DNA of 64,000 bases from Corynebacterium otitidis ATCC 51513 (GTDB taxonomy: Bacteria; Actinomycetota; Actinomycetes; Mycobacteriales; Mycobacteriaceae). The notes under the pieces are model-generated. The model was not told the origin of the DNA, ran no database searches, and saw only the letters and a program-made list of their open reading frames with translations. Below are positions 1-64,000 of this stretch, piece by piece (the stretch's first letter is position 1; the number at the start of each line of letters is the position of its first letter). The stretch lies in contig NZ_JH815193.1 in assembly GCF_000296405.1 (NCBI RefSeq), positions 353,712 to 417,711 of the forward strand. The letters are read 5' to 3'. The position numbers were made by a program, and so were the translations under genes.

Positions 1-864
1 GTGCTCGCGGGGCGTGCGCTCGGTGGCGTGGCCGCGCCACAGCGCGCCCGCGGACTCCCGGCGCCGCGGAGTGCGCGCCTGATGCTCCCCGCCTGCAGGC
101 AGGACGAGGAGCGCCTCGGCCCCGTCGGCGAGCGCGTGGCCCAGCCCGTCGAGCTGCGCGGCGCCCGAAACCTTCTCGAGGGCGAGCTCGACGCGGCGGG
201 CACCCGCGTGGCGCGCCGCCGCCCAGTCGGGCGCGGCCGCACCGAAGCTCAACGAGCGGCGCTCGGGCCGAAGTAGGGGCCGCAGGAGCGCGCCGGCGTC
301 CTCCGGGTGGAGGGCACGCACCGGGTCGAAGCGGTCCGGCCCGGCGATGCGCCCCGCGGTCGCGTCCGGCAGGAGCCCCTCATCAAAGGAGATGCCGGCG
401 CCAGGGCCGAAGCGCCCGGAGAGCTCCCCCGCGAGCCGGCCGGCCGCCTCCCCGAGCGCCCCGGCGAGATCGCCGAGCGCCCCGCGGTCGGTAAGGGCGG
501 GGAAGCCGCCGGGGAGCTCGATAGTCGCGGCGAGCGTCGCCGGGCCGAGAACGCGCGCCCACGCGTCGCCGGGGTTCTCTCCTATGGCCTCCTGGCAGGC
601 GTCGAGGTCGCGCAGGTACATATCGCGGGCGCGGCGCTGCTCGGGCGCGGGGCGGGCGCGCAGCCGCCAGCCGCGCGGGCCCTGCTCCGCGGCGATCCCC
701 GAGTCGAGGAGCAGCCCGAGCGCCCGCGCCACCGGCGAGGCCTCCTCGCCGCGCCCGGGGAGCTCGGGCAGGAAGAATCGCCCGCCCGACTCGCCGGCGG
801 CGATCCGCGCGGCCTCGTTAAGGTCCCGGCCGGGCAGCGGCGCGGCGAGCAGCGCTACGCCCAT
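1..864 (-). CDS. Cobalamin-independent methionine synthase-like protein (partial, C-terminus off window)
   Basis: An uninterrupted minus-strand frame of 288 codons runs from an ATG at 862-864 to the left edge. The product begins [19 protein letters not shown] and contains [21 protein letters not shown], then [14 protein letters not shown]. It resembles the short actinobacterial MetE/UroD-superfamily proteins encoded between mnmA and ligA; that assignment rests on remembered family sequence and on position. The ATG lies inside the last codons of mnmA, giving a 10-base overlap, so the two are probably translationally coupled. The C-terminal zinc-ligand region of MetE is not in the window, so catalytic competence cannot be judged. 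Members of this family often lack proven methionine synthase activity. Confidence 0.75.
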
Positions 865-1958
865 CGCCCGGTCCCGCAGATCGTGCCGGAGCCGATGACG
901 ATGTCTCCGGCTTCGTCGGGCAGGTAGAGCACCGCGGCCTGGCCGCGGGCCACCCCGGTGAGCGGCTCTGCGAGCTCGGCGACGAGGTAGTCGCCCTCGA
1001 CGTCGATCTTCGCGTGCGCGTCGACGAGCCCGCCGTGGGCGCGCACCTGCACCTGGCAGTCGGCCTCCCCGCCCATCGCGGGGTGGAGGACCTTGAGCCG
1101 GTCGGCCTCGATCCGCCCGATAGCGAGGTCCTCGCGGGGCCCGACGGTGACGGTGCCGGTCCTAGCGTTGATGTCGGTGACGTAGCGGGGCCGCCCGTCC
1201 GGGGCGGGCTCCTTGATGTCGAGGCCCTTGCGCTGCCCGATGGTGAACTCGTGGACGCCCGCGTGCTCCTTCAAGGCGCGGCCCTCGTTGTCGACGATGA
1301 GGCCGGGCCGCGTACCGATGGTGCGCCCCAGGAAGGCCTGGGTGTCGCCGTCGGGGATGAAGCAGATGTCATACGAGTCGGGCTTCGTCGCCACCGAGAA
1401 GCCGTGGCTCGCGGCCTCCTCGCGGATCTTGGGCTTGGGGGTGTCGCCCACGGGGAACATGCAGTGGGCGATCTCCTCCGCGCCGAGCACGCCCAGCACG
1501 TAGGACTGGTCCTTCTTCGGGTCCACGGAGCGGCGCAGGTAGCCGTCGCCCCCGTCGGCGGGTTGGGTGAGACGCGCGTAGTGGCCGGTGACCACGGCGT
1601 CGAAGCCGAGCGCCAGCGAGCGCTCGAGCAGCGCCTTGAACTTGATCTTCTCGTTGCAGCGCAGGCACGGGTTGGGGGTCTCGCCGCGGGCGTACGAGTC
1701 GACGAAGTCGCCGATGACCTCGTCGGCGAACCGGTCGGAGAAGTCCCACACGTAGAACGGGATGCCCAGCTTGTCGCACACCCGCCTCGCGTCGGCGGAG
1801 TCCTCGAGCGAGCAGCAGCCCCGGGACGACTCGCGCACCGCCTGCGGGTCCCGGGAGAGCGCCAGGTGCACACCGATGACGTCGTGGCCGGCCTCGACGG
1901 CGCGGGCCGCCGCTACCGCGGAGTCCACCCCGCCGCTCATCGCCGCCACAATGCGCAT
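855..1958 (-). CDS. mnmA: tRNA-specific 2-thiouridylase MnmA
   Basis: Makes the 2-thiouridine at wobble position 34 of tRNA-Lys, -Glu and -Gln in the cytoplasm, using ATP and sulfur relayed from a cysteine desulfurase. The 367 residues are full length for the family. The PP-loop SGGVDS lies at residues 8-13. The catalytic cysteine is C98 in TPNPCLRCN and the second active-site cysteine is C199 in [11 protein letters not shown] beta-barrel C-terminal region follows. A cysteine desulfurase gene, a possible sulfur donor, lies about 2 kb away. The stop overlaps the start of the downstream MetE-like gene. Confidence 0.97.
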
Positions 1959-2163
1959 CCCGCGTGCTCCCCTCTTCTCCTGTGGTGGTTGCCGCCGGGC
2001 GTCCCCGGCCCTGACCGCGTCCGGCCAAGCTCATGGCGGCCGCGGCACGTCGGCTCGATTCTAGGGCTCCCCTCCCCTGCCGCCCAACGGCGCCGCCTCG
2101 CTGGTTGGGTAGCCTCCCAGGAGGCACGAACGAGACCGGACCGGCGGAAGGGGATGAAGCGCG

Positions 2164-3006
2164 ATGGGACGCAAGCGGGGCCGCGGATCGGGCGCGCGAG
2201 GCGGCCTGCCACGCGGCGAGGTCAACGTCGACACCGGGGTCGTGAGCTTAGAGGGCGACGGCGCCGGCGGGGTGTACCTGCTGATCGACGGGGCCTACTC
2301 CAGCCACCTCGACTTGGAAGACCCGCTCCACCTGCGCATCGACTACATGCGCTGGATCGCCGCTCTTATCGACCACGTCGCCGCGCCGAGCGTCGCCGGC
2401 GGGCTCAAGGCGCTGCACCTCGGCGGGGCGGGCTGCACCCTGCCGCGCTACGTGGCCCACCGCCACCCCGGCTCGCAGAACGCCGTCGTCGAGATCGACG
2501 GGGAGCTCGCGCGCCTGGCGCGCGAGTGGTTCGAGCTGCCCAAGTCCCCGGCGGTGAAGATCCGCGTCGGCGACGCCCGAAAAGTCGTCGATTCCACCCG
2601 GCCCGGGTCGAAGGACGTCGTCGTGCGCGACGCGTTCGCCGGCGGCCGCGTGCCCGAGAGCCTGCTCACCACCAGCTTCTACCGCCGCGCCGCGGAGGTC
2701 CTTAACGAGGGCGGGCTCTACGCCGCGAACTGCGCAGGCGCCGCGGGGCTCGGTCTCGCGCGCGACGAGCTCGCCGGGATGGCCACGGCCTTCGAGCACC
2801 TCGCCGTCGTCGGCGATTCCCGCGCCTTGGAGGGCAAGAGCACAGCGAACCTCGTGCTCGCGGGAAGCAACGCCCCGCTCCCCGAGCCCGACTCGAAGAC
2901 CGGCCAGTCGCTCGCGCGGGCGCTCAAAGGCGGGGAGCTGCCCGCCTTCTACCGCACCGGCGACTGGCCGCGCCGCCAGGCGCGGCTCGGCGCTCCCCGG
3001 GGCTAA
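2164..3006 (+). CDS. Spermidine synthase-like SAM-fold protein
   Basis: A 280-residue protein with a Rossmann methyltransferase fold of the polyamine-synthase type. A glycine-rich nucleotide motif, LHLGGAGCTLPRYV, lies at about residues 84-97. An acidic strand end, VVEIDGELARLAR, follows, and then VVRDAFAGGRVPE. The first 20 residues are basic and poorly conserved. It is the only plus-strand gene among minus-strand neighbours and is convergent with the membrane protein at 3073. Corynebacteria carry an orthologous spermidine synthase-like gene near mnmA. A true aminopropyltransferase role is uncertain because the family includes proteins of unknown substrate. Confidence 0.8.
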   Translation: MGRKRGRGSGARGGLPRGEVNVDTGVVSLEGDGAGGVYLLIDGAYSSHLDLEDPLHLRIDYMRWIAALIDHVAAPSVAGGLKALHLGGAGCTLPRYVAHRHPGSQNAVVEIDGELARLAREWFELPKSPAVKIRVGDARKVVDSTRPGSKDVVVRDAFAGGRVPESLLTTSFYRRAAEVLNEGGLYAANCAGAAGLGLARDELAGMATAFEHLAVVGDSRALEGKSTANLVLAGSNAPLPEPDSKTGQSLARALKGGELPAFYRTGDWPRRQARLGAPRG

Positions 3007-3072
3007 GAGCACGCGACGCGGGCGGCGGCGCACTCCTCCCACGCGCCCTACGTCCCTCCGGCACCTTAGCGG

Positions 3073-3498
3073 CTACGGTCGCGCCTTGTCTTCGTCCTTG
3101 ATGATCTGCGCGATCACCACCAGGGAGAATCCCACGGTGAAGGTCACGGCAAGCCCCACGACACCGGGAAAGCCGAATAACCCCGAGACGACGATGAACC
3201 ACACGCTGGATGCCACGGCACAGATCGCGCAGACAACCACGGCAACCTGCACGAGGGTCAGGAAGCGGCGCGTACTCCAGGAGGAAAACAGCATGTACGC
3301 CGAGTAGAAGATCAAGGCGGCGACCACGGCCCCCGCGACGCTGAATCCCACGGCATACGGGACCCCAGGTGCGCTGTCACCGAGATAGTCCTTCAGCCAC
3401 ACGTAAACGTTGCCCGCGAGGATCAACGCCGACACCAGCGTCAACAGCCCCGCCGCGACCGCCGACACCCCGGCCGCGGCTCGTATTCTTTTGGACAT
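3073..3498 (-). CDS. Small four-helix membrane protein, function unknown
   Basis: The likely start is the ATG at 3496-3498, preceded by AGGAAGG, giving MSKRIRAAAGVSAVAAGLL and 141 residues. Upstream in-frame codons look non-coding. Four hydrophobic segments are visible at about residues 7-30, 45-67, 78-100 and 108-130, with a charged tail IIKDEDKARP. I do not recognise the family. By eye the gene is about 58% G+C against more than 70% around it, and it uses more A- and T-ending codons, which suggests recent acquisition. Confidence 0.65.
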   Translation of the reverse strand: MSKRIRAAAGVSAVAAGLLTLVSALILAGNVYVWLKDYLGDSAPGVPYAVGFSVAGAVVAALIFYSAYMLFSSWSTRRFLTLVQVAVVVCAICAVASSVWFIVVSGLFGFPGVVGLAVTFTVGFSLVVIAQIIKDEDKARP

Positions 3499-3969
3499 TG
3501 GAGACCTTCCTCGCGCCGGAGGCTCAGCCCCGGAGCGTTTCTCGACCGGAACACGTCGGCTCTTGCCTGCTATCCCATGCAGCGCCGATCGGGAAGCCGC
3601 TAGGGACCTGCCGCCGCCCCGTTCACGCGCTGGAGCGGATCGATCGGAAACACTAGTGGGAATAGTTTTCGAACATTCCGACACTACCCCGCGGTGAACC
3701 TCCCGGGAAGGGACTTTTCGCTTCTGGTGGGGGGGCGTTAACGAAACGGCGTCACCCGCGGCTCGGAGTACGAAGCGCACAACCTGTGCGGGTAGCCGTC
3801 ATGACAAGCTCGGCGCCCGGCGACGGCGGTTGGTCCAACGCCGCGCCGCCGACAACGCCGCTCGAGGCTCCGCGGACGTAGCGACAGCACCCGATCCCGA
3901 GGCTCTCAACCATGTCCGGGTAAACCGCATTCGTTCGCTTCGACTGATGCTCCCGGATCGCGGAAGCGG
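3499..3969. other. Gene-free lower-GC interval with an inverted repeat
   Basis: No convincing gene is visible. The stretch shares the lower G+C of the membrane gene at 3073. It contains GGAAT at 3659-3663 and ATTCC at 3675-3679, separated by 11 bases, with TTCGAA in the centre. It presumably carries the promoter of the membrane protein gene. Confidence 0.4.
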
Positions 3970-5142
3970 CTAGGCCATGCCCGCGGCCCGCGCCCGGGAG
4001 ACGACCTCCGGAAGGCGGTCGATGAGGAAGTCGACGCCCTGATCGGTCGAGCGCGGCCCGAGCGTGAATCGCACCGTGCCGCGGGCGGTGCGCTCCTCCA
4101 CTCCCATCGCGAGCAGCACGTCCGAGGCACGGTTGACGCCGTTGCCGCACGCGGAGCCCGTCGCGGCCTCCACGCCGAGCGTGTCGAGCAGCATGATAAG
4201 ACTGTCGCCCTCGGCGCCGGGGAAGGACACCGACAGGTGCCCGGGCATCGCGGGCTCGGCGGTATTGACGACGACGTCGTCGATCCGCTCGAGGATCCCC
4301 ACCTTGAGCCGGTCGCGCAGCGCGGCGACGCGCTTCCGCTCGCCGGCCATCTCGCCGACGGCCTCCTTCAAGGCCGCGGCCATCGCCGCGGCGGACGCGA
4401 CGTCCGCGGTGCCCGGCCTAATGCCGCGCTCCTGGCCGCCGCCCACGAGGATCGGGGTGGGCGCCGGCGAGCGCCTGGCGAGCAGGAAGCCGATGCCGCG
4501 CGGCCCGCCGAACTTGTGGGCGCTCGCCGCGAGCGTCGTCGCGCCGAGCTCGTGGAAGTCCACCGGGATGCGGCCGGTGGCCTGCACCGCGTCGAGGTGC
4601 ACCGGGGTGCCGGCCTTCGCGGCGCGGGCGGCGAACTCGCGGGCGGGCTGGATAGCGCCGGTCTCGTTGTTCGCGACCATGAGCGCGGCGACGCCGGCCG
4701 GCTCGTCGAGGGCGCTCAAGTCCGTCACGTGACCCGTCTCGTCGACGGGCACCACCTCGAGCGCCGCGCCGCGCGACTCGAGGAGGCGGGCGGGCTCCTT
4801 GATGGCGGGGTGCTCCACGGAGGAGACGACCACCCGGTTGCGGCCCTGGCCGCCCGCGGCCTGCGAGGAGGCGAAGAGCCCCTGGAGGGCGATGTTGTCG
4901 GCCTCCGTTCCGGAGGCGGTGAAGATCACCTCTGTCGGCTCCGCGCCGACGAGCGAGGCGATCTCCTCGCGGGCGTCGTCGAGAACGCCCTGGGCCGCGC
5001 GGCCCGAGCCGTACTGCCCGCCCGGGTTGAGGTCCCTCGCGTGGCGCACCCACGCCTCGATCGCGGACTCGCGCATGGGGCTGGTGGCCGCGTGGTCGAA
5101 GTAGAAGCGCTCCCCGCTGGTGGTTGTGTTCGCCGTGGTCAT
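3970..5142 (-). CDS. Cysteine desulfurase (NifS/IscS family)
   Basis: A PLP enzyme that removes sulfur from L-cysteine to form an enzyme persulfide, which supplies Fe-S clusters and tRNA thiolation. The 390 residues are full length. The family signature FDHAATSPM is at 15-23, H111 stacks on the cofactor, D184 and Q187 contact the PLP ring, and the Schiff-base lysine is K210 in SAHKFGGPRG. The persulfide cysteine is C332 in TGSACGNG. It lies downstream of etfA on the same strand with a 139-base gap holding a strong inverted repeat. It is a plausible partner of MnmA. Confidence 0.95.
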   Translation of the reverse strand: MTTANTTTSGERFYFDHAATSPMRESAIEAWVRHARDLNPGGQYGSGRAAQGVLDDAREEIASLVGAEPTEVIFTASGTEADNIALQGLFASSQAAGGQGRNRVVVSSVEHPAIKEPARLLESRGAALEVVPVDETGHVTDLSALDEPAGVAALMVANNETGAIQPAREFAARAAKAGTPVHLDAVQATGRIPVDFHELGATTLAASAHKFGGPRGIGFLLARRSPAPTPILVGGGQERGIRPGTADVASAAAMAAALKEAVGEMAGERKRVAALRDRLKVGILERIDDVVVNTAEPAMPGHLSVSFPGAEGDSLIMLLDTLGVEAATGSACGNGVNRASDVLLAMGVEERTARGTVRFTLGPRSTDQGVDFLIDRLPEVVSRARAAGMA

Positions 5143-5210
5143 GGTCGCTACAACTCCCTCCTCCCCCGGCGAAGGTCTCGCGGTGTGTGGGGTCTTTTTT
5201 AGTCGAGGAC

Positions 5211-5261
5211 GCCGCCGCGCCCGGCGTCGCCGGCCCTCGCCGGGCGGCCGGGCGCGGCGGC
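5211..5261. repeat. 15-bp inverted repeat between etfA and nifS-type gene
   Basis: GCCGCCGCGCCCGGC at 5211-5225 is the exact reverse complement of 5247-5261. No T-run follows on the minus strand, so it is not a classic terminator for etfA. It could act as an RNA-processing or stability hairpin between etfA and the desulfurase. Confidence 0.6.
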
Positions 5262-5281
5262 CGTCACCTTATCCCTCGATG

Positions 5282-6241
5282 CTAGGCGCCGCGGCGCTGC
5301 GCGATGGCCTCGAGGAGCTTGGGCACGACCTCGTGGAGGTCGCCCACGACGCTCAAGTCGGCGATCTCGAAGAGGGGCGCGTCCTGGTCGGTGTTCACCG
5401 CGACGATGGTCTTCGCGGTCTTCATGCCGACGGTGTGCTGCACCGCCCCGGAGATCCCGACGCCGATGTAGAGGTCCGGGGAAACCGTCACGCCGGTCTG
5501 ACCGATCTGGTAGCGCGCGTCGTAGTAGCCGAGCTCCACCGCGTCGCGGGTGGCGCCCACCGCCCCGCCGAGCGCGTCGGCGAGCGGCTCGAGGACGGAC
5601 TCGAAGTTCTCCCTCGAGCCGACGCCGCGGCCGCCGGCGACGACGACCTTGGCCTGGGTGAGCTCGGGGCGGTCGCCCCGCTCGGTCGGGGCGAAGGCGC
5701 GCACCTCGACGTCCTTCTCCCCCGGCTCGGGCAGCGCGACCTCTTCGATCTCGCCGGCGGCGGGCTGCGGGGCGGCCTCGACCGCACCCGGGCGCAGCGC
5801 GTAGACGGGGCTCTCCCCGCCGACGGCGGCGTCGATGTCGATCTCGTCGCCGAAGATCGACTGCTTCGCGGTGCGGTCCGCGTTGACGGCCACGACGTCG
5901 GAGAGCACGCCGGAAGCGAGCCTCGCGGCGAGCCGCCCGGCGATCTCCTTGCCCCGGTCGGAGGCGCTCACGAGGATCGGGGCGGGCTCCGCGGCGGCGA
6001 GCACGGAGACGGCGTCCACCTCGGGCAGGATGAGGCGCTTGGTCACGCCCTCGGCCTCGGCGGCGAGGATCTGCTCGGCGCCCTCCCCCGCGAGCTGGGG
6101 CTGGAGGCGCTTCGCGGTCCCGGGCTCGCCGACGACGACTGCGGTGACGGGCCCGAAGACGCGGGCCGCGGTGATGAGCTCCCCGGCGGAGGAGGCGAGG
6201 CTCTCCCCGTCGTGGTCGACGAGAACGTAGCTTGCCGGCAT
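5282..6241 (-). CDS. etfA: Electron transfer flavoprotein alpha subunit
   Basis: The FAD-binding subunit of the ETF heterodimer, which carries electrons from acyl-CoA and other dehydrogenases toward the quinone pool. The 319 residues are typical. The C-terminal FAD domain is intact, with GRGVGS near 204-209, QIGQTG at 245-250, SGAVQH at 264-269 and VNTD at 282-285. etfB lies 117 bases upstream, so the order is etfB-etfA as in other corynebacteria. Confidence 0.97.
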   Translation of the reverse strand: MPASYVLVDHDGESLASSAGELITAARVFGPVTAVVVGEPGTAKRLQPQLAGEGAEQILAAEAEGVTKRLILPEVDAVSVLAAAEPAPILVSASDRGKEIAGRLAARLASGVLSDVVAVNADRTAKQSIFGDEIDIDAAVGGESPVYALRPGAVEAAPQPAAGEIEEVALPEPGEKDVEVRAFAPTERGDRPELTQAKVVVAGGRGVGSRENFESVLEPLADALGGAVGATRDAVELGYYDARYQIGQTGVTVSPDLYIGVGISGAVQHTVGMKTAKTIVAVNTDQDAPLFEIADLSVVGDLHEVVPKLLEAIAQRRGA

Positions 6242-6358
6242 GGCGCTAATTCTCCCTTTCTAGATGCTTTATGGCTGTTCGGTGGCGAAAAAGGCTGGAT
6301 GATAGGGCCCGGCCCGCGGGGCGATTGCTTTGCGCCCGGCGGTCGGCGGCGCTTCGGG

Positions 6359-7147
6359 CTAGAGGAGGTTGCGCTCGGCGAGGAAGTCCGCGAGGCGCTC
6401 CGGGGCGTCCTCTCCGTAGATCGTCTCGCCGGCCTGGCGCGGCGGGCGGGTCGTCGCGGCCGTCACGGCGGTCGCCGCGGTGGCGAGCCCCACCTGCTCC
6501 GGGGTGACGCCGATGTCCTCGAGGCTAAAGCGCGTGATGTCGTGCTTCTTCGCGGCCATGAGCCCCTTGAACTTCGGGAAGCGGGGCTGCTCGGCCTTGT
6601 CGGTGATGGACACGACCGCGGGCAGGGTGGCCTTGAGGTCGAAGCGGCCGCGCTCGTCGACGCGCACGCCGGTGACGTCCCCGCCGACGACGTTGAGCTC
6701 GACGAGGTTGGTGAGCGCGGGGCGCTGGAGGTACTCGGCGACGAGACCTGCGATCGCGCCCATCGCCCCGTCCGAGGAGTAGGAGCCGGCGACGATGAGC
6801 TGCGGGTCGTCGAGCTTCCCGATCGCCGAGGCGAGCGCCCAGGCGGTGCCCAGCACGTCGGAGCCCGCGAGCCGCTCGTCGGTGACGGCGACGGCGTCAT
6901 CCGAGCCCATGGCGATCGCCTTGCGCAGCGACTCGTCGGCCTCCTTCGGGCCGACGGTGAGTGCCACGACCCGCCAGCCGGCCTCGGGGTCGGCCTCCTT
7001 GACGCGCAGCGCCTGCTCGACGGAGTACTCGTTGACCTCGTCCAAGACCGAGTCGGCGTGGCCGCGGTCGAGGGTGTGGTCCTCCTCGAGGCGGCGCTCC
7101 GCCCACGTATCGGGGACGTTCTTGATCAGCGCCACGGCGGTGGGCAT
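6359..7147 (-). CDS. etfB: Electron transfer flavoprotein beta subunit
   Basis: The partner subunit of EtfA, 262 residues. The ETF-beta region is seen in KAIAMGSDDAVAV (about 76-88) and the AMP-binding loop in AGSYSSDGAMG (120-130). The product begins MPTAVALIKNVPDTWAERR, a normal N-terminus. It probably heads the etfBA transcript. Confidence 0.97.
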   Translation of the reverse strand: MPTAVALIKNVPDTWAERRLEEDHTLDRGHADSVLDEVNEYSVEQALRVKEADPEAGWRVVALTVGPKEADESLRKAIAMGSDDAVAVTDERLAGSDVLGTAWALASAIGKLDDPQLIVAGSYSSDGAMGAIAGLVAEYLQRPALTNLVELNVVGGDVTGVRVDERGRFDLKATLPAVVSITDKAEQPRFPKFKGLMAAKKHDITRFSLEDIGVTPEQVGLATAATAVTAATTRPPRQAGETIYGEDAPERLADFLAERNLL

Positions 7148-7288
7148 CGGCTACCACGATCCTTTCCAAAAAGACGGTCGCTCGCGTCTCAACTACCCGG
7201 GCGGGTCGGCGGGAGGGCCCCGTCGTCGGGGCCGGCCGGGCCCGGGTTCGGCCCCACCATCCTAGCACCCGCCCTTAGACCGAGCGGT

Positions 7289-8473
7289 CTACTCGGCCGG
7301 GCCGGGCGCGCGCTCGCGGGCGTCGCAGACGAAGCACACCGCCGAGTCCCCGACGCGCGCGATGACGAGCGCGCGCGGGGTGTGTCCCTTGAGCTTGAGC
7401 TTCTTGCGCAGCTTGTCGGGGTCGACGTCGACGCCGCGCACGAGGATCTCCAGGGAGGAGGCGTCGGCCTTCGCGACCGCGACCTTGAGCCCGCGCATGG
7501 GCACCGCGTCGAGCACCCGGAAGCCCGACTGGCCGGGCGGGATCTCCTCCCCGGTGAGGAACGCGACCCTGGGGTCGAGCATCCCGAGGCCGTCGGCGAC
7601 GGCGGCCTGGCGCACGAGCCCGGCGCGGATGACCGCCCCGTCGGGTTCGACGATGACGGAGCCTGCTTCCCGGGCGAGCTCCTCGCCGGGGGCATCTGGG
7701 TCGAGGTCGGTGAGCCGGCGCGCGACGCGGCCCTCTTTATCGAGGACGACGGCCTCGCGGCGCTCCCCGAAGCTCAGCCCCGCGGTGTAGAGCGTCGCCT
7801 CGCGCACCTGCCCGGCGAGGCTCACGACGCTCGCGAGGTTCCCACCCGCGACCCAGTCGACGTAGTCGATGCCGGGCGCACATTTTACGGCGAGCTCCCG
7901 CCCGGCGTGCGCGGCGAGGAGCTTAGGCAGCGGCGGGGAGAGGTCCTCGGGCCGGGCTATGCGCCGCCCGCCGGCGCGGCGCGCGGGGTCGGCGACGAGC
8001 GCGTCCGCGGTGCTCGTCGTCTCCAGCGCGTCGGCGCGAACAACCCGCCCGGGGCCGATGTTGTGCGCGGCCATCGCCAGGCGCGCGGGGTCGATGTCCG
8101 AGCCAAGGTAGAAGAGCCCCGCCTCCGTCGCGGTGGGGCCTTCGGCGCCGATGGAGCAGGTGAGGTCGTGGACGGCCGCGCCCTGACCGAGCGCCCGGGC
8201 GAGCCGCCCGGCGCGAAGCCTCGCGACCGCGGGGTGGGTGGCCTGCTGGGCGGACTCGGCGTCGGCGAGCCAGCCGTCGGGTAGGCGCTCGCGGTGGCGG
8301 GCGCGGGTCTCGGCGAGCTCCATCGCGGCGCGGCCGTACTCCCCGAAGCGGCGGCGCATCGCCTGCGCGTCCGCGATACCCGTGGCGGGTGTGAGCCCCA
8401 GGCCTTCGGCGGCGTCGTCGATCTCGCCCGAGTGCTCGGCGAGGAAGCCGACCTCGGCTAGGGAATAGGCCAT
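7289..8473 (-). CDS. Class I SAM-dependent methyltransferase, THUMP-like C-terminus
   Basis: The start chosen is the ATG at 8471-8473, giving MAYSLAEVGFLAEHS and 394 residues; the open frame upstream is only the shadow of the Nudix gene. Motif I is DLTCSIGAEG (103-112), an acidic residue follows in SDIDP, and a motif IV-like ADPARR sits at 161-166. The C-terminal part resembles the THUMP-like RNA-binding domain of actinobacterial methyltransferases. The substrate, probably RNA, is unknown. It overlaps the Nudix gene by 16 bases and ends about 140 bases before etfB. Confidence 0.85.
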   Translation of the reverse strand: MAYSLAEVGFLAEHSGEIDDAAEGLGLTPATGIADAQAMRRRFGEYGRAAMELAETRARHRERLPDGWLADAESAQQATHPAVARLRAGRLARALGQGAAVHDLTCSIGAEGPTATEAGLFYLGSDIDPARLAMAAHNIGPGRVVRADALETTSTADALVADPARRAGGRRIARPEDLSPPLPKLLAAHAGRELAVKCAPGIDYVDWVAGGNLASVVSLAGQVREATLYTAGLSFGERREAVVLDKEGRVARRLTDLDPDAPGEELAREAGSVIVEPDGAVIRAGLVRQAAVADGLGMLDPRVAFLTGEEIPPGQSGFRVLDAVPMRGLKVAVAKADASSLEILVRGVDVDPDKLRKKLKLKGHTPRALVIARVGDSAVCFVCDARERAPGPAE

Positions 8474-9303
8474 GTGCCGATGCGGTCCTTCCTCGTCTGC
8501 TGGGTCTCGAAGTACTCGTCGAAGCGCGGGCCGCCCACCACGCGGCCGATGTGGGCGGTCATGTCGGAGCGCCCCGCCTCGGCGACGGCGTCGGCGACGG
8601 TGTCGAAGCGCGAGAGCCGGTCGAGCTGCGCCCACGTCGGCAGCACGAGGCGCACGAGGCCCTCGCGCCAGCCCTCGAGGATGAGCCGGGGCGGGAACCA
8701 CCCCGCGGAGAGCACCTCCGCGGTGGCGGGGTCGGGCTCCTGGCCGGGCGGGCGCTGCGCGAGGAAGGAATACGTGTCGAAGCGCGCGTCCGCGCCCGAG
8801 GGCCCCACCCAGCGCTCCCACGGGTGCAGCAGCGAGGCGTCGACTTTCAGCCCGCAGTCCTTGAGCATGCGGGTGAGCGACATGCGGTGCGACTCGAGCG
8901 GCCCGCGAAGATTGCCGTAGGCCCCGGCGTGGCCGATGGGGCGGCCGTCGGCGTGGGAGGCGAGCAGAGTGCCGGTCTCCTCGAAGAGCTCGCGCACCGC
9001 GGCGAAGACGAGCGCGCGGGTCACCGCCGGCGGCGCGCCGATGAGGCGGGCGGCTTCGTTGACCGGGCGGCCCGACCACAGGGTCGTATCCGCGTCCAGC
9101 CTCGCCCGGGGGCTGCTGTCCGCGGGGAAGTCGCGGGCGTCGACCCCGCCGCCGGGGAAGACCGTGAAGCCGGGAAAGCTCGGCATGCTCGCGACGCGCT
9201 CCTGGACGAACACCTCGAGCCCGGAAGAGCCGTCGCGGACGAGGACGACCGTCGCGGCGAGGCGGGCGCCGTTGAAACCGCGGGTCGCGGGCCGGTCGCT
9301 CAC
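8458..9303 (-). CDS. Nudix hydrolase (NUDT19-like)
   Basis: A 281-residue phosphohydrolase. The catalytic helix REL-FEETG is intact in AAVRELFEETGTLL. The glycine part of the Nudix box, FPGGGVDARDF, lies about 45 residues earlier, so there is a long insertion inside the box as in NUDT19/RP2-type enzymes acting on CoA derivatives. The substrate here is inferred only from that resemblance. Its ATG overlaps the stop of the upstream ABC ATPase (ATGA), and its own stop overlaps the methyltransferase start, so the three form one operon. Confidence 0.88.
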   Translation of the reverse strand: MSDRPATRGFNGARLAATVVLVRDGSSGLEVFVQERVASMPSFPGFTVFPGGGVDARDFPADSSPRARLDADTTLWSGRPVNEAARLIGAPPAVTRALVFAAVRELFEETGTLLASHADGRPIGHAGAYGNLRGPLESHRMSLTRMLKDCGLKVDASLLHPWERWVGPSGADARFDTYSFLAQRPPGQEPDPATAEVLSAGWFPPRLILEGWREGLVRLVLPTWAQLDRLSRFDTVADAVAEAGRSDMTAHIGRVVGGPRFDEYFETQQTRKDRIGTWPIP

Positions 9304-10136
9304 CGCGAGCGGTGCGCCCCGCCGCGGCGCGGGCGGCGCGCGAAGTAGCGGCCGTCGATCCGGTCGAGCGCGATGGGCTGGTGGTAGGCGCGGGTGAGGT
9401 TTTCCGAGGTGAGGACGTCGTCGATAAGCCCCTTGGCGACGACGTCGCCCTCGTCGAGGAGCATCGCGTGGCTAAATCCCTCGGGGATCTCCTCGACGTG
9501 GTGGGTGACCATGACGATCGCGGGCGCCTCGGGGTCGAGCACGAGGTCGGAGAGGAAGCTCAACAGGTCCTCGCGCGCCCCGAGGTCGAGCCCCGCGGTC
9601 GGCTCGTCGAGGATGAGGAGCTCCGGGTCGATCATCAGCGCCCGGGCCAGCGCGACGCGCTTGCGTTCCCCCTCCGAGAGCGTGCCCCAGCGCCGGTCCA
9701 CGAGGTGGAGCGCGCCGACGGCCTCGAGCACCTCGTAGGCGCGCTCGTGGTCCTGCTCCTCGTAGGTCTCCCGAAAGCGCCCGATGACCGCGTAGCCCGC
9801 GGAGATGACGAGGTCCTGCACCAGCTCGTTGGCCGGCATGCGGTTGGCGACCGCGGAGGACGACACCCCGATCAGCGAGCGCAGGTCGCGCATGTCGGTG
9901 CGCCCGATGCGCTCGCCGAGCAGCGTCGCCTCGCCCGTGGAGGGGAACGCCTCCGCCGAGGCGAGCCGCATGAGCGTCGTCTTGCCCGCCCCGTTGGGGC
10001 CGATGACCACCCAGCGCTCGTCGAGCTCGACCTGCCAGTCGAGGGGCCCGACGAGCGTGGCGCCGTCGCGCCGCAGGGACACGCCGGAGAAGTCGATCAC
10101 AAGGTCCTGGCTCTCATCGCTCACGGACACCATCAT
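9300..10136 (-). CDS. ABC transporter ATP-binding protein, no cognate permease nearby
   Basis: A 278-residue nucleotide-binding subunit. Walker A is GPNGAGKTT (46-54), the signature is LSEGE (153-157), Walker B is LLILDEPT (173-180), and the switch histidine lies in VTHHVEEI. It resembles ModF/YlmA-like cytoplasmic ABC proteins common in corynebacteria. No membrane subunit is encoded next to it, so its partner or non-transport role is unknown. It is first in the ABC-Nudix-methyltransferase operon. In the C. glutamicum order I recall, glgE and glgB precede this gene; here a monooxygenase block does. Confidence 0.9.
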   Translation of the reverse strand: MMVSVSDESQDLVIDFSGVSLRRDGATLVGPLDWQVELDERWVVIGPNGAGKTTLMRLASAEAFPSTGEATLLGERIGRTDMRDLRSLIGVSSSAVANRMPANELVQDLVISAGYAVIGRFRETYEEQDHERAYEVLEAVGALHLVDRRWGTLSEGERKRVALARALMIDPELLILDEPTAGLDLGAREDLLSFLSDLVLDPEAPAIVMVTHHVEEIPEGFSHAMLLDEGDVVAKGLIDDVLTSENLTRAYHQPIALDRIDGRYFARRPRRGGAHRSR

Positions 10137-10214
10137 GGCCCATCGCGGGGCCCGAGGACCACTCGCCGCGCCCGCGCGGCGCCGCCCGCCCGGCGCGCGC
10201 TTAGGTCCGCTCCC

Positions 10215-11510
10215 CTAGGCCGGCGGCTCGGGCAGCCCGAGGTTCTCGCGCAGCGTGTCGCCGGCGTAGCCCTCCGGGTAGATGCCGCGGTCCTTGAGCC
10301 TGGGGACGAGCTCGTTGACGATGTCGTCGATGCCGTGGGGCACGATATAGGGCGTGATATTAAACCCGTCGACCGCGCCCGACTCCGCGTAGTCGACGAG
10401 CCGGTCGGCGACCGCGTCGAACGTGCCGACGAACTCGCGGTTCTTGCCGGTGAGCTTCGCGGTCGCGGCGTCGCGCACGGACCAGCCCTTCTCCTTGGCC
10501 TCCGCGCGGAGGTCGTCGGCGAGCTCCTTGGCGTTGGCGCCCTGGAAGAGCTTCCCGCGGGTGCCGTCGGTGGTCTCGATGACGGGGTCGAAGTCGGGCA
10601 GCGGGCCGTCCGGGTCGAGGTCGGAGAGGTCCGTGCCCCAGTACGTCTCGAGATACGAGATCGCCTGCTCGGGGCCGACCTGCTGGCGGCGCAGCTCGTG
10701 CTCCTTCTCCTCGACCTCCGCGGGGGTCTCGGCGAGCACGAACTCCGCCCCGGGCATGACCTTGACGTCCTCGGGCCGCCGCCCGGCCTTTCTCACCCGC
10801 TCGTTGAGGTCCTCGCGGTACTCGTGGGCCTGGTCGAGCCTGGAGAACGGCGAGAAGATCACCTCGGCGTTGCGGGCGGCGAAGTCGCGGCCCTCCGGGG
10901 AGACGCCCGCCTGGAAGATGATGGGCTCGCCCTGCGGGCTGCGCGGCAGGCCCGGGGTGTGGGTGACCGAATAGTGCTTCGTCGAGGCGTCGACGCGCTC
11001 CCCGCGCCACGTCTGCCGCGCGATGCTCAGCACGTCGGCGGCGTTGGTGTAGCGGTCCGCGTGGTCGAGGTAGCCGCCGCGCTTGAAGTTCTCCCCGGTC
11101 CACGCGTCGTCGGTGGTCACGACGTTCCACCCGGCGCGCCCCTCGGAGACAAGGTCGAGGCTCTGCAGCCGCCTGGCGAGGTCGACCGGGTCGTTGTAGG
11201 TGGCGTTCTGGGTGGCGATGAGCCCGATGTGCTCGGTCTCCGCGGCGGCCGCGGCGAGCAGCGACTGCGCGTCGGGGCGGCCGACGACATCGAGGTCGTA
11301 GATCTCGCCGCGGTTCTCCCGCAGGCGCAGGCCCTCGGCGAGGAAGAAGTGCACGAAGCCGCCGCGCTCGGCGGTCTGGATCATGCGGCGGAAGGACTCG
11401 AACGCGATCTGCGAGCCGGCGGTCGGGGACTTCCACACGGTGCCCACGTTGACGCCCTGGAAGAACACCCCCAGCTGCAGCTGGCGCTTCGGTGTGGTGT
11501 TGGCTGCCAC
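10215..11510 (-). CDS. LLM-class flavin-dependent monooxygenase (NtaA/SnaA/DszA type)
   Basis: An FMNH2-dependent oxygenase of the bacterial luciferase-like superfamily. The core from LQLGVFFQGVNVGTVWK through LDLVSEGRAGWNVVTT and AGVSPEGRDFAARNAE matches the NtaA/SnaA/DszA/SoxA subfamily. The GTG at 11508-11510 (MAANTTPKRQLQLGV, 431 residues) is preferred because AAAGGA lies 10 nt upstream; an ATG at 11531 would read through that Shine-Dalgarno. It is the last gene of an apparent operon with the importer upstream. Oxidative C-S cleavage of the imported substrate is the likely role, by analogy with Bacillus YxeK; the substrate is inferred. Confidence 0.88.
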   Translation of the reverse strand: MAANTTPKRQLQLGVFFQGVNVGTVWKSPTAGSQIAFESFRRMIQTAERGGFVHFFLAEGLRLRENRGEIYDLDVVGRPDAQSLLAAAAAETEHIGLIATQNATYNDPVDLARRLQSLDLVSEGRAGWNVVTTDDAWTGENFKRGGYLDHADRYTNAADVLSIARQTWRGERVDASTKHYSVTHTPGLPRSPQGEPIIFQAGVSPEGRDFAARNAEVIFSPFSRLDQAHEYREDLNERVRKAGRRPEDVKVMPGAEFVLAETPAEVEEKEHELRRQQVGPEQAISYLETYWGTDLSDLDPDGPLPDFDPVIETTDGTRGKLFQGANAKELADDLRAEAKEKGWSVRDAATAKLTGKNREFVGTFDAVADRLVDYAESGAVDGFNITPYIVPHGIDDIVNELVPRLKDRGIYPEGYAGDTLRENLGLPEPPA

Positions 11511-11615
11511 TTCTTGTTGTTCCTTTCCCATCCCACGGTGGTGGCTGTCGGTTGCCGGTCGGTCCCCGCCGCCCGCAGCCGGGCGGCGGGGCCTTCTCGA
11601 GGTCTCTGTGGGTTC

Positions 11616-12734
11616 CTAGCCCTGTGCCGCGAAGCGGCTTTCCGGGTGCTCGAGGCCGAGCAGGTCGCGCAGGTGCGAGCCGGGCCTTGGCTCGGCGAGG
11701 GCGACGCGCTCCCGGAGCTTGGGGATGACGCTGAAGGCCGCCTCGTCGAGGTCGGCGTCGCTCTCCGCGAGGCGGACAAGCAGCCCGTCGCTGACCCGGG
11801 CGAGCTCCGCGAGCGCGTCGGCGGCCTCGTCGGCCGCGCCGGCGAGCACCGCGACGTCGTCCTCCTCGAAGGCGGCCTCGCCCTCGAGGCGGTGCCAGCG
11901 CTCCGCACCCGGCTCGCCGGCATGGTCGGCGGCGAGAACAGCCTCGGCGAGGACGAGCCGGTGGCCCGCCTCGCGGGCCCTCCCCGCGGCGGCGAGGGTC
12001 TCCTCGATGGTCGCGCCGCGCACGACGACCCCGTCGAGCTCCGGGCGGCCGGTGCCCGGCTCCGCGGCCGGGTCGCCCGCGAGCGCGAGCGGCGCGAAGA
12101 CCGGCAGCTGGCCTTGCGGGGAGCGCGGCGTGATCGAGGGCCCCTTGACCGAGTAGTTCTCGCCGACGAAGTCGGCGTAGTGGACCTTCTCGCGGTCGAT
12201 GAACCTACCCGTGGAGACGTCGCGGATGACGGCGTCGTCCTCCCAGGTGTCCCAGATGCGGCGCACCACCTCGACGGCGTCGGTGACCTCCCGGTTGAGG
12301 TCCTCGGCCGCGCCGCGGCCGACCGAGCTGCCCTCCTCCTTCGAGCCGGTGCCGTAGACGAGCCAGCCGCTGCGGCCGAGCGCGATGTGGTCGAGCGTCA
12401 TGAGCTGGGTGGCGAGGTGGAACGGCTCGGTGAAGACCGCATCGGCCTGCGGCACGACCGAGGCGCGCCTAAGTTTCGGCGCGAGGAAGCTGCCCAACAC
12501 CGTCGAGGAGAGCCGCTGCGGGTGGGCGGAGGCGGCCGCGTCGATCGGCCCGTCGCCGACGACGATCGCGGCCGCGCCCGCCGACTCCGCGAGCGCGGCG
12601 CGCCCCTGGATGCGCGCGGCCGCGGCGCTCGCCGCTCCCCCGCCGGCGGCGGGGTGGGCGCCCTCCCCGTCGAGAGAGATCGCGAGGAACGGGTCGGTAA
12701 GCGTCCGAGATGGGGTCCGGTTGTCGGTTGTCAT
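11616..12734 (-). CDS. Second LLM-class flavin-dependent oxidoreductase, divergent
   Basis: A 372-residue luciferase-like protein, more divergent than its neighbour. Recognisable blocks are HLATQLMTLDHIALGRSGW (about 106-124), AVEVVRRIWDTWEDDAVI, and VKGPSITPRSPQGQLPVF. The segment normally carrying much of the C-terminal flavin barrel is shortened and Ala/Glu-rich. It lies 84-105 bases upstream of the first monooxygenase on the same strand. It may be a second oxygenase, or a non-identical partner for the first. Confidence 0.82.
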   Translation of the reverse strand: MTTDNRTPSRTLTDPFLAISLDGEGAHPAAGGGAASAAAARIQGRAALAESAGAAAIVVGDGPIDAAASAHPQRLSSTVLGSFLAPKLRRASVVPQADAVFTEPFHLATQLMTLDHIALGRSGWLVYGTGSKEEGSSVGRGAAEDLNREVTDAVEVVRRIWDTWEDDAVIRDVSTGRFIDREKVHYADFVGENYSVKGPSITPRSPQGQLPVFAPLALAGDPAAEPGTGRPELDGVVVRGATIEETLAAAGRAREAGHRLVLAEAVLAADHAGEPGAERWHRLEGEAAFEEDDVAVLAGAADEAADALAELARVSDGLLVRLAESDADLDEAAFSVIPKLRERVALAEPRPGSHLRDLLGLEHPESRFAAQG

Positions 12735-12865
12735 GGTTGCGTATCAGCCCTCCGCGCTAGTTCTTCGTTCTTCGATGCTTGGTCGTGATCGGTCGGTGAT
12801 CCGCGTCGCGGGCGGCGTCCCTTACCGATTGTTGTCCGCCCTCACGGTTTTGGCCACGTGTGGCG

Positions 12866-13816
12866 CTAGTCGTACTCGACGTCGGTGTAGGGCTCGAGCG
12901 AGTGGGTCTCGGACTCGGGCAGCGCCTCCTCCTCGAGGTTCCACCTGGCGAGCGCCTCCTGGTAGAGCCCCTCGTCGATGAGCTCGTTGTAGGCCTGGGT
13001 GATGAGCGGGGCGAGCCCGTCGCCGCGCTTCGTCGTCGAGGCGACGAGCGTCTCGTCGGGCCAGCCGGCGTTAACCACCCCGACGATCTTGAGATCGTCG
13101 CGCATCGACTCGCGGTACGTGGCCGTGGGGTGCGGCCCGAAGAGCGCGTCGACCCGGCCCGCGGCCGCGGCCAAGACCATGTCCTCGCCGTTGGCGTAGT
13201 AGGCGAGCTCCGCGGGCTCCTTGCCCTCGGCCTCGAGCTGCTCGTTCCAGTCGAGCAGGATGCGCTCCTGGTTGGTCCCGGCGCTCACCGAGATCCGCAG
13301 CCCCGAGACATCGTCGATGGTCTCGATCGAGTCGTGCGGGCCGTCCGTAGCCGTCGAGAACGCCATGTAGGCGCCCCGGCACGTCGAGAAGTCAAAGCGC
13401 TCGAGGCGCTCCCGGTTGATCCCGATGTTGAAGTGGGCGACCTCGATATCCCCCGTCTCGAGCTTGAGCGGCCACGAGTCCCAGCTCATCGCCTGGAGGT
13501 CGAGCTCGAGGCCCAGCTTGTCGGCGACGAGCTGGGCCTGGTCGACCTCCACGCCGATCGGAGTCGAGTTGTCCGTCGCGACCATCGCGAACGGCGGACC
13601 GGGCTGCACGTTGTGCGCGACGGTGAGCTCCCCGTCCTCCGCGATCTCCTCGGGCACCCGGGCGGCGAGCTCCGGGTTCTCCTCGGCTCGCACCCGGTTC
13701 TGCTCCGGGGACAGGTTCAGGTCGGTATAGGCCGCGTCGTTGAGCGGCTGCGGGTCCTCACAGCCCGCGGCCGCCACCGCGGCGATCGCCACCGCGGCGA
13801 GCGGTTGCCACCTCAC
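12866..13816 (-). CDS. ABC importer substrate-binding lipoprotein, polar amino acid type
   Basis: A 316-residue solute-binding protein with a GTG start and a good Shine-Dalgarno (GGAGACGAGG). The signal peptide ends in a lipobox, AVAAAGC, with the lipidated cysteine at C19. The mature region has a family-3 (amino-acid) binding fold, seen in TPIGVEVDQAQLVADKLGLE, GDIEVAHFNIGINRERLERFDF and LRISVSAGTNQE. It is encoded with its own permease and ATPase. The ligand is inferred to be a sulfur-bearing amino acid or derivative from the adjacent monooxygenases and the McbR-like operator. Confidence 0.92.
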   Translation of the reverse strand: MRWQPLAAVAIAAVAAAGCEDPQPLNDAAYTDLNLSPEQNRVRAEENPELAARVPEEIAEDGELTVAHNVQPGPPFAMVATDNSTPIGVEVDQAQLVADKLGLELDLQAMSWDSWPLKLETGDIEVAHFNIGINRERLERFDFSTCRGAYMAFSTATDGPHDSIETIDDVSGLRISVSAGTNQERILLDWNEQLEAEGKEPAELAYYANGEDMVLAAAAGRVDALFGPHPTATYRESMRDDLKIVGVVNAGWPDETLVASTTKRGDGLAPLITQAYNELIDEGLYQEALARWNLEEEALPESETHSLEPYTDVEYD

Positions 13817-13847
13817 GAAGCCTCGTCTCCTCTCCTTGGTCGTCGTT

Positions 13848-14729
13848 CTAGTCGTTGCCGCCTCCCGATTCCTCGGCGCCCGGCGCGTCGCCGGCGTCCG
13901 GCCGCGCCTCGGCGACGGCGGCGAGGAACTCCGCGGTGCGGCGGTGGGTGGGGCGGGTGAAGATCCGCTCCGGCGGGCCGGTCTCGACGACCTCGCCGTC
14001 GGCCATCATCACCACCTGGTCGGCGACCTCGCGGGCGAAGGCGATCTCGTGGGTGACGATGACGAGCGTCGTGCCTGAGCGGGCGAGCTCCTTGATGACG
14101 GCGAGCACCTCGTCGACGAGCTCCGGGTCGAGCGCCGAGGTCGGCTCGTCGAAGAGCACGACCTTGGGCCGAAGCGCGAGCGCCCGGGCGATGGCGACGC
14201 GCTGCTTCTGCCCGCCGGAGAGCTGCCTGGGGTAGGTCTTCTCCTTGTCGGCGAGCCCGACGCGCTTCAAGAGCTCGCGGGCGCGCTCCTGGGCGGCCTT
14301 CTTCGGCAGCTTGAGCGCCCGAATCGGCGCCTCGGTGATGTTGTCTAAGACCGAGAGGTTGGAGAACAGGTTGAAGTCCTGGAAAACCATGCCGACCTGG
14401 AGCCGCTGGCGCAGCTGCTCGGCCTCGGTGAGCTGGACGAGCTGGTTGCCGCGGCGGCGATACCCGATGATCTCGTCGTCGATGGTCACCATGCCGCCGT
14501 CGATGGACTCGAGCGCGTTGATGGTGCGCAAGAGAGTCGACTTGCCAGACCCCGAGGGCCCGATGATGACGGCGACCTCGCCCGGCGAGACGTCGAGGTC
14601 CACGCCGTGGAGGACCTCCTCGCCGCTAAAGACCTTGCGCACCCCGCGGGCGCGGACCCGGCCCTGCTCCTCGCCGCCGGGCGGCGTCTTGGCCCTCCCG
14701 CTGGCGGTCCTGTCCTTCGTGATGGTCAC
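13848..14729 (-). CDS. Polar amino acid-type ABC importer ATPase (GlnQ-like)
   Basis: The GTG at 14727-14729 is chosen because AAGGAGGG lies 8 nt upstream; a TTG at 14735 would be only 2 nt from it. The protein has 293 residues. Walker A is GPSGSGKST (57-65), the Q-loop is VFQDFNLF, the signature is LSGGQ (170-174), and Walker B is VVLFDEP (190-196), followed by THEIAFAREVAD. The sequence is typical of GlnQ/TcyC/YxeO subunits. It sits 31 bases after the permease and 31 before the binding protein. Confidence 0.94.
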   Translation of the reverse strand: MTITKDRTASGRAKTPPGGEEQGRVRARGVRKVFSGEEVLHGVDLDVSPGEVAVIIGPSGSGKSTLLRTINALESIDGGMVTIDDEIIGYRRRGNQLVQLTEAEQLRQRLQVGMVFQDFNLFSNLSVLDNITEAPIRALKLPKKAAQERARELLKRVGLADKEKTYPRQLSGGQKQRVAIARALALRPKVVLFDEPTSALDPELVDEVLAVIKELARSGTTLVIVTHEIAFAREVADQVVMMADGEVVETGPPERIFTRPTHRRTAEFLAAVAEARPDAGDAPGAEESGGGND

Positions 14730-14760
14730 GCTCAATACCCTCCTTTCGTGGGTGGTGGGG

Positions 14761-15753
14761 CTACCGGGCCGCGGCCGGGCTCGGGCTCTCGCCGCGCTCG
14801 GCGAGCTTGCGGCGCCACTCGGTGATCTTCAGCCGCGCCTTCTGCAGCGGCGTGGGCGGCAGGGTACGCAGCGCGCCCTTGGCGAAGTGGCGCTCGAGGT
14901 AGAACTGCGCGACCGACAGGATGCTGGTGAGCACGACGTACCAGATCGTCGCGACCATGAGCATCGGCAGGACCTCCTGGGTGCGCGAGTAGATGATCTG
15001 CACCGTGAGGAAGAGCTCCTGGTAGGCGAGCACGTAGACGATCGCCGTGCCCTTGATCAGCGTGATGACCTCGTTGAAGGCCGCCGGCAGCGTGGCGCGC
15101 ATCGCCTGCGGCAACACGATGCGCAGGTTCCGGTGCCTCGCCGGGATGCCGAGCGCGGCCGCCGCCTCGAGCTGGCCCTGGTCGACCGAGAGGATCCCGC
15201 CGCGGATAATCTCCGCGGCGTAGGCCGCCTGGTGCAGCCCGAGGCCCAGGATCGCGGCGACGAGCGGGGTGACGACCTCGTTGGTGTTCGCGCTGACGAA
15301 CGTGATGTCGGTGAACGGGATGCCGATCTCGAGGGTCTCGAAGAGGTAGGCGAGGTTGTACCAGATGAGCAGCTGCACGAGCAGCGGCGTGGAGCGGAAC
15401 AACCACGAGAACGTCCACGCCACCCCGCTCATCAGAGGCGAGCTCGAGAGCCTCATGAGCGCGAGCACGAAGCCCAGGAGGAAGCCCACCACCCCGGAGA
15501 GCACCGTAAGGCGGAGGGTCTCCAAAAGACCCGCGAGGATCGACTCGGCGAACAGCCACTCGGCGACGACGTCCCACTCCCAGCGCGGGTTCGTCAGCAG
15601 CGAGGACGCCACGAGCACGACGATGAGTCCGGCGACGATGGTGCCGGCGATGTGGCTGGGCTTGCGGACCTTGACGATCTGATAATCGCTGACCGACTCC
15701 CCGGGCGGCGGACCCGACGACCGTCCGGGGGCGGCGGAAACCGTAGAAGTCAT
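14761..15753 (-). CDS. Polar amino acid-type ABC importer permease (HisMQ-like)
   Basis: The ATG at 15751-15753 gives 330 residues; sequence before it is promoter. The N-terminal 30 residues are hydrophilic, followed by about five membrane helices. The HisM/GlnP signature is FRSTPLLVQLLIWYN (119-133), and the EAA loop contacting the ATPase is GQLEAAAALGIP (193-204). The start codon is 7 nt after a TATGCT -10 box, so the mRNA is probably leaderless. It is first in the importer-monooxygenase operon and divergent from the FAD-binding protein gene. Confidence 0.92.
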   Translation of the reverse strand: MTSTVSAAPGRSSGPPPGESVSDYQIVKVRKPSHIAGTIVAGLIVVLVASSLLTNPRWEWDVVAEWLFAESILAGLLETLRLTVLSGVVGFLLGFVLALMRLSSSPLMSGVAWTFSWLFRSTPLLVQLLIWYNLAYLFETLEIGIPFTDITFVSANTNEVVTPLVAAILGLGLHQAAYAAEIIRGGILSVDQGQLEAAAALGIPARHRNLRIVLPQAMRATLPAAFNEVITLIKGTAIVYVLAYQELFLTVQIIYSRTQEVLPMLMVATIWYVVLTSILSVAQFYLERHFAKGALRTLPPTPLQKARLKITEWRRKLAERGESPSPAAAR

Positions 15754-15760
15754 GGCCGGG

Positions 15761-15816
15761 AGCATAGTCCGGGTAGACCGATTTGTCTTTAACCTAGGTA
15801 CGGGTCTGTCTAGGAT
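15761..15816. promoter_or_regulatory. Divergent promoters with McbR-like operator
   Basis: On the minus strand, AAGACA (15784-15789) and TATGCT (15761-15766) are 17 bases apart and drive the permease gene. On the plus strand, TTTAAC (15788-15793) and TAGGAT (15811-15816), also 17 bases apart, face the FAD-protein gene. TAGAC-N6-GTCTT at 15774-15789 matches 9 of 10 bases of the TAGAC-N6-GTCTA site known for the sulfur repressor McbR of C. glutamicum and covers the minus-strand -35 box. A second GTCTA half-site at 15808-15812 overlaps the plus-strand -10. ACCTAGGT (15792-15799) lies between. Confidence 0.65.
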
Positions 15817-15877
15817 GGGAGTGCGGCGCCGTCTACCGCGCGCCTTTAAGCCTACGCCGATCGCCCGAGGAGAGTTC

Positions 15878-17800
15878 ATGGCAACGACGAGAAAGTCCCT
15901 GCTCATCATCGGTGGCGGCCCCCGCGGCCTCGGCGTCGTCGAGCGGCTCGCCGCCAACGGGGACGCCTTCTCCTCGGCGCGGCTCGATATCACCGTCGCC
16001 GACCCCCTGCCCGCCGGCGCGGGCAAGGTGTGGCGGGAAAACCAGTCGCCGCTTCTGCGCATGAACTCCCGGGCGAAGGACGTCACCGTCTACACCGACT
16101 CGAGCTTCACCGGCGCCGGCCCCGTCGCCGAGGGCCCGAGCCTGGACGAGTGGGCCGAGCGCGTCGCCGCCGGCGACATCGTCGTAGACGGCGTCGACGA
16201 CGAGCTCGCCGAGGAGATCGCCGACCTCGGGCCGGAGGACTTCGCCTCGCGGCGCGCGCAGGCGCGCTACCTCGGCTGGGCCCTCGAGGAGGCCGAGGGC
16301 CGCTTGCCCGCCACGATCCGCGCGACCCACCGGCGAGCCAGCGTCACCGGCCTGCGCCGCGGCGACGACGGGCGGCTCGTCGCGACGCTGACCGACGAGG
16401 ACGGCGGCACCGAGGAGCTCGAGGCGGACCTCGCGGTGGTGGTCACCGGGCACACCGATTCGCGCCACGGGCCCCGCGAGGAGCGCCTCAATGAGTTCGC
16501 CGGGCGCCACGGGCTCACCTACCGCGGCCCCGGCCAGCCGCAGGATTCCTCCCTCGAAGAGATCGCGCCCGGGGAGCTCGCGCTGGTCACCGGCATGGGG
16601 CTCACCTTCGTCGACCTCGTCGCCCTCCTCTTCGAGGGCCGCGGCGGCGGCTTCGAGCCCGACCCCACCCCCGGCGACCCGGGCCGGCTGCGCTACGTGC
16701 CCAGCGGCCGCGAGCCGCGCCTCGCCGCCGGCTCGCGGCGCGGGGTGCCGAGGCTCTCGAAGGTGGCGGCGAGCCTCGCCGGGCCGGCCCCGAAGGGCCC
16801 GGCCATCCTCACCGACGAGTTCCTCGACGCGCTGCCCGAGGGCTTCCACTTCAGCCGCGACGTGCTGCCCCGCGCGCTCGCCGAGATCGAGTACCACGTC
16901 TACCGGGAGCTCTTCGCCGCCCACCCCGAGCGCACCCGCGGAAGTTGGGACGAGTTCGCCGAGCGCTTCGTCGCCGCCGCCGACGACGCGGCCGCCCGCG
17001 CGGAGCTCGTCGCCGAGGCGGTGCCTAACGAGTCCGACCGGCTGAGCCTCGCCGACGTCAACGACCCGCTGCGGGAGCTGGACACCCGGGACCTCGGGGC
17101 GCGCGACGAGGCCGTCGCCCGAGTCATCCGCGCGGACCTCGAGGCCCGCACCGATCCCGATCGCACGGATACCGCCGCGCTCGTCGCCGGCGTGCTCGTC
17201 GCCCACGCGCAGCTCGCCCGGCGGCTGCCCGCCCACCGCCAAGACCCCGACTACGCCGAGGAGTTCCCCGGCCGGTGGCAGACGTTCTTCAGCCTCGTCG
17301 GCTCGGGCCCGCCGCCGTTCCGGCTCCAGGAGATCCTCGCGCTCCACCGCGCGGGCTACGTCTCCTTCCTCGGGCCCCGCTCCGGGGTCGCGGCCGACGA
17401 GGACAAGGGCCTCTTCGTCGCGACCATCGACGGCGAGCCCACCGAGGTGCGCGCCCGCGCGGTCGTGGACGCGTTTTTGCCGCACAACGACATCAAGAAC
17501 TCCGTGAGCCCGCTGCTGCGCGGCCTCATCGGCGACGGCGGGCTGGGCCGCGAGTACGTGCCCGCCCCCGGCTTCCACAGCGGGAAACTCGACATTACCG
17601 CCGACCACCGGCTCGTCGGCCCCGACGGGGAGCCCCACGACGACCTGTGGGCGGCCGGGCCGCCCACCAAGGAGGTGCCGCTCGGCGCGTTCGTGCGCCC
17701 CGGCATCGACGCGCCCACGCTGCGCTACAACGACGAGATCGCCCGCGCCATCCTCGCCGCGGCGAGCGGCGACGGCGACGCGGGCGACCAGGACGACTAG
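15878..17800 (+). CDS. FAD/NAD(P)-binding protein (NAD_binding_9 type)
   Basis: The start is the ATG at 15878, preceded by GAGGAGAG; the open frame upstream is promoter sequence. The product has 640 residues. An N-terminal dinucleotide fold begins SLLIIGGGPRGLGVVERL (7-24). It is followed by PLPAGAGKVWRENQSPLLRMN, which is typical of the large FAD-NAD(P)-binding proteins of Pfam NAD_binding_9. A second conserved part, TVDLVALL-like at LTFVDLVALLFEGRGGGFE, follows. Divergent transcription from the importer operon and a shared operator suggest a redox role in the same sulfur-compound pathway. The reaction is unknown. Confidence 0.85.
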   Translation: MATTRKSLLIIGGGPRGLGVVERLAANGDAFSSARLDITVADPLPAGAGKVWRENQSPLLRMNSRAKDVTVYTDSSFTGAGPVAEGPSLDEWAERVAAGDIVVDGVDDELAEEIADLGPEDFASRRAQARYLGWALEEAEGRLPATIRATHRRASVTGLRRGDDGRLVATLTDEDGGTEELEADLAVVVTGHTDSRHGPREERLNEFAGRHGLTYRGPGQPQDSSLEEIAPGELALVTGMGLTFVDLVALLFEGRGGGFEPDPTPGDPGRLRYVPSGREPRLAAGSRRGVPRLSKVAASLAGPAPKGPAILTDEFLDALPEGFHFSRDVLPRALAEIEYHVYRELFAAHPERTRGSWDEFAERFVAAADDAAARAELVAEAVPNESDRLSLADVNDPLRELDTRDLGARDEAVARVIRADLEARTDPDRTDTAALVAGVLVAHAQLARRLPAHRQDPDYAEEFPGRWQTFFSLVGSGPPPFRLQEILALHRAGYVSFLGPRSGVAADEDKGLFVATIDGEPTEVRARAVVDAFLPHNDIKNSVSPLLRGLIGDGGLGREYVPAPGFHSGKLDITADHRLVGPDGEPHDDLWAAGPPTKEVPLGAFVRPGIDAPTLRYNDEIARAILAAASGDGDAGDQDD

Positions 17801-17840
17801 AAAAAACGGCGAGCGCCCCGGGGCTGAATCCCCGGGGCGC
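17801..17840 (-). terminator. Intrinsic terminator of the ybbN gene
   Basis: An 11-bp perfect stem (17813-17823 with 17830-17840) has a 6-base loop. Read on the minus strand it is followed by CGCCG and six T residues (17801-17806 as A on plus). It lies just past the YbbN stop and directly after the stop of the convergent FAD-protein gene. Confidence 0.8.
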
Positions 17841-17874
17841 CGGCAAGCGGGCCCAACGCGGCCCGCTCTGAGGT

Positions 17875-18813
17875 CTAGTACAGGGAGTTCGCGAGCCGGC
17901 GGCGGGCGGCCAAGACCCGCTCGTCGGCGGCGTCGAAGAGGGAGAAGAGCTCCACGAGGCGCTCGCGAACCTTGGACTTCTCCTCCCCGCCGAGGCTCGG
18001 GATGAGGCCTAGAAGCCGGTCAAAGGCGCGCTCCGGGGTGCCGGCGGCGACCTCCGCGTCGGCGGCGGCGAACTGCAGGTCGATATCGCCCGGCTCCTCG
18101 TCGGCGCGGGCGATGGGGTCCCCGTCGGCGTTCTCCGACTGGCGCTTGAGCAGCCGCGCCGCGTCGCGGGCCTGCTGGGCCTCCTCGTTGCGCGGCTCGG
18201 AGGCGAGGATCTTGTCGTAGTCGGCGATCGCGCCGTCGAAGTCCCCGCCGGAGAGCTTCTCCTCCGCGGCGACGAGGCGGGGGTCGCGCTCGGGCTCGGC
18301 CGGCGCGTCGCCGGCGGGCACGGTGCCCTCGGGGAGCCCCTGGAGCTGCCCGCCGATCTGGCTGACGAGCGCGTCCACCCAGCGCTGAAGCTCCTCCTTG
18401 GGCTGGGAGCCCTGGAAGGTGGTCAGCGGCCGGCCCGCCGCGAGCGCCACGACCGTGGGCACCGCCCGGACGCCCAGGGCCTGGGCGATCTCGGGGGCCT
18501 TATCGGCGTCGGCGTGCGCGTAGATGAACTTAAGCTTCGCCTCGCGGGCGAGCTCCCCGAGCGTGCGGCGCAGGCTCTCCGAGTCATCGCTGCGCTCGCT
18601 GCCGACCTGGAGCACGATCGGCACCTGCACCGAGCGCCGAACGACCTCGGCCTCGAAGTTCTGGGCCGTGACCTCGACGACGGGGCTCACCTCGTTGGCG
18701 GCCCCGCCGGGGCGCTGCGCCGCTCCCCCGCCGGGCTGGCCCGGCTCGTCGCGCCTCGCCTCGGCCTGGGCCTTGAGCCCGGAGAGGTCCATCCCACCGC
18801 TGGTTGCTGCCAT
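17875..18813 (-). CDS. YbbN-like thioredoxin-fold/TPR protein without active-site cysteines
   Basis: The start is the ATG at 18811-18813 with GAAGGAGA upstream, giving 312 residues. After a 45-residue Gly/Gln-rich linker comes a thioredoxin-like fold (about 46-155). The usual WCGPC is replaced by VGSERSDDSE, so it cannot act as a dithiol oxidoreductase. Tetratricopeptide-like helices follow (about 185-312). In the family, YbbN/CnoX acts as a co-chaperone or holdase. An orthologue occupies the same place in C. glutamicum, next to sulfonate-utilisation genes. Confidence 0.88.
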   Translation of the reverse strand: MAATSGGMDLSGLKAQAEARRDEPGQPGGGAAQRPGGAANEVSPVVEVTAQNFEAEVVRRSVQVPIVLQVGSERSDDSESLRRTLGELAREAKLKFIYAHADADKAPEIAQALGVRAVPTVVALAAGRPLTTFQGSQPKEELQRWVDALVSQIGGQLQGLPEGTVPAGDAPAEPERDPRLVAAEEKLSGGDFDGAIADYDKILASEPRNEEAQQARDAARLLKRQSENADGDPIARADEEPGDIDLQFAAADAEVAAGTPERAFDRLLGLIPSLGGEEKSKVRERLVELFSLFDAADERVLAARRRLANSLY

Positions 18814-18988
18814 CGCTTCTCCTTCTGACCCTTCCTGCTTGTCTCCGCGTTGATCGGTTTCTATTAAGCGGCGCCCGCGGGCCCGCAAGCCTCTATCCCG
18901 GGCGGGCCGCCCGGGGTGCAGCCGCGGGCGCGCGTGGCTCGCCTCGCGTCCGGTCCCGCCTGACGGGGCCGGCTCTCCTTGTTCGCCT

Positions 18989-19300
18989 TTAGGTCTCGTC
19001 GCCGCTCAGCCGGCGCTCGACCGAGCGCACCTTGTTGTGCAGCTGATCCTTCGCCCCGGGCCGGATGTCCGCCTTGATCACCAGGGAGGCCCTGGGGGCG
19101 ACGCGCTCGACGGCCTCGGTGGCGCGGCGTACGACGTCGAAGACCTCGTCCCACTCGCCCTCGACGAGGGTGAACATCGCGTTCGTCTCGTTCGGCAGCC
19201 CCGAGGCGCGCACGACGCGCACGGCCTCGGCGACGGCGGCGGACATCTCCGCCCGCGAGTCGGGGGTCTCCGTGGGGGCGACGGAAAACGCGAGGAGCAT
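18989..19300 (-). CDS. Thiamine-binding/MTH1187-YkoF-like small protein
   Basis: A 103-residue cytoplasmic protein beginning MLLAFSVAPTETPDSRAEM, a clear member of the MTH1187/UPF0045 fold, which binds thiamine in some members. A -10-like TAGGAT lies 7 nt before the ATG at 19298-19300, consistent with a leaderless start. An upstream in-frame ATG at 19309 directly abuts the preceding stop and is the alternative. It follows nucS and the zinc-finger-like gene and may also be read from their transcript. Confidence 0.85.
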   Translation of the reverse strand: MLLAFSVAPTETPDSRAEMSAAVAEAVRVVRASGLPNETNAMFTLVEGEWDEVFDVVRRATEAVERVAPRASLVIKADIRPGAKDQLHNKVRSVERRLSGDET

Positions 19301-19310
19301 GCCGCCCATC

Positions 19311-19595
19311 CTAGCGGCGGTCCCAGCAGCTCGCGTGCCAGTGGCGGCGGTCCTCCCCGCGGTGCCCGGCGGTCTCCGGCCAGGCGACGACGTGGCGCTC
19401 GCCGGGCACGACGTTCTGGTTGCAGCCCGGGCACAGGTAGTACTTCTTCGCCCGGTCGCGGCCCACCCGGCGCACGAGGTAGGTCTCCTCGCGGTCCCAG
19501 CCAGGCCCCGGCTGGCGCTCCGTGCCGTAGAACACCGCCCCGTCACTGGGTAGGGGCGGCAGGCTGGTCGGCTTGCGGCGGTGGCGACGCGGCAT
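19311..19595 (-). CDS. Small Cys/His protein linked to NucS (putative zinc binding)
   Basis: A 94-residue basic protein with candidate metal ligands in YYLCPGCNQNVVPGERHVV (53-71) and RRHWHASCW (83-91), that is C55, C58, H68, and H84, H86, C90. The pattern matches small actinobacterial proteins often labelled ATP/GTP-binding, which I cannot assign to a function. Its ATG shares one base with the nucS stop (TGATG), so translation is coupled to nucS. A DNA-repair accessory role is a guess from that coupling. Confidence 0.8.
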   Translation of the reverse strand: MPRRHRRKPTSLPPLPSDGAVFYGTERQPGPGWDREETYLVRRVGRDRAKKYYLCPGCNQNVVPGERHVVAWPETAGHRGEDRRHWHASCWDRR

Positions 19596-20314
19596 CAGAA
19601 CAACCTCAACTCCTTCGACTCTTCGCCCTTGAGCGCCCGGTAGTCGAGGACCACGCAGCGGATCCCGCGGTCCTCGGCGAGCGTGCGGGCCTGCGGCTTG
19701 ATCTCCTGGGCGGCGAAGACCCCCGTCACCGGGGCGAGTACCGGGTCCCGGTTGAGCAGCTCCACATACCGGGTGAGCTGCTCGACGCCGTCGATCTCCC
19801 CGCGGCGCTTGATCTCCACGGCGACGGTCGCGTCGGCCGCGTCGGTGCACAGGATGTCGACCGGCCCGATCGGGGTGGGGTACTCGCGGCGCACGAGCTG
19901 GTAGCCCTCGCCGAGCGTGTCGATCTGCTCGGCGAGCAGCTTCTGCAGGTGGGCCTCCACCCCGTCCTTGGTGAGCCCCGGGTCGACCCCGAGGTCGAAG
20001 CTCAAATCGTGGAAGATCTCCTCGAGGAAGATCGTCAGGGTCTCGCCCTTGGGGTTCTCCACGAGCCACGTGCACGCGCCCTCGGCGGGGTCCTCGATCT
20101 CCTCCTCTTCGACGCCTGGGTCGCCGGCGATGCCCTCGGTCTCGGTGAGGGTGCACGGCGGCGACATCCAGTTCAGCGGCTTGTAGGCCCGATCGTCGGC
20201 GTGGATGGAGACCGACCCGTCGGCCTTAAGAAGCACGAGCCGGGGCGCGCTCGGCAGGTGCGCATCGAGGCGGCCCCGGTAGTCGACGGTGCAGCGGGCG
20301 AGGAGAACACGCAT
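19595..20314 (-). CDS. nucS: Mismatch-specific endonuclease NucS/EndoMS
   Basis: Cuts both DNA strands at mismatches and carries the non-MutS mismatch repair of Actinobacteria. The 239 residues are normal. The RecB-type nuclease core has D153, E167 and K169 in PVDILCTD and [20 protein letters not shown], with Q179 conserved. The C-terminus ends ELRLF, which resembles the beta-clamp binding tail of the family. The ATG at 20312-20314 follows a TAGGCT -10 box by 8 nt, which implies a leaderless message. It precedes, and is coupled with, the Cys/His protein. Confidence 0.95.
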
Positions 20315-20340
20315 GGTCGCCCAGCCTAGCCGCCCCGCTT

Positions 20341-20820
20341 CTAGCGGGTCCGCCCCGGGCGGCGGCGGGCGCGCGTGATGTGGTCGACGAGCTTCTTCAC
20401 GTCGGGGCGCTGGGTGCGGTTGTCGGGCTTCGACTCGAGCCACGTGGTCAGCGCCATGTCGCCGGCGAAGTCGAGGCCCACCTCGCGGCGGGTCTGGCCG
20501 ATGACGAACTCGACGATGGTGAGCCCGTCGGCCATAAAAGAAGCCTCGCGGGGCGACGGCTCACGCCGCCCCACGAGGCGCATGTCGCTGCGGCGGAACA
20601 CCGCGTCGGCCATGGGCGATACAGACCGCACCATGTAGAAGGCGATGTGATCGCCCTTGTAGCGCATGATGCCGTGTCGCCAGCCGTGGTTCCCGCTCGC
20701 CGGCAGGCGGCGCAGGATGACCTGCACGCCGCGGGAGCGCAGCCCCACGAAGCGCACGAGCGCGAGGATCGCGGCGGCCACGAGGAGGCCGACCAGCACC
20801 CAGCCTAGAACCGCCAGCAT
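20341..20820 (-). CDS. DUF2550 membrane-anchored protein
   Basis: A 159-residue actinobacterial protein always found after atpC, beginning [20 protein letters not shown]. The start at 20818-20820 has AGAGGGG upstream. A single N-terminal helix (about 3-25) anchors a soluble beta-rich domain with [14 protein letters not shown] (63-76) and [14 protein letters not shown]. The function is unknown. It lies past the atp terminator and is probably transcribed separately. Confidence 0.85.
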
Positions 20821-20941
20821 CGAGATCCCCTCTATCCGAACGGGAACGATTAATGGTGGCATCCTACCGGCCAGGCCCAGCCGGGGCCAAGTCCGCGGCC
20901 AGCGTCCTGGCAGGTCGCTGGGCGGGCACTGAGCGCCTCCC

Positions 20942-21019
20942 GGGCGGAAAAGAAAGGCCGGCGCCCCGCCCGAGGCGGCCCGTCGGAGCGGGACCGCCGG
21001 TGGCGGGGCGCCGGCCTTT
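20942..21019 (-). terminator. Terminator of the atp operon
   Basis: An 18-bp perfect stem (20953-20970 with 21002-21019) encloses a 31-base loop that itself can pair (GGCGG/CCGCC). On the minus strand it is followed by CTTTCTTTTC. It starts 20 bases after the atpC stop. Confidence 0.85.
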
Positions 21020-21039
21020 ATCGGCGCGGTTAAGGAGCG

Positions 21040-22876
<1,837 letters not shown>

Positions 22877-23848
22877 TTAATCACTTTCTCCGCTGCCGGC
22901 GAGCGCGCCAGCGCCACCGACGATCTCCGAGATTTCCTGCGTAATCTGAGCCTGGCGCGCCTGGTTCGCCTCCCGGCCGAGGTCCTCGACCAGCTCGGAG
23001 GCGTTGTCGGTCGCGTTCTTCATCGCCGTGCGCCTGGAGGCGGACTCCGCGGCGGAGGCCTCGAGGAACATGGAAAACAGGCTGCGGGCGACGTACTTGG
23101 GCAGAAGCTCGTCGAGGAGGGTCTGGGCGTCGGGCTCGAACTCGTAGTTCGCCGACGCGCCGTCGGAGTCCTCATCGGCGGTCTTGAGCCCCGCGTCGAT
23201 GTCATCGTCGTCGTCGAAGACCGGCTCAAGCGGAAGCACCTGCTGCACGCGGGGCTTCTGCTCGAGCATGGAGACGAACTCCGTGTAGACGACGTGCAGC
23301 TGGTCGAAGCCGCGGACCTCTGCCGACTTGTCGTTCGGGTGGGTGACGGTCTCCTCGGAGCCGGCCTGGAAGCCGCGCACGAGGTGCCCGATGAGCCCGC
23401 TCGTCGACTCCCACGTCGGCTCCTGGGAGAAGCCGCTCCACGTCGCGACGACGGGGATGTCGCGGAACCGGTAGTAGTTGATCCCCTTGTCCCCGGCGAC
23501 GTAGTAGTCAACCTCGTAGCCCTTGTCGCGCAGAAGCTTCGACAGCGCGGTGGCCTTCTTCAGCACGCTGTTGTTGTAGCCGCCGCACATCCCGCGGTCG
23601 GAGGTCACCACGAGCACCGCCGCGACCTTCGCGTCCTCGCGCTGGCGCAGCATGTCGTTGTCGAGCGTCGACTCGCGGGCGAGCCGCTCGACGACGCGCA
23701 GCAGCTCGTCGGCGTACGGGGCCGCCGCCTCGACGCGCTGCTGGGCCTTGGTGATTCGCGAGGTCGCGATCATCTCCTGGGCCTTGGTGATCTGCTTCGT
23801 CGAGCTCACCGACCTAATGCGGTCGCGCAGCTCACGCAGCGTAGCCAT
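22877..23848 (-). CDS. atpG: ATP synthase F1 subunit gamma
   Basis: The rotor shaft, 323 residues. The N-terminal coil begins MATLRELRDRIRSVSSTKQI and the C-terminal coil includes ASRRTAMKNATDNASELVED, both strongly conserved. An acidic insertion, FDDDDDIDAGLKTADEDSDG, lies at about 210-229. Insertions at this place are known in actinobacterial gamma subunits. It is embedded in the atp operon between atpA and atpD. Confidence 0.97.
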   Translation of the reverse strand: MATLRELRDRIRSVSSTKQITKAQEMIATSRITKAQQRVEAAAPYADELLRVVERLARESTLDNDMLRQREDAKVAAVLVVTSDRGMCGGYNNSVLKKATALSKLLRDKGYEVDYYVAGDKGINYYRFRDIPVVATWSGFSQEPTWESTSGLIGHLVRGFQAGSEETVTHPNDKSAEVRGFDQLHVVYTEFVSMLEQKPRVQQVLPLEPVFDDDDDIDAGLKTADEDSDGASANYEFEPDAQTLLDELLPKYVARSLFSMFLEASAAESASRRTAMKNATDNASELVEDLGREANQARQAQITQEISEIVGGAGALAGSGESD

Positions 23849-23903
23849 GCGTCACTCCTCCTTCCTGGGTCTCGCTGGACTGGTGCATTGTCGCTGTCCT
23901 CTC

Positions 23904-25541
23904 CTAGTCCTCGGACTTCTTGGAGCCGGACAGGTTGGTCGACTTGATCGCCGACTCGTCGAGGGCCTCGGTGGGCTCCTCGCCCAGCGTCTCGCCCTCG
24001 GAGGTGCGGAAGGTCTCGGCGAACTTCTTCGCGCCCTCGCGCAGCGTCTCCTTCTGCTCGTCGGAGAGCTGCTTGCCGTCCGAGATCTCCTCGAAGAGCT
24101 CGGGGTGGTCGCTGCGCAGCGAGTCCTGCACCTCCGCCTCGAAGCGGCGGACGTCCTCGACCGGGACGTCGTCGAAGACGCCCTCGTTGGCGAGGAAGAT
24201 GGACACCATCTGGTAGTCGACCGTCTGCGGGGAGCTCTCCGGCTGCTTGAGCAGCTCGACGAGCCGCTCGCCGCGGGCGAGCTGGCGCTTCGAGGTCTTG
24301 TCCAGGTCGGAGGCGAACGCCGCGAAGGACTCGAGGTCGCGGTAGGCCGCGAGGTCGAGGCGCAGGTTACCGGCGACCTTCTTCATCCCCTTGGTCTGCG
24401 CGTCGCCGCCGACGCGGGAGACGGAGATACCGACGTTGACCGCGGGGCGCACGCCCTGGTTGAACAGGTCGTCCTCGAGGTACACCTGGCCGTCGGTAAT
24501 GGAGATGACGTTGGTCGGGATGAACGCGCCGACGTCGTTCGCCTTCGTCTCGATGATCGGCAGCGCCGTCATCGAGCCCTTGCCCTCCTCGTCGGAGAGC
24601 TTCGCGGCGCGCTCCAGGAGCCGCGAGTGGAGGTAGAAGACGTCGCCCGGGTAGGCCTCGCGTCCCGGCGGGCGGCGAAGCAGCAGCGAGATCGAGCGGT
24701 ACGCCTCGGCCTGCTTGGTGAGGTCGTCGTAGATGATGAGGACGTGGTTGCCCTGGTACATCCAGTGCTGGCCGAGCGCCGCGCCGGAGAACGGCGCGAG
24801 CCACTTGAAGCCGGCCGAGTCGGACGCCGGGGCCGCGACGATGGTCGTGTAGTCCAGCGCGCCGTTGTCCTCGAGGGTCTGGCGCACCTGGGCGATCGTC
24901 GAGCCCTTCTGGCCGATGGCGACGTAGATGCAGCGGACCTGCTTGTCCTTGTCGCCGGACTCCCAGTTGGCCTTCTGGTTGAGGATGGTGTCGATGCACA
25001 CCGCGGTCTTACCGGTCTTGCGGTCGCCGATGATGAGCTGGCGCTGGCCGCGGCCGATCGGCGTCATCGCGTCGATGGCCTTGATGCCCGTCTGCATCGG
25101 CTCGTGGACCGGCTGGCGCTGCAGGACCGAGGGCGCCTGCAGCTCGAGGACGCGGTTCTCGTCTGAGGAGATCTCGCCGAGCCCGTCGATGGGCTCGCCG
25201 AGGGGGTTGATGACGCGGCCGAGGAAGTCGTCGCCGACCGGCACGGAGAGGACCTCTCCGGTGCGCTTGACCTCGTCGCCCTCCTTGAGCTTCTCGAAGC
25301 TGCCGAGAATCACGACGCCGATGGAGTCGGTGTCGAGGTTCTGCGCGACGCCGATGATGCCACCCGGGAAGGTGAGCAGCTCATTGGCCATCACGGACGG
25401 CAGCCCCGAAACCTGGGCGATACCGTCGGCAGCAGAAACCACCACGCCGACCTCCTCGCGGGAGGCCTCGGTGGAGAAGCTGGAGGTGTAGTTCGCTAAC
25501 GCGCTACGGATCTCGTCTGAGGAGATCGAAAGCTCCGCCAT
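23904..25541 (-). CDS. atpA: ATP synthase F1 subunit alpha
   Basis: The non-catalytic nucleotide-binding subunit, 545 residues. The P-loop GDRKTGKT is intact. Also present are the regulatory region [19 protein letters not shown] and the arginine-finger region [15 protein letters not shown] 35-residue C-terminal extension ([18 protein letters not shown]...) is seen, as in mycobacteria and corynebacteria, where it is known to restrain ATP hydrolysis. The position in the operon is normal. Confidence 0.98.
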
Positions 25542-25630
25542 TATTTCCTGCTCTCGTTTCTAACCTGCAAAGTACGTCTTGTGTGTGGCGGCGCCCGCGG
25601 GCCCGCCGGGCGGCGCGCGCCGCCCCGCCG

Positions 25631-26458
25631 CTAGGCGACCCTGCTCTTCAGCCGCTCGATCCGGCCGCGCAGCGACCCGTCGATGAGCTCGTCGCCGACC
25701 CGGACGGTCGCGCCGCCGAGGAGGGACTCGTCGACCCTCTCGTGGAGCGAGACCTCCTGGCCGTAGAGCCGCTTGAGCGACTGGGCGAGCCGCTCGCGCT
25801 GCTCGTCGCTCAACTTCGCGGCCGAGGCGACCTTCGCGACCCGGCGGCCGCTAAACTCCGCGGCCGCGCCGGCGAGCGCGTCGACGTCGTCGATGGTGCC
25901 GCGCTCGGGGCGGCCGACGACCTGGAGGATGAGCGCCTCGGCGACCGCGGTGGCCTTGCCGTAGAGGAGGTTCGCGACGAGCTCGCGGCGCTTCGCCGCG
26001 GGCTGCGCCCGGTCCGAGAGCGCCATCTGCAGCTCGGGCTCGCGGCCGAGGATCTCGCCGAAGTCGACGAGCTGGTCCTCGACGGTCTTGAGCACGCCCT
26101 GCTCCTTCGCGCCGGTGAACAGCGCGCGGCGGCCGAGCGCGACGATGCCCTCGCGCAGCTCCCTCGGGGTCGACCAGGCCCGCTCGAGCGCGGACCGAAC
26201 GACCTTTAGGGTCTCCTCGGAGAGCTGGCCCCCGATGAGCGAGCGGACGAGCTCGAAGCGCTCCTCGACCCCGCGGTCGGAGTCGGCGACCGCGACCCTA
26301 AGGCTGCGGTGCCCGTCGAGGAACTCGGCGAGCTCGAAGAGCTCGGAGCCGAGGCGAAGCCCCGCGGCCTCCTTGTCGGAGGAGGCCGCCAGCACGTCGT
26401 CTAGCCCTCGCGAGGCCGCCTCGAGCGCCTCGCGGCTTGCTGCCCGCAACTGCGTCAC
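25631..26458 (-). CDS. atpH: ATP synthase F1 subunit delta
   Basis: The peripheral-stalk subunit, 275 residues, longer than the roughly 180 residues of E. coli but normal for Corynebacterium. The OSCP-type C-terminus contains [20 protein letters not shown]. The GTG start overlaps the atpF stop (GTGA), which shows translational coupling. Confidence 0.95.
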
Positions 26459-27027
26459 TGTCCCGCCTTCGTCGTAGAGGCCCCATCCAGGTCAGAGAGG
26501 AACGAGTCGATCGTCCCGGAGCGCTTCGTCTCCGCGGAGAGCTCCCCGCCGAGGAGCGCCTCGGCGAGCTTGATCGAGTTGTCGCCCAGCTCGCGGCGAA
26601 GCTCGCCGACGACCTGCTCGCGGGAGGCGGCCAGCTGCTTCTCGCCGGACTCGACGATGCGGCGGGCCTCCTCGTCGGCCTTGTCCTTCATCTCCGTCTC
26701 GATCTGCTTGCCGCGCTCGCGCGCCTGCTCGCGGATCTCGGCGGCCTCGGCGCGGGCGTCGGAGAGCTGGGCGTTGTACTTCTCCAGCGCGGCCTTGGCC
26801 TCGGCCTGAGCGGCCTCGGCGCGCTCGATGCCGCCCTGAATCTTCTCCCGCCGCTCGGCGAGGACCTCCTGGAACTTCGGGAGGACGAGCTTCCACAGGA
26901 TCAGCGCGAGGATGACGAAGACGACGGCGGACCAGAACAGGTCATAGTTCGTCGGCAGCAGGATCGAGGGGCCGCCCTCGAGGGGGAGCTCCTCGCTCTC
27001 CGCCGCCAGAGTGATGACTGTGTGCAT
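26455..27027 (-). CDS. atpF: ATP synthase Fo subunit b
   Basis: A membrane-anchored stator subunit of 190 residues. One helix, [21 protein letters not shown] (about 29-49), is followed by a long charged coiled coil, [20 protein letters not shown] onward. It overlaps atpH by 4 bases and lies 42 bases after atpE. Confidence 0.96.
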
Positions 27028-27069
27028 GTGTCTCTAGTCCTTCGCTTCTTGGTGTCCCTGGCGCTTCCC

Positions 27070-27342
<273 letters not shown>

Positions 27343-27436
27343 CTAGCCCTTTTGGTGTCTGCGGGCCGGGTCGGGCGAGTGTGTGGTTGGGGAGTATGAG
27401 GGGTCGGAAGGCCGCCAGGGAACCGGGGTCGGTCCC

Positions 27437-28234
27437 CTAGTGCTCGTCCGCGTGCAGTGACAGGTCGATGTACACCGAGACCAGCAGGGCGAAGATGTAC
27501 GCCTGCAGGCCGACGATGAACAGCTCGAACGCGGTGAAGACCACCCCGGCGAGCACCGTCACGCCCGAGAGCGCCGTCCAGCCGTTGAGCTGCCAGAAGA
27601 AGAAGTTCGTGGCGGAAAACAGCAGGACGAGGATCAGGTGGCCGGCCAGCATGTTCGCCATGAGACGAATGGCCAGCGTGACCGGGCGGACGATGAACGT
27701 CGAGAGGATCTCGATGGGCACCAGCATGATGTGCAGCACCCACGGCACGTTGGGCACGACGATCGAGGACTTCAGGTACTTGAAGAACCCGTATCGCTTC
27801 GCGCCCGCGTAAATCATCGCGACGTAGCCGGTGATCGCCAGCACGATCGGCATGCCGATGCGCGCGTTCGAGGAGACGTTGAGCCCCGGAATGACCGTGG
27901 ACAGGTTCAGCGCCAGGACGGTGACGAAGATGATGGCGATGAGCGGGAAGAACCGCTTGCCCTCCTTCTTCCCCAGCGTGCTCTCGACGATGTTCACCCG
28001 CACGAAGTCGAGAATGATCTCGGCGACGTTCTGGACGCCACGCGGAACCACCTTCGGGTTGCGCATGGCGACGACAAAGAAGATCACCAGCACGGCCGCC
28101 ATCAAGATGCGGACGAGCATCAAGCGATCGAGCGCGAACCACCCTCCGGCGACGTCGTCGAAGAGGATGTGACCGTACTCTTCCCCTGGGAAAATCTCTG
28201 AGTCGAGATCGGGCTCGTGGAACTCACCCTTCAT
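27437..28234 (-). CDS. atpB: ATP synthase Fo subunit a
   Basis: The proton-channel subunit, 265 residues from the ATG at 28232-28234 (MKGEFHEPDLDSEIFPGEEY). The essential arginine lies in VTLAIRLMANMLAGHLI. A GTG 15 bases upstream is an alternative start. It is the first structural gene of the operon and is separated from atpI by about 450 bases that hold a terminator and a promoter. Confidence 0.95.
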   Translation of the reverse strand: MKGEFHEPDLDSEIFPGEEYGHILFDDVAGGWFALDRLMLVRILMAAVLVIFFVVAMRNPKVVPRGVQNVAEIILDFVRVNIVESTLGKKEGKRFFPLIAIIFVTVLALNLSTVIPGLNVSSNARIGMPIVLAITGYVAMIYAGAKRYGFFKYLKSSIVVPNVPWVLHIMLVPIEILSTFIVRPVTLAIRLMANMLAGHLILVLLFSATNFFFWQLNGWTALSGVTVLAGVVFTAFELFIVGLQAYIFALLVSVYIDLSLHADEH

Positions 28235-28600
28235 GCTCAGTGTTGTCACGCTCAGCGTTCTCTCCCACGGTAGGGCCGCGGGCCGCCGTTTCCACGGCCA
28301 GGCCAGCGGTGCGATGGACGTCGATTGGTTTGCGTTGGTGAAAAGGAACGGCCGGCCAGGACTCCGTCGCACATCCATCGGCGCGGCCGCTTCAGGTGAC
28401 AGAACGCCAGCCGACCCTTTCCACAAAGGCCCCGCCCAGCACGTGCCGCGGATCCGCGGCACGCCAGGCGGGCGGGCCGTCAAGCGCTCACCCAGCGCTC
28501 AGTCTAACAGTTCGCTTGATGTTGTCATACGAATCTCTCCCCGAACCGATATTCACGCCCCTCACCTGCGTGAAAACCCGCCCTCAGCGCGGGTTTTAGC
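28235..28600 (-). promoter_or_regulatory. atp operon promoter and long structured leader
   Basis: On the minus strand, ATGACA (28523-28528) and TAGACT (28501-28506) are 16 bases apart, a good candidate for the atpB promoter. This leaves a leader of about 260 nt with no gene. Within it, GTGCCGCGGATCCGCGGCAC at 28443-28462 is a perfect palindrome inside further GC-rich complementary sequence. The leader may fold and influence atp expression. Confidence 0.55.
28573..28597 (-). terminator. Terminator after atpI
   Basis: AAAACCCGC (28573-28581) pairs with GCGGGTTTT (28589-28597) around a 7-base loop. The stem ends in four T on either strand, so it may work in both directions. It separates atpI from the atpB promoter. 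Confidence 0.7.
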
Positions 28601-28685
28601 GGCCCGACCGGGGCGGGTTTCGGCGCCCGGGATGACAACGCTTCCGCCGCTCGCTAGGGCGGCCGACACCCGGGCTCCTTTTCGG

Positions 28686-29156
28686 TCAGCTGACGATCGG
28701 GGTGCGGGTGCGCGCCGCGCCGAAGAGCTCCGCGGCGAGCACGATGACGAGGCACACGATGGTCGTCACCGCGAGCGAGAGGTCGGTGTAGAACTCCATC
28801 CTCGAAAGCACCGCGAAGGCGATGATGACGAGCACGATCTTGATGAGGAAGCCGCCGAGCACGAGCAGCGGCAGGAACTCGAGCGCGCCGCGCCCGGCGA
28901 GCAGCACGGTCACCGCGGTGAGCAGGATGTAGCCGCCGCCGATCAGCCCGCCGATGAGCGCGCCCCACGCCCCGGGGGTGCCGTCGGCGTACCAGAAGGC
29001 CGCCAGGCACGCCGCCCACACGGGGACGAGCGTGAGCGCCCCGAAGATGAGCGCCCGCTTCAGCGGCCGCGTGCCGCGGCCGAAGTCCTTGAGCGTCGGC
29101 TTGGGCTGGGCCTCGTCGCCGCCGGCGCCGCGCCCGTCGGTGTTGTTCTCAGTCAC
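28686..29156 (-). CDS. atpI: AtpI-like membrane protein upstream of the ATP synthase operon
   Basis: A 156-residue protein. A hydrophilic N-terminus (about 1-32) is followed by four membrane helices (about 33-53, 63-86, 90-117 and 124-148). Sequence identity to AtpI is weak and the call depends on position and topology. AtpI proteins help assemble the c-ring or act as Mg/Ca carriers. A terminator follows, so it is not strictly co-transcribed with atpB. Confidence 0.75.
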   Translation of the reverse strand: MTENNTDGRGAGGDEAQPKPTLKDFGRGTRPLKRALIFGALTLVPVWAACLAAFWYADGTPGAWGALIGGLIGGGYILLTAVTVLLAGRGALEFLPLLVLGGFLIKIVLVIIAFAVLSRMEFYTDLSLAVTTIVCLVIVLAAELFGAARTRTPIVS

Positions 29157-29183
29157 GGCCCTCCACCCTACCGCCTGGGCTGG

Positions 29184-30392
29184 CTAGCCCCGGCGGTGCC
29201 GCCCGGCCGGGGCGGCACCCCGCGGCGGGCGGGCGGCCGCGGGCGCGGCGTGGCGGCCGAGCTTGCCCTCCCGCAGCGGGATGAGGGTCGCGACGGCGGC
29301 GACGAGGAAGGCGATAAGAGTGCCGGAGATCGCGTAGAGCGGCGGCACGATGGAAAACGACACCGCCCCGAACGCCACCACGGAGACCCACAGGTAGAGC
29401 ACGAGCACGGTGCGCCGATGCGTGTGGCCTAAGGAGAGCAGCCTGTGGTGGAGGTGGAGCCGGTCCGCGGAGAACGGCGAGCGGCCCTTCGCCAGCCGGC
29501 GCACGACGGCGAGCACGAGGTCGAGCACGGGCACGGCGATCGCGGCGAGCACGACGAAGAGCGGGCTCATGAGCGCGACGATGTCGGCGGTGCCGTAGAG
29601 GGACATGTTGATCTTCCCCGACGCCGAGGTCGACGCCGCGGCGAGCAGGAGCCCGATGAACATCGAGCCGGAATCCCCCATGAAGATCCGCGAGGGCTCG
29701 AAGTTGTGCGGCAAAAAGCCCAGGCACACGCCCACGAGCGCGGCGGCGATCATCGCCGGCGGGTAGGCCGAGACGGTGCCGCCCTGGTCGTGGAGCACGG
29801 TGAGCGAGTAGACGAGGATCGCGCCGCCGGCGATCATGCCCAGCCCCGCGGCCAGCCCGTCGAGCCCGTCGACGAAGTTGATGGCGTTGATGAGCATGAC
29901 GGTGAACACCGTGGTGATCACCGTGGACTGCACCTGGTCGAGGACGATGGTCGTTCCTTCCCCGAAGGGGAAGTACACGAGCGTCCAGCTCAAGCCAAGC
30001 AGGCTCATCACCACCGCGCCGAGGACCTGGCCGATGAGCTTGGTGATCGCGTCGAGCTCGAAGAGGTCGTCGAGCACGCCGACGATGACGATGACGATGC
30101 CTGCGGCGAGAACGGCGCTCATCTCCGGGGTGAGCGGCATGAACCCGCGGGTGAGCGCGGGCAGCTGCTGGGCGAGGAAGATCGCCGCCAAGAAGCCGAC
30201 GAACATCGCAACCCCGCCCATCCGCGGGGTGGGCTGGGTGTGCACATCGCGCTTGCGGATCTCGGCGATCCAGCCGAGCCGCATCATCGCGTAGCGCACC
30301 AGCCCGGTGATGAGGAACGTGAACGTCGCCGCGACGAGCACGACGAGTGCGATCTCGCGCAGGGGCACCCCGGCCCCGCCGATCCCGGTCAC
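29184..30392 (-). CDS. wecA: Undecaprenyl/decaprenyl-phosphate GlcNAc-1-phosphate transferase
   Basis: An integral membrane transferase that puts GlcNAc-1-P on polyprenyl phosphate, the first step of arabinogalactan linker synthesis in mycolic-acid bacteria. The 402 residues and about 11 helices are normal. Active-site motifs are DD (108-109), NFVDGLDG (172-179), FMGDSGS (237-243) and HLHHRL (313-318). The GTG start follows GGAGGTGA. It sits between sua5 and atpI as in related genomes. Confidence 0.93.
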   Translation of the reverse strand: MTGIGGAGVPLREIALVVLVAATFTFLITGLVRYAMMRLGWIAEIRKRDVHTQPTPRMGGVAMFVGFLAAIFLAQQLPALTRGFMPLTPEMSAVLAAGIVIVIVGVLDDLFELDAITKLIGQVLGAVVMSLLGLSWTLVYFPFGEGTTIVLDQVQSTVITTVFTVMLINAINFVDGLDGLAAGLGMIAGGAILVYSLTVLHDQGGTVSAYPPAMIAAALVGVCLGFLPHNFEPSRIFMGDSGSMFIGLLLAAASTSASGKINMSLYGTADIVALMSPLFVVLAAIAVPVLDLVLAVVRRLAKGRSPFSADRLHLHHRLLSLGHTHRRTVLVLYLWVSVVAFGAVSFSIVPPLYAISGTLIAFLVAAVATLIPLREGKLGRHAAPAAARPPRGAAPAGRHRRG

Positions 30393-30464
30393 GGGTTTGT
30401 CACCTCCCCTCCCCCGCTGGGTGTCTCCACGCGCGCGCCTGCTGCCGCGCCGAGGACCGAAATC

Positions 30465-31121
30465 CTAATCCCGCTCGAGCTCCTCGGCGGCCACGCCGAG
30501 GACCCGGGCGACGTCGGCGGTGGCCACCGCGCCGGCGCGCAGCACGCGCGGGCGCCCGTGGGCCAGGTCGACGATCGTCGAGGCCTCCCCGAGCTGCGCG
30601 GGGCCGGCGTCGAGGTAGACCTCGACGGCGTCGCCGAGCTGCTGGCGGGCCGCCTGCGCCGAGGTGGGCGGCTGCTGGCCGTGGAGGTTCGCCGAGGAGA
30701 CCGCCATGGGCCCCACCTCGCGCAGCAGCTGGAGGGCGACCGGGTGGTTGGGCATGCGCAGCATGACGGTGCCGCGCGAGTCGCCTAGGTCCCACGGCAG
30801 GGAGGGCGCCTGCTCGACGACGAGGGAGAGCCCGCCCGGCCAGAACGCCTTGACCAGCGCGGTCATCTCGTCGGTCTGGCGGCTGACCAGCCCCGCGATC
30901 GTCGACCACGAGCCGACGAGCACGGGGACCGGGTAGTCGGGCCCGCGCCGCTTCGCGGCGAGCAGGTCGGCGACGGCCTGCCGGTTGAAGGCGTCCGCGC
31001 CGATCCCGTAGAGCGTGTCGGTCGGGGTGACGACGAGCTTGCCGTCGCGCACCGCGTCGATGGCCACCTCGAGGCTGCGGCGGCGCTCGCGCTCCTCCGC
31101 GCAGCTGAGAATCGCGCCCAT
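30465..31121 (-). CDS. L-threonylcarbamoyladenylate synthase (Sua5/YrdC)
   Basis: Makes threonylcarbamoyl-AMP for the t6A37 modification of ANN-decoding tRNAs. The start at 31119-31121 (MGAILSCAEERERRRSLE) fits the family N-terminus and gives 218 residues; an upstream ATG at 31169 would add 16 poor residues. The conserved core KLVVTPTDTLYGIG and the AVSSANLHGQ-type motif (MAVSSANLHG) are present. It lies downstream of prmC as in most actinobacteria. Confidence 0.94.
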   Translation of the reverse strand: MGAILSCAEERERRRSLEVAIDAVRDGKLVVTPTDTLYGIGADAFNRQAVADLLAAKRRGPDYPVPVLVGSWSTIAGLVSRQTDEMTALVKAFWPGGLSLVVEQAPSLPWDLGDSRGTVMLRMPNHPVALQLLREVGPMAVSSANLHGQQPPTSAQAARQQLGDAVEVYLDAGPAQLGEASTIVDLAHGRPRVLRAGAVATADVARVLGVAAEELERD

Positions 31122-31219
31122 GAGGCTTGTCCTCTTCCCCTCTGTCGTCTCGCGTCCCGGTGCCGCCACCGGAGCCCGCTTATGCGGGCTCGGACGGCGG
31201 CCGTATCTTCCCGGCGAGT

Positions 31220-32071
31220 CTAGTCGCCCGGCTCCTCGGGCCGGCGGCCGACGGCGAAGCGCTCCCGCCCGGCGAGGTCGCGCAATGTGCCGACCTCGAC
31301 GAAGCCGGCCTCCTTAAGCAGCACGCGGGTCGCCTCGGCGGTGGTGTCATCGTGCTCGACGCCGAACCACCCGCCGGGTTTGAGCAGGCCCAGCGCCACG
31401 GGCAGGAGCCGGGCGGTGAACTCCACCCCGGTGGGACCGCCGTAGACGGCGACGTCGGGGTCGAAGCGCACCTCGGGGGCGACCTCGGCCCCGTCGGGCA
31501 CGTACGGCGGGTTGGCGACGACGACGTCGACCGCGCCGCGCAGCTCGGAGAGGACGCCGGCGTCGCGCGCGTCGCCCTCGTGGCACTCCACCCCCAGCGG
31601 CTCGGCGTTGCGCCTCAGCCACGGCACGGCCTTCGGGTCGGCCTCGACGGCGTGGACGCTCGCGCCCTCGACCTCGCGGGCGAGGTAGGTCGCAAGAGAT
31701 CCCGCGCCGGCGCACAGGTCGACGGCGACGGGACTCTTCTTGTCGGCGAGGAGCCGGGCGGCCCGGTCGGCGAGGATCTCGGTCTCGGGCCGGGGAATGA
31801 ACACCCCCTCCCCGACCTTGAGCTCGCCCGCACCGAACGGCGCGGCGCCGAGGATGTAGTGCAGCGGCTCGCGGGTGGCACGGCGCTCGATAAGAGCCCG
31901 GTAGCGCTCGAGGAACGAGGCGTCGCACTCCTCGCGGCCGCGCAGCCCCACCTCGAGCGGCGGGCAGCCCAACAGATCGCCGGCGATGAGCCGGGCGTCG
32001 ACCTCGGGGCGGTCGACGCCGGCCCCGCCGAGGCGGGCGGCGGCCTCGCGCAGCGCCTCGACGAGAAGCAC
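31220..32071 (-). CDS. prmC: Release factor glutamine methyltransferase PrmC
   Basis: Methylates the glutamine of the GGQ loop of release factors. It has 283 residues. The SAM-binding motif is DLCAGAGS (118-125) and the catalytic NPPY is at 187-190. An N-terminal helical recognition domain precedes them. The GTG start shares one base with the prfA stop (TAGTG), so it is coupled to the gene of its own substrate. Confidence 0.97.
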   Translation of the reverse strand: MLLVEALREAAARLGGAGVDRPEVDARLIAGDLLGCPPLEVGLRGREECDASFLERYRALIERRATREPLHYILGAAPFGAGELKVGEGVFIPRPETEILADRAARLLADKKSPVAVDLCAGAGSLATYLAREVEGASVHAVEADPKAVPWLRRNAEPLGVECHEGDARDAGVLSELRGAVDVVVANPPYVPDGAEVAPEVRFDPDVAVYGGPTGVEFTARLLPVALGLLKPGGWFGVEHDDTTAEATRVLLKEAGFVEVGTLRDLAGRERFAVGRRPEEPGD

Positions 32072-33147
32072 TACTGGGCCGCCTCGAGGCGCTCCTGGCG
32101 CTCCTTGGCCTGCAGGGCGCTAATCACGTCGGAGAGCTCCCCGTCGAGGACCTGGTCGAGGTTGTTGGCCTTGAAGCCGACGCGGTGGTCGGTGATGCGG
32201 TTCTCCGGCCAGTTGTACGTGCGGATCCGCTCAGAGCGGTCCATGGTGCGCACCTGGGCGTGCCGGTCGGAGGCGTGCTCGGCCTCGGCCTCCTCCTCGC
32301 GGATCTGCTGGAGCCTCGCGGCGAGCACCTGCAGGGCGCGCGCCCGGTTCTGGATCTGGGAGCGCTCCTTCTGACACGTGACGACGAGCCCGGTGGGCAG
32401 GTGGGTGATGCGCACCGCCGAGTCGGTGGTGTTCACGCCCTGGCCGCCCTTGCCGGACGAGCGGTAGACGTCGACGCGGATGTCCTTGTCGGCGATCTCC
32501 ACCTCGCCGATCTCCTCGGGCTCGGGGTAGACGAGCACGCCCGCGGCCGAGGTCTGGATACGGCCCTGCGACTCGGTCACCGGCACGCGCTGCACGCGGT
32601 GGACGCCGCCCTCAAACTTGAACACGCTCCACGCGCCGTCCGGGCCGGGCTTCTTCGACTTGAAAGACAAGGTGATGTCCTTGACGCCGCCGAGGTCGGA
32701 CTCGGTGATGCCGAGAACCTCGTAGGTGAAGCCGGACTTCTCCGCGAACTTCTCGTACATCCGCACGAGGTCGCCCGCGAAGAGAGCGGCCTCCTCGCCG
32801 CCCGCGCCGGCCTTGACCTCCATGATGATGTCGTCGGCGTCGTGCTCGTCGCGCGGCGCGAGCAGGTCGGCGAGCTTCTCCTCGAGCTCGATCTCGCGAT
32901 CGGCAAGCCGGTCGGCCTCCTGCTGGAACTCGTGGTCCTCGTAGGCCATCTCCTTGGCGTCCGCGAGGTCCGCGCGGGTCTGCTGAAGGTCCTTGATGAC
33001 CGCGACCTTCGGCTGGAGCTGCGCGTAGCGCTTCGAGACGGAGCGGAAGAGCTTCTGGTCGCCTAGGACCTCGGGGTCGGCCATCTGCTGCTCGAGGCCC
33101 TCGTACTCGGCGAGGATGTCGCCGACGGCGGTTTCCTGATCGCTCAT
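32071..33147 (-). CDS. prfA: Peptide chain release factor 1
   Basis: Recognises UAA and UAG in the ribosome and triggers peptide release. It has 358 residues. The tripeptide anticodon PVT is at 189-191 and the GGQ motif at 234-236 ([14 protein letters not shown]). Three bases separate it from the rho stop, and it overlaps prmC. Confidence 0.98.
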
Positions 33148-33150
33148 GGT

Positions 33151-35139
33151 TTAGGAATACTCCTCCTCGTCCTCGCCCTGAAGGATCGCACCAGACGACG
33201 CGATCTGCATGAGGAACTCGCCGTTCGACTTCGTCTTCTTCAGCTGCCGGATGAGCAGCTCGATCGCCTGCTGGTTGTCGACGGCGGCCAGCTTACGCCG
33301 CAGCTGGTGGACGATGCGCGCCTCCTCGGGGGCGAGCAGCAGCTCGTCCTTGCGGGTGCCCGACGGGCCGACGTCCACGGCAGGGAACACGCGCCGCTCG
33401 GAGATCCGCCTATCGAGCTTGAGCTCGGCGTTGCCGGTGCCCTTGAACTCCTCGAAGATGACGGTGTCGCCCGCGGAGCCCGTCTCGACCATCGCGGTCG
33501 CGATGATGGAGAGCGAGCCGCCGTTCTCGATGTTGCGGGCGGCGCCGAGGAAGCGCTTCGGCGGGTAGAGCGCGTTAGAGTCCACGCCGCCCGACAGGAT
33601 CCGGCCCGAGGCCGGCGAGGAGTTGTTGTAGGCGCGCCCGAGCCGAGTGATCGAGTCGAGGAGCACGACGACGTCCTGGCCCTGCTCGACGAGCCGCTTC
33701 GCGCGCTCGATGGCGAGCTCCGCGACGGCGGCGTGCTCGCTCGGCGGGCGGTCGAACGTCGAGGCGATGACCTCCCCGTCGATGGAGCGCTCCATGTCGG
33801 TGACCTCCTCGGGCCGCTCGTCGACGAGGACGACCATGAGGTAGCACTCCGGGTTGTTCGTCGCGATGGCGTTCGCGACGTTCTTCAGCATCGTCGTCTT
33901 GCCGGCCTTCGGCGGGGAGACGATGAGCGCGCGCTGCCCCTTGCCGATCGGCATGATGAGGTCGATGACGCGCGTGGTGATGAGCTTCGGCGTCGTCTCT
34001 AAGCGCAGCCGCTGGTTCGGGTAGAGCGGGGTGAGGTTCCCGAACTTCGGGCGGCCCTTGATCTCGTCGACGGTCTTGCCGTTGACGGTGTCGACCCGGA
34101 CGAGGTTGTTGTACTTCTGCTTGTTGCGCCCGTGCCGGCGGCCCTGGCCGTGGTTTCCGCCGCCGCCGCCGACCTTGACCTGGCCGGTGATCGCGTCGCC
34201 CTTGCGCAGGTCGAAGCGTTTGATGAGCTGCTGGCCGACGAACACGTCGGCCGGCGCGGCGTGGTAGCCGGTGGTGCGCACGAACGCGATGTTCTTGTCG
34301 ACGACGTCGAGGATGCCCGCCACGGCCTGGAGATCGCCCCCGCCGTTGCCGTGGTCCTTGCCCTTGTCGTTGTCCTTGCCGCGCTGCTCGCCGCCGCCGT
34401 TGTTGTTGCCGTTATTGCCGTTGTTGTTGTCGCGGTTCTTGCCGGACTTGTCGCGGCCGCGGCCCCGGCCGCGCCCGCCGCGCGAGCCGCGGTGGCCCCG
34501 CTTCTCGTCGTTGCTGTTGTTATTGCCGCCGTCCCGGCCGCCGCGGCCGCGCTCCTCGCCCTCGCCGGAGCCGTTCTCGGAGCCGTCGTCATTGCCGCCC
34601 TCGCGGCCGGAGTCCTCGCCCTGGTGCTGGCGCAGCCGCTGCCGGCGCGCCCGGCGCGCCGCCGCGCGAGACTCGTAGCGCCCGGACTCCCGGCCGCCCT
34701 CGCGGCCGCGGCCGTCACCCTCGCCGCGGTTCTGGTCCTTCGCGTCGTCCTCGGCGTCGCGCTCGGGGCGCTTCTCGCCCTCCGGGCGGCCGCCCTCGCC
34801 GCGGCGCTCGCCGGCCTTCTCCTCCGCGGGGCGCTCACCGCGGGGCGCGGCGTCGTCCTTCTCGGGGCGCTTCGCGCCGCCCTCCGCGTTATCGGCCTTG
34901 GCGTCGCCGCCCTTCGCGGGCCGGTCCTTCGGCCCCGTGGCGTTCTTCAGCGCGGCGGCGTTCTTCGGCGGGACGCCGCGCTCGGAGCGCTCCGTGATCG
35001 CGGAGACGAGGTCGGCCTTGCGCATCCCGCTTAAGCCCTTGAGACCCAGGTCGGCGGCGATCTTCTTGAGCTCGGGGATGCGCAGGCTCGCGATGTCCTG
35101 CTGGGCGACGCCGGGCGCGGCGCTATCCGGTGTGGTCAC
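33151..35139 (-). CDS. rho: Transcription termination factor Rho with Arg/Asn-rich insertion
   Basis: A hexameric RNA helicase that ends transcription. The GTG at 35137-35139 is chosen because AAGGAAAGGA lies 8 nt upstream and the product (MTTPDSAAPGVAQQDIASLR) aligns with the family; it has 662 residues. A SAP-like N-terminus (about 18-52) is followed by a roughly 210-residue low-complexity insertion (about 55-268) rich in R, G, D and N, with runs such as DNNNGNNGNNNGGG. The RNA-binding domain then starts at LQAVAGILDVVDKN. Walker A is SPPKAGKTT (408-416). Confidence 0.97.
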   Translation of the reverse strand: MTTPDSAAPGVAQQDIASLRIPELKKIAADLGLKGLSGMRKADLVSAITERSERGVPPKNAAALKNATGPKDRPAKGGDAKADNAEGGAKRPEKDDAAPRGERPAEEKAGERRGEGGRPEGEKRPERDAEDDAKDQNRGEGDGRGREGGRESGRYESRAAARRARRQRLRQHQGEDSGREGGNDDGSENGSGEGEERGRGGRDGGNNNSNDEKRGHRGSRGGRGRGRGRDKSGKNRDNNNGNNGNNNGGGEQRGKDNDKGKDHGNGGGDLQAVAGILDVVDKNIAFVRTTGYHAAPADVFVGQQLIKRFDLRKGDAITGQVKVGGGGGNHGQGRRHGRNKQKYNNLVRVDTVNGKTVDEIKGRPKFGNLTPLYPNQRLRLETTPKLITTRVIDLIMPIGKGQRALIVSPPKAGKTTMLKNVANAIATNNPECYLMVVLVDERPEEVTDMERSIDGEVIASTFDRPPSEHAAVAELAIERAKRLVEQGQDVVVLLDSITRLGRAYNNSSPASGRILSGGVDSNALYPPKRFLGAARNIENGGSLSIIATAMVETGSAGDTVIFEEFKGTGNAELKLDRRISERRVFPAVDVGPSGTRKDELLLAPEEARIVHQLRRKLAAVDNQQAIELLIRQLKKTKSNGEFLMQIASSGAILQGEDEEEYS

Positions 35140-35745
35140 GGATGTCCTTTCCTTAGCAAGGGGGGTAGCAAGCACGGCACGGCGCTGACCGGGGCCCGGC
35201 GGAGGGCTACAGATATTGAGGTACTACAGCCGCTCCGGCCGGCCCGGGGCGGCGCTCTCCTCCCCTGTGGCGGGCGGAGGGAAGGGCGGAAAACCGCCCG
35301 GGCCTGGTAGCGTCCCGCGCTCGCGCGGGCGTGCGGGTGGAATGGCCGCCTCAACGCCGGCGGGCCCGGCGGGCACTCTCGTTGTGCCCGCGCTGGTGGG
35401 CCCCGTACAAGCGGCATCCGCGGTCGCTTTTCGGTCGCGATTCCGCGCGGGCCGGGCGCGGGCGCTAGATCTAAAGCCTCAATCTAGGTCGCTGCCCGGG
35501 CTGGGCGGGTGCGGCCGCCGGCGCGTCGGCGGGCGGGGCGCGGCGCCGGCCTGTCATCCCCCGACCCCGCCGGACGGCGGGGCGAGGGGCCCGGGAGCGC
35601 GTCGGTTTCCGGGTGGTCGGCCGGTCCTCGCGGGCGACGCGCGCGTCGCCCCACGATTCCACGTGGCTCCCGAGTGTAGCCAACCCACCGGGGCGCGCCA
35701 ACACCGCCGCCCCGCGCGCGGGCGGCTCGGTCTAGGCTGGCGGTC
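35140..35745. other. Intergenic region between rho and the acyl-CoA ligase
   Basis: No gene is supported in these 606 bases. It should hold the rho promoter and leader; CTACAG occurs twice (35207-35212 and 35224-35229), 11 bases apart, in a less GC-rich patch. At the right end TAGGCT (35733-35738) lies 7 nt before the ligase ATG, a leaderless-type promoter. Confidence 0.5.
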
Positions 35746-37467
35746 ATGCATGCGACGATGCAGGAGACGCCGCTGACCGTGCCGGGCATCCTGCGCTACG
35801 CCTCGAGGGTCTTTGGCGCCACGCCGGTGACGACGCTCGCGGAGGGAACGGTCGAGCGCACGACGTTTCGGGCGATCGCAGCGCGCGCGGGGGCGCTCGC
35901 GCACGCGCTAAGCGAGGAGCTCGGCGTGGGCGTCGGCGACCGGGTGGGCACCTTCATGTTCAACTGCTCGGAGCACCTCGAGGCGATGGTCGCGGTGCCC
36001 TCGATGGGGGCGGTGTTTACCCCCATCAACCGGCACCTCGATAGCGAGCAGATCGCCCACACCATCGACCACTCCGGCTGCGAGGTCGTCGTCGCCGACC
36101 CGAGGCTCGCCCCCAGGCTCGGCGAGGTGCTTCACGAGTGCCCGGCGGTCCGCGCCGTCGCGTTCACCGGGGAGGCCGCCATCGACGGGCCCGCCGGCGA
36201 GCTCCCCGAGTCCGTCGCCGGCCACTCGCTCGAGGCGTTGCTTGACGGGAAGCGCACCGACTACCCGTGGCTTGAGACGGACGAGAAGGCCGCGGCGGCG
36301 CTGTGTTATTCCACCGGCACCGGCGGGAAACCTAAGGGCGTGGCCTACTCGCACCGCGCGATCTGCCTGCAGTCCTTGAGCCTCATGGCGGCGAACTCGA
36401 TGGGGCTCTCCACGAGAGGGCCTTTTCTTCTTGCGGTGCCGCTCTACCACTCGCTGTCGTGGGGCGTGCCCTACGCCGCGCTCGTCGCCGGCACCCCGCT
36501 GGTGCTCGCCAACGGCGACGTGAGCCCGGAGAAGCTCGCCGCGGTCATCGACTACGCGAGGCCCCGGGCGGCGCACGGCGTGCCGGTGATCTGGACGCAG
36601 CTGCTCGGCTACCTGCGCGAGCACCCCATTGAGGACATGCCTCTTAAGGAGATCTTCTGCGGCGGCTCGGTGGTGCCGCCCGCGCTCATCCGCGCGTGGG
36701 AGGAGAACCACGGCGTCGACGTCATCCAGGTGTGGGGCATGACCGAGACGGGTATCGCCGCGACGGTCGCCCGCCCGCCGGAGGACGCCGATAGCGAGGC
36801 GGCGTGGTCGTACCGCACCACCCAGGGGCGGTTTAGCCCGCTGGTGGGCTACCGGGTCGTCAACCACGGGGAGGTGCTCGGCCGCTCCGAGCACAACGAG
36901 GGCGAGATCCAGATCGCCGGTCCCCACGTCGCGGGCTTCTACCTCCCCTCCCAGGGCCCCGCCGAGGACGACCCGACAGACGACGGCTCGCAGCGCTTCG
37001 CGGACGACGGCTGGCTGCGCACCGGCGACGTCGGCTCGGTGACGAGGGACGGGTTCTTGGCGATCCAGGACCGCGCCCGCGACCTCATCAGCTCCGGCGG
37101 GGAGTGGATCTCCTCGGTCCAGCTGGAGAACTTCATCCTCGCCGACGAGCGCGTCGCCGAAGTCGCCGTCATCGGCTACCCCGACGACACGTGGGGCGAG
37201 CGGCCCCTGGCGATCACCGTGCTGCGCGGCGACAACGAGCCCACCGCCCAGACCGCGGAGGGCTTGAGAGACGAGCTGCGCGCCCACCTGCCGGGCTGGA
37301 TGATCCCCGAGTACTGGGCCTTCGTTGAGCGCATCGACCAGACCTCGGTGAACAAGTACGACAAGAAGGACCTGCGCGCCAGGCTTGCCCGCGGCGAGTT
37401 CGAGATCATCGCGCTCGGGCCCGCGCCGCGCCGCGCCCTCGACGAGGACGACGACGAGCAGCAGTAG
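35746..37467 (+). CDS. AMP-forming acyl-CoA synthetase (fatty-acid CoA ligase type)
   Basis: A 573-residue adenylate-forming enzyme that would activate a medium- or long-chain acid to its CoA ester. The P-loop is YSTGTGGKPKG (188-198), the A5-type motif VWGMTETG, the A7 motif GWLRTGDVGSVTRDG, and the hinge DRARDLISSGGEW. The C-terminal lysine region is SVNKYDKKDLRA. It resembles AlkK/FadD-type ligases. It is a lone plus-strand gene between rho and thrB. A second ATG 12 bases downstream is possible. Confidence 0.9.
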   Translation: MHATMQETPLTVPGILRYASRVFGATPVTTLAEGTVERTTFRAIAARAGALAHALSEELGVGVGDRVGTFMFNCSEHLEAMVAVPSMGAVFTPINRHLDSEQIAHTIDHSGCEVVVADPRLAPRLGEVLHECPAVRAVAFTGEAAIDGPAGELPESVAGHSLEALLDGKRTDYPWLETDEKAAAALCYSTGTGGKPKGVAYSHRAICLQSLSLMAANSMGLSTRGPFLLAVPLYHSLSWGVPYAALVAGTPLVLANGDVSPEKLAAVIDYARPRAAHGVPVIWTQLLGYLREHPIEDMPLKEIFCGGSVVPPALIRAWEENHGVDVIQVWGMTETGIAATVARPPEDADSEAAWSYRTTQGRFSPLVGYRVVNHGEVLGRSEHNEGEIQIAGPHVAGFYLPSQGPAEDDPTDDGSQRFADDGWLRTGDVGSVTRDGFLAIQDRARDLISSGGEWISSVQLENFILADERVAEVAVIGYPDDTWGERPLAITVLRGDNEPTAQTAEGLRDELRAHLPGWMIPEYWAFVERIDQTSVNKYDKKDLRARLARGEFEIIALGPAPRRALDEDDDEQQ

Positions 37468-37502
37468 CCCGATCCATTTGCCATCCCGCCGGGGACGACG
37501 AG

Positions 37503-37540
37503 GCGCCCCTCCCCCGGCGGATTGCCGGCGGGAGGGGCGC
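37503..37540. terminator. Bidirectional terminator between acyl-CoA ligase and thrB
   Basis: GCGCCCCTCCC (37503-37513) pairs with 37530-37540, extended by CCGGC/GCCGG nearer the loop. It lies between two converging genes, 36 bases past the ligase stop and 18 past the thrB stop. There is no long T-run on either side. Confidence 0.6.
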
Positions 37541-37557
37541 TTCCGCGTCCGGGCTGC

Positions 37558-38511
37558 TTAGCCGCGCTGCGCGGCGCCGTCGGCGGCCTCGACGCGCGCG
37601 GTGGGGGCGCCGGCGACGGCGAGGCGCTTAACGCTGAAGCCCGCGCCGCGGGCCTCCTCGACGAGCGAATCCTCGACGGGCTCGGTACCGAGCGCGAGGA
37701 CGGTCGGCCCCGCCCCGGAGAGGTACGCCGCATGCCCCGCCTCGCGCAGGCGGCGCACCCACGCGAGGCTTAGGGGCAGCACCTCGGCGCGGTAGCCCTG
37801 GTGAAGCCGGTCGCGGGTCGCCTCCATGAGCAGGTCGGGGCGCGACTGCAGCGCCACCGCGAGCAGCGCGGAGCGCGACACGTTGAACACCGCGTCGGCC
37901 CTGGGCACCGTCTCGGGCAGCACGCGGCGCACCGCCTTGGTCGAGGCGTGGAATCCCGGCACGAACGCGGTGGCGGCGATCGCCGGGTCGACGGGCAGGG
38001 ACACCGCGCGGAAGGCGGGCTCCCCGCGGCCGGACTCCGCGGTCCACGACACGACCGCCCCGCCGAGCACGCTGGCCGCGGCGTTGTCGGGGTGCCCCTC
38101 GAACGCGGAGGCGAGCTGCACGAGCGCCGCCTCGTCGAGGGCGCCGCCGGAAAGAGCGTTCGCGGCAAGCACCCCGGCGGCCGCGGCGGCCGCCGAGGAG
38201 CCCAGGCCCCGCGACTGGGGGATGACGTTTCGGCACTCGACGCGCAGCCCCGGGGCGCTCACGCCGGCGGCCTCGAGCCCGGCGCGCAGCGCGCGCACGA
38301 CGAGGTGGCTCTCGTCGCGGGGCAGGTCGTCGGCGCCTTCGCCGTCGATGAGGACCTCGAGCCCCGAGGCCGTCACCTCGACGGCGACGGTGTCGGTGAT
38401 ATCGAGCGCGAGCCCCACGGTGTCGAAGCCGGGGCCGAGGTTCGCCGAGGAGCCGGGCACGGTCACCGTCGCCCGCCGCCCCACCGGCAGTTCCCGGGGC
38501 GCAGTCGCCAT
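37558..38511 (-). CDS. thrB: Homoserine kinase
   Basis: A GHMP-family kinase that phosphorylates homoserine for threonine synthesis, 317 residues. The N-terminal [18 protein letters not shown] and the ATP loop [16 protein letters not shown] are conserved, as is the C-terminal [12 protein letters not shown]. It lies 174 bases after hom; the gap holds an 11-bp hairpin. Confidence 0.97.
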
Positions 38512-38590
38512 TCAAGGCCGCCTTTCGCAGTTGCGTCTAGCGGGCGGCCCCGGCTCGTCGTGCCGCCTGTGGGGCGCGCCCGCGAGGGTT

Positions 38591-38643
38591 GGTTCTCACG
38601 GTCGTGGCCCCGGGTGTCGGTTCTCACTTCGGCCCGGGGCCAC
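38591..38643. repeat. Hairpin and direct repeat between hom and thrB
   Basis: GTGGCCCCGGG (38604-38614) pairs perfectly with 38633-38643 around an 18-base loop. GGTTCTCAC occurs at 38591-38599 and again inside the loop at 38619-38627. No T-run follows in the direction of transcription. Confidence 0.6.
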
Positions 38644-38685
38644 GTTGGTGCGCCCTCATGCTACCCGCCGGCGGCGGGCCCGTTG

Positions 38686-39993
38686 CTAGTCGGCCAGGCG
38701 GATGACGCTGTCGACGGAGAGGACCTCGTCGTCCCCGCCGAGCGCGTCGATGGTCTCGGCGATCTCGTGCTCGCGGGCGGCGTGGGTGACGACGATGAGG
38801 CGGGCGCCGTTCTCGGCGGCCTCCTGGCGCACGGTCTGCAGGGAGATGCCGTGCTCGGAGAAGGTCTGCGAGATCACGGCGAGCACGCCGGCGCGGTCGC
38901 GGACGGTCATGTCGATCTGGCGGCGGGTGGTGACCTGCCCGAAGTCCGCGACGGGGAGGTCGGCGTAGGTGGACTCGCCGGGCGCACGGCCGCCGTGGAC
39001 CTTGTTGCGCGCCGCGCCGACCAAGTCGCCGAGCACCGCGGAGGCGGTGGGGTTGCCGCCGGCGCCGTTGCCGTAGAACATGAGCTGCCCGGCGGCCTCG
39101 GACTCGACGAAGATCGCGTTGTAGGACTCGCTCACTGAGGCGAGCGGGTGGGAGCGGTCGACGAGCGTGGGGTGCACGCGCGCGGAGATCGCCTCGCGGC
39201 CGTCCTCGTCCACGATGCGCTCGCAGATGGAGAGCAGCTTGATGGTCTGGCCGGCCTCCTTCGCGGCGGAGATGTCGGCGGCGGTAATACCGGTGATGCC
39301 CTCGCAGTGGACGTCGTCGAAGGTGACGCGGCTGTGGAAGCCGAGCGCGGCCATGATCGCGGCCTTGGAGGCGGCGTCGTGGCCCTCGACGTCGGCGGTG
39401 GGGTCGGCCTCCGCGTAGCCGAGCCGGGTGGCCTCGGCGAGCGCGTCCTCGTAGCTCGCGCCGGTGGAGTCCATCGCATCGAGCACGAAGTTCGTCGTGC
39501 CGTTGACGATCCCGGAGATGCGCACGATCTTGTCGCCCGCGAGCGAGCGGCGCAGCATGCCGACCACGGGCACGGCGGCGGCGACGGCGGCCTCGTAGAA
39601 GAGGTCGACGCCGGCCTCGTCCGCGGCGGCGGAGAGCTCCGCGGCGTGGGCGGCGACGAGCGCCTTGTTCGCGGTGACGACCGACTTGCCGGCCCTCAGC
39701 GCGCGGAGCACGAGCTCGCGGGGGTAGTCGATGCCGCCGATGACCTCGACGACGATGTCGACGTCCTCGCGGTCGATGAGCTCCTCGGGCTTGTCGATGA
39801 TGAGACTCGGGTCGACGCCCTCGCGGGGCTTGGACGCGTCTGAGACGGCGACGCCGCGCACCTGCACCTCGCCGCCGATGCGGGCGGTGAAGTCGGTCTC
39901 GTGCTCGCCGAGGAGGCGCAGCACCTGGCTGCCGACGGTCCCGAGGCCGAGGATGGCCACGCCCACGGGCTTGTTGTTCTCGCTGCTCGTCAT
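38686..39993 (-). CDS. hom: Homoserine dehydrogenase
   Basis: Reduces aspartate semialdehyde to homoserine with NAD(P)H. The ATG at 39991-39993 (MTSSENNKPVGVAILGLG) is preferred; an in-frame GTG at 40008 is the alternative. It has 435 residues. It comprises a Rossmann fold (ILGLGTVGSQ), the catalytic region VNGTTNFVLDAM and EADPTADVEGHDAASKAAI, and a C-terminal ACT domain (DRAGVLAVISQTFSEHGI), the site of threonine feedback inhibition in C. glutamicum. It forms the order lysA-hom-thrB. Confidence 0.97.
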   Translation of the reverse strand: MTSSENNKPVGVAILGLGTVGSQVLRLLGEHETDFTARIGGEVQVRGVAVSDASKPREGVDPSLIIDKPEELIDREDVDIVVEVIGGIDYPRELVLRALRAGKSVVTANKALVAAHAAELSAAADEAGVDLFYEAAVAAAVPVVGMLRRSLAGDKIVRISGIVNGTTNFVLDAMDSTGASYEDALAEATRLGYAEADPTADVEGHDAASKAAIMAALGFHSRVTFDDVHCEGITGITAADISAAKEAGQTIKLLSICERIVDEDGREAISARVHPTLVDRSHPLASVSESYNAIFVESEAAGQLMFYGNGAGGNPTASAVLGDLVGAARNKVHGGRAPGESTYADLPVADFGQVTTRRQIDMTVRDRAGVLAVISQTFSEHGISLQTVRQEAAENGARLIVVTHAAREHEIAETIDALGGDDEVLSVDSVIRLAD

Positions 39994-40068
39994 CTCTCCG
40001 AAGTTCACCTCGCGGTTGTCGTTGGTGGTTCCCCTTGACGCTCGGCCGCGGCCGGGGCGGGGGTCTCG

Positions 40069-41538
40069 TTAAGGTTCCCGCGGCGCGCGGCGCCGCCACT
40101 GATTGTAGACCAAGCGGTTCACAGCCCCGCGGCGCCGAGGCCCCCCCACACCCCAGCCGCCGTCCGGGGGCGTGAGCCCCTGGAGCTCGAGGAGGTCGGC
40201 GACGGTCTGCCGGCGGGCGTGGAGGCTGACCTCCCCGTCCTTAACGGAGACGACCGCCGGCTTGCCGACGGCGTTGTAGTTGCTCGCCATCGCGTAGCAG
40301 TACGCGCCCGTCGCGGCGAGCGCGACGACGTCCCCGCTCGTCGCGTCGGCGGGGATCGCTGCGTCGCCAACGAGGATGTCGCCGGACTCGCAGTGCGAGC
40401 CCACGACCCTCGTGGCGACCGGCTCGCCGGAAAGCTCTCGGTTGACGACGCGCGCGTCGTACTTCGCGCCGTAGAGCGCAGGCCGGATGTTGTCGCTCAT
40501 GCCCCCGTCGACGGCGAGGTAGCGGCGCCACTCGCCATCTGCGACGGGCACCTCCTTGACCGTGCCGACCCGGTAGGCGGTCACCGTCGTCGGCCCCGCG
40601 ATCGCGCGGCCCGGCTCGACCATGACCCTGGGCGGGGCGACGCCGATGTCGGCGGCGGTCTCCGCGACGGCGGCGAGCAGGTCGCGCGCCACCGCCGCGA
40701 CGTCGAGAGGCCGCTCCTCGGGCAGGTAGGCGATCCCGTAGCCGCCGCCTAAGTCGAGGACGTTGAACGTGTCGGCGAACGAGCGGTGCCTTGGGGTGTA
40801 CTCCTCGACGAGCTGCCGGTAGAGGCCGAGCACGCGCTCCGCGGCGAGCGAGAAGCCGTCGGCGTCGAAGACCTGCGAGCCGACGTGGCAGTGCAGGCCG
40901 ACCAGGGTGAGCGGCTCGGCGTCGACGACGCGGCGCGCCGCCTTAAGCCCGTCGCCCGCGGCCAGCGAGAAGCCGAACTTCTGGTCCTCGTGGGAGGTGG
41001 CGATGAACTCATGCGTGTGGGCCTCAACCCCGGGGGTGACGCGCACGAGCGCGGCCTGCTGCACCCCGGCCCGCTTCGCCGCGCGGGAGAGCCGGTCGAT
41101 CTCCTCGAAGGAGTCGACGACGACCTGCCCGACCCGCGAGCCCACGATGAGCTCCAAGAACTCCTCGGTCTTGTTGTTGCCGTGCGCGGTGATCCGCTCG
41201 GCGGGGAAGCCCGCCGCGAGCGCCACGGCGAGCTCCTCGACGGAGGCGACATCGAGGCTCAGGCCCTCCTCGTCGACCCAGCGCACGATGCCCGCGGTGA
41301 GGAACGCCTTCGCCGCGTAGTGGACGTTGTGCTCCCCGCCGAACGCGTCGGCCATGGCGCGCATCCGGTGGCGGAAGTCCTCCTCGTCGATGACGAACAG
41401 CGGGCTGCCGTAGCGCTCGACCAGCTCGGTGAGCCCCACCCCGCCGATGGTCACCTCGCCGCCGGGTCCGCGGGTGGCGGTCTTCGGCCACACGTGGGCC
41501 GGCAGCCGGTTGAAGTCCTCGTCGCTCGCGACTCTCAT
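40069..41538 (-). CDS. lysA: Diaminopimelate decarboxylase
   Basis: The last step of lysine synthesis, PLP-dependent, 489 residues. The PLP lysine lies in [13 protein letters not shown] (about residue 77). The glycine-rich HVGSQ motif and the C-terminal ESGDIL and [12 protein letters not shown] motifs are present. GAGGAGGCGG precedes the ATG. It follows argS, the arrangement classically described as the argS-lysA operon in Corynebacterium, where arginine and lysine affect expression. Confidence 0.97.
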
Positions 41539-41616
41539 CGCTTCCGCCTCCTCGATCGGCGTCGGTGGTGGTGGTCGTTGTCTCCGGCGGGCGGCCGGGT
41601 AAGGCCGGGTGGGGTC

Positions 41617-43269
41617 TTACATGCGCTCCGGGGCGGTGACCCCGAGGAGCCCCAGCGCGGTGGCGAGCACCGAGCGGGTCGCGGTGGCCAGCGCGAAGCG
41701 CGCGGCGTGCAGCGCCCCAGGCTCCTCCCCGCCGCGCGGGAGGATCGGGCTCGTGTCGTAGAAGCGGTGGAACGCCCCTGCGAGCGCCTCCGCGAAGCGG
41801 GCGATGCGGTGCGGCTCGCGCAAGGTCGCGGCGGCCTTAACGACGTCGGGGAACTCCCCGAGCGTGCGGATGAGCTCGCCCTCGCGCTCCCCGTCGAGGA
41901 GCCCGAGGTCCGGCTCGACGTCCTCGATGCCGGTGCCCTCGGCCTTGCGGGCCAGCGAGCAGAGCCGCGCGTGGCCGTACTGCACGTAGTAGACGGGGTT
42001 CTCAGCGGACTGCGAGGCCCACAGGTCCAGGTCGATGTCCAGGGAGACGTCCACCGAGCTGCGGATGAGCGCGTAGCGCGCGCCGTCCACGCCGATCGCC
42101 TCCACCAGGTCGTCGAGGGTGACGACCGTGCCGGCGCGCTTGGACATGCGCACCGGCTTCCCGTCGCGCACGAGGTTGACGAGCTGGCCGATGAGCACCT
42201 CGACCTGCTCGGCGCGATACCCCAGCGCCACGGCCGCGGCCTTGAGCCTCGAGACGTAGCCGTGGTGGTCGGCGCCGAGCATGTAGATGCACAGGTCGTG
42301 GCCGCGCTCGATCTTGTCGGCGACATAGGCGATGTCGCCGGCGATGTAGGCGGCGTTGCCGTCGGACTTGATGACGACGCGGTCCTTGTCGTCGCCGTGC
42401 TCGGTGGAGCGCAGCCACCACGCGCCGTCCGCCTCATAGAGGCTGCCGTTGTCCTTCAGCGTCTGGATCGCGCGGTCGACGGCGCCGGACTCGAAGAGCG
42501 AGTTCTCGTGGAAGAACACGTCGAAATCGGTGCCGAACTCGTGCAGCGAGGACTTGATGTGGTCGAACATCATCTCCACGCCGTCGGCGCGGAACGCCTC
42601 GGTCGCCTCCTCGTCGGGGAGCTCCTCGACGCCGGGGCGCTTCTCCATCACGGCGCGGGCGATCTCCCCGATATAGGCGCCGCCGTAGCCGTTCTCCGGG
42701 GTGGGCTCGCCGCGCGCCGCAGCCAACAGCGAGGCGGCAAACCGGTCGATCTGGGTGCCGTGGTCGTTGAAGTAGTACTCGCGGGTGACCTCCGCGCCGG
42801 CGTGCTCGAAGACCCGGCCGAGCGCGTCGCCGACCGCCGCCCAGCGCGCCCCGCCCAGGTGGATCGGCCCGGTCGGGTTCGCGGAGACGAACTCCAGGTT
42901 GAAACGCTGACCGTCGTACAGGTCGAGCGCCCCGAAGCGCTGCCCCTCGCTCAAGATCTGGCGGACGATCTCGCCCTGCGCGTCGGCGGCGAGCCGGATG
43001 TTGACGAAGCCCGGCCCGGCGACGGTGGCCTCGGCGATGCCGTCCTCCCCGCCGAGCGCCTCGGTGAGCCAGCCGGCGAGCTCGCGGGGGTTGGTGCCCG
43101 CCCGCTTCGCGGTCTTCAAGGCCACGTTCGTCGCGTAGTCCCCGTGCTCCGGGTTGCGGGGGCGCTCGACGGTGACGGGCTCGGCGACGGCGTCGGGGTC
43201 GAGGTCGTGGGCTTTAAGCTGCGCCCGGGCGTGGCGGGCGATGAGCTCGGCGAGGGTCTTCGGAGTCAT
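41617..43269 (-). CDS. argS: Arginyl-tRNA synthetase
   Basis: A class I synthetase of 550 residues from the ATG at 43267-43269 ([17 protein letters not shown]). The HIGH-like signature is [12 protein letters not shown]. The KMSKS-like loop is [11 protein letters not shown]. The DALR-type anticodon domain ends [26 protein letters not shown] -10 box is 8 nt before the start, so the transcript is probably leaderless. It is followed by lysA. Confidence 0.98.
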
Positions 43270-43423
43270 GGCCCCAAATCGTAGCGAACGGCCCCTCCCC
43301 CAGCGCCGCTGCCCGGGGCAATCGGGGCATGTATAGAGCCACGCGCCCGGCGCGCCCGCCCGCGTCGCGGCGCCGGGCGGTTCCGGGCGACCCGAGACAG
43401 TTTTAATGGGGAAGCTAAACCCG

Positions 43424-43462
43424 TTGCCGGTGCGGCGGGGCGCGGCTAGCATGATCCGTCCA
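43424..43462 (+). promoter_or_regulatory. moaA promoter, leaderless type
   Basis: TTGCCG (43424-43429) and TAGCAT (43447-43452) are separated by 17 bases, and the ATG begins 10 nt after the -10 box. No Shine-Dalgarno is present. This geometry decides the moaA start at 43463 over the upstream in-frame ATGs at 43406 and 43451. Confidence 0.65.
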
Positions 43463-44563
43463 ATGACTTCTCCGGCTGCGCTCCCCACCCCGACGATGCC
43501 CCCGCGCCCCGGCCGGGGGAATCGACCGCGGGCCGCGGCCGCCCCGAGGCTGCTCGAGGACGCCTTCGGGCGGGTCGCGCGCGACCTGCGGGTCTCTCTG
43601 ACCGACCGCTGCAACCTGCGCTGCACCTATTGCATGCCGGCGGCGGGCCTGGAGTGGATCCCCACCCCGGAGACCCTGAGTGACGAGGAGACCATCCGGC
43701 TCATCACTCTCGCCGTCGAGCGCCTCGGGATCCGGCAGGTGCGCTTCACCGGCGGGGAGCCGCTGCTGCGCCGCTCCCTGCCCGAGATCGTCGCCGCGAC
43801 CAAGCAGCTCGCCACAGACGAGGACGCTCCCCCGGAGACCGCGATCACGACGAACGCGCTCGGGCTCGACAAGAAGGCCCGCCGCCTCAAGGAGGCGGGG
43901 CTTAACCGGGTGAACATCTCCCTCGACACGATCGACCGGGAGAACTACGCGCGGCTCACCCGCCGCGACCGGCTAGAGGGCGTCTTCGCCGGCATCGACG
44001 CCGCCCTCGAGGCGGGGCTTGAGCCGGTGAAGATCAACAGCGTCGTCATGCCCGGCATCAACGACGGCGACGTCGTTGAGCTTGCGCTCTTCGCCCTCGA
44101 GCGGGGCCTGGAGCTGCGCTTCATCGAGCAGATGCCGCTGGGTCCCCCGGAGTGCTGGGACCGCGAGCGCATGGTCACCGCGAACGACATCCTCGACCGG
44201 CTCCAGGAGCGCCTCGACCTCGAGCCGGCCCGGCGCCCGCGCGGCTCCGCGCCCGCGGAGGTCTTCCGCGCCCGGGACCGCAAGCGCCCCGGGGTGAGTG
44301 GCACGATCGGGGTGATCGCCTCGGTGAGCGCGCCATTCTGCGGGGACTGCGACCGCACCCGGCTCACCACCGACGGCGCGGTGCGCTCGTGTCTCTTCGC
44401 GAGCGAGGAGACCTCGCTGCGCGACCTCATGCGCGCCGGCGCGAGCGACGAGGAGCTCGCCGAGGCGTGGGCCGGCGCGATGGCGATAAAGAAGCCCGGC
44501 CACGGCATCGACGACCCGAGCTTCGTGCAGCCGCGGCGCCGCATGTCCGCGATCGGGGGGTAG
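43463..44563 (+). CDS. moaA: GTP 3',8-cyclase MoaA
   Basis: A radical-SAM enzyme that starts molybdenum-cofactor synthesis from GTP. It has 366 residues from the chosen start. The N-terminal cluster is C50, C54 and C57 in [13 protein letters not shown]. The C-terminal cluster uses CGDC and the later SCLF cysteine. The terminal GG of the family is present (AIGG). It is divergent from argS and 7 kb away from the other molybdenum genes. Confidence 0.97.
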
Positions 44564-44581
44564 GGCTCGCCCCTGCCCCGC

Positions 44582-44606
44582 GGAGGCCGGGCGGGCCCCG
44601 GCCTCC
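44582..44606 (+). terminator. Probable terminator after moaA
   Basis: GGAGGCCGG (44582-44590) pairs with 44598-44606 around a 7-base loop and is followed by a pyrimidine run, TCCTCCCTTAT. It is 18 bases after the moaA stop. Confidence 0.55.
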
Positions 44607-44710
44607 TCCTCCCTTATAAGGATGGCGCCGTGGGCCGCGCGGCGAGAGGGCCGTCGATCCCAGCCCCGGCGGGCCTTAGCCCGTGCTAGGGTTGCGGGCG
44701 GTTTTCGACA

Positions 44711-44747
44711 TCCTTTAACGGGCCGCCCGGCGAGGCGGAGAAGGAGG
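44711..44747 (+). promoter_or_regulatory. PyrR-binding RNA hairpin covering the pyrR Shine-Dalgarno
   Basis: TCCTT (44711-44715) pairs with AAGGA (44741-44745) and CCGCC (44723-44727) with GGCGG (44734-44738). The loop region CCCGGCGAGG matches the CCNGNGAGG core of the known PyrR anti-antiterminator element. The only AAGGAGG before pyrR (44741-44747) is inside the lower stem. PyrR-UMP binding should therefore block translation, as reported for mycobacteria. A TAGGGT -10 candidate lies at 44687-44692. Confidence 0.75.
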
Positions 44748-44761
44748 TCTTCGGCCCGATC

Positions 44762-45331
44762 ATGCCGAGAGAGATCCAAAGCGCCGAACAGGTGCAGCGA
44801 ACGATCGTGCGCATCGCGCACCAGATCATCGAGAAGACCGCGCTGGACGCGCCGGACGGACCCCAGGTCGCGCTCATCGGCATCCCGTCCGGCGGGGTGC
44901 CGCTGGCCGCACGCCTCGCGGAGCAGGTCGAGCGCCACTCCGGGCGCGCGGTCGCGACCGGCGAGCTCGACGTCACGCTCTACCGCGACGACTTGAAGGA
45001 CAAGCCGCACCGGGCGCTTCGCCCCACGAGGCTTCCCGAGGGCGGGATCGACGGCGCGCTCGTCGTGCTCGTCGACGACGTGCTCTACTCGGGCCGCACG
45101 GTGCGCGCCGCGCTCGACGCGCTGCGCGACTTCGGCCGGCCCGCGGCCGTGCAGCTCGCGGTACTCGTCGACCGCGGCCACCGGGAGCTTCCCATCCGCG
45201 CCGACTACGTCGGCAAGAACCTGCCCACCTCCCGCCACGAGGACGTCGACGTGCTGCTCGCCGAGCTCGACGGCCGCGACGCGGTGGTGCTCACCCGGCC
45301 CGGCGAGAAGGAAGGCGGCGACGAGCAGTGA
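44762..45331 (+). CDS. pyrR: Bifunctional pyr operon regulator/uracil phosphoribosyltransferase PyrR
   Basis: Binds pyr mRNA when charged with UMP, and has some uracil phosphoribosyltransferase activity. It has 189 residues. The PRPP loop is [12 protein letters not shown] (102-113). RNA-contacting basic segments include [12 protein letters not shown]. It probably controls its own message through the hairpin just upstream. Its stop overlaps the pyrB GTG by 4 bases. Confidence 0.96.
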
Positions 45332-46263
45332 AGCATCTCTTGAGCATCGGGGACCTCTCCGCGGGAGAGATCACCTCGATCATGGACGAGGCGGACCGCT
45401 TCACCGAGGCCCTCGAGGGCCGCGCGGTGCGCCAACTGCCCACGCTGCGCGGCACCATCGTCTACACCCTGTTCTACGAGAACTCGACGCGCACCCGCTC
45501 CTCCTTCGAGACCGCCGCGAAGCAGCTCAGCGCCACGACGATGAATATCTCCGCGGGCTCGTCCTCGGTGAAGAAGGGCGAGTCGCTGCGCGACACCGGG
45601 CTCACGCTGCGCGCGCTCGGCGCCGACGCGATCGTCATCCGCCACCCCGTCTCCGGGGCGCCGAAGCACCTCAAAGAGGCGGTCGACGCGGACGGCAACG
45701 GCCCGAGCGTCATCAACGCCGGCGACGGGCAGCACCAGCACCCCACCCAGGCGCTCCTCGACGCGGTGACCCTGCGCCGCCGGCTCGGCTCCATCGAGGG
45801 CAAAAAGGTCGTACTCGCCGGGGACTGCCTGCACTCGCGGGTGGTGCGCTCGAACGTCGACCTACTCACCACCCTCGGCGCGGAGGTCGTCCTCGCCGCG
45901 CCGCCCACCCTCCTGCCCGCGAGCGTGGACAGCTGGCCGGTGCGCTCGACCGCGGACCTCGACGCGGAGCTCCCCGACGCGGACGCGGTGATGATGCTGC
46001 GCGTCCAGGCCGAGCGGATGCACGGCGGGTTCTTCCCCTCGAAGCGGGAGTACACCGCCCTCTACGGGCTCACCGAAAAGCGCGCCGACGCGATGAAGCC
46101 CGGCGCGGTGATCATGCACCCCGGCCCGATGATCCGCGGCATGGAGATCGACTACGGCGTCGCCGACTGGGCCAACACCACGGTCCTCGACCAGGTCGCC
46201 ACCGGCGTGCACACCCGCATGGCGGTGCTCTTCGCCCTGCTCGCCGAGACCCGCGACGCCTAA
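45328..46263 (+). CDS. pyrB: Aspartate carbamoyltransferase catalytic chain
   Basis: Condenses carbamoyl phosphate with aspartate. The 311 residues are normal. The carbamoyl-phosphate loop STRTR is at 53-57, SVKKGES at about 80-86 donates the cross-subunit lysine, and HPTQ is at 138-141. The GTG start overlaps pyrR (GTGA). No pyrI regulatory chain is near. It precedes the degenerate PyrC and may complex with it. Confidence 0.97.
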
Positions 46264-46272
46264 GAGACTTTT

Positions 46273-46317
46273 AAAAAACGACTCCCCGCCCCGGGCCCGA
46301 AGCGTCCCGGGGCGGGG
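46273..46317 (-). terminator. Terminator-like hairpin pointing against transcription, between pyrB and pyrC
   Basis: A 12-bp perfect stem (46284-46295 with 46306-46317) has the T-run on its minus-strand exit side (AAAAAA at 46273-46278 on plus). Read in the pyr direction no T-run follows. No minus-strand gene ends here. Confidence 0.55.
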
Positions 46318-46364
46318 CCCGGCACCCACCACCCGCACCAGACGGAAAGAGGCTCGCCACCACC

Positions 46365-47663
46365 ATGACGACTCCACAGACCGAAGCCCAGCCGGACACG
46401 CTGGCCATCGACAACGCCCGCCCCTACGGCGAGGGCGAGCCCACCACGCTTCTTATCAAGGACGGGGTCATCGCCGCCGTGGGGAGCGACGCCCCCGCCG
46501 AGCGGCGCCTCGACGCGCGCGGCGCGGTCGTGGTGCCCGGGCTCGTCGACCTGTTCGCGCACCTCGGGGAGCCGGGCTCGGAGCGCGACGAGACGATTGC
46601 CACCGCCTCGGCGGCCGCGGCGCGCGGCGGCTACACCGCGCTTGTCGCCGCGCCGGACACCGAGCCCGCGCTCGACGACCCGATCGTCGCGGAGGCGGTG
46701 TGGCGCTCAGGCCTCGAGGCGGGGCTCGTCGACGTGCAGCCCGCGGGCACCATCACCCGCGGCGGCGCCGGGGAGACTCTTACCGAGATGGGCCTGTTGG
46801 CGCGCTCGAAGGCCGCGGTGCGGCTCTTTAGCGACCAGCCGGGCTCGGTGGCGGACCCGGTGATCCTGCGCCGCGCGCTGCAGTACGCCCGCGGCCAGGG
46901 CGCCCTTATCGCCGAGCGCCCCGTCGACGCGCGGCTCGCCGAGTCGGCGTGCGCCCACGAGGGCCCGCGCGCCGACCGGCTGGGGCTGCGCGGCCAGCCC
47001 CGCTCCGCGGAGGAGGCCGTCGTCGCGCGCGACGCGCTGCTGGCGAGGGACGCCGGGGCTGCCTTGCACCTCTTCCCCATCACCACGGCGGGCTCCGCCA
47101 GGATCGTTGAGCTCGCCAAGGAGGCCGGCGTGGAGCTCACCTGCTCGACGACGCCGCACCACCTGCTGCTCGACGACTCCGTCGTCGACGCCGCGAGCGG
47201 CGAGATGCGCGTCGAGCCGCCGCTTCGGGAGGCCTCCGACGTCGAGGCGCTGCGCGAGGCGCTGCTCGGCGGCGCGATCGATTGTGTGGCGAGCGACCAC
47301 CGCCCCGTCGCCGAGGAGGAGAAGGCCTGCGAGCTCGAGCACGCGACGCCCGGCTTCGTCGGCCTGGAGACCACCCTTCCCGCCCTCGTCGAGACGTTCA
47401 TCCGCCCGGGGCTGGCCGACTGGCGCTGGCTCGCGGCGGTGCTCTCCGAGCGGCCGGCGCGCATCGCGGGCCTTTCCGGGCACGGCCGGCCCGTCGCGCC
47501 CGGCGAGCCGGCGAACCTCGCTGTGATCGACCCGGAGGCCGCCGTCACGGTGCGCCCCGAGGAGTTCGCCTCCAAGTCCACAAACACGCCGTTTTCCGGG
47601 CGCGAGTTCCACGGCCGCGTCGAGGCGACCGTGCTGCGCGGCCGGGTCACCTACCAGCGCTAG
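46365..47663 (+). CDS. Degenerate dihydroorotase-like protein (probable pseudo-enzyme PyrC')
   Basis: A 432-residue amidohydrolase-fold protein aligned over its length with type I dihydroorotase. The HVH zinc pair is FAH (64-66), the LREPG substrate motif is LGEPG, and the SDDG aspartate is replaced in SDQPG (156-160). The HCED-type histidine is missing around 182-186 (IAERP), and the AHVST histidine is replaced in LFPIT (236-240). D311 in ASDHRPV is kept but the following histidine is V315. It should be catalytically dead. Comparable inactive PyrC' proteins scaffold aspartate transcarbamoylase in Pseudomonas. The reading frame is intact and codon use normal, so it is not simply decaying. Confidence 0.88.
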   Translation: MTTPQTEAQPDTLAIDNARPYGEGEPTTLLIKDGVIAAVGSDAPAERRLDARGAVVVPGLVDLFAHLGEPGSERDETIATASAAAARGGYTALVAAPDTEPALDDPIVAEAVWRSGLEAGLVDVQPAGTITRGGAGETLTEMGLLARSKAAVRLFSDQPGSVADPVILRRALQYARGQGALIAERPVDARLAESACAHEGPRADRLGLRGQPRSAEEAVVARDALLARDAGAALHLFPITTAGSARIVELAKEAGVELTCSTTPHHLLLDDSVVDAASGEMRVEPPLREASDVEALREALLGGAIDCVASDHRPVAEEEKACELEHATPGFVGLETTLPALVETFIRPGLADWRWLAAVLSERPARIAGLSGHGRPVAPGEPANLAVIDPEAAVTVRPEEFASKSTNTPFSGREFHGRVEATVLRGRVTYQR

Positions 47664-47672
47664 CGAGAAGAA

Positions 47673-47706
47673 GCGCGCCGGACGGACGGCCTCGTCGCCG
47701 GCGCGC
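47673..47706 (-). terminator. Probable terminator after argR
   Basis: GCGCGCCGG (47673-47681) pairs with 47698-47706. On the minus strand TTCTTCTCG follows. It lies between the converging pyrC-like and argR genes; an 18-bp palindrome of CCGG units sits at 47726-47743. Confidence 0.55.
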
Positions 47707-47751
47707 CCGCCGCGCGGCGACCAGGCCGCCGGCCGGCCGGCGGTTCTGGAA

Positions 47752-48237
47752 TTAGTCCTCGCCGCGCAGGCCGCGGAGAATCTCGTAGACGTCCTTGCCG
47801 GTCGCGGGCTCCCGGGCGAGCAGGAAGATCGTGTCGTCGCCCGCGGTGCAGCCAACGACCTCGGGCAGGTCAGCGCGGTCGACGAAGCTCGCCAGGTACT
47901 GCGCGCCGCCCGGCGCGGTGCGCAGCATCGCGAAGCACCACGAGTAGTCGAGCCCGACTGCGAGCTCCCGGATGCGCTTGCGCAGCCGCTCGAGCTCCGC
48001 GCCGCCGCCCGGGTCGGGCTCGGTCTCGGGGTCGGCGACGTAGCGGGCCTTGCCCCCGCCGGCCGGCTTGATCTTGCGCGCCCCGATCTCGTCGAGGTCG
48101 CGCGAGAGGGTCGTCTGGGTGACCTCGATGCCGAACTCCCCGAGCGCCTCGGCGAGCTGCACCTGGTTGTGGATCTCCTCGGCGGCGAGGATATCGCGGA
48201 TCTTCTGGTGCCTGGCCAGGCGCGACTGCGGGATCAT
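47752..48237 (-). CDS. argR: Arginine repressor ArgR
   Basis: A hexameric arginine-sensing DNA-binding protein. The start at 48235-48237 gives 161 residues (MIPQSRLARHQKIRDILAAE). The winged helix has TQTTLSRDLDEIGARK (40-55). The arginine-binding C-terminal motif is GCTAGDDTIFLL (129-140). In C. glutamicum argR sits in the argCJBDFRGH biosynthetic cluster; here it follows arcB, which suggests it controls the deiminase genes. Confidence 0.95.
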   Translation of the reverse strand: MIPQSRLARHQKIRDILAAEEIHNQVQLAEALGEFGIEVTQTTLSRDLDEIGARKIKPAGGGKARYVADPETEPDPGGGAELERLRKRIRELAVGLDYSWCFAMLRTAPGGAQYLASFVDRADLPEVVGCTAGDDTIFLLAREPATGKDVYEILRGLRGED

Positions 48238-48381
48238 CGGGTTCGGCGCGCTCCTCTCGGCGGCTGGGCGGTCATCGCGGACGACGGTTACTCCAAGGAT
48301 CCTAGCCCCACGCGGCGCCACCGCCCGGGACCGGCGAGCACTTCCAGCTCGGACGGACGGAAACGACTCGGTCCGCGCCGG

Positions 48382-49395
48382 CTACGCGAGGGTCGCGGCG
48401 ATGATCGCCTTGATGGTGTGCATGCGGTTCGCGGCCTGCTCGAAGACCTTCGAGGCCGCCGACTCGAAGACCTCGTCGGTGATCTCCAGCTCGTTGAGGC
48501 CGAAGCGCTCGGCGACGGCGGCGCCGATCGTGGTGTCCTTGTTATGGAAAGCCGGCAGGCAGTGCAGCACGATCGCGCCGTCCGCCGCGGAGCCGACGAG
48601 CTCGCTGGTCACCTGGTAGGGCTTGAGCCGCTCGATGCGCTCGGCCCACAGCTCCTCGGGCTCGCCCATGGAGACCCAGATGTCGGTGTACAGCGCGGTC
48701 GCCCCGGCGGCCGCCTCGGCGGGGTCGGTGGTGACGGTGAGCGTCGAGCCGGTGTTCTTCGCCTCGGCGCGGGCCCAGTCGAGGAGCTCCGGGGCGGGCT
48801 GGAGGCCCTCGGGGGCGGCGAACGCGACGTCGACGCCGAGCTTCACCAGGCCAACCAGCAGGGAGTTGGCGACGTTGTTGCGGGCGTCGCCGAAGTAGGC
48901 GACCTTCGCGCCCTCGATGCCGCCGGGGGCGTGCTCGGCGATGGTGAGCAGGTCGGCGATCGTCTGGGTGGGGTGCGCCTCGTCGGTGAGCCCGTTGATG
49001 ACCGGCACCCCGGAGCGCTCGGCGAGCTCCTCGACGATCTCCTGGCCGAAGCCGCGGTACTCGATGGCGTCGTAGATCCCGCCGAGCACCCGCGCGGTAT
49101 CGGCGATGGACTCCTTGTCGCCCATCTGGCTGGTGCGCGAGTCGAGGTAGGTCACCCCGAGCCCGAGGTCCGAGCCGGCGACCTCAAACGAGGCGCGGGT
49201 GCGCGTCGAGGTCTTCTCGAAGATGAGGACGATGTTCTTGCCCTCTAACAGGCGGTGGGGCTCGCCCGCTTCCTTGAGCCGCTTGAAGTACGCCGCGGAG
49301 TCGACGAGCCCGCGAATCTCTTCTGCCTCGAGGTCCCTGATCGCGAGGAAGCTCCGGCCCTTGAGGCTCGAGACGACGTTCGGAGGCTGGGGCAT
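48382..49395 (-). CDS. arcB: Ornithine carbamoyltransferase, catabolic (ArcB) type
   Basis: Interconverts citrulline plus phosphate with ornithine plus carbamoyl phosphate. The start is the ATG at 49393-49395 with GGGAGAG upstream, giving 337 residues. STRTR is at 63-67, and EYRGFGQEIVEELAE and HPTQ (141-144) are typical of catabolic ArcB; corynebacterial ArgF has HPCQ instead. The ornithine loop HCLPAFHNKDT is present. Neighbouring arcA supports the catabolic role. Confidence 0.92.
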   Translation of the reverse strand: MPQPPNVVSSLKGRSFLAIRDLEAEEIRGLVDSAAYFKRLKEAGEPHRLLEGKNIVLIFEKTSTRTRASFEVAGSDLGLGVTYLDSRTSQMGDKESIADTARVLGGIYDAIEYRGFGQEIVEELAERSGVPVINGLTDEAHPTQTIADLLTIAEHAPGGIEGAKVAYFGDARNNVANSLLVGLVKLGVDVAFAAPEGLQPAPELLDWARAEAKNTGSTLTVTTDPAEAAAGATALYTDIWVSMGEPEELWAERIERLKPYQVTSELVGSAADGAIVLHCLPAFHNKDTTIGAAVAERFGLNELEITDEVFESAASKVFEQAANRMHTIKAIIAATLA

Positions 49396-49532
49396 GGCGA
49401 CTCTCCCTATAGTTTCTCTGTCGAAAGTTACAGCAACCTGGCAGTCTACCCCGCCGAATTCTAGCGGAGCCGCCCGCCGCGGGGGCCGCGTCGCGGGTGA
49501 GGATCGGGGTCTTTTCCGGAGCCGGCGCGGTC

Positions 49533-49694
49533 CTAGCGCCTCGGCCCCTCGCCTCCCCGGCGCTCCTTGAGTAGCGCGATGATCTCCTCCTGGTTGCGGC
49601 GCGACTCCTTGAGCCCCCTGACGACGGAGACCCCGAAGTACACGAGGGCCACGACGATGGCGATATAGACGAGCAGCACGATGAGCTCGATCAT
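49533..49694 (-). CDS. 53-residue single-pass membrane protein
   Basis: The ATG at 49692-49694 follows GGAAGGAGATCCA, an excellent ribosome site. One helix, MIELIVLLVYIAIVVALVYFG by pattern (residues 1-21), leads to a basic/acidic amphipathic tail, RRNQEEIIALLKERRGGE. I do not recognise a family. It sits between arcA and arcB, the place where arcD-like transporters are often found, but it is far too small to be a transporter by itself. Confidence 0.7.
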   Translation of the reverse strand: MIELIVLLVYIAIVVALVYFGVSVVRGLKESRRNQEEIIALLKERRGGEGPRR

Positions 49695-49749
49695 TGGATC
49701 TCCTTCCCCGCCCCGGCGACGAGCCCGATCCGCAAGCCGAGCGCGCTTC

Positions 49750-49805
49750 CGTGGCATAGAACACATCAAAATATGGTTACTTACAACACACTAACGAAAT
49801 CCGCG
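49750..49805 (-). promoter_or_regulatory. AT-rich probable promoter of the small ORF/arcB unit
   Basis: This stretch between the arcA stop and the 53-residue gene is strikingly AT-rich against its surroundings. On the minus strand it contains GTTA-N12-TAAC, then TATTTT and TTCTAT-like -10 candidates. The exact promoter and any ArgR box cannot be fixed by eye. Confidence 0.4.
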
Positions 49806-49842
49806 ACACCCCGCGGCCCCGGGAAGGCCTTCGGGCCGGCGC

Positions 49843-51087
49843 CTAGTCGTCGACCGGGTCGCGCAGCACGGGGCAGGTCATGCAGTGCCCGCCGCCGCGG
49901 CCCCGGCCGAGCTCCGCGGAGCGGATGGTGATGAGCTCGACGCCGGCGTCGACGAGCTTCTCGTTGGTGGCCTCGGTGCGGTCGTAGCCGATCGCCACGC
50001 CCGGCTCGAGGGCGACGAGGTTGTTCGCGTCGTTCCACTGCTCGCGCTCCGCGGCGTACGGGTCGCCGCCGGTGGACACCGCGCGGAGCTTCCCGAGACC
50101 GAGCTTCTCGGCGAGCACGTCGAGCAGGTGGCCGTCCTGGCGCTCCACGGCGAGACGCCCGCCGGCGCCGAGGGTGAGCACGAGGGGCACCGCCTCGTCG
50201 AGGACGGGCGGGTAGTAGGTCACCAGATCCCGGTCGAGGAACGTGAGCACGGTGTCGAGGTGCATCGCGGCGCGGCGCTTCTCCATCGCGGCGACGACGA
50301 CGCTCGTCGCCGCGCCCCGGGTGAGCAGCTCGTAGGCGAGCTGGGAGACGCCCTGCCAGGAGGTGCGCTCCCCCATGCCGGCGAGCACCACCCCGTTGCC
50401 GAGCGCCATGAGGTCCCCGCCCTCTAGGGCGGCGAGGCCTTGGGTCTCGTGGCCGTCGCCGCCGAACCAGATCTCGAACTCGCGGTCCTTGAAGAGCGGG
50501 TGGTGGCGGTAGACGGCCTCGGTAAGCAGGGTCTCCTGGCGGCGGGTGCGCCAGTACATGGGGTTGAGCGACACCCCGTCGTAGAGCCACGCGGTCGTGT
50601 CCCTGGTGTAGAGCGCGTTGGGCAGCGGCGGCAGGAGGAAGTCGGTCGGCTCGTGGAGGTCGCGCAGGCCTTTGAGGTTCTGTCCGACGGCCTCGTCGGG
50701 GAGCTCCCCGTAGGCGAGTCCAGCGAGCAGGTAGTCGGCGAGCTCCCCGGCGGGGACGCCGAGGAGCCACTCGGCGAGCTCCTCGCCGGTGCCGCGGCCC
50801 ACGGTGCGGGCCTCGAGCTTGCGGCCCAGCACGAACTTTCGGCCCGCCTCGTCGTCGAGCACCTCGACGAGCAGGTCGCGCAGCTCGTGGACGACGACGC
50901 CTCTCGAGCGCATCGCGGCGACGAACTCGGCGTGGTCGCGCTCGGCCTGCTCGACCCATAACACGTCGTCGAAGAGCAGCTCCCCGCAGTTCGAGGGCGT
51001 GAGCCTGCGGTGCGCCTTCCCCGGCGCGCAGACGATGACCTCGCGTAGCCGCCCCGACTCCGAGTACACGCCGATCTCCCGGCCCAT
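49843..51087 (-). CDS. arcA: Arginine deiminase
   Basis: Hydrolyses arginine to citrulline and ammonia in the cytoplasm. The ATG at 51085-51087 (MGREIGVYSESGRL) gives 414 residues. Conserved blocks are LYTRDTTAWLYDGVSLNPM, the guanidino-binding LEGGD, and HLDTVLTFLDRD. The nucleophile is C402 in GGGHCMTCP. With arcB it converts arginine to ornithine and carbamoyl phosphate. No carbamate kinase (arcC) or antiporter (arcD) is in the window. Confidence 0.96.
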   Translation of the reverse strand: MGREIGVYSESGRLREVIVCAPGKAHRRLTPSNCGELLFDDVLWVEQAERDHAEFVAAMRSRGVVVHELRDLLVEVLDDEAGRKFVLGRKLEARTVGRGTGEELAEWLLGVPAGELADYLLAGLAYGELPDEAVGQNLKGLRDLHEPTDFLLPPLPNALYTRDTTAWLYDGVSLNPMYWRTRRQETLLTEAVYRHHPLFKDREFEIWFGGDGHETQGLAALEGGDLMALGNGVVLAGMGERTSWQGVSQLAYELLTRGAATSVVVAAMEKRRAAMHLDTVLTFLDRDLVTYYPPVLDEAVPLVLTLGAGGRLAVERQDGHLLDVLAEKLGLGKLRAVSTGGDPYAAEREQWNDANNLVALEPGVAIGYDRTEATNEKLVDAGVELITIRSAELGRGRGGGHCMTCPVLRDPVDD

Positions 51088-51223
51088 GGGCTCGCCCCTT
51101 TCCGTCGCGCCCCGCCCTCCGACCGCGTCCTTGGGGCGCGGCCCGCTGGGCGGGGTGAAGATAAACACCAGTGAAAACTGTGACCCAGCCTACGGGTCGG
51201 TGGCGCGGCTAGGGTGGTCGGGC

Positions 51224-52501
51224 ATGGCCATGGTTTCCGCCGACGACTATCTCCGCGAGGTCCTCGCCGCGACCCCTACCCTCCCGGCCCGCGCGTTCCG
51301 GGCCGGGGCCTCCGGCTGGCTGGCCGGCGGCGACGAGGCGGCGCGGCCGGGCTGGCTCGCCGCCGACGCCGAGGGCCGGCTGCCCGTCCCGCCGCAGGAC
51401 AACGCGGCCCTCGACGGGTTCTTGGTCCGCGCGGCCGACCTCGACGCGGACGGCCCGGTGACGCTGAGCGTGCGCGGGGAGGCGCCCGCCGGGGGCCGCC
51501 CGGCGCGCCCCGGGCCCGGGGAGGCCGCCCGCATCACCACCGGCGGTCCGGTCCCCGAGCCCAGCGAGGGGCTCGTCGTCGTCCCCGTCGAGGACACCGA
51601 CGCCCCGCGCGGCACCTACCTCCCCCTCCCCGAGGCCGTCACGATCCCCCACCCCGACGCGTCGCGCCCGGCGATCCGCCGCCGCGGCGAGCAGCTGGCC
51701 GAAGGAGTGACGGCGGCGAAGGCGGGCACGCGCCTCGACGCGGCCGCGGCCGCGGGGCTCGTCTCCGCGGGCATCGACGAGGTCTTGGCCCACCCGCTGC
51801 CCCGGGTCGCGATTGTTACCACCGGCGACGAGACCGCCCCCGGCGCCGAGGCCGGCCCGGGCGCGGTGCCCAACTCGAACGGCCCGATGCTCGAGCTCGC
51901 GATCGGCGAGGCGGGGCTCGCCTCCCGCGCGGCGCGCTTCCACGCGCCCGACGACCCAGAGGCGCTGCGCCGCGTCCTCGACGAGGCGGCCGCGGGCTTC
52001 GACGTCGTCCTCACCGCCGGGGGGATCTCCGCGGGGAACCGCGACGTCGTGCGCGCCCTCGGGGAGGACACCGGCAGGCTCTCGTTTCGGCGCGCGGGGC
52101 TGCGCCCCGGCGGCCCGCAGGGCCACGGCCACTGGCCCGTCCCCGGCGGGCGCCAGGAAGCCCGGGTGGTCTGCCTGCCGGGCAACCCGGTGGCCGCGTG
52201 GGTCAGCTTCCAGCTCTTCGCCCGTCCCGCGCTCGCCGCGGCCGCGGGCGGGCCGCGCCCCTCCTCGATCCTCGAGCGGCCGCGCTGCCGGCTGCGCGTC
52301 CCCGGCGGGCTGCCGAGGCCCTGGGAGGGGCTGCGCGCCCTGCCCGTCGCCATCGACTGGGTAAGCGGCGAAGTTCGCCCCGGCAGACGCGCCGCGCACT
52401 TCGTCGCCTCCCTCCCCGGCGCCGGCGGGATTGCTATCGTCGCCGACGAGCCCGTCGGCGACGGCGGGGAGGCCACGGTCCTTCTCACCGGCCGCGGCTA
52501 A
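51224..52501 (+). CDS. moeA: Molybdopterin molybdenumtransferase MoeA (copy 1)
   Basis: Inserts molybdenum into molybdopterin-AMP. It has 425 residues from the ATG at 51224, or 423 from the next ATG. Core motifs are DNAALDGF, TTGDETAPG with PNSNGPML, GGISAGNRD (aspartate kept) and PGNPVAAW. A TAGGGT box 8 nt before the ATG suggests a leaderless start. It is divergent from arcA and leads moeA-moaC-mobA. Confidence 0.92.
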   Translation: MAMVSADDYLREVLAATPTLPARAFRAGASGWLAGGDEAARPGWLAADAEGRLPVPPQDNAALDGFLVRAADLDADGPVTLSVRGEAPAGGRPARPGPGEAARITTGGPVPEPSEGLVVVPVEDTDAPRGTYLPLPEAVTIPHPDASRPAIRRRGEQLAEGVTAAKAGTRLDAAAAAGLVSAGIDEVLAHPLPRVAIVTTGDETAPGAEAGPGAVPNSNGPMLELAIGEAGLASRAARFHAPDDPEALRRVLDEAAAGFDVVLTAGGISAGNRDVVRALGEDTGRLSFRRAGLRPGGPQGHGHWPVPGGRQEARVVCLPGNPVAAWVSFQLFARPALAAAAGGPRPSSILERPRCRLRVPGGLPRPWEGLRALPVAIDWVSGEVRPGRRAAHFVASLPGAGGIAIVADEPVGDGGEATVLLTGRG

Positions 52502-52555
52502 AACGAGAAGCCCGCCGGCGCCGGCGGCGCGAGACGAACAGGGAGGCGATGGCCC

Positions 52556-53053
52556 ATGGCGGCGAGCGAGGAGATCAGGCTCGGGCACATCGACGAGCGC
52601 GGCGAAGCCCGCATGGTCGACGTCACCGGCAAAACCCCCACGGTGCGCTCCGCGACCGCGATCGGGGAAGTCGCCTGCTCCCCAGAGATCCTCGAAGCGC
52701 TTCGCGATGGGACGGTGCCCAAGGGCGACGCGCTCGCCGTCGCGCGGGTCGCAGGCATCGCCGCGGCGAAGAAGACCCCCGACCTGCTTCCCCTCGCGCA
52801 CCGCATCGGGGTGCACGGCGCGGCCGTCGACCTCGAGATCAACGACGACCACGTCGCCATCGAGGCGACCGTGCGCACCGCGGACCGCACCGGCGTCGAG
52901 ATGGAGGCCTTAACCGCCGTCACGGTCGCGGCGCTCGCGCTCGTCGACATGGTCAAGGGCGTCGACCGCAGCGCCTACCTGCGCCGCGCGGGCGTCGTCG
53001 CGAAGTCCGGGGGCCGCTCCGGGGACTGGAGCAGGGAGCTGCCCCATGAGTAG
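52556..53053 (+). CDS. moaC: Cyclic pyranopterin monophosphate synthase MoaC
   Basis: Converts the MoaA product to cPMP. It has 165 residues. The motifs AARMVDVTGK-like (EARMVDVTGK), KKTPDLLPLAHRI, GVEMEALTAVTVAALALVDM and catalytic-lysine region DMVKGVDR are all present. GGGAGGCG precedes the start. It overlaps mobA by 8 bases. Confidence 0.97.
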   Translation: MAASEEIRLGHIDERGEARMVDVTGKTPTVRSATAIGEVACSPEILEALRDGTVPKGDALAVARVAGIAAAKKTPDLLPLAHRIGVHGAAVDLEINDDHVAIEATVRTADRTGVEMEALTAVTVAALALVDMVKGVDRSAYLRRAGVVAKSGGRSGDWSRELPHE

Positions 53054-53639
53054 CGATCCGCTCATCCCGGGCCTCCACGCGGTCGTGCTCGCTGGCGGGG
53101 AGAGCACCCGCATGGGCGCGAACAAGGCCGAGGTGCGCCTCGACGGGCGCCGCCTGGTGGACCTCTCAGTAGGCGCGCTAGAGCCGCTCGCGGGGCTGGT
53201 GAGCGTCGTGAGCCCCGTGGCGCTAGGCGTCGCGGCCGGCCGCGTGCGGGAGGTCAGCGAGCGCCCGCCCTTCGGCGGGCCCGTCGCCGGCATCGCCGCC
53301 GCGCTCGACGAGACGTACCCGCTCACCGCGGTGCTCACCGTCGACGCGCCGCACGCCGCAGGCGCCCTGCCCGCGCTCGCGGCGGGCCTCGACCGCGCGG
53401 CGGGGGCGGGCGTGTGCCACGTTTCGGGCGACCCGCTGTGCGCGCTGTGGCGCACCGCGGCGCTCTCCCGGGCGCTCGGCGAGCTCCGGGAGGTCCGCGA
53501 CCAGCCGGCGCGCCGGCTCTTATCCCGCGCGTTCGCCGCGCCCGTGCGCGGGAAGAACCTCGAGGAGCTGGCCCGCGACTACGACTCCCCCGGCGAGCTC
53601 GAGGCGCTCGGCCGGGTGGAGCTCCCCGGCCGCGACTAG
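53046..53639 (+). CDS. mobA: Molybdenum cofactor guanylyltransferase-like nucleotidyltransferase
   Basis: A 197-residue MobA-type NTP transferase with LAGGESTRMGANKA (16-29) as the nucleotide loop, PPFGGPVAGIAAAL, and TVDAPHAAGALP in place of the usual D-x-P metal motif. It would attach GMP or another nucleotide to the molybdenum cofactor. It is last in the moeA-moaC-mobA group and convergent with moaE. Confidence 0.88.
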   Translation: MSSDPLIPGLHAVVLAGGESTRMGANKAEVRLDGRRLVDLSVGALEPLAGLVSVVSPVALGVAAGRVREVSERPPFGGPVAGIAAALDETYPLTAVLTVDAPHAAGALPALAAGLDRAAGAGVCHVSGDPLCALWRTAALSRALGELREVRDQPARRLLSRAFAAPVRGKNLEELARDYDSPGELEALGRVELPGRD

Positions 53640-53685
53640 TGCCGAGTCAAGGGGGATGCGGCGCAGCGCCGCCGCCGGGCGCGAT

Positions 53686-54141
53686 CTACTCGAGGCCCAC
53701 CCACTGGCTTAAGCCGTCGCTTAAGAGCTGCCTCTTCCAGATCGGCACCGTGGCCTTCACCTCGTCGACGAGCGCGGCGCACGCGGCGAACGCCGCGCCG
53801 CGGTGGGCGGCCGCGACGGCGACGAGGAACGCCAGCTCCCCCAGCTCAAGCGCCCCGGTGCGGTGCCCAACCCAGGCCCGCACCCCGGGGTTCTTGGCGA
53901 GCACCCGCCGGCACGCGGCGGCGAGCTCCTCCTCGGCGGCCGGGTGGGCCTCGTAGTCGAGGCGGCGCACCGAGCGGCCGCCGTCGTGGTCGCGCACGAC
54001 GCCCTCGAAGGTGACGACCGCGCCCGCATGGTCGGTGCGCACCTCGTCGCGGGCGGGCGCCGCGAGAGGCTCGAGGGGATCGGCCGTGACGAGCGAGCCG
54101 GCGAGCCGGCCGCCGGCGTCCTCCGCCTCGGGGCTAGCCAT
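53686..54141 (-). CDS. moaE: Molybdopterin synthase catalytic subunit MoaE
   Basis: Transfers sulfur from MoaD to cPMP to form molybdopterin. It has 151 residues from the ATG at 54139-54141. Motifs are AGAVVTFEGVVRDHDGGRSV, LDYEAHPAAE, VGHRTGALELGE and the catalytic-lysine region PIWKRQLLSDG. It overlaps mogA by 8 bases. Confidence 0.96.
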   Translation of the reverse strand: MASPEAEDAGGRLAGSLVTADPLEPLAAPARDEVRTDHAGAVVTFEGVVRDHDGGRSVRRLDYEAHPAAEEELAAACRRVLAKNPGVRAWVGHRTGALELGELAFLVAVAAAHRGAAFAACAALVDEVKATVPIWKRQLLSDGLSQWVGLE

Positions 54142-54655
54142 GGTTGCCGTGGCTCCCGTGATTCGCGTGGTTCTCCCCGCCGCGGGCCTGCCCGACGAGG
54201 TGGCCGAGGATGGGATCGATGACGGCGATGCCGTCCTCCACCGCGCCCGGCGAGCCGGGCAGCGTCGCGACGAACGTGTCGCCCACCAGCCCCGCGACCC
54301 CGCGGGTGAGCACCGCGCTGGCGGGCCCGTGCTCGACGCCGCGGCGGATGAGCTCCTGGACGATGCCGGGGAGCTCCCGCTCGAGGTGCGGGTAGACCGC
54401 CTCGACGGTCTGGTCCTCCGGCCCGATGCCGGTGCCGCCGGTCGTGATGAGCACCCGGGGCCTGGGCGGGGCGAGCGCCTCCGCGACGGCGGCGGCGACG
54501 TCGCGGTCGGCGACGACCCTCGGCTCGCCGACCTCAAGGCCACGCCCCTCGAGCCACGAGGCGAGCCTCGGGCCCGTCTCGTCGCGGTAGACGCCCCGCG
54601 CCGCGCGGGTCGAGGCGACGATGACGACGCCGCGCCCGGGGATCTGCTCGGCCAT
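54134..54655 (-). CDS. mog: Molybdopterin adenylyltransferase MogA/MoaB with His-rich tail
   Basis: Adenylylates molybdopterin before molybdenum insertion. It has 173 residues from the ATG at 54653-54655. The core TTGGTGIGPEDQT (71-83) and LPGSPGAVEDGI are intact. The C-terminus carries an unusual tail, GGENHANHGSHGNHG, with four NH/SH histidines that could bind metal. It lies 65 bases after moeA copy 2 and overlaps moaE. Confidence 0.94.
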   Translation of the reverse strand: MAEQIPGRGVVIVASTRAARGVYRDETGPRLASWLEGRGLEVGEPRVVADRDVAAAVAEALAPPRPRVLITTGGTGIGPEDQTVEAVYPHLERELPGIVQELIRRGVEHGPASAVLTRGVAGLVGDTFVATLPGSPGAVEDGIAVIDPILGHLVGQARGGENHANHGSHGNHG

Positions 54656-54720
54656 GCCCGTCCTCCTTGGTGTCTTCGTGTCGTCTCCCGCGCCGCGCGC
54701 GCCCGGCGCGCCAAACCCCG

Positions 54721-55944
54721 CTAGAGGCGGGGCGAATAGAGCGGGTAGGCCCCCACCGTATCGCCGGGGCGCAGCCGCGCGCCCGGCGCGACGGCGGCGA
54801 GGCAGGTCGCCGGCTCCGCGCGGGCGAGCAGGTGGGAGCCGGTGCCGGGCAGCAGCCGCACGACGAGCCGTCCGGCCTCGTCGACGCGGTGCACGGCGCG
54901 GCGGTATTGGGTGCGGTCGTCGGGCAGCCCCTCGGCCTCCCCGTCGAGGAGCGCGGCCGCGGGACTGGCCCAGCCCGGCTCGTCGGCGAGGGCGGGCAGG
55001 GCGATAAGCCTGCCGCTCACGAGCGTGGAGACGGGGTTGCCGGGCAGCGCGATGACGGGCACGCCGCCGAAGAGCCCGAGGCCCTGCGGGCCGCCGGGCT
55101 GCTGCGGCAGGGTTCCCACCCACCCGCCGGAGAGGAGCTCGCGGACGGGCTCGAAGCGGCCCCTGCTGATTCCCCCGGAGCTCACGACCGCGTCCGGCGC
55201 GGTGCGCTCGATCTCGGCCGAGAGCCGATCCGCGAGGACGGCCGGGTCGTCGGCGATGGCGACGTGGCCGGCGACCTCGATCCCGGCGGCGGACAGCAGC
55301 GCGGCCAGGAGCGGCGCGTTCGCGTCCCGGATGCGGGCGGCGCCGGGCGCGCCGACCTCGTCGCCGCCGGTGGCGACGACCACGCGGCGGGGCGCGACGA
55401 CGGGCACCTCGCCGATGCCCTGGGCGGCGAGCAGCCCCACCGTCGCGGGATTGACGCGCGCCCCGGCGGCGAGCAGCCGCTCCCCCGCATTGAGGTCCGA
55501 GCCCCGGGGCCGGACGAACTGGCCCTGGGGCGCGGCGGGGAGGGCGACGCCGGCGCGCTCCGCGGCGTCGAAGGAGCCGGGCTCGCCGCGCTCGACGGGC
55601 ACGACCGCGGCCGTGCCCTCGGGCAGGCGCGCCCCGGTCATCACCGGCAGGACGACGTCGCCGGCCCAGGGATCGGGCGCGACGTCCTTAGGGTCGGCGC
55701 CGGCGGGGATCGTTGGGCCGACGCGGAACCGCCCGCCGCCGCGCTGATCCTCGCGCAGCGCGTAGCCGTCCATCTGCGAGTTCGTGAACCGCGGGGAGTC
55801 CTCCGCGGCCGCGACGTCGACGGCCAGCGCCCGGCCGAGCGCGTCCGCGGCCGGCACGCGCGCCACCCGCGGCCCGCTCAGCAGCGCGCGGGCGGCGGCG
55901 ACGTGCTCCTTAAGGGAGCGCCTCGGTGCTGGGTTCTCGGCCAT
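54721..55944 (-). CDS. Molybdopterin molybdenumtransferase MoeA (copy 2)
   Basis: A 407-residue MoeA paralogue. It has NSQMDGYALRED, VMTGARLPEGTAAVVPVE, VATGGDEVGAPG and LPGNPVSTLVSGRL. In the GGxSxGxxD motif it has GGISRGRFEP, so the acidic residue kept in copy 1 is displaced. A TAGGCT box lies 10 nt before the ATG. It is divergent from moaD. The two copies may split molybdate insertion and another step. Confidence 0.92.
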   Translation of the reverse strand: MAENPAPRRSLKEHVAAARALLSGPRVARVPAADALGRALAVDVAAAEDSPRFTNSQMDGYALREDQRGGGRFRVGPTIPAGADPKDVAPDPWAGDVVLPVMTGARLPEGTAAVVPVERGEPGSFDAAERAGVALPAAPQGQFVRPRGSDLNAGERLLAAGARVNPATVGLLAAQGIGEVPVVAPRRVVVATGGDEVGAPGAARIRDANAPLLAALLSAAGIEVAGHVAIADDPAVLADRLSAEIERTAPDAVVSSGGISRGRFEPVRELLSGGWVGTLPQQPGGPQGLGLFGGVPVIALPGNPVSTLVSGRLIALPALADEPGWASPAAALLDGEAEGLPDDRTQYRRAVHRVDEAGRLVVRLLPGTGSHLLARAEPATCLAAVAPGARLRPGDTVGAYPLYSPRL

Positions 55945-56035
55945 GGTGCGCCCCAGCCTAGCGGGGCCGCCGCGGCTAGGCTGGGCGGGACGGCACGATA
56001 AGCAACGCGAGGCGACTGTTAAGGAGGCGATGGCC

Positions 56036-56296
56036 GTGGCCGTTGTGGTTCGGCTCTACGCCGGCGCCCGCGAGGCCGCCGGCGCCGAGCGCGTCGTTAT
56101 CGATCATCCCCCTGAGACGCTCGGCGGGCTCGTCGCGGAGCTCTCCCGGCGAGGCGGAGCGACGCAAGCCGGCACCGGGATTGCCGAGGTGCTCTCCCGC
56201 TGCAGCTTCCTCGGCGACGGGCGGCGCCTCGATGAGGACGCGGCGCTTGGCGGCGTCTCCACCGTCGACGTTATGCCGCCCTTCGCCGGCGGCTGA
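56036..56296 (+). CDS. moaD: Molybdopterin synthase sulfur carrier MoaD
   Basis: A ubiquitin-like sulfur carrier of 86 residues ending in the diagnostic GG (VDVMPPFAGG). AAGGAGG (56021-56027) is 8 nt from the GTG at 56036 and only 2 nt from an ATG at 56030, so the GTG is preferred. Core VRLYAGAREAAGAERVVI is typical. It is divergent from moeA copy 2 and upstream of modA. Confidence 0.93.
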   Translation: MAVVVRLYAGAREAAGAERVVIDHPPETLGGLVAELSRRGGATQAGTGIAEVLSRCSFLGDGRRLDEDAALGGVSTVDVMPPFAGG

Positions 56297-56351
56297 CCGG
56301 CCCCTTCCGGCCACCTGGCGCGGGGCTTGTTCCCGCCGCTACTTCACCTGG

Positions 56352-56366
56352 GAAAGCTATACTTTC
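56352..56366 (+). promoter_or_regulatory. Inverted repeat over a -10 box upstream of modA
   Basis: GAAAG-CTATA-CTTTC is a symmetric 15-mer whose centre holds TATACT (56358-56363), a strong -10 candidate. The placement suits a repressor that senses molybdate, but it does not match the E. coli ModE site. Confidence 0.45.
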
Positions 56367-56481
56367 TCCCCAAGGCAGGAGGAACCCCGGCGGGCCCACG
56401 CGCGCCGAGAGGCTCCGCCCCGCGCCGCGCGAGGAGCGCCCCGGGCGCCGCCTCGGACGATAACTGACCGCGACTCACATA

Positions 56482-56521
56482 TTAGCTAGGGAAAGGACCC
56501 GTTAGCTAGGGAAAGGACCCG
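56482..56521 (+). repeat. 20-bp tandem duplication carrying the modA ribosome site
   Basis: The 20-mer beginning TTAGCTAGGGAAAGG and ending ACCCG occurs twice without gap (56482-56501 and 56502-56521). Each copy holds AGGGAAAGGA; the second is about 10 nt from the modA ATG at 56528. Confidence 0.9.
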
Positions 56522-56527
56522 ATCGAG

Positions 56528-57322
56528 ATGATCTCCACCCGACCCACCCGCGCGCTCGCCGCCGGCGCCGCCCTCACCCTGGGGCTCGCGCTCGCGTCCT
56601 GCGCCGACGACGCCGCCGACAACCAGGCCGACGACGCCGCCGGCTCCGAGGACGGCGGCACGATCACGCTCTACGCCGCGGCCTCGACCTCGGTGCTCAA
56701 CGACGAGATCACCGACCGCCTCGCCGAGGAGGGCTTTGACGTCGACATCGTCAACACCGGCTCCTCCGAGCTCGTCGCGCAGCTCGAGGAGGGCGCCCCG
56801 GCCGACGTGTTCGTCTCCGCCGACCAGCGCACCATGGACCGCGCCGTCGACTCCGAGGTCGTCCAGGACCCCGAGGAGCTCGCCCACAACGAGATGGTCA
56901 TGGTCGTGCCCGCCGACAACCCGGCCGACATCTCCAGCGTCGAGGACTTGGACGAGGACACCGTGCTCGCGCTCTGCGACGAGGAGGTGCCCTGCGGCAA
57001 CGTCTCCGGCCAGATCCAGGAGTCCCTCGGCCTCGAGCTCCAGCCCGACACCCTCGAGCCATCCGTGACCGACGTGCTCGAGAAGGTCGCCTCCGGCGAG
57101 GTCGACGCCGGCTGGGTCTACCGCACCGACGCCGCCTCCGCCGGCGACCAGGTCCAGATCATCGAGATCCCCGGCGCGGAGGAGCACCAGAACACCCTCT
57201 TCGGCGCGCTCACCGCCGACCCGCAGAACCCCGAGGGCGCTAAGGCGCTCCTCGACCTCCTCACCGGCGAGGAGTTCGCCGAGATCTGGGAGGAGCACGG
57301 CTTCCTCCCGACCCAGGACTAG
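56528..57322 (+). CDS. modA: Molybdate-binding lipoprotein ModA
   Basis: Captures molybdate outside the membrane. It has 264 residues. The signal peptide ends LALASC with lipid cysteine C25. The mature part has TLYAAASTSVLNDEI, TGSSELVAQLEEGAPADVFVSAD by pattern, and GWVYRTDA, all ModA hallmarks. Very acidic overall. It is followed after 3 bases by the fused permease-ATPase. Confidence 0.96.
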   Translation: MISTRPTRALAAGAALTLGLALASCADDAADNQADDAAGSEDGGTITLYAAASTSVLNDEITDRLAEEGFDVDIVNTGSSELVAQLEEGAPADVFVSADQRTMDRAVDSEVVQDPEELAHNEMVMVVPADNPADISSVEDLDEDTVLALCDEEVPCGNVSGQIQESLGLELQPDTLEPSVTDVLEKVASGEVDAGWVYRTDAASAGDQVQIIEIPGAEEHQNTLFGALTADPQNPEGAKALLDLLTGEEFAEIWEEHGFLPTQD

Positions 57323-57325
57323 CCC

Positions 57326-59248
57326 GTGGCGGGCAGCAACGCGGCCGCCGCGCCCAGACCCGCGCACCGGCCCGCGCCCGGCGGCGTCATCGCGGTGGGG
57401 CTCATCGCCCTCGCCGTGGTCGTCGTCCCGCTCATAGCGCTCGCGTTCCGCGTCTCCTGGAACCGCTTCGGGGAGGTCCTCACCGACCCCGAGACCCTCG
57501 AGATGATGCGGCTGAGCCTCGTGGCAGGCGTGCTCACCGCGGTGATCTCCACGATGCTCGGCGTGCCGCTCGCCGGGTGGATCGCCGCGAGCCGCCGCGG
57601 CGCGGCGATCGTTCGGCTGCTCGTCCTGCTGCCGCTGGCCATGCCCCCGGTCGTGGCAGGCATGGCGCTCAACGCGGCGCTCGGCAGGCGCGGGGTTGCG
57701 GCCCCGCTGCTCGACGCGCTCGGCGTGCAGTTCTCCTTCACGTTCGCCGGGGTTGTCGCCGCGCACGTGTTCATCTGCCTGCCGTTCGTCGTCATCTCCG
57801 CGGACTCCGCGCTGCGCAGCATCGACCGGGAGGTCGTCGCCTCCGCCGCCGGGCTGGGGCTGGGCCCCAGGCGCATCTGGTGGCGCATCGTGCTGCCCGC
57901 CATCGGCCCGGCGACCGCGACCGGCGCGGGCCTGGCTCTTAGCCGCTCGCTCGGCGAGTTCGGCGCGACCCTGACGTTCGCGGGCTCCCTTCCCGGGGAG
58001 ACCCGCACCCTGCCCGTGGGCATCTACGTCGAGCGCCAGTCCGACCTCGACCGCGCCTACGTGCTCGCCGCGGCGCTTTTGCTCATGGCGCTCATCGTGC
58101 TACTCATCGCGAACCTGCCGGTGCTGCTCGCAAAGGAGCACAAGGCCACGCCTGCGAGCATCGACGAGGGCGATATCGAGCGCCTGGCGGCCCTCGTCCG
58201 CCCGCCCGAGGGCACCGAGGCCCCCGCGATCGCCGTGCGCTACCACTCCGAGAGCGACTCCGGCGGCCGCTCGGCGATCACCCTGCCCGCCGGGGAGACG
58301 AGCGTGCTCGTCGGCCCCAACGGCTCGGGCAAGTCCACGCTCGCAGGTTTGATCGCCGGGCGGCTCGCCGGGGCGGACGTCCACGCCGGCGACCGGGAGC
58401 TCACCGACGGGCGCGGCAGGCCGGTGCCCGCGCACCGCCGCGGCATCGTCATGCTCACCCAAAACCCCGGGCTGCCGCGCACGACGACCGCCGCCGGCGC
58501 CATCACGATGGTCACCCGCGACAAGGAGCGCACCGGCGAGCTTCTTTCCGCCGCGGGGCTTAGCGAGGTCGCCGCCATGCCCGTGCCGCAGCTCTCCGGC
58601 GGGCAGGCAGCCCAGGTCGCGCTCGTGCGCGCGCTCGCCGCGCGGCCCGCGACGCTCGTCCTCGACGAGCCGCTCGCCGCGGTCGACCGGGTCTCCGAGC
58701 AGCGCTGGCACCGCCTGCTCGAGGCCACCGCTAGGGACCGCACGACGATCATCGTCAGCCACCAGCTCGGCGAGATCGCCCGGCTCGCGAACCGCGTGGT
58801 GACGGTCTCCGGGGGCTGGCCGGTCGACGACCAGGACGCCGGCGAGTTCTTCGCCGCCCCGCCCACCGACTTCGCGGTCCGGCTCTGCGGCACCAACCGC
58901 ATCGCCGGCACCTACCGCGAGGACGCGGGCGGCGCCGGCCGCCTCGAGACGGAGGGACTCACCCTCCCCGCGCGGCCCGGCGGGGAGCACGCGCCCGTCG
59001 CCGGCGGGCCCGCGGTCGCGTTCGTGCCCGCCACGGCTGTGACCCTCGACGAGGAGGGCCCGTGGCGCGCCACGATCGTCGATTTAAGCTCCCAGGCTGG
59101 GGGCATGTGCCCCGTAAGCGTCGATCTCGGCGGCACGCGGCTCACCCTCGGGGTACCCGCCCGCCTCGTCGCAAGCGAGGGCCTCACCTTCGGCACCGAG
59201 GTCCGCCTCGCCATCGACGCCAGCCAGGCCACGGTGCGTGCCGCGTAG
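57326..59248 (+). CDS. modBC: Fused molybdate ABC transporter permease-ATPase (ModB-ModC)
   Basis: A 640-residue single chain with a GTG start. Residues 20-265 form the ModB permease with about six helices and the coupling loop ASAAGLGLGPRRIWW. Residues about 295-500 form the ATPase: Walker A GPNGSGKST (330-338), Q379, signature LSGGQ (423-427), Walker B LVLDEP (444-449), H479. A C-terminal TOBE/Mop-like region (about 515-640) probably senses molybdate. The fusion is intact with no frameshift. Confidence 0.94.
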   Translation: MAGSNAAAAPRPAHRPAPGGVIAVGLIALAVVVVPLIALAFRVSWNRFGEVLTDPETLEMMRLSLVAGVLTAVISTMLGVPLAGWIAASRRGAAIVRLLVLLPLAMPPVVAGMALNAALGRRGVAAPLLDALGVQFSFTFAGVVAAHVFICLPFVVISADSALRSIDREVVASAAGLGLGPRRIWWRIVLPAIGPATATGAGLALSRSLGEFGATLTFAGSLPGETRTLPVGIYVERQSDLDRAYVLAAALLLMALIVLLIANLPVLLAKEHKATPASIDEGDIERLAALVRPPEGTEAPAIAVRYHSESDSGGRSAITLPAGETSVLVGPNGSGKSTLAGLIAGRLAGADVHAGDRELTDGRGRPVPAHRRGIVMLTQNPGLPRTTTAAGAITMVTRDKERTGELLSAAGLSEVAAMPVPQLSGGQAAQVALVRALAARPATLVLDEPLAAVDRVSEQRWHRLLEATARDRTTIIVSHQLGEIARLANRVVTVSGGWPVDDQDAGEFFAAPPTDFAVRLCGTNRIAGTYREDAGGAGRLETEGLTLPARPGGEHAPVAGGPAVAFVPATAVTLDEEGPWRATIVDLSSQAGGMCPVSVDLGGTRLTLGVPARLVASEGLTFGTEVRLAIDASQATVRAA

Positions 59249-59341
59249 CCAGCGGGTTTCCGCGCCCCGCCTGGCCGGTGGTAGGGTTCCTCCTGTTGCC
59301 ACGACTGGCAACGAGGCCGCCTTATAACTCGGGCGGGTCTC

Positions 59342-59418
59342 GTCTCCGTAGCTCAGTGGATGAGAGCATCGGTTTCCGGTACCGAAGGTCGCAGGTTCGA
59401 ATCCTGTCGGGGACACCA
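59342..59418 (+). tRNA. tRNA-Arg (anticodon CCG)
   Basis: The acceptor GTCTCCG pairs with CGGGGAC (59408-59414). The D stem is GCTC/GAGC. The anticodon stem TCGGT/ACCGA encloses TTCCGGT, giving anticodon CCG that reads CGG. The T loop TTCGAAT is standard and CCA is encoded (59416-59418). CGG should be a frequent codon in this GC-rich genome. Confidence 0.96.
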
Positions 59419-59429
59419 CCTCTTATTAC

Positions 59430-59466
59430 AGCCGCCGCCCGCGCACCGCAGCGGGTGGCGGCTTTC
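59430..59466 (+). terminator. Terminator of tRNA-Arg
   Basis: AGCCGCCGCCCGC (59430-59442) pairs with 59451-59463 (one G-T wobble) around an 8-base loop and is followed by TTCTCG. Confidence 0.75.
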
Positions 59467-59620
59467 TCGTGCGCGCCCCCCTGGGTTGCCCCGCCCCACC
59501 CCGCTCGCCCTCGAGCTCTGCGTCGCCTGAGCGAGCGCTGTTAGGCTGGCTATACATACACAGTCCACTCAGCTACGCCTCGGGCACCGCCCCGGGGAAG
59601 GATCTGGTGATTATCGAGCC

Positions 59621-60514
59621 ATGACCATGCCACCGCAGAACCCCGCCGGCTACGGCGCTATCGACCCCGAGCCCGCCAGGCCCCGGCCCCGCGTCGGCCG
59701 AGCCTTCGGCTGGGCCTTCACGACGACCTTTAAGAACGCGAAGATCTGGGTAGTCTTCGGCCTCGTCGCGGGCGCGCTCTCCGGGGTGCTCAACTACGCC
59801 TCGGGCACCTCCTTCGACACCCTGGATATCTCCGCCGGGCTCACCCAGGCCGAGCTCCAGCAGCTCTCCGCGCAGGCGGGCGTCTCCGCCCTCATCACCG
59901 TGGTCATCAGCCTGCTCGTCGCGCCGCTCGTCGTCACCGCCGCGCTGCGCCAGGTCGACGAGGCCAAGCTCGGCTGGGGGCAGGCGCTCTCCAGCCCGAA
60001 CTACGGCCCCACCCTCGGGGTGCAGGTCCTAAGCGGCCTCGCGAGCGCCGTCGTGACCCTCGCGATCGGCGTGGTCGCCGTCCTGCTCCTCGGCCTGTTC
60101 GGGGCGGGCGGCGGCGTCGTCCTCATCATCGGGGCGCCCGTGGTGCTCCTCGCCCTCTTCTTCGCCTACTTCGCCGTCTCGGCGTTCTTCTGCTACTGGC
60201 AGTTCTTCGCCGCCGACCGGCGCGCCGCCTTCGGCCAGGCCATCTCCCGGGGCTTCAAGCTCGGCAAGACGGCGTTCTGGCCCACCGTCGGGCTGCTCGC
60301 GCTCATCGTGCTCTACGGGCTGGGCGTCGGCATCGCCGCCGGCATCGTGGCCGTCCTCTTCGCCGCCCTAGGGGCGTTCCTCGGCTCGGTGCTGTCCTCG
60401 GCGCTGGTGACGATGCTCCTCCTGCCGGTCACCGTGCTCGCCTTCGCGCACCTCTTCCGGCAGGGCGTCGGCGGCCAGCTCCCCGCCGGCCACAGCGAAC
60501 CCATCGCCTACTAG
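59621..60514 (+). CDS. Polytopic membrane protein, function unknown
   Basis: A 297-residue protein. A proline-rich hydrophilic N-terminus (1-25) is followed by about six membrane helices, at roughly 38-60, 88-110, 135-160, 162-190, 226-255 and 256-282. Between them, the cytoplasmic-looking FFAADRRAAFGQAISRGFKL and VGRAFGWAFTTTFKNAKIW recall the repeated domain of DUF975/GDPD-membrane-type proteins. I cannot assign a function. ATG at 59627 is an alternative start. A strong terminator follows. Confidence 0.8.
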   Translation: MTMPPQNPAGYGAIDPEPARPRPRVGRAFGWAFTTTFKNAKIWVVFGLVAGALSGVLNYASGTSFDTLDISAGLTQAELQQLSAQAGVSALITVVISLLVAPLVVTAALRQVDEAKLGWGQALSSPNYGPTLGVQVLSGLASAVVTLAIGVVAVLLLGLFGAGGGVVLIIGAPVVLLALFFAYFAVSAFFCYWQFFAADRRAAFGQAISRGFKLGKTAFWPTVGLLALIVLYGLGVGIAAGIVAVLFAALGAFLGSVLSSALVTMLLLPVTVLAFAHLFRQGVGGQLPAGHSEPIAY

Positions 60515-60537
60515 GCCGGCCTTAGCACCAACGACCG

Positions 60538-60582
60538 GCGCCCGGCGGCCCCTCGATTCGAGAGGGGCCGCCGGGCGCTTTC
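60538..60582 (+). terminator. Strong intrinsic terminator
   Basis: A 17-bp perfect stem (60538-60554 with 60562-60578) with a 7-base loop is followed by TTTCTTG on the plus strand. It ends the membrane-protein transcript and faces the stop of the converging ATPase gene. Confidence 0.88.
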
Positions 60583-60601
60583 TTGTGCTTGGGCTAGCCG
60601 G

Positions 60602-63322
60602 TTAGGCCTCGAGGGCGTCCTCGAAGGACACGTCGTGGCGGGCGTCGTCGCTCACCTGCGCGTAGCGTTCCGGCCAACAGGTCAGCACGAAGATCTGGCC
60701 GGTGTCGGCGAAACGGCTGAGCACCTGGCAGACGCGCTCCACGCGGCTGCGGTCGCTGCTGCCCAAAGCGTCGTCGATGATCACCGGCGCAGACCCAGTC
60801 TCCTCCCTGGAGACGAGCGCCGCGAGCGCAAGACGGCTGATGATGTCGACCTGTTCCTTCGCCCCGCCGGACAGCGCCCCGACGGGGACGCCCACCCCGC
60901 TGGTGACGCGCTGCTGGATCTCGAGGCTCGGCCCGAGCGTGAAGCTCGTGCCGGGGCCGAAAACCTCCTCGCCGAGGCGGTCGAGGATCTCCTGGTAGGG
61001 CCGCTCGTGGCTGGCGCGGACCCGCTCCCGGTGGTCGACGAGCGTGCGATACAGCGTGAGCGCCGCGTGGGCGCGCCGCTCGACGGCGGCGAGCTCCTCC
61101 TCGACTCTCTCGAGGTCGGCGGCGCGCTCGGAGAGCTCGACGCCGGCTCCACGCCGCGCGCTGAGCCGGCCGCGCAGCGCCGATACCTGCTCCCCGAGGC
61201 TCTGTTGTTCGCTCCGGGCCTGGTCGAGCTTCGCGGCCGCCTGCCGCGCCGCGCCGGTCGCCTCCTCGGGTCGGGCGGCGGCGGCCTCGTCGGCGGCGTC
61301 GCGGGCGGCGGCCTCAGCGCGCTCGGCCTCGCCCTTCAGCCCCGCGGCGCGCTCCCGAAGCTCGTCGATCGGCTCCTCCTGCTCCGCGGCCTCGAGGTTC
61401 TCCTTGGTTTCCTTGAGGCGCTCTCGGGCGGAGTCGAGGTTCGCCTTGGCCGTGGCGAGGCGCTCCCGCGCGGCGCCGGCGCGGGTGCGCACGTCGTCGA
61501 GCTGTCCCTCGAGGGAGCGCAGCTCCTCGTCGAGGTTCCTGACCTCGGCGTCGGCCTCCCGGATCTCGGCGTGGACCTCGTCGAGGCCGCGGCCCTCGGC
61601 GTCCTCGGTGTCGTCGCCGCCGGGGCCTGTGGCCTGCTCCTCGAGGGCGCGCAGCCGCCCCTCGAGCGCGGCGGCGTCCCTGAGCCCCGCGCCGGTAAGA
61701 AGCGTCCGGCGCTCCGCGGCGGCGCTGGCGACCTCGTCGTCGCGCTCCTTCGCGCGGCGCGCGAAACCCGCGGCCTCCTCGACGCCGCCGGCGCCGAGCC
61801 GCTCGAGCTCATCGGTGAGCTTCTGCTCGGCGCGCCGCGCGACATCCCGGAGGCCGCTCCCGTCGTCCTGCCCGGAGCCGAGGGAGACGCGGGCGCGCAG
61901 CCCGCCGACCTCGAGGACCGTGCCGTCCTCGAGGGGAACGGTGGCTCCCTCAGGGGTGATGTCGAGCTCCTCGCCGTCGACGACGACGGTGACGGTTCCA
62001 TCGGCCTCCAGCTCGAGGCGCCCGGTGGCGGCCTCGGCGCGGGCGGCGGCGTTCTCCGCGGCTCCGGCCAGGCGGCGCAGCCGATCGACGTCCTCGTCCG
62101 CCACCTCCACCCCGGTCGGGGTGGTGACCTCGAGCGAGCGGGCCTTATCGGCGCGCCTCTCCGCGGCGGCGACCTTCTCGGCGAGGCCGCGCAGCTCGGC
62201 GAGCCGGCTCGCCGCCTGCCTAGCGCGTTCCCTCGCCTCGAGGGCGTCGGCCTCGTCCTTGAGCTCTGCGCGGCGCCGGGTCAGCTCCTCGCGTTTGGCT
62301 CGCGTCTCCCCGCGGCTGGTCTCGAGGACCTCGCGCCTCTCGCCAACAGACGTCTCGTCGCGCCCCGCTGCGTCGCGCTCCGCCTCGTGGTGCTGGATGC
62401 TTTTCTCCAGGTCGGCGGCCTTGCGGTGGGCGGCCTCGCGCTCGGCGAGCCGGCGCGCGGCGTCGCGGGCGCGATCTCGGGAGGCGCCGGCGTCCTTGCG
62501 GGCGGCCTCGGCCTTCTCGGTGAGCGTCCCTGCGCGCCGCGCGGCCTCGGCGGCGGCCTTCTCCTCCTCCTCGAGGCCGGGGATCGCCTCGGCGGCCTCG
62601 GCGAGGTTCTTCTCGACTCGGGCGATCTCGGCGGCGTCGCGAGCGACGGAGCGCTCGGCCTCCTGCGCCTCCGCGTGGGCGTCGCGGGCGCGGTCGCGCT
62701 CGGCGATGGGCCCGGCGAGCAGGCCGCCTTTGCCCGGCTTGGGATTCTCCCCGGGCCTGGTCGAGGCCCTGGTGTAGTAGCGCAGGGCCTCTCGGTGCGC
62801 GGCGTCGACGAGCCCGGCGTCGGCCGGGGCGGAGCCCGCGCCGGCGCGGCTGAGCGCCTCCTCGACGGAGCCGCTCGCGCCGCCGGGGGCGATGACCTGG
62901 CCGAGCTGGCCCTGGTTGAGGACGAGCGCGTCGCTTAAGCTCCTGTCGAGCCCGGCGCGCACGAGCCGCTCGAGGCGGTCCTCGGCTTGCCGCCCGGTGA
63001 GCTCCTCGGGCTGGGGCGAGAGGAGCTTTAAGCGCGCCGAGGAGCCCTGCCCGTAGGTCTTATCGACGACGAAGCGGGTGCCGGCGAGCGTCGCCTCGAG
63101 CTCGACGCGGGCCGAGGGGCTGCCGGAGCGGATATCCGCCTTGAGCGCCTTCGCGCTGGAGCTGTGCTTCGTGCCGAGCACGAGGTCGAGGGCGCGCGGC
63201 ACGGTGCTCTTGCCGAGCTCGTTGTCGCCGCTGACGACGATGACCCCGGTGTCGGGCAGCCCGGCGAGCGTCGCGCGGCGCACGCCGCGGAGGTTCTCGA
63301 TGACGAAGCGGTGGATCTTCAC
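60602..63322 (-). CDS. SMC/Rad50-like ATPase, YhaN/SbcC type
   Basis: A 906-residue P-loop ATPase. The N-terminal Walker A is GDNELGKST (32-40), the signature LSGGAKEQ (817-824) and Walker B VIIDDALGSSD (847-857), with about 650 residues of Ala/Glu/Arg-rich coiled coil between. No CxxC zinc hook is seen in the coil, unlike SbcC/Rad50, so YhaN is the closer model. The GTG start has AAGGAG about 8 nt upstream and lies 3 bases after the nuclease stop. It should form a DNA-end processing complex with the next gene. Confidence 0.9.
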   Translation of the reverse strand: MKIHRFVIENLRGVRRATLAGLPDTGVIVVSGDNELGKSTVPRALDLVLGTKHSSSAKALKADIRSGSPSARVELEATLAGTRFVVDKTYGQGSSARLKLLSPQPEELTGRQAEDRLERLVRAGLDRSLSDALVLNQGQLGQVIAPGGASGSVEEALSRAGAGSAPADAGLVDAAHREALRYYTRASTRPGENPKPGKGGLLAGPIAERDRARDAHAEAQEAERSVARDAAEIARVEKNLAEAAEAIPGLEEEEKAAAEAARRAGTLTEKAEAARKDAGASRDRARDAARRLAEREAAHRKAADLEKSIQHHEAERDAAGRDETSVGERREVLETSRGETRAKREELTRRRAELKDEADALEARERARQAASRLAELRGLAEKVAAAERRADKARSLEVTTPTGVEVADEDVDRLRRLAGAAENAAARAEAATGRLELEADGTVTVVVDGEELDITPEGATVPLEDGTVLEVGGLRARVSLGSGQDDGSGLRDVARRAEQKLTDELERLGAGGVEEAAGFARRAKERDDEVASAAAERRTLLTGAGLRDAAALEGRLRALEEQATGPGGDDTEDAEGRGLDEVHAEIREADAEVRNLDEELRSLEGQLDDVRTRAGAARERLATAKANLDSARERLKETKENLEAAEQEEPIDELRERAAGLKGEAERAEAAARDAADEAAAARPEEATGAARQAAAKLDQARSEQQSLGEQVSALRGRLSARRGAGVELSERAADLERVEEELAAVERRAHAALTLYRTLVDHRERVRASHERPYQEILDRLGEEVFGPGTSFTLGPSLEIQQRVTSGVGVPVGALSGGAKEQVDIISRLALAALVSREETGSAPVIIDDALGSSDRSRVERVCQVLSRFADTGQIFVLTCWPERYAQVSDDARHDVSFEDALEA

Positions 63323-63325
63323 CTT

Positions 63326-64000
63326 CTAGCTCTCCTTCCGCTCTGCCGCGAGCAGCCTGACCAGCAGTCGCACGGCGCCGTCCTCGCCGCGCTCGACGAG
63401 CTCGTCGAGCGCGTCGCGGGTGAACCCGGTGATCTGGAGGTCGTCGATCTCGCCCTCGGTGGGGGCGGTGTGGAGGTCCATGTAGCGCTCGTGGGGGTAG
63501 AGGTTGCTAAACCGCGGGGCCAGCCGCGCGAGCCCCTCGTCGAGGCGGACCCGCTCCTCGAGGCTTAAGGCACCAGAGAGCGCGTAGCGCACGACGACGC
63601 GTTCCCGCTCCGGGGGATAGCCGTCGAGGCGCTCAAGGAACCGCTCGACGTCGCCGGCGGAGTTGAGCTCCGCGGAGAGCTCCTCGAGGCGCCAGCGGCC
63701 GACCTCGAGCTCCTCGACCGCGACGTCGGCGGGGCGGCCGGGCTCCTTGTCGACGTCGACGAGGAGGGCCTTGCCGGAGTTGGACTCACCTTTGCCTTCC
63801 GCTGCGCCGGCGTCGACGCGGTGGAAGTCGGTGGCCTCGGGGGCGCCGGAGTACCAGATCTTGCCCGTCTCCCCGATCCGGGTCGCGGAGTGGGTGTCGC
63901 CGAGCGCGACGTAGTCGACGACGCGCTCGTCGAGCGCCCGCTCGGCGCGGTCGATGTCGATCCGCTCGGCGGCGTGGTCGCCGAAGTCGGTGACGGGCCC
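63326..64000 (-). CDS. SbcD/YhaO-like metallophosphoesterase (partial, N-terminus off window)
   Basis: The minus frame is open from the right edge to a TAG at 63326-63328 (224 codons seen). The visible part carries a metal motif in DYVALGDTHSATRIG and then IWYSGAPEATDF, the usual end of the nuclease domain. A capping region with EERVRLDEGLARLAPRF follows. The usual GHxH is GDTH here, as I recall for the actinobacterial subfamily. The N-terminal metal-binding motifs lie beyond the window. It is the upstream partner of the ATPase gene. Confidence 0.85.
   Translation of the reverse strand, partial: GPVTDFGDHAAERIDIDRAERALDERVVDYVALGDTHSATRIGETGKIWYSGAPEATDFHRVDAGAAEGKGESNSGKALLVDVDKEPGRPADVAVEELEVGRWRLEELSAELNSAGDVERFLERLDGYPPERERVVVRYALSGALSLEERVRLDEGLARLAPRFSNLYPHERYMDLHTAPTEGEIDDLQITGFTRDALDELVERGEDGAVRLLVRLLAAERKES

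Follow-up and report, generated by a model that had tools for sequence, protein, structure and literature searches.

Inactive dihydroorotase chains that partner aspartate transcarbamoylase (ATCase) are known in proteobacteria, and their birth is usually hidden by time. Such a partner in Pseudomonas, called PyrC′ or pDHO (pyrX), is described as having unconserved zinc residues and as being accompanied by separate active dihydroorotases (PMC7053772, PMC2770081). The Pseudomonas aeruginosa ATCase chain is reported to be monomeric and inactive when pDHO is missing (PMC7053772). Likewise, disruption of the pyrB-adjacent gene smc01361 of S. meliloti is reported to cause pyrimidine auxotrophy, and its authors propose that PyrB needs the inactive PyrX (PMC5929573). 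Fungal CAD-like proteins also keep an inactive dihydroorotase beside ATCase (PMC7053772, PMC4581275), but these are fused, multidomain eukaryotic proteins, unlike the separate chains of Corynebacterium otitidis described here.

Streptomyces and Aquifex have ATCase–dihydroorotase dodecamers that are formed by the same pair of chains and are probably of the same quaternary type as the PyrB–PyrC′ complex predicted below (PMC4581275). The Streptomyces complex has dihydroorotase activity, as stated in a title cited in that report (PMC4581275), and therefore the PyrC chain in the ancestral complex of actinobacteria was probably active. Whereas the dihydroorotase chain of the Streptomyces and Aquifex dodecamers is active, that of C. 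otitidis should not be, judged from its residues.

We analysed a window of 64,000 nucleotides from C. otitidis ATCC 51513, which carries a dihydroorotase homologue, pyrC′, whose product appears to lack the catalytic site. Pseudomonas belongs to a different phylum from C. otitidis. The kind of protein is already known and PyrC′ of C. otitidis is probably an independent member of it; its traceable origin and its linkage to arginine deiminase genes are the interesting parts of the case. Among the matches listed in the open-access literature, titles and abstract openings name neither an inactive ATCase-linked dihydroorotase in this group nor a pyrRBC–arc cluster. The first-pass annotation of the window had likened the gene to PyrC′ of Pseudomonas, a likeness that holds for the arrangement of genes (the degenerate copy adjoins the only ATCase gene and an intact dihydroorotase is encoded separately) and that extends to a role in supporting ATCase by analogy (PMC7053772, PMC5929573). 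We consider it likely that PyrC′ is a catalytically dead chain, maintained because it serves PyrB structurally within an ATCase of the dodecamer type (class A).

The pyrC′ gene and its active-site positions

The pyrC′ gene lies on the forward strand, from an ATG at 46365 to a stop codon that ends at 47663. Its reading frame, coordinates and product length of 432 amino acids had been given correctly, and retention of length is borne out by dihydroorotase models that are covered in full. In profile searches the product matches TIGR00857 from end to end with 367 bits (cut-off 279) and NF006836 with 515 bits, which is below the cut-off of 538. Solved dihydroorotases are also matched by sequence, including 3mpg (E = 3e-72) and the Aquifex enzyme 3d6n (E = 1.5e-67). 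A structure of PyrC′ predicted from 16 sequences was poor (mean pLDDT 61.6, pTM 0.66, residues 62–167 below 50) and was set aside as proof of the fold; Foldseek placed dihydroorotases at the top for this model (3mpg, 4yiw and 3d6n; TM 0.57–0.58, r.m.s.d. 15–16 Å), which adds nothing beyond the sequence evidence.

Two genes precede pyrC′ on the same strand. The first, pyrR (44762–45331, 189 amino acids), matches NF003547 with 299 bits (cut-off 230) and overlaps by four bases with pyrB (45328–46263), which encodes an ATCase catalytic chain of 311 amino acids (TIGR00670, 291 bits, cut-off 237). This pyrB is the sole ATCase gene of the genome, the other match to the ATCase model being ornithine carbamoyltransferase (OTC). 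pyrC′ starts 101 bases behind pyrB, and the gap can fold into a G+C-rich stem-loop of 12 pairs (46284–46317, forward strand); folding of the whole gap stands weakly above shuffled sequences (z = −1.7; 15 of 200 shuffles fold equally well). The context downstream consists of reverse-strand genes with provisional starts: an argR-like repressor (47752–48219; TIGR01529, 114 bits, below the cut-off of 130), OTC (48382–49323, with the frame open further upstream; TIGR00658, 366 bits, cut-off 281) and the arginine deiminase gene arcA (49843–51087; NF002381, 506 bits, cut-off 414; TIGR01078, 444 bits, below 489). No Rfam family matches at the gathering threshold over 43300–51300, and a scan of 44500–48500 detected no promoter or terminator. 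The gene had been placed in the pyr operon, which is right as far as pyrR and pyrB precede it, but the operon is not complete because carAB and pyrF reside at another locus.

To define which active-site residues are retained, we aligned PyrC′ with the Aquifex enzyme, whose numbering is used here, and with 60 other homologues. Of these, 45 belong to the genus, the second C. otitidis copy among them, and 15 to the same order. The six ligand positions checked come from a report on that enzyme, in which the single active-site zinc is held by His61, His63 and Asp153 with Asp305 at 2.7 Å, His180 and His232 correspond to β-site ligands, and a β-site double mutant remains active (PMC3880350). PyrC′ has lost four of these six ligands (H61F, D153Q, H180R and H232P). 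Four further positions, the substrate residues R65, N95, N278 and H309, are changed as well.

The alignment places these changes as follows, all on the forward strand. The metal motif (46554–46568) reads F64 in place of H61, A65, H66 as the retained H63, L67, and G68 in place of R65. D98 stands for N95 (46656–46658), Q158 and P159 stand for the ligand D153 and for G154 (46836–46841), R185 and P238 stand for the ligands H180 (46917–46919) and H232 (47076–47078), and E284 stands for N278 (47214–47216). The last segment runs from D311, the retained D305, to V315 in place of H309 (47295–47309). The motif readings of the first-pass annotation agree with this alignment: HxH has become FAH, SDDG has become SDQPG, the histidines expected in two further motifs are absent, the arginine of LREPG is a glycine, and H66 and D311 are the only ligands left of six.

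All ten residues are present in 60 of the 60 other homologues, the second PyrC of C. otitidis included, and thus the losses in PyrC′ are real and unique within the set. Since the Aquifex β-site mutant is active, the absence of H180 and H232 would not by itself be evidence of inactivity; the changes that matter are those at H61 and D153. Of the four residues that mark an active type I dihydroorotase (H61, H63, D153 and D305), these two are the ones that are gone from PyrC′.

PyrC′ might instead be an atypical dihydroorotase whose activity does not depend on the canonical zinc site, given that a PyrC paralogue lacking the conserved zinc residues is reported to be active (PMC2770081) and that the aspartate D311 is retained. 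Predicted Zur regulation is a further mark of that paralogue type, and the neighbours of pyrC′ are pyrimidine and arginine genes. Such activity is very unlikely here, as the substrate residues are missing too and a canonical enzyme is encoded in the genome. Furthermore, two of the three residues that hold the Aquifex zinc have been lost (PMC3880350).

Recruitment of the amidohydrolase fold to another substrate, or to the binding of a regulatory ligand, would agree with the other polar or charged residues that now occupy the pocket (Q158, R185, E284 and R313) and with the adjoining arginine genes. We judge it very unlikely, because partnership with PyrB is the simpler reading, given where the gene lies behind pyrB and the PyrC′ cases already described. 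Also counted against recruitment is that metal-free hydrolases are not known in this family, save the reported PyrC paralogue without zinc residues.

The pyrC′ gene shows features by which a PyrC′, PyrX or pDHO is recognized: it is a full-length type I homologue next to pyrB, has lost ligands and substrate residues, and is accompanied by a separate copy that is of the active type by sequence. Among the sequences compared, PyrC′ stands closest to intact PyrCs from within the genus. Alphaproteobacterial loci of the PyrX type (L040–L054, L056 and L057) carry a degenerate copy with pyrB upstream at 16 of the 17. Their hosts are Acetobacteraceae, other Rhodospirillales and Brevundimonas. From these 17 loci, 14 alphaproteobacterial rows entered the alignment, and they show H61 to R, R65 to G and N95 to D. 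The R65G and N95D changes are common to PyrC′, although the shared N95D was partly selected for because the loci were fetched by peptide patterns from the window protein, one of which contains N95D. At 103 columns diagnostic against these 14 rows, PyrC′ is of the genus type at 49, of the alphaproteobacterial type at 15 and of neither type at 39. This distribution argues that PyrC′ does not belong to the alphaproteobacterial PyrX lineage.

An intact second copy and the pattern of change

The first-pass annotation had predicted that a second, active dihydroorotase must exist elsewhere. A search of the C. otitidis genome (2.12 Mb in 6 contigs, completeness 99.99%) with TIGR00857 yields two matches, PyrC′ and a PyrC that is intact in sequence, with all ten residues. 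The gene for the latter (C2:178907-180130; L003 10884-12188; NF006836, 643 bits, cut-off 538) heads a pyrC-carA-carB-pyrF cluster roughly 220 kb from pyrC′. Nearby nusB-efp-pepP genes identify this as the old site, as in relatives, and in the interval between nusB and the intact pyrC no trace of pyrR or pyrB was found.

The usual arrangement is a single operon. The order pyrR-pyrB-pyrC-carA-carB is found in all 39 loci compared, which represent 39 of 40 relatives (24 belong to the genus and 15 to the order), and in 11 further loci of the genus; the remaining relative, G183, lies outside this comparison with a best match of only E = 2.9e-31. In 31 of the 39 loci, the stretch compared also includes nusB, on the side of pyrR. 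Two matches to PyrC′ at E = 1e-40 occur in 4 of 242 genomes of the genus: C. otitidis, G219, G301 and G379. The second copy in G301 (L160) is partial, comprising the 3′ half of pyrC and the 5′ half of carA about 6 kb from the intact genes. The proposed comparison of PyrC′ across relatives, once run, revealed no other degenerate copy, as the copies aligned from 43 other genomes of the genus all have an intact active site. We count this result against the reading of PyrC′ as a retained partner.

We then asked where PyrC′ has changed, using 122 near-invariant columns, defined by an identity of 98% or more across 59 sequences that exclude both C. otitidis copies. PyrC′ differs at 28 of these, namely 8 of 10 active-site columns versus 20 of 112 others (Fisher p = 1e-4), a test that is partly circular because the list of active-site residues was partly suggested by the first-pass annotation itself. 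When only the six ligands are considered, 4 of 6 are changed versus 24 of the 116 other near-invariant columns (p = 0.025). Outside the active site, 92 of the 112 near-invariant columns are retained.

Leave-one-out counts of changed columns are 27 of 117 for PyrC′, 11 of 122 for the intact C. otitidis PyrC and a median of 0 over 45 rows of the genus. None of the 11 residues lost by the intact PyrC falls in the active site, and PyrC′ has lost 2 of these 11, which is the chance rate; the two copies are thus complementary at the active site alone. These 11 losses may mean that the intact PyrC no longer has to pair with PyrB. Catalysis and partnership with PyrB appear to be split between the two copies in C. 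otitidis.

Both copies have also evolved quickly. End branches in the PyrC tree measure 1.83 changes per site for PyrC′ and 0.74 for the intact PyrC, with a median of 0.19, and the corresponding values for C. otitidis PyrB are 0.42 and a median of 0.14. CarA (0.38, median 0.20) and CarB (0.27, median 0.12) are at about twice the median, which indicates that both PyrC copies outpace the general rate of the organism.

These data bear on whether pyrC′ is a fading pseudogene, a redundant copy that decays without a role and whose frame is open by chance. An intact pyrC elsewhere in the genome, the long end branch of PyrC′ and the lack of a degenerate copy in any second genome all accord with this explanation. 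The open frame is by itself weak evidence against it at 72% G+C, since among 2,000 neutral simulations the frame stayed open in 243 when half of the divergence was applied, in 575 with a quarter of it and in 1,171 with a tenth. However, a wholly neutral branch of 1.83 changes per site should have altered the majority of the 112 near-invariant columns beyond the active site, and the observed changes are instead concentrated in the active site. The G+C content by codon position (0.78/0.54/0.95) has the pattern of a coding gene, and no trace of pyrR and pyrB was found at the old site while pyrC′ remains full length beside pyrB. Loss focused on the active site, with other near-invariant sites mostly kept, is therefore better explained by a retained structural partner, and we regard a decaying pseudogene as improbable.

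Relocated pyrRBC sets beside arginine deiminase genes

The arrangement in C. otitidis recurs in the genus. Eight genomes have pyrRBC beside genes of the arginine deiminase pathway (L210-L215, L161, L164 and window positions 44762-51087), where arcB, arcC, arcD and the transposase mentioned below were named by profile models. arcA is present in 28 of 242 genomes of the genus; 13 of these 28 neighbourhoods were examined, and pyrRBC is near in seven (C. otitidis, G379, G387, G365, G298, G275 and G282). The eighth case, G219, was recognized by arcB-arcC, as arcA was not found there. All ten active-site residues are kept in the seven other relocated PyrCs. Five other genomes, G367, G320, G291, G161 and G305 (L216, L218-L221), have arcA with neither arcB nor arcC detected within 14 kb.

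The old sites of these genomes differ. G379 has pyrR-pyrB-pyrC beside argR, argS, arcD, arcA, arcB and arcC, and its old site has a scar made up of pieces of pyrR and pyrC ahead of carA. In G219 the old operon is complete, and a separate 10-kb contig (L161) carries pyrRBC, arcB and arcC. An IS3 family transposase adjoins these genes (L161 5081-6423), a hint at mobility. The old sites of G387, G365, G298 and G275 read nusB-carA-carB-pyrF, and pyrRBC was not found at them.

The eight relocated PyrBs form one clade (support 92/95, not starred), and the window PyrB falls in an inner clade of four rows (99/96). The PyrC tree leaves PyrC′ unplaced, because approximately unbiased (AU) tests reject neither a grouping with its own intact PyrC (p = 0.72) nor one with the two relocated PyrCs then known (p = 0.55). 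A simple duplication within the C. otitidis lineage, making PyrC′ the sister of its own intact PyrC, was dropped in favour of a shared relocated set on the basis of the PyrB trees, the PyrC trees being undecided.

The hosts of relocated pyrRBC probably do not form a single clade. CarA rejects one clade of seven hosts (p = 8.5e-6; G282, without carA, was left out), and when G219 is removed a single clade is not rejected by CarA (p = 0.2) but is rejected by CarB (p = 4.7e-4, from a quick tree). Thus, G219 and probably G379 either acquired the set by horizontal transfer or retained a duplicate of long standing. CarB also groups C. otitidis with G387, G275, G365 and G298 and with the old-operon genomes G155 and G212 (seven rows, support 93), so that vertical inheritance of the relocated set is possible for C. 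otitidis together with G387 and the G275 group. An earlier CarB tree was discarded because it included short loci (L222-L228) with broken pieces of carB. A plasmid search with PyrB returned 80 records, the best being a Tsukamurella plasmid at 64% and the other 79 below 60%.

Proposed origin of PyrC′ and the arginine link

Together, these arrangements suggest a path by which a PyrC chain could lose catalysis. The starting point would be the single pyrR-pyrB-pyrC-carA-carB operon seen in relatives. pyrRBC would have been copied to the arginine site, giving two pyrC copies, and the PyrB tree supports a single lineage of such relocated sets within the genus, to which the C. otitidis pyrB belongs. 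pyrR and pyrB would then have been lost at the old site, where pyrC kept its enzyme activity. The relocated pyrC would have lost its metal and substrate residues and yet been kept because the assembly or activity of PyrB would depend on a cognate PyrC chain. The presumed end point is the arrangement seen in C. otitidis, in which argR, OTC and arginine deiminase genes adjoin pyrR-pyrB-pyrC′ and the old site has pyrC-carA-carB-pyrF. Other lineages would have resolved the redundancy in the opposite way, with the old-site pyrC lost or scarred and the relocated pyrC intact. Living relatives thereby offer candidate intermediates, namely the intact operon, an extra relocated pyrRBC, scars at the old site and the split between dead and intact copies in C. 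otitidis. The case also makes testable whether an actinobacterial PyrB depends on a PyrC chain apart from catalysis.

The arginine deiminase linkage raises a further question about the source of carbamoyl phosphate. In Eggerthella lenta, orotate and pyrimidines are reported to be labelled by 13C-arginine (PMC10234575), and in Thermococcus kodakarensis carbamoyl phosphate derived from arginine is reported to feed pyrimidines via arginine synthetase, not deiminase (PMC13260591). C. otitidis has carAB, and none of the four amino-acid kinase genes matched in its genome (aspartate kinase, argB, proB and pyrH) encodes a carbamate kinase, so an arginine route is only a possibility there. A bolder proposal, which we find unlikely, is that relocation of pyrRBC couples pyrimidine synthesis to carbamoyl phosphate from arginine. 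PyrC′ would be a scaffold that docks PyrB to OTC and the arginine side for hand-off, dihydroorotase activity would be left with the carAB cluster, and G282 would be the extreme case.

The genome of G282 is a single contig of 99% completeness in which carA was not found and carB has only partial matches at 24–25% identity. It has pyrRBC, arcBC, arcDA and pyrF (L214, L215), and its gene content suggests that carbamoyl phosphate may come from arginine in this organism. The pyrRBC–arc linkage, seen in eight genomes including this one in which carbamoyl phosphate synthetase genes were not detected, thus makes arginine a possible source of carbamoyl phosphate for pyrimidines.
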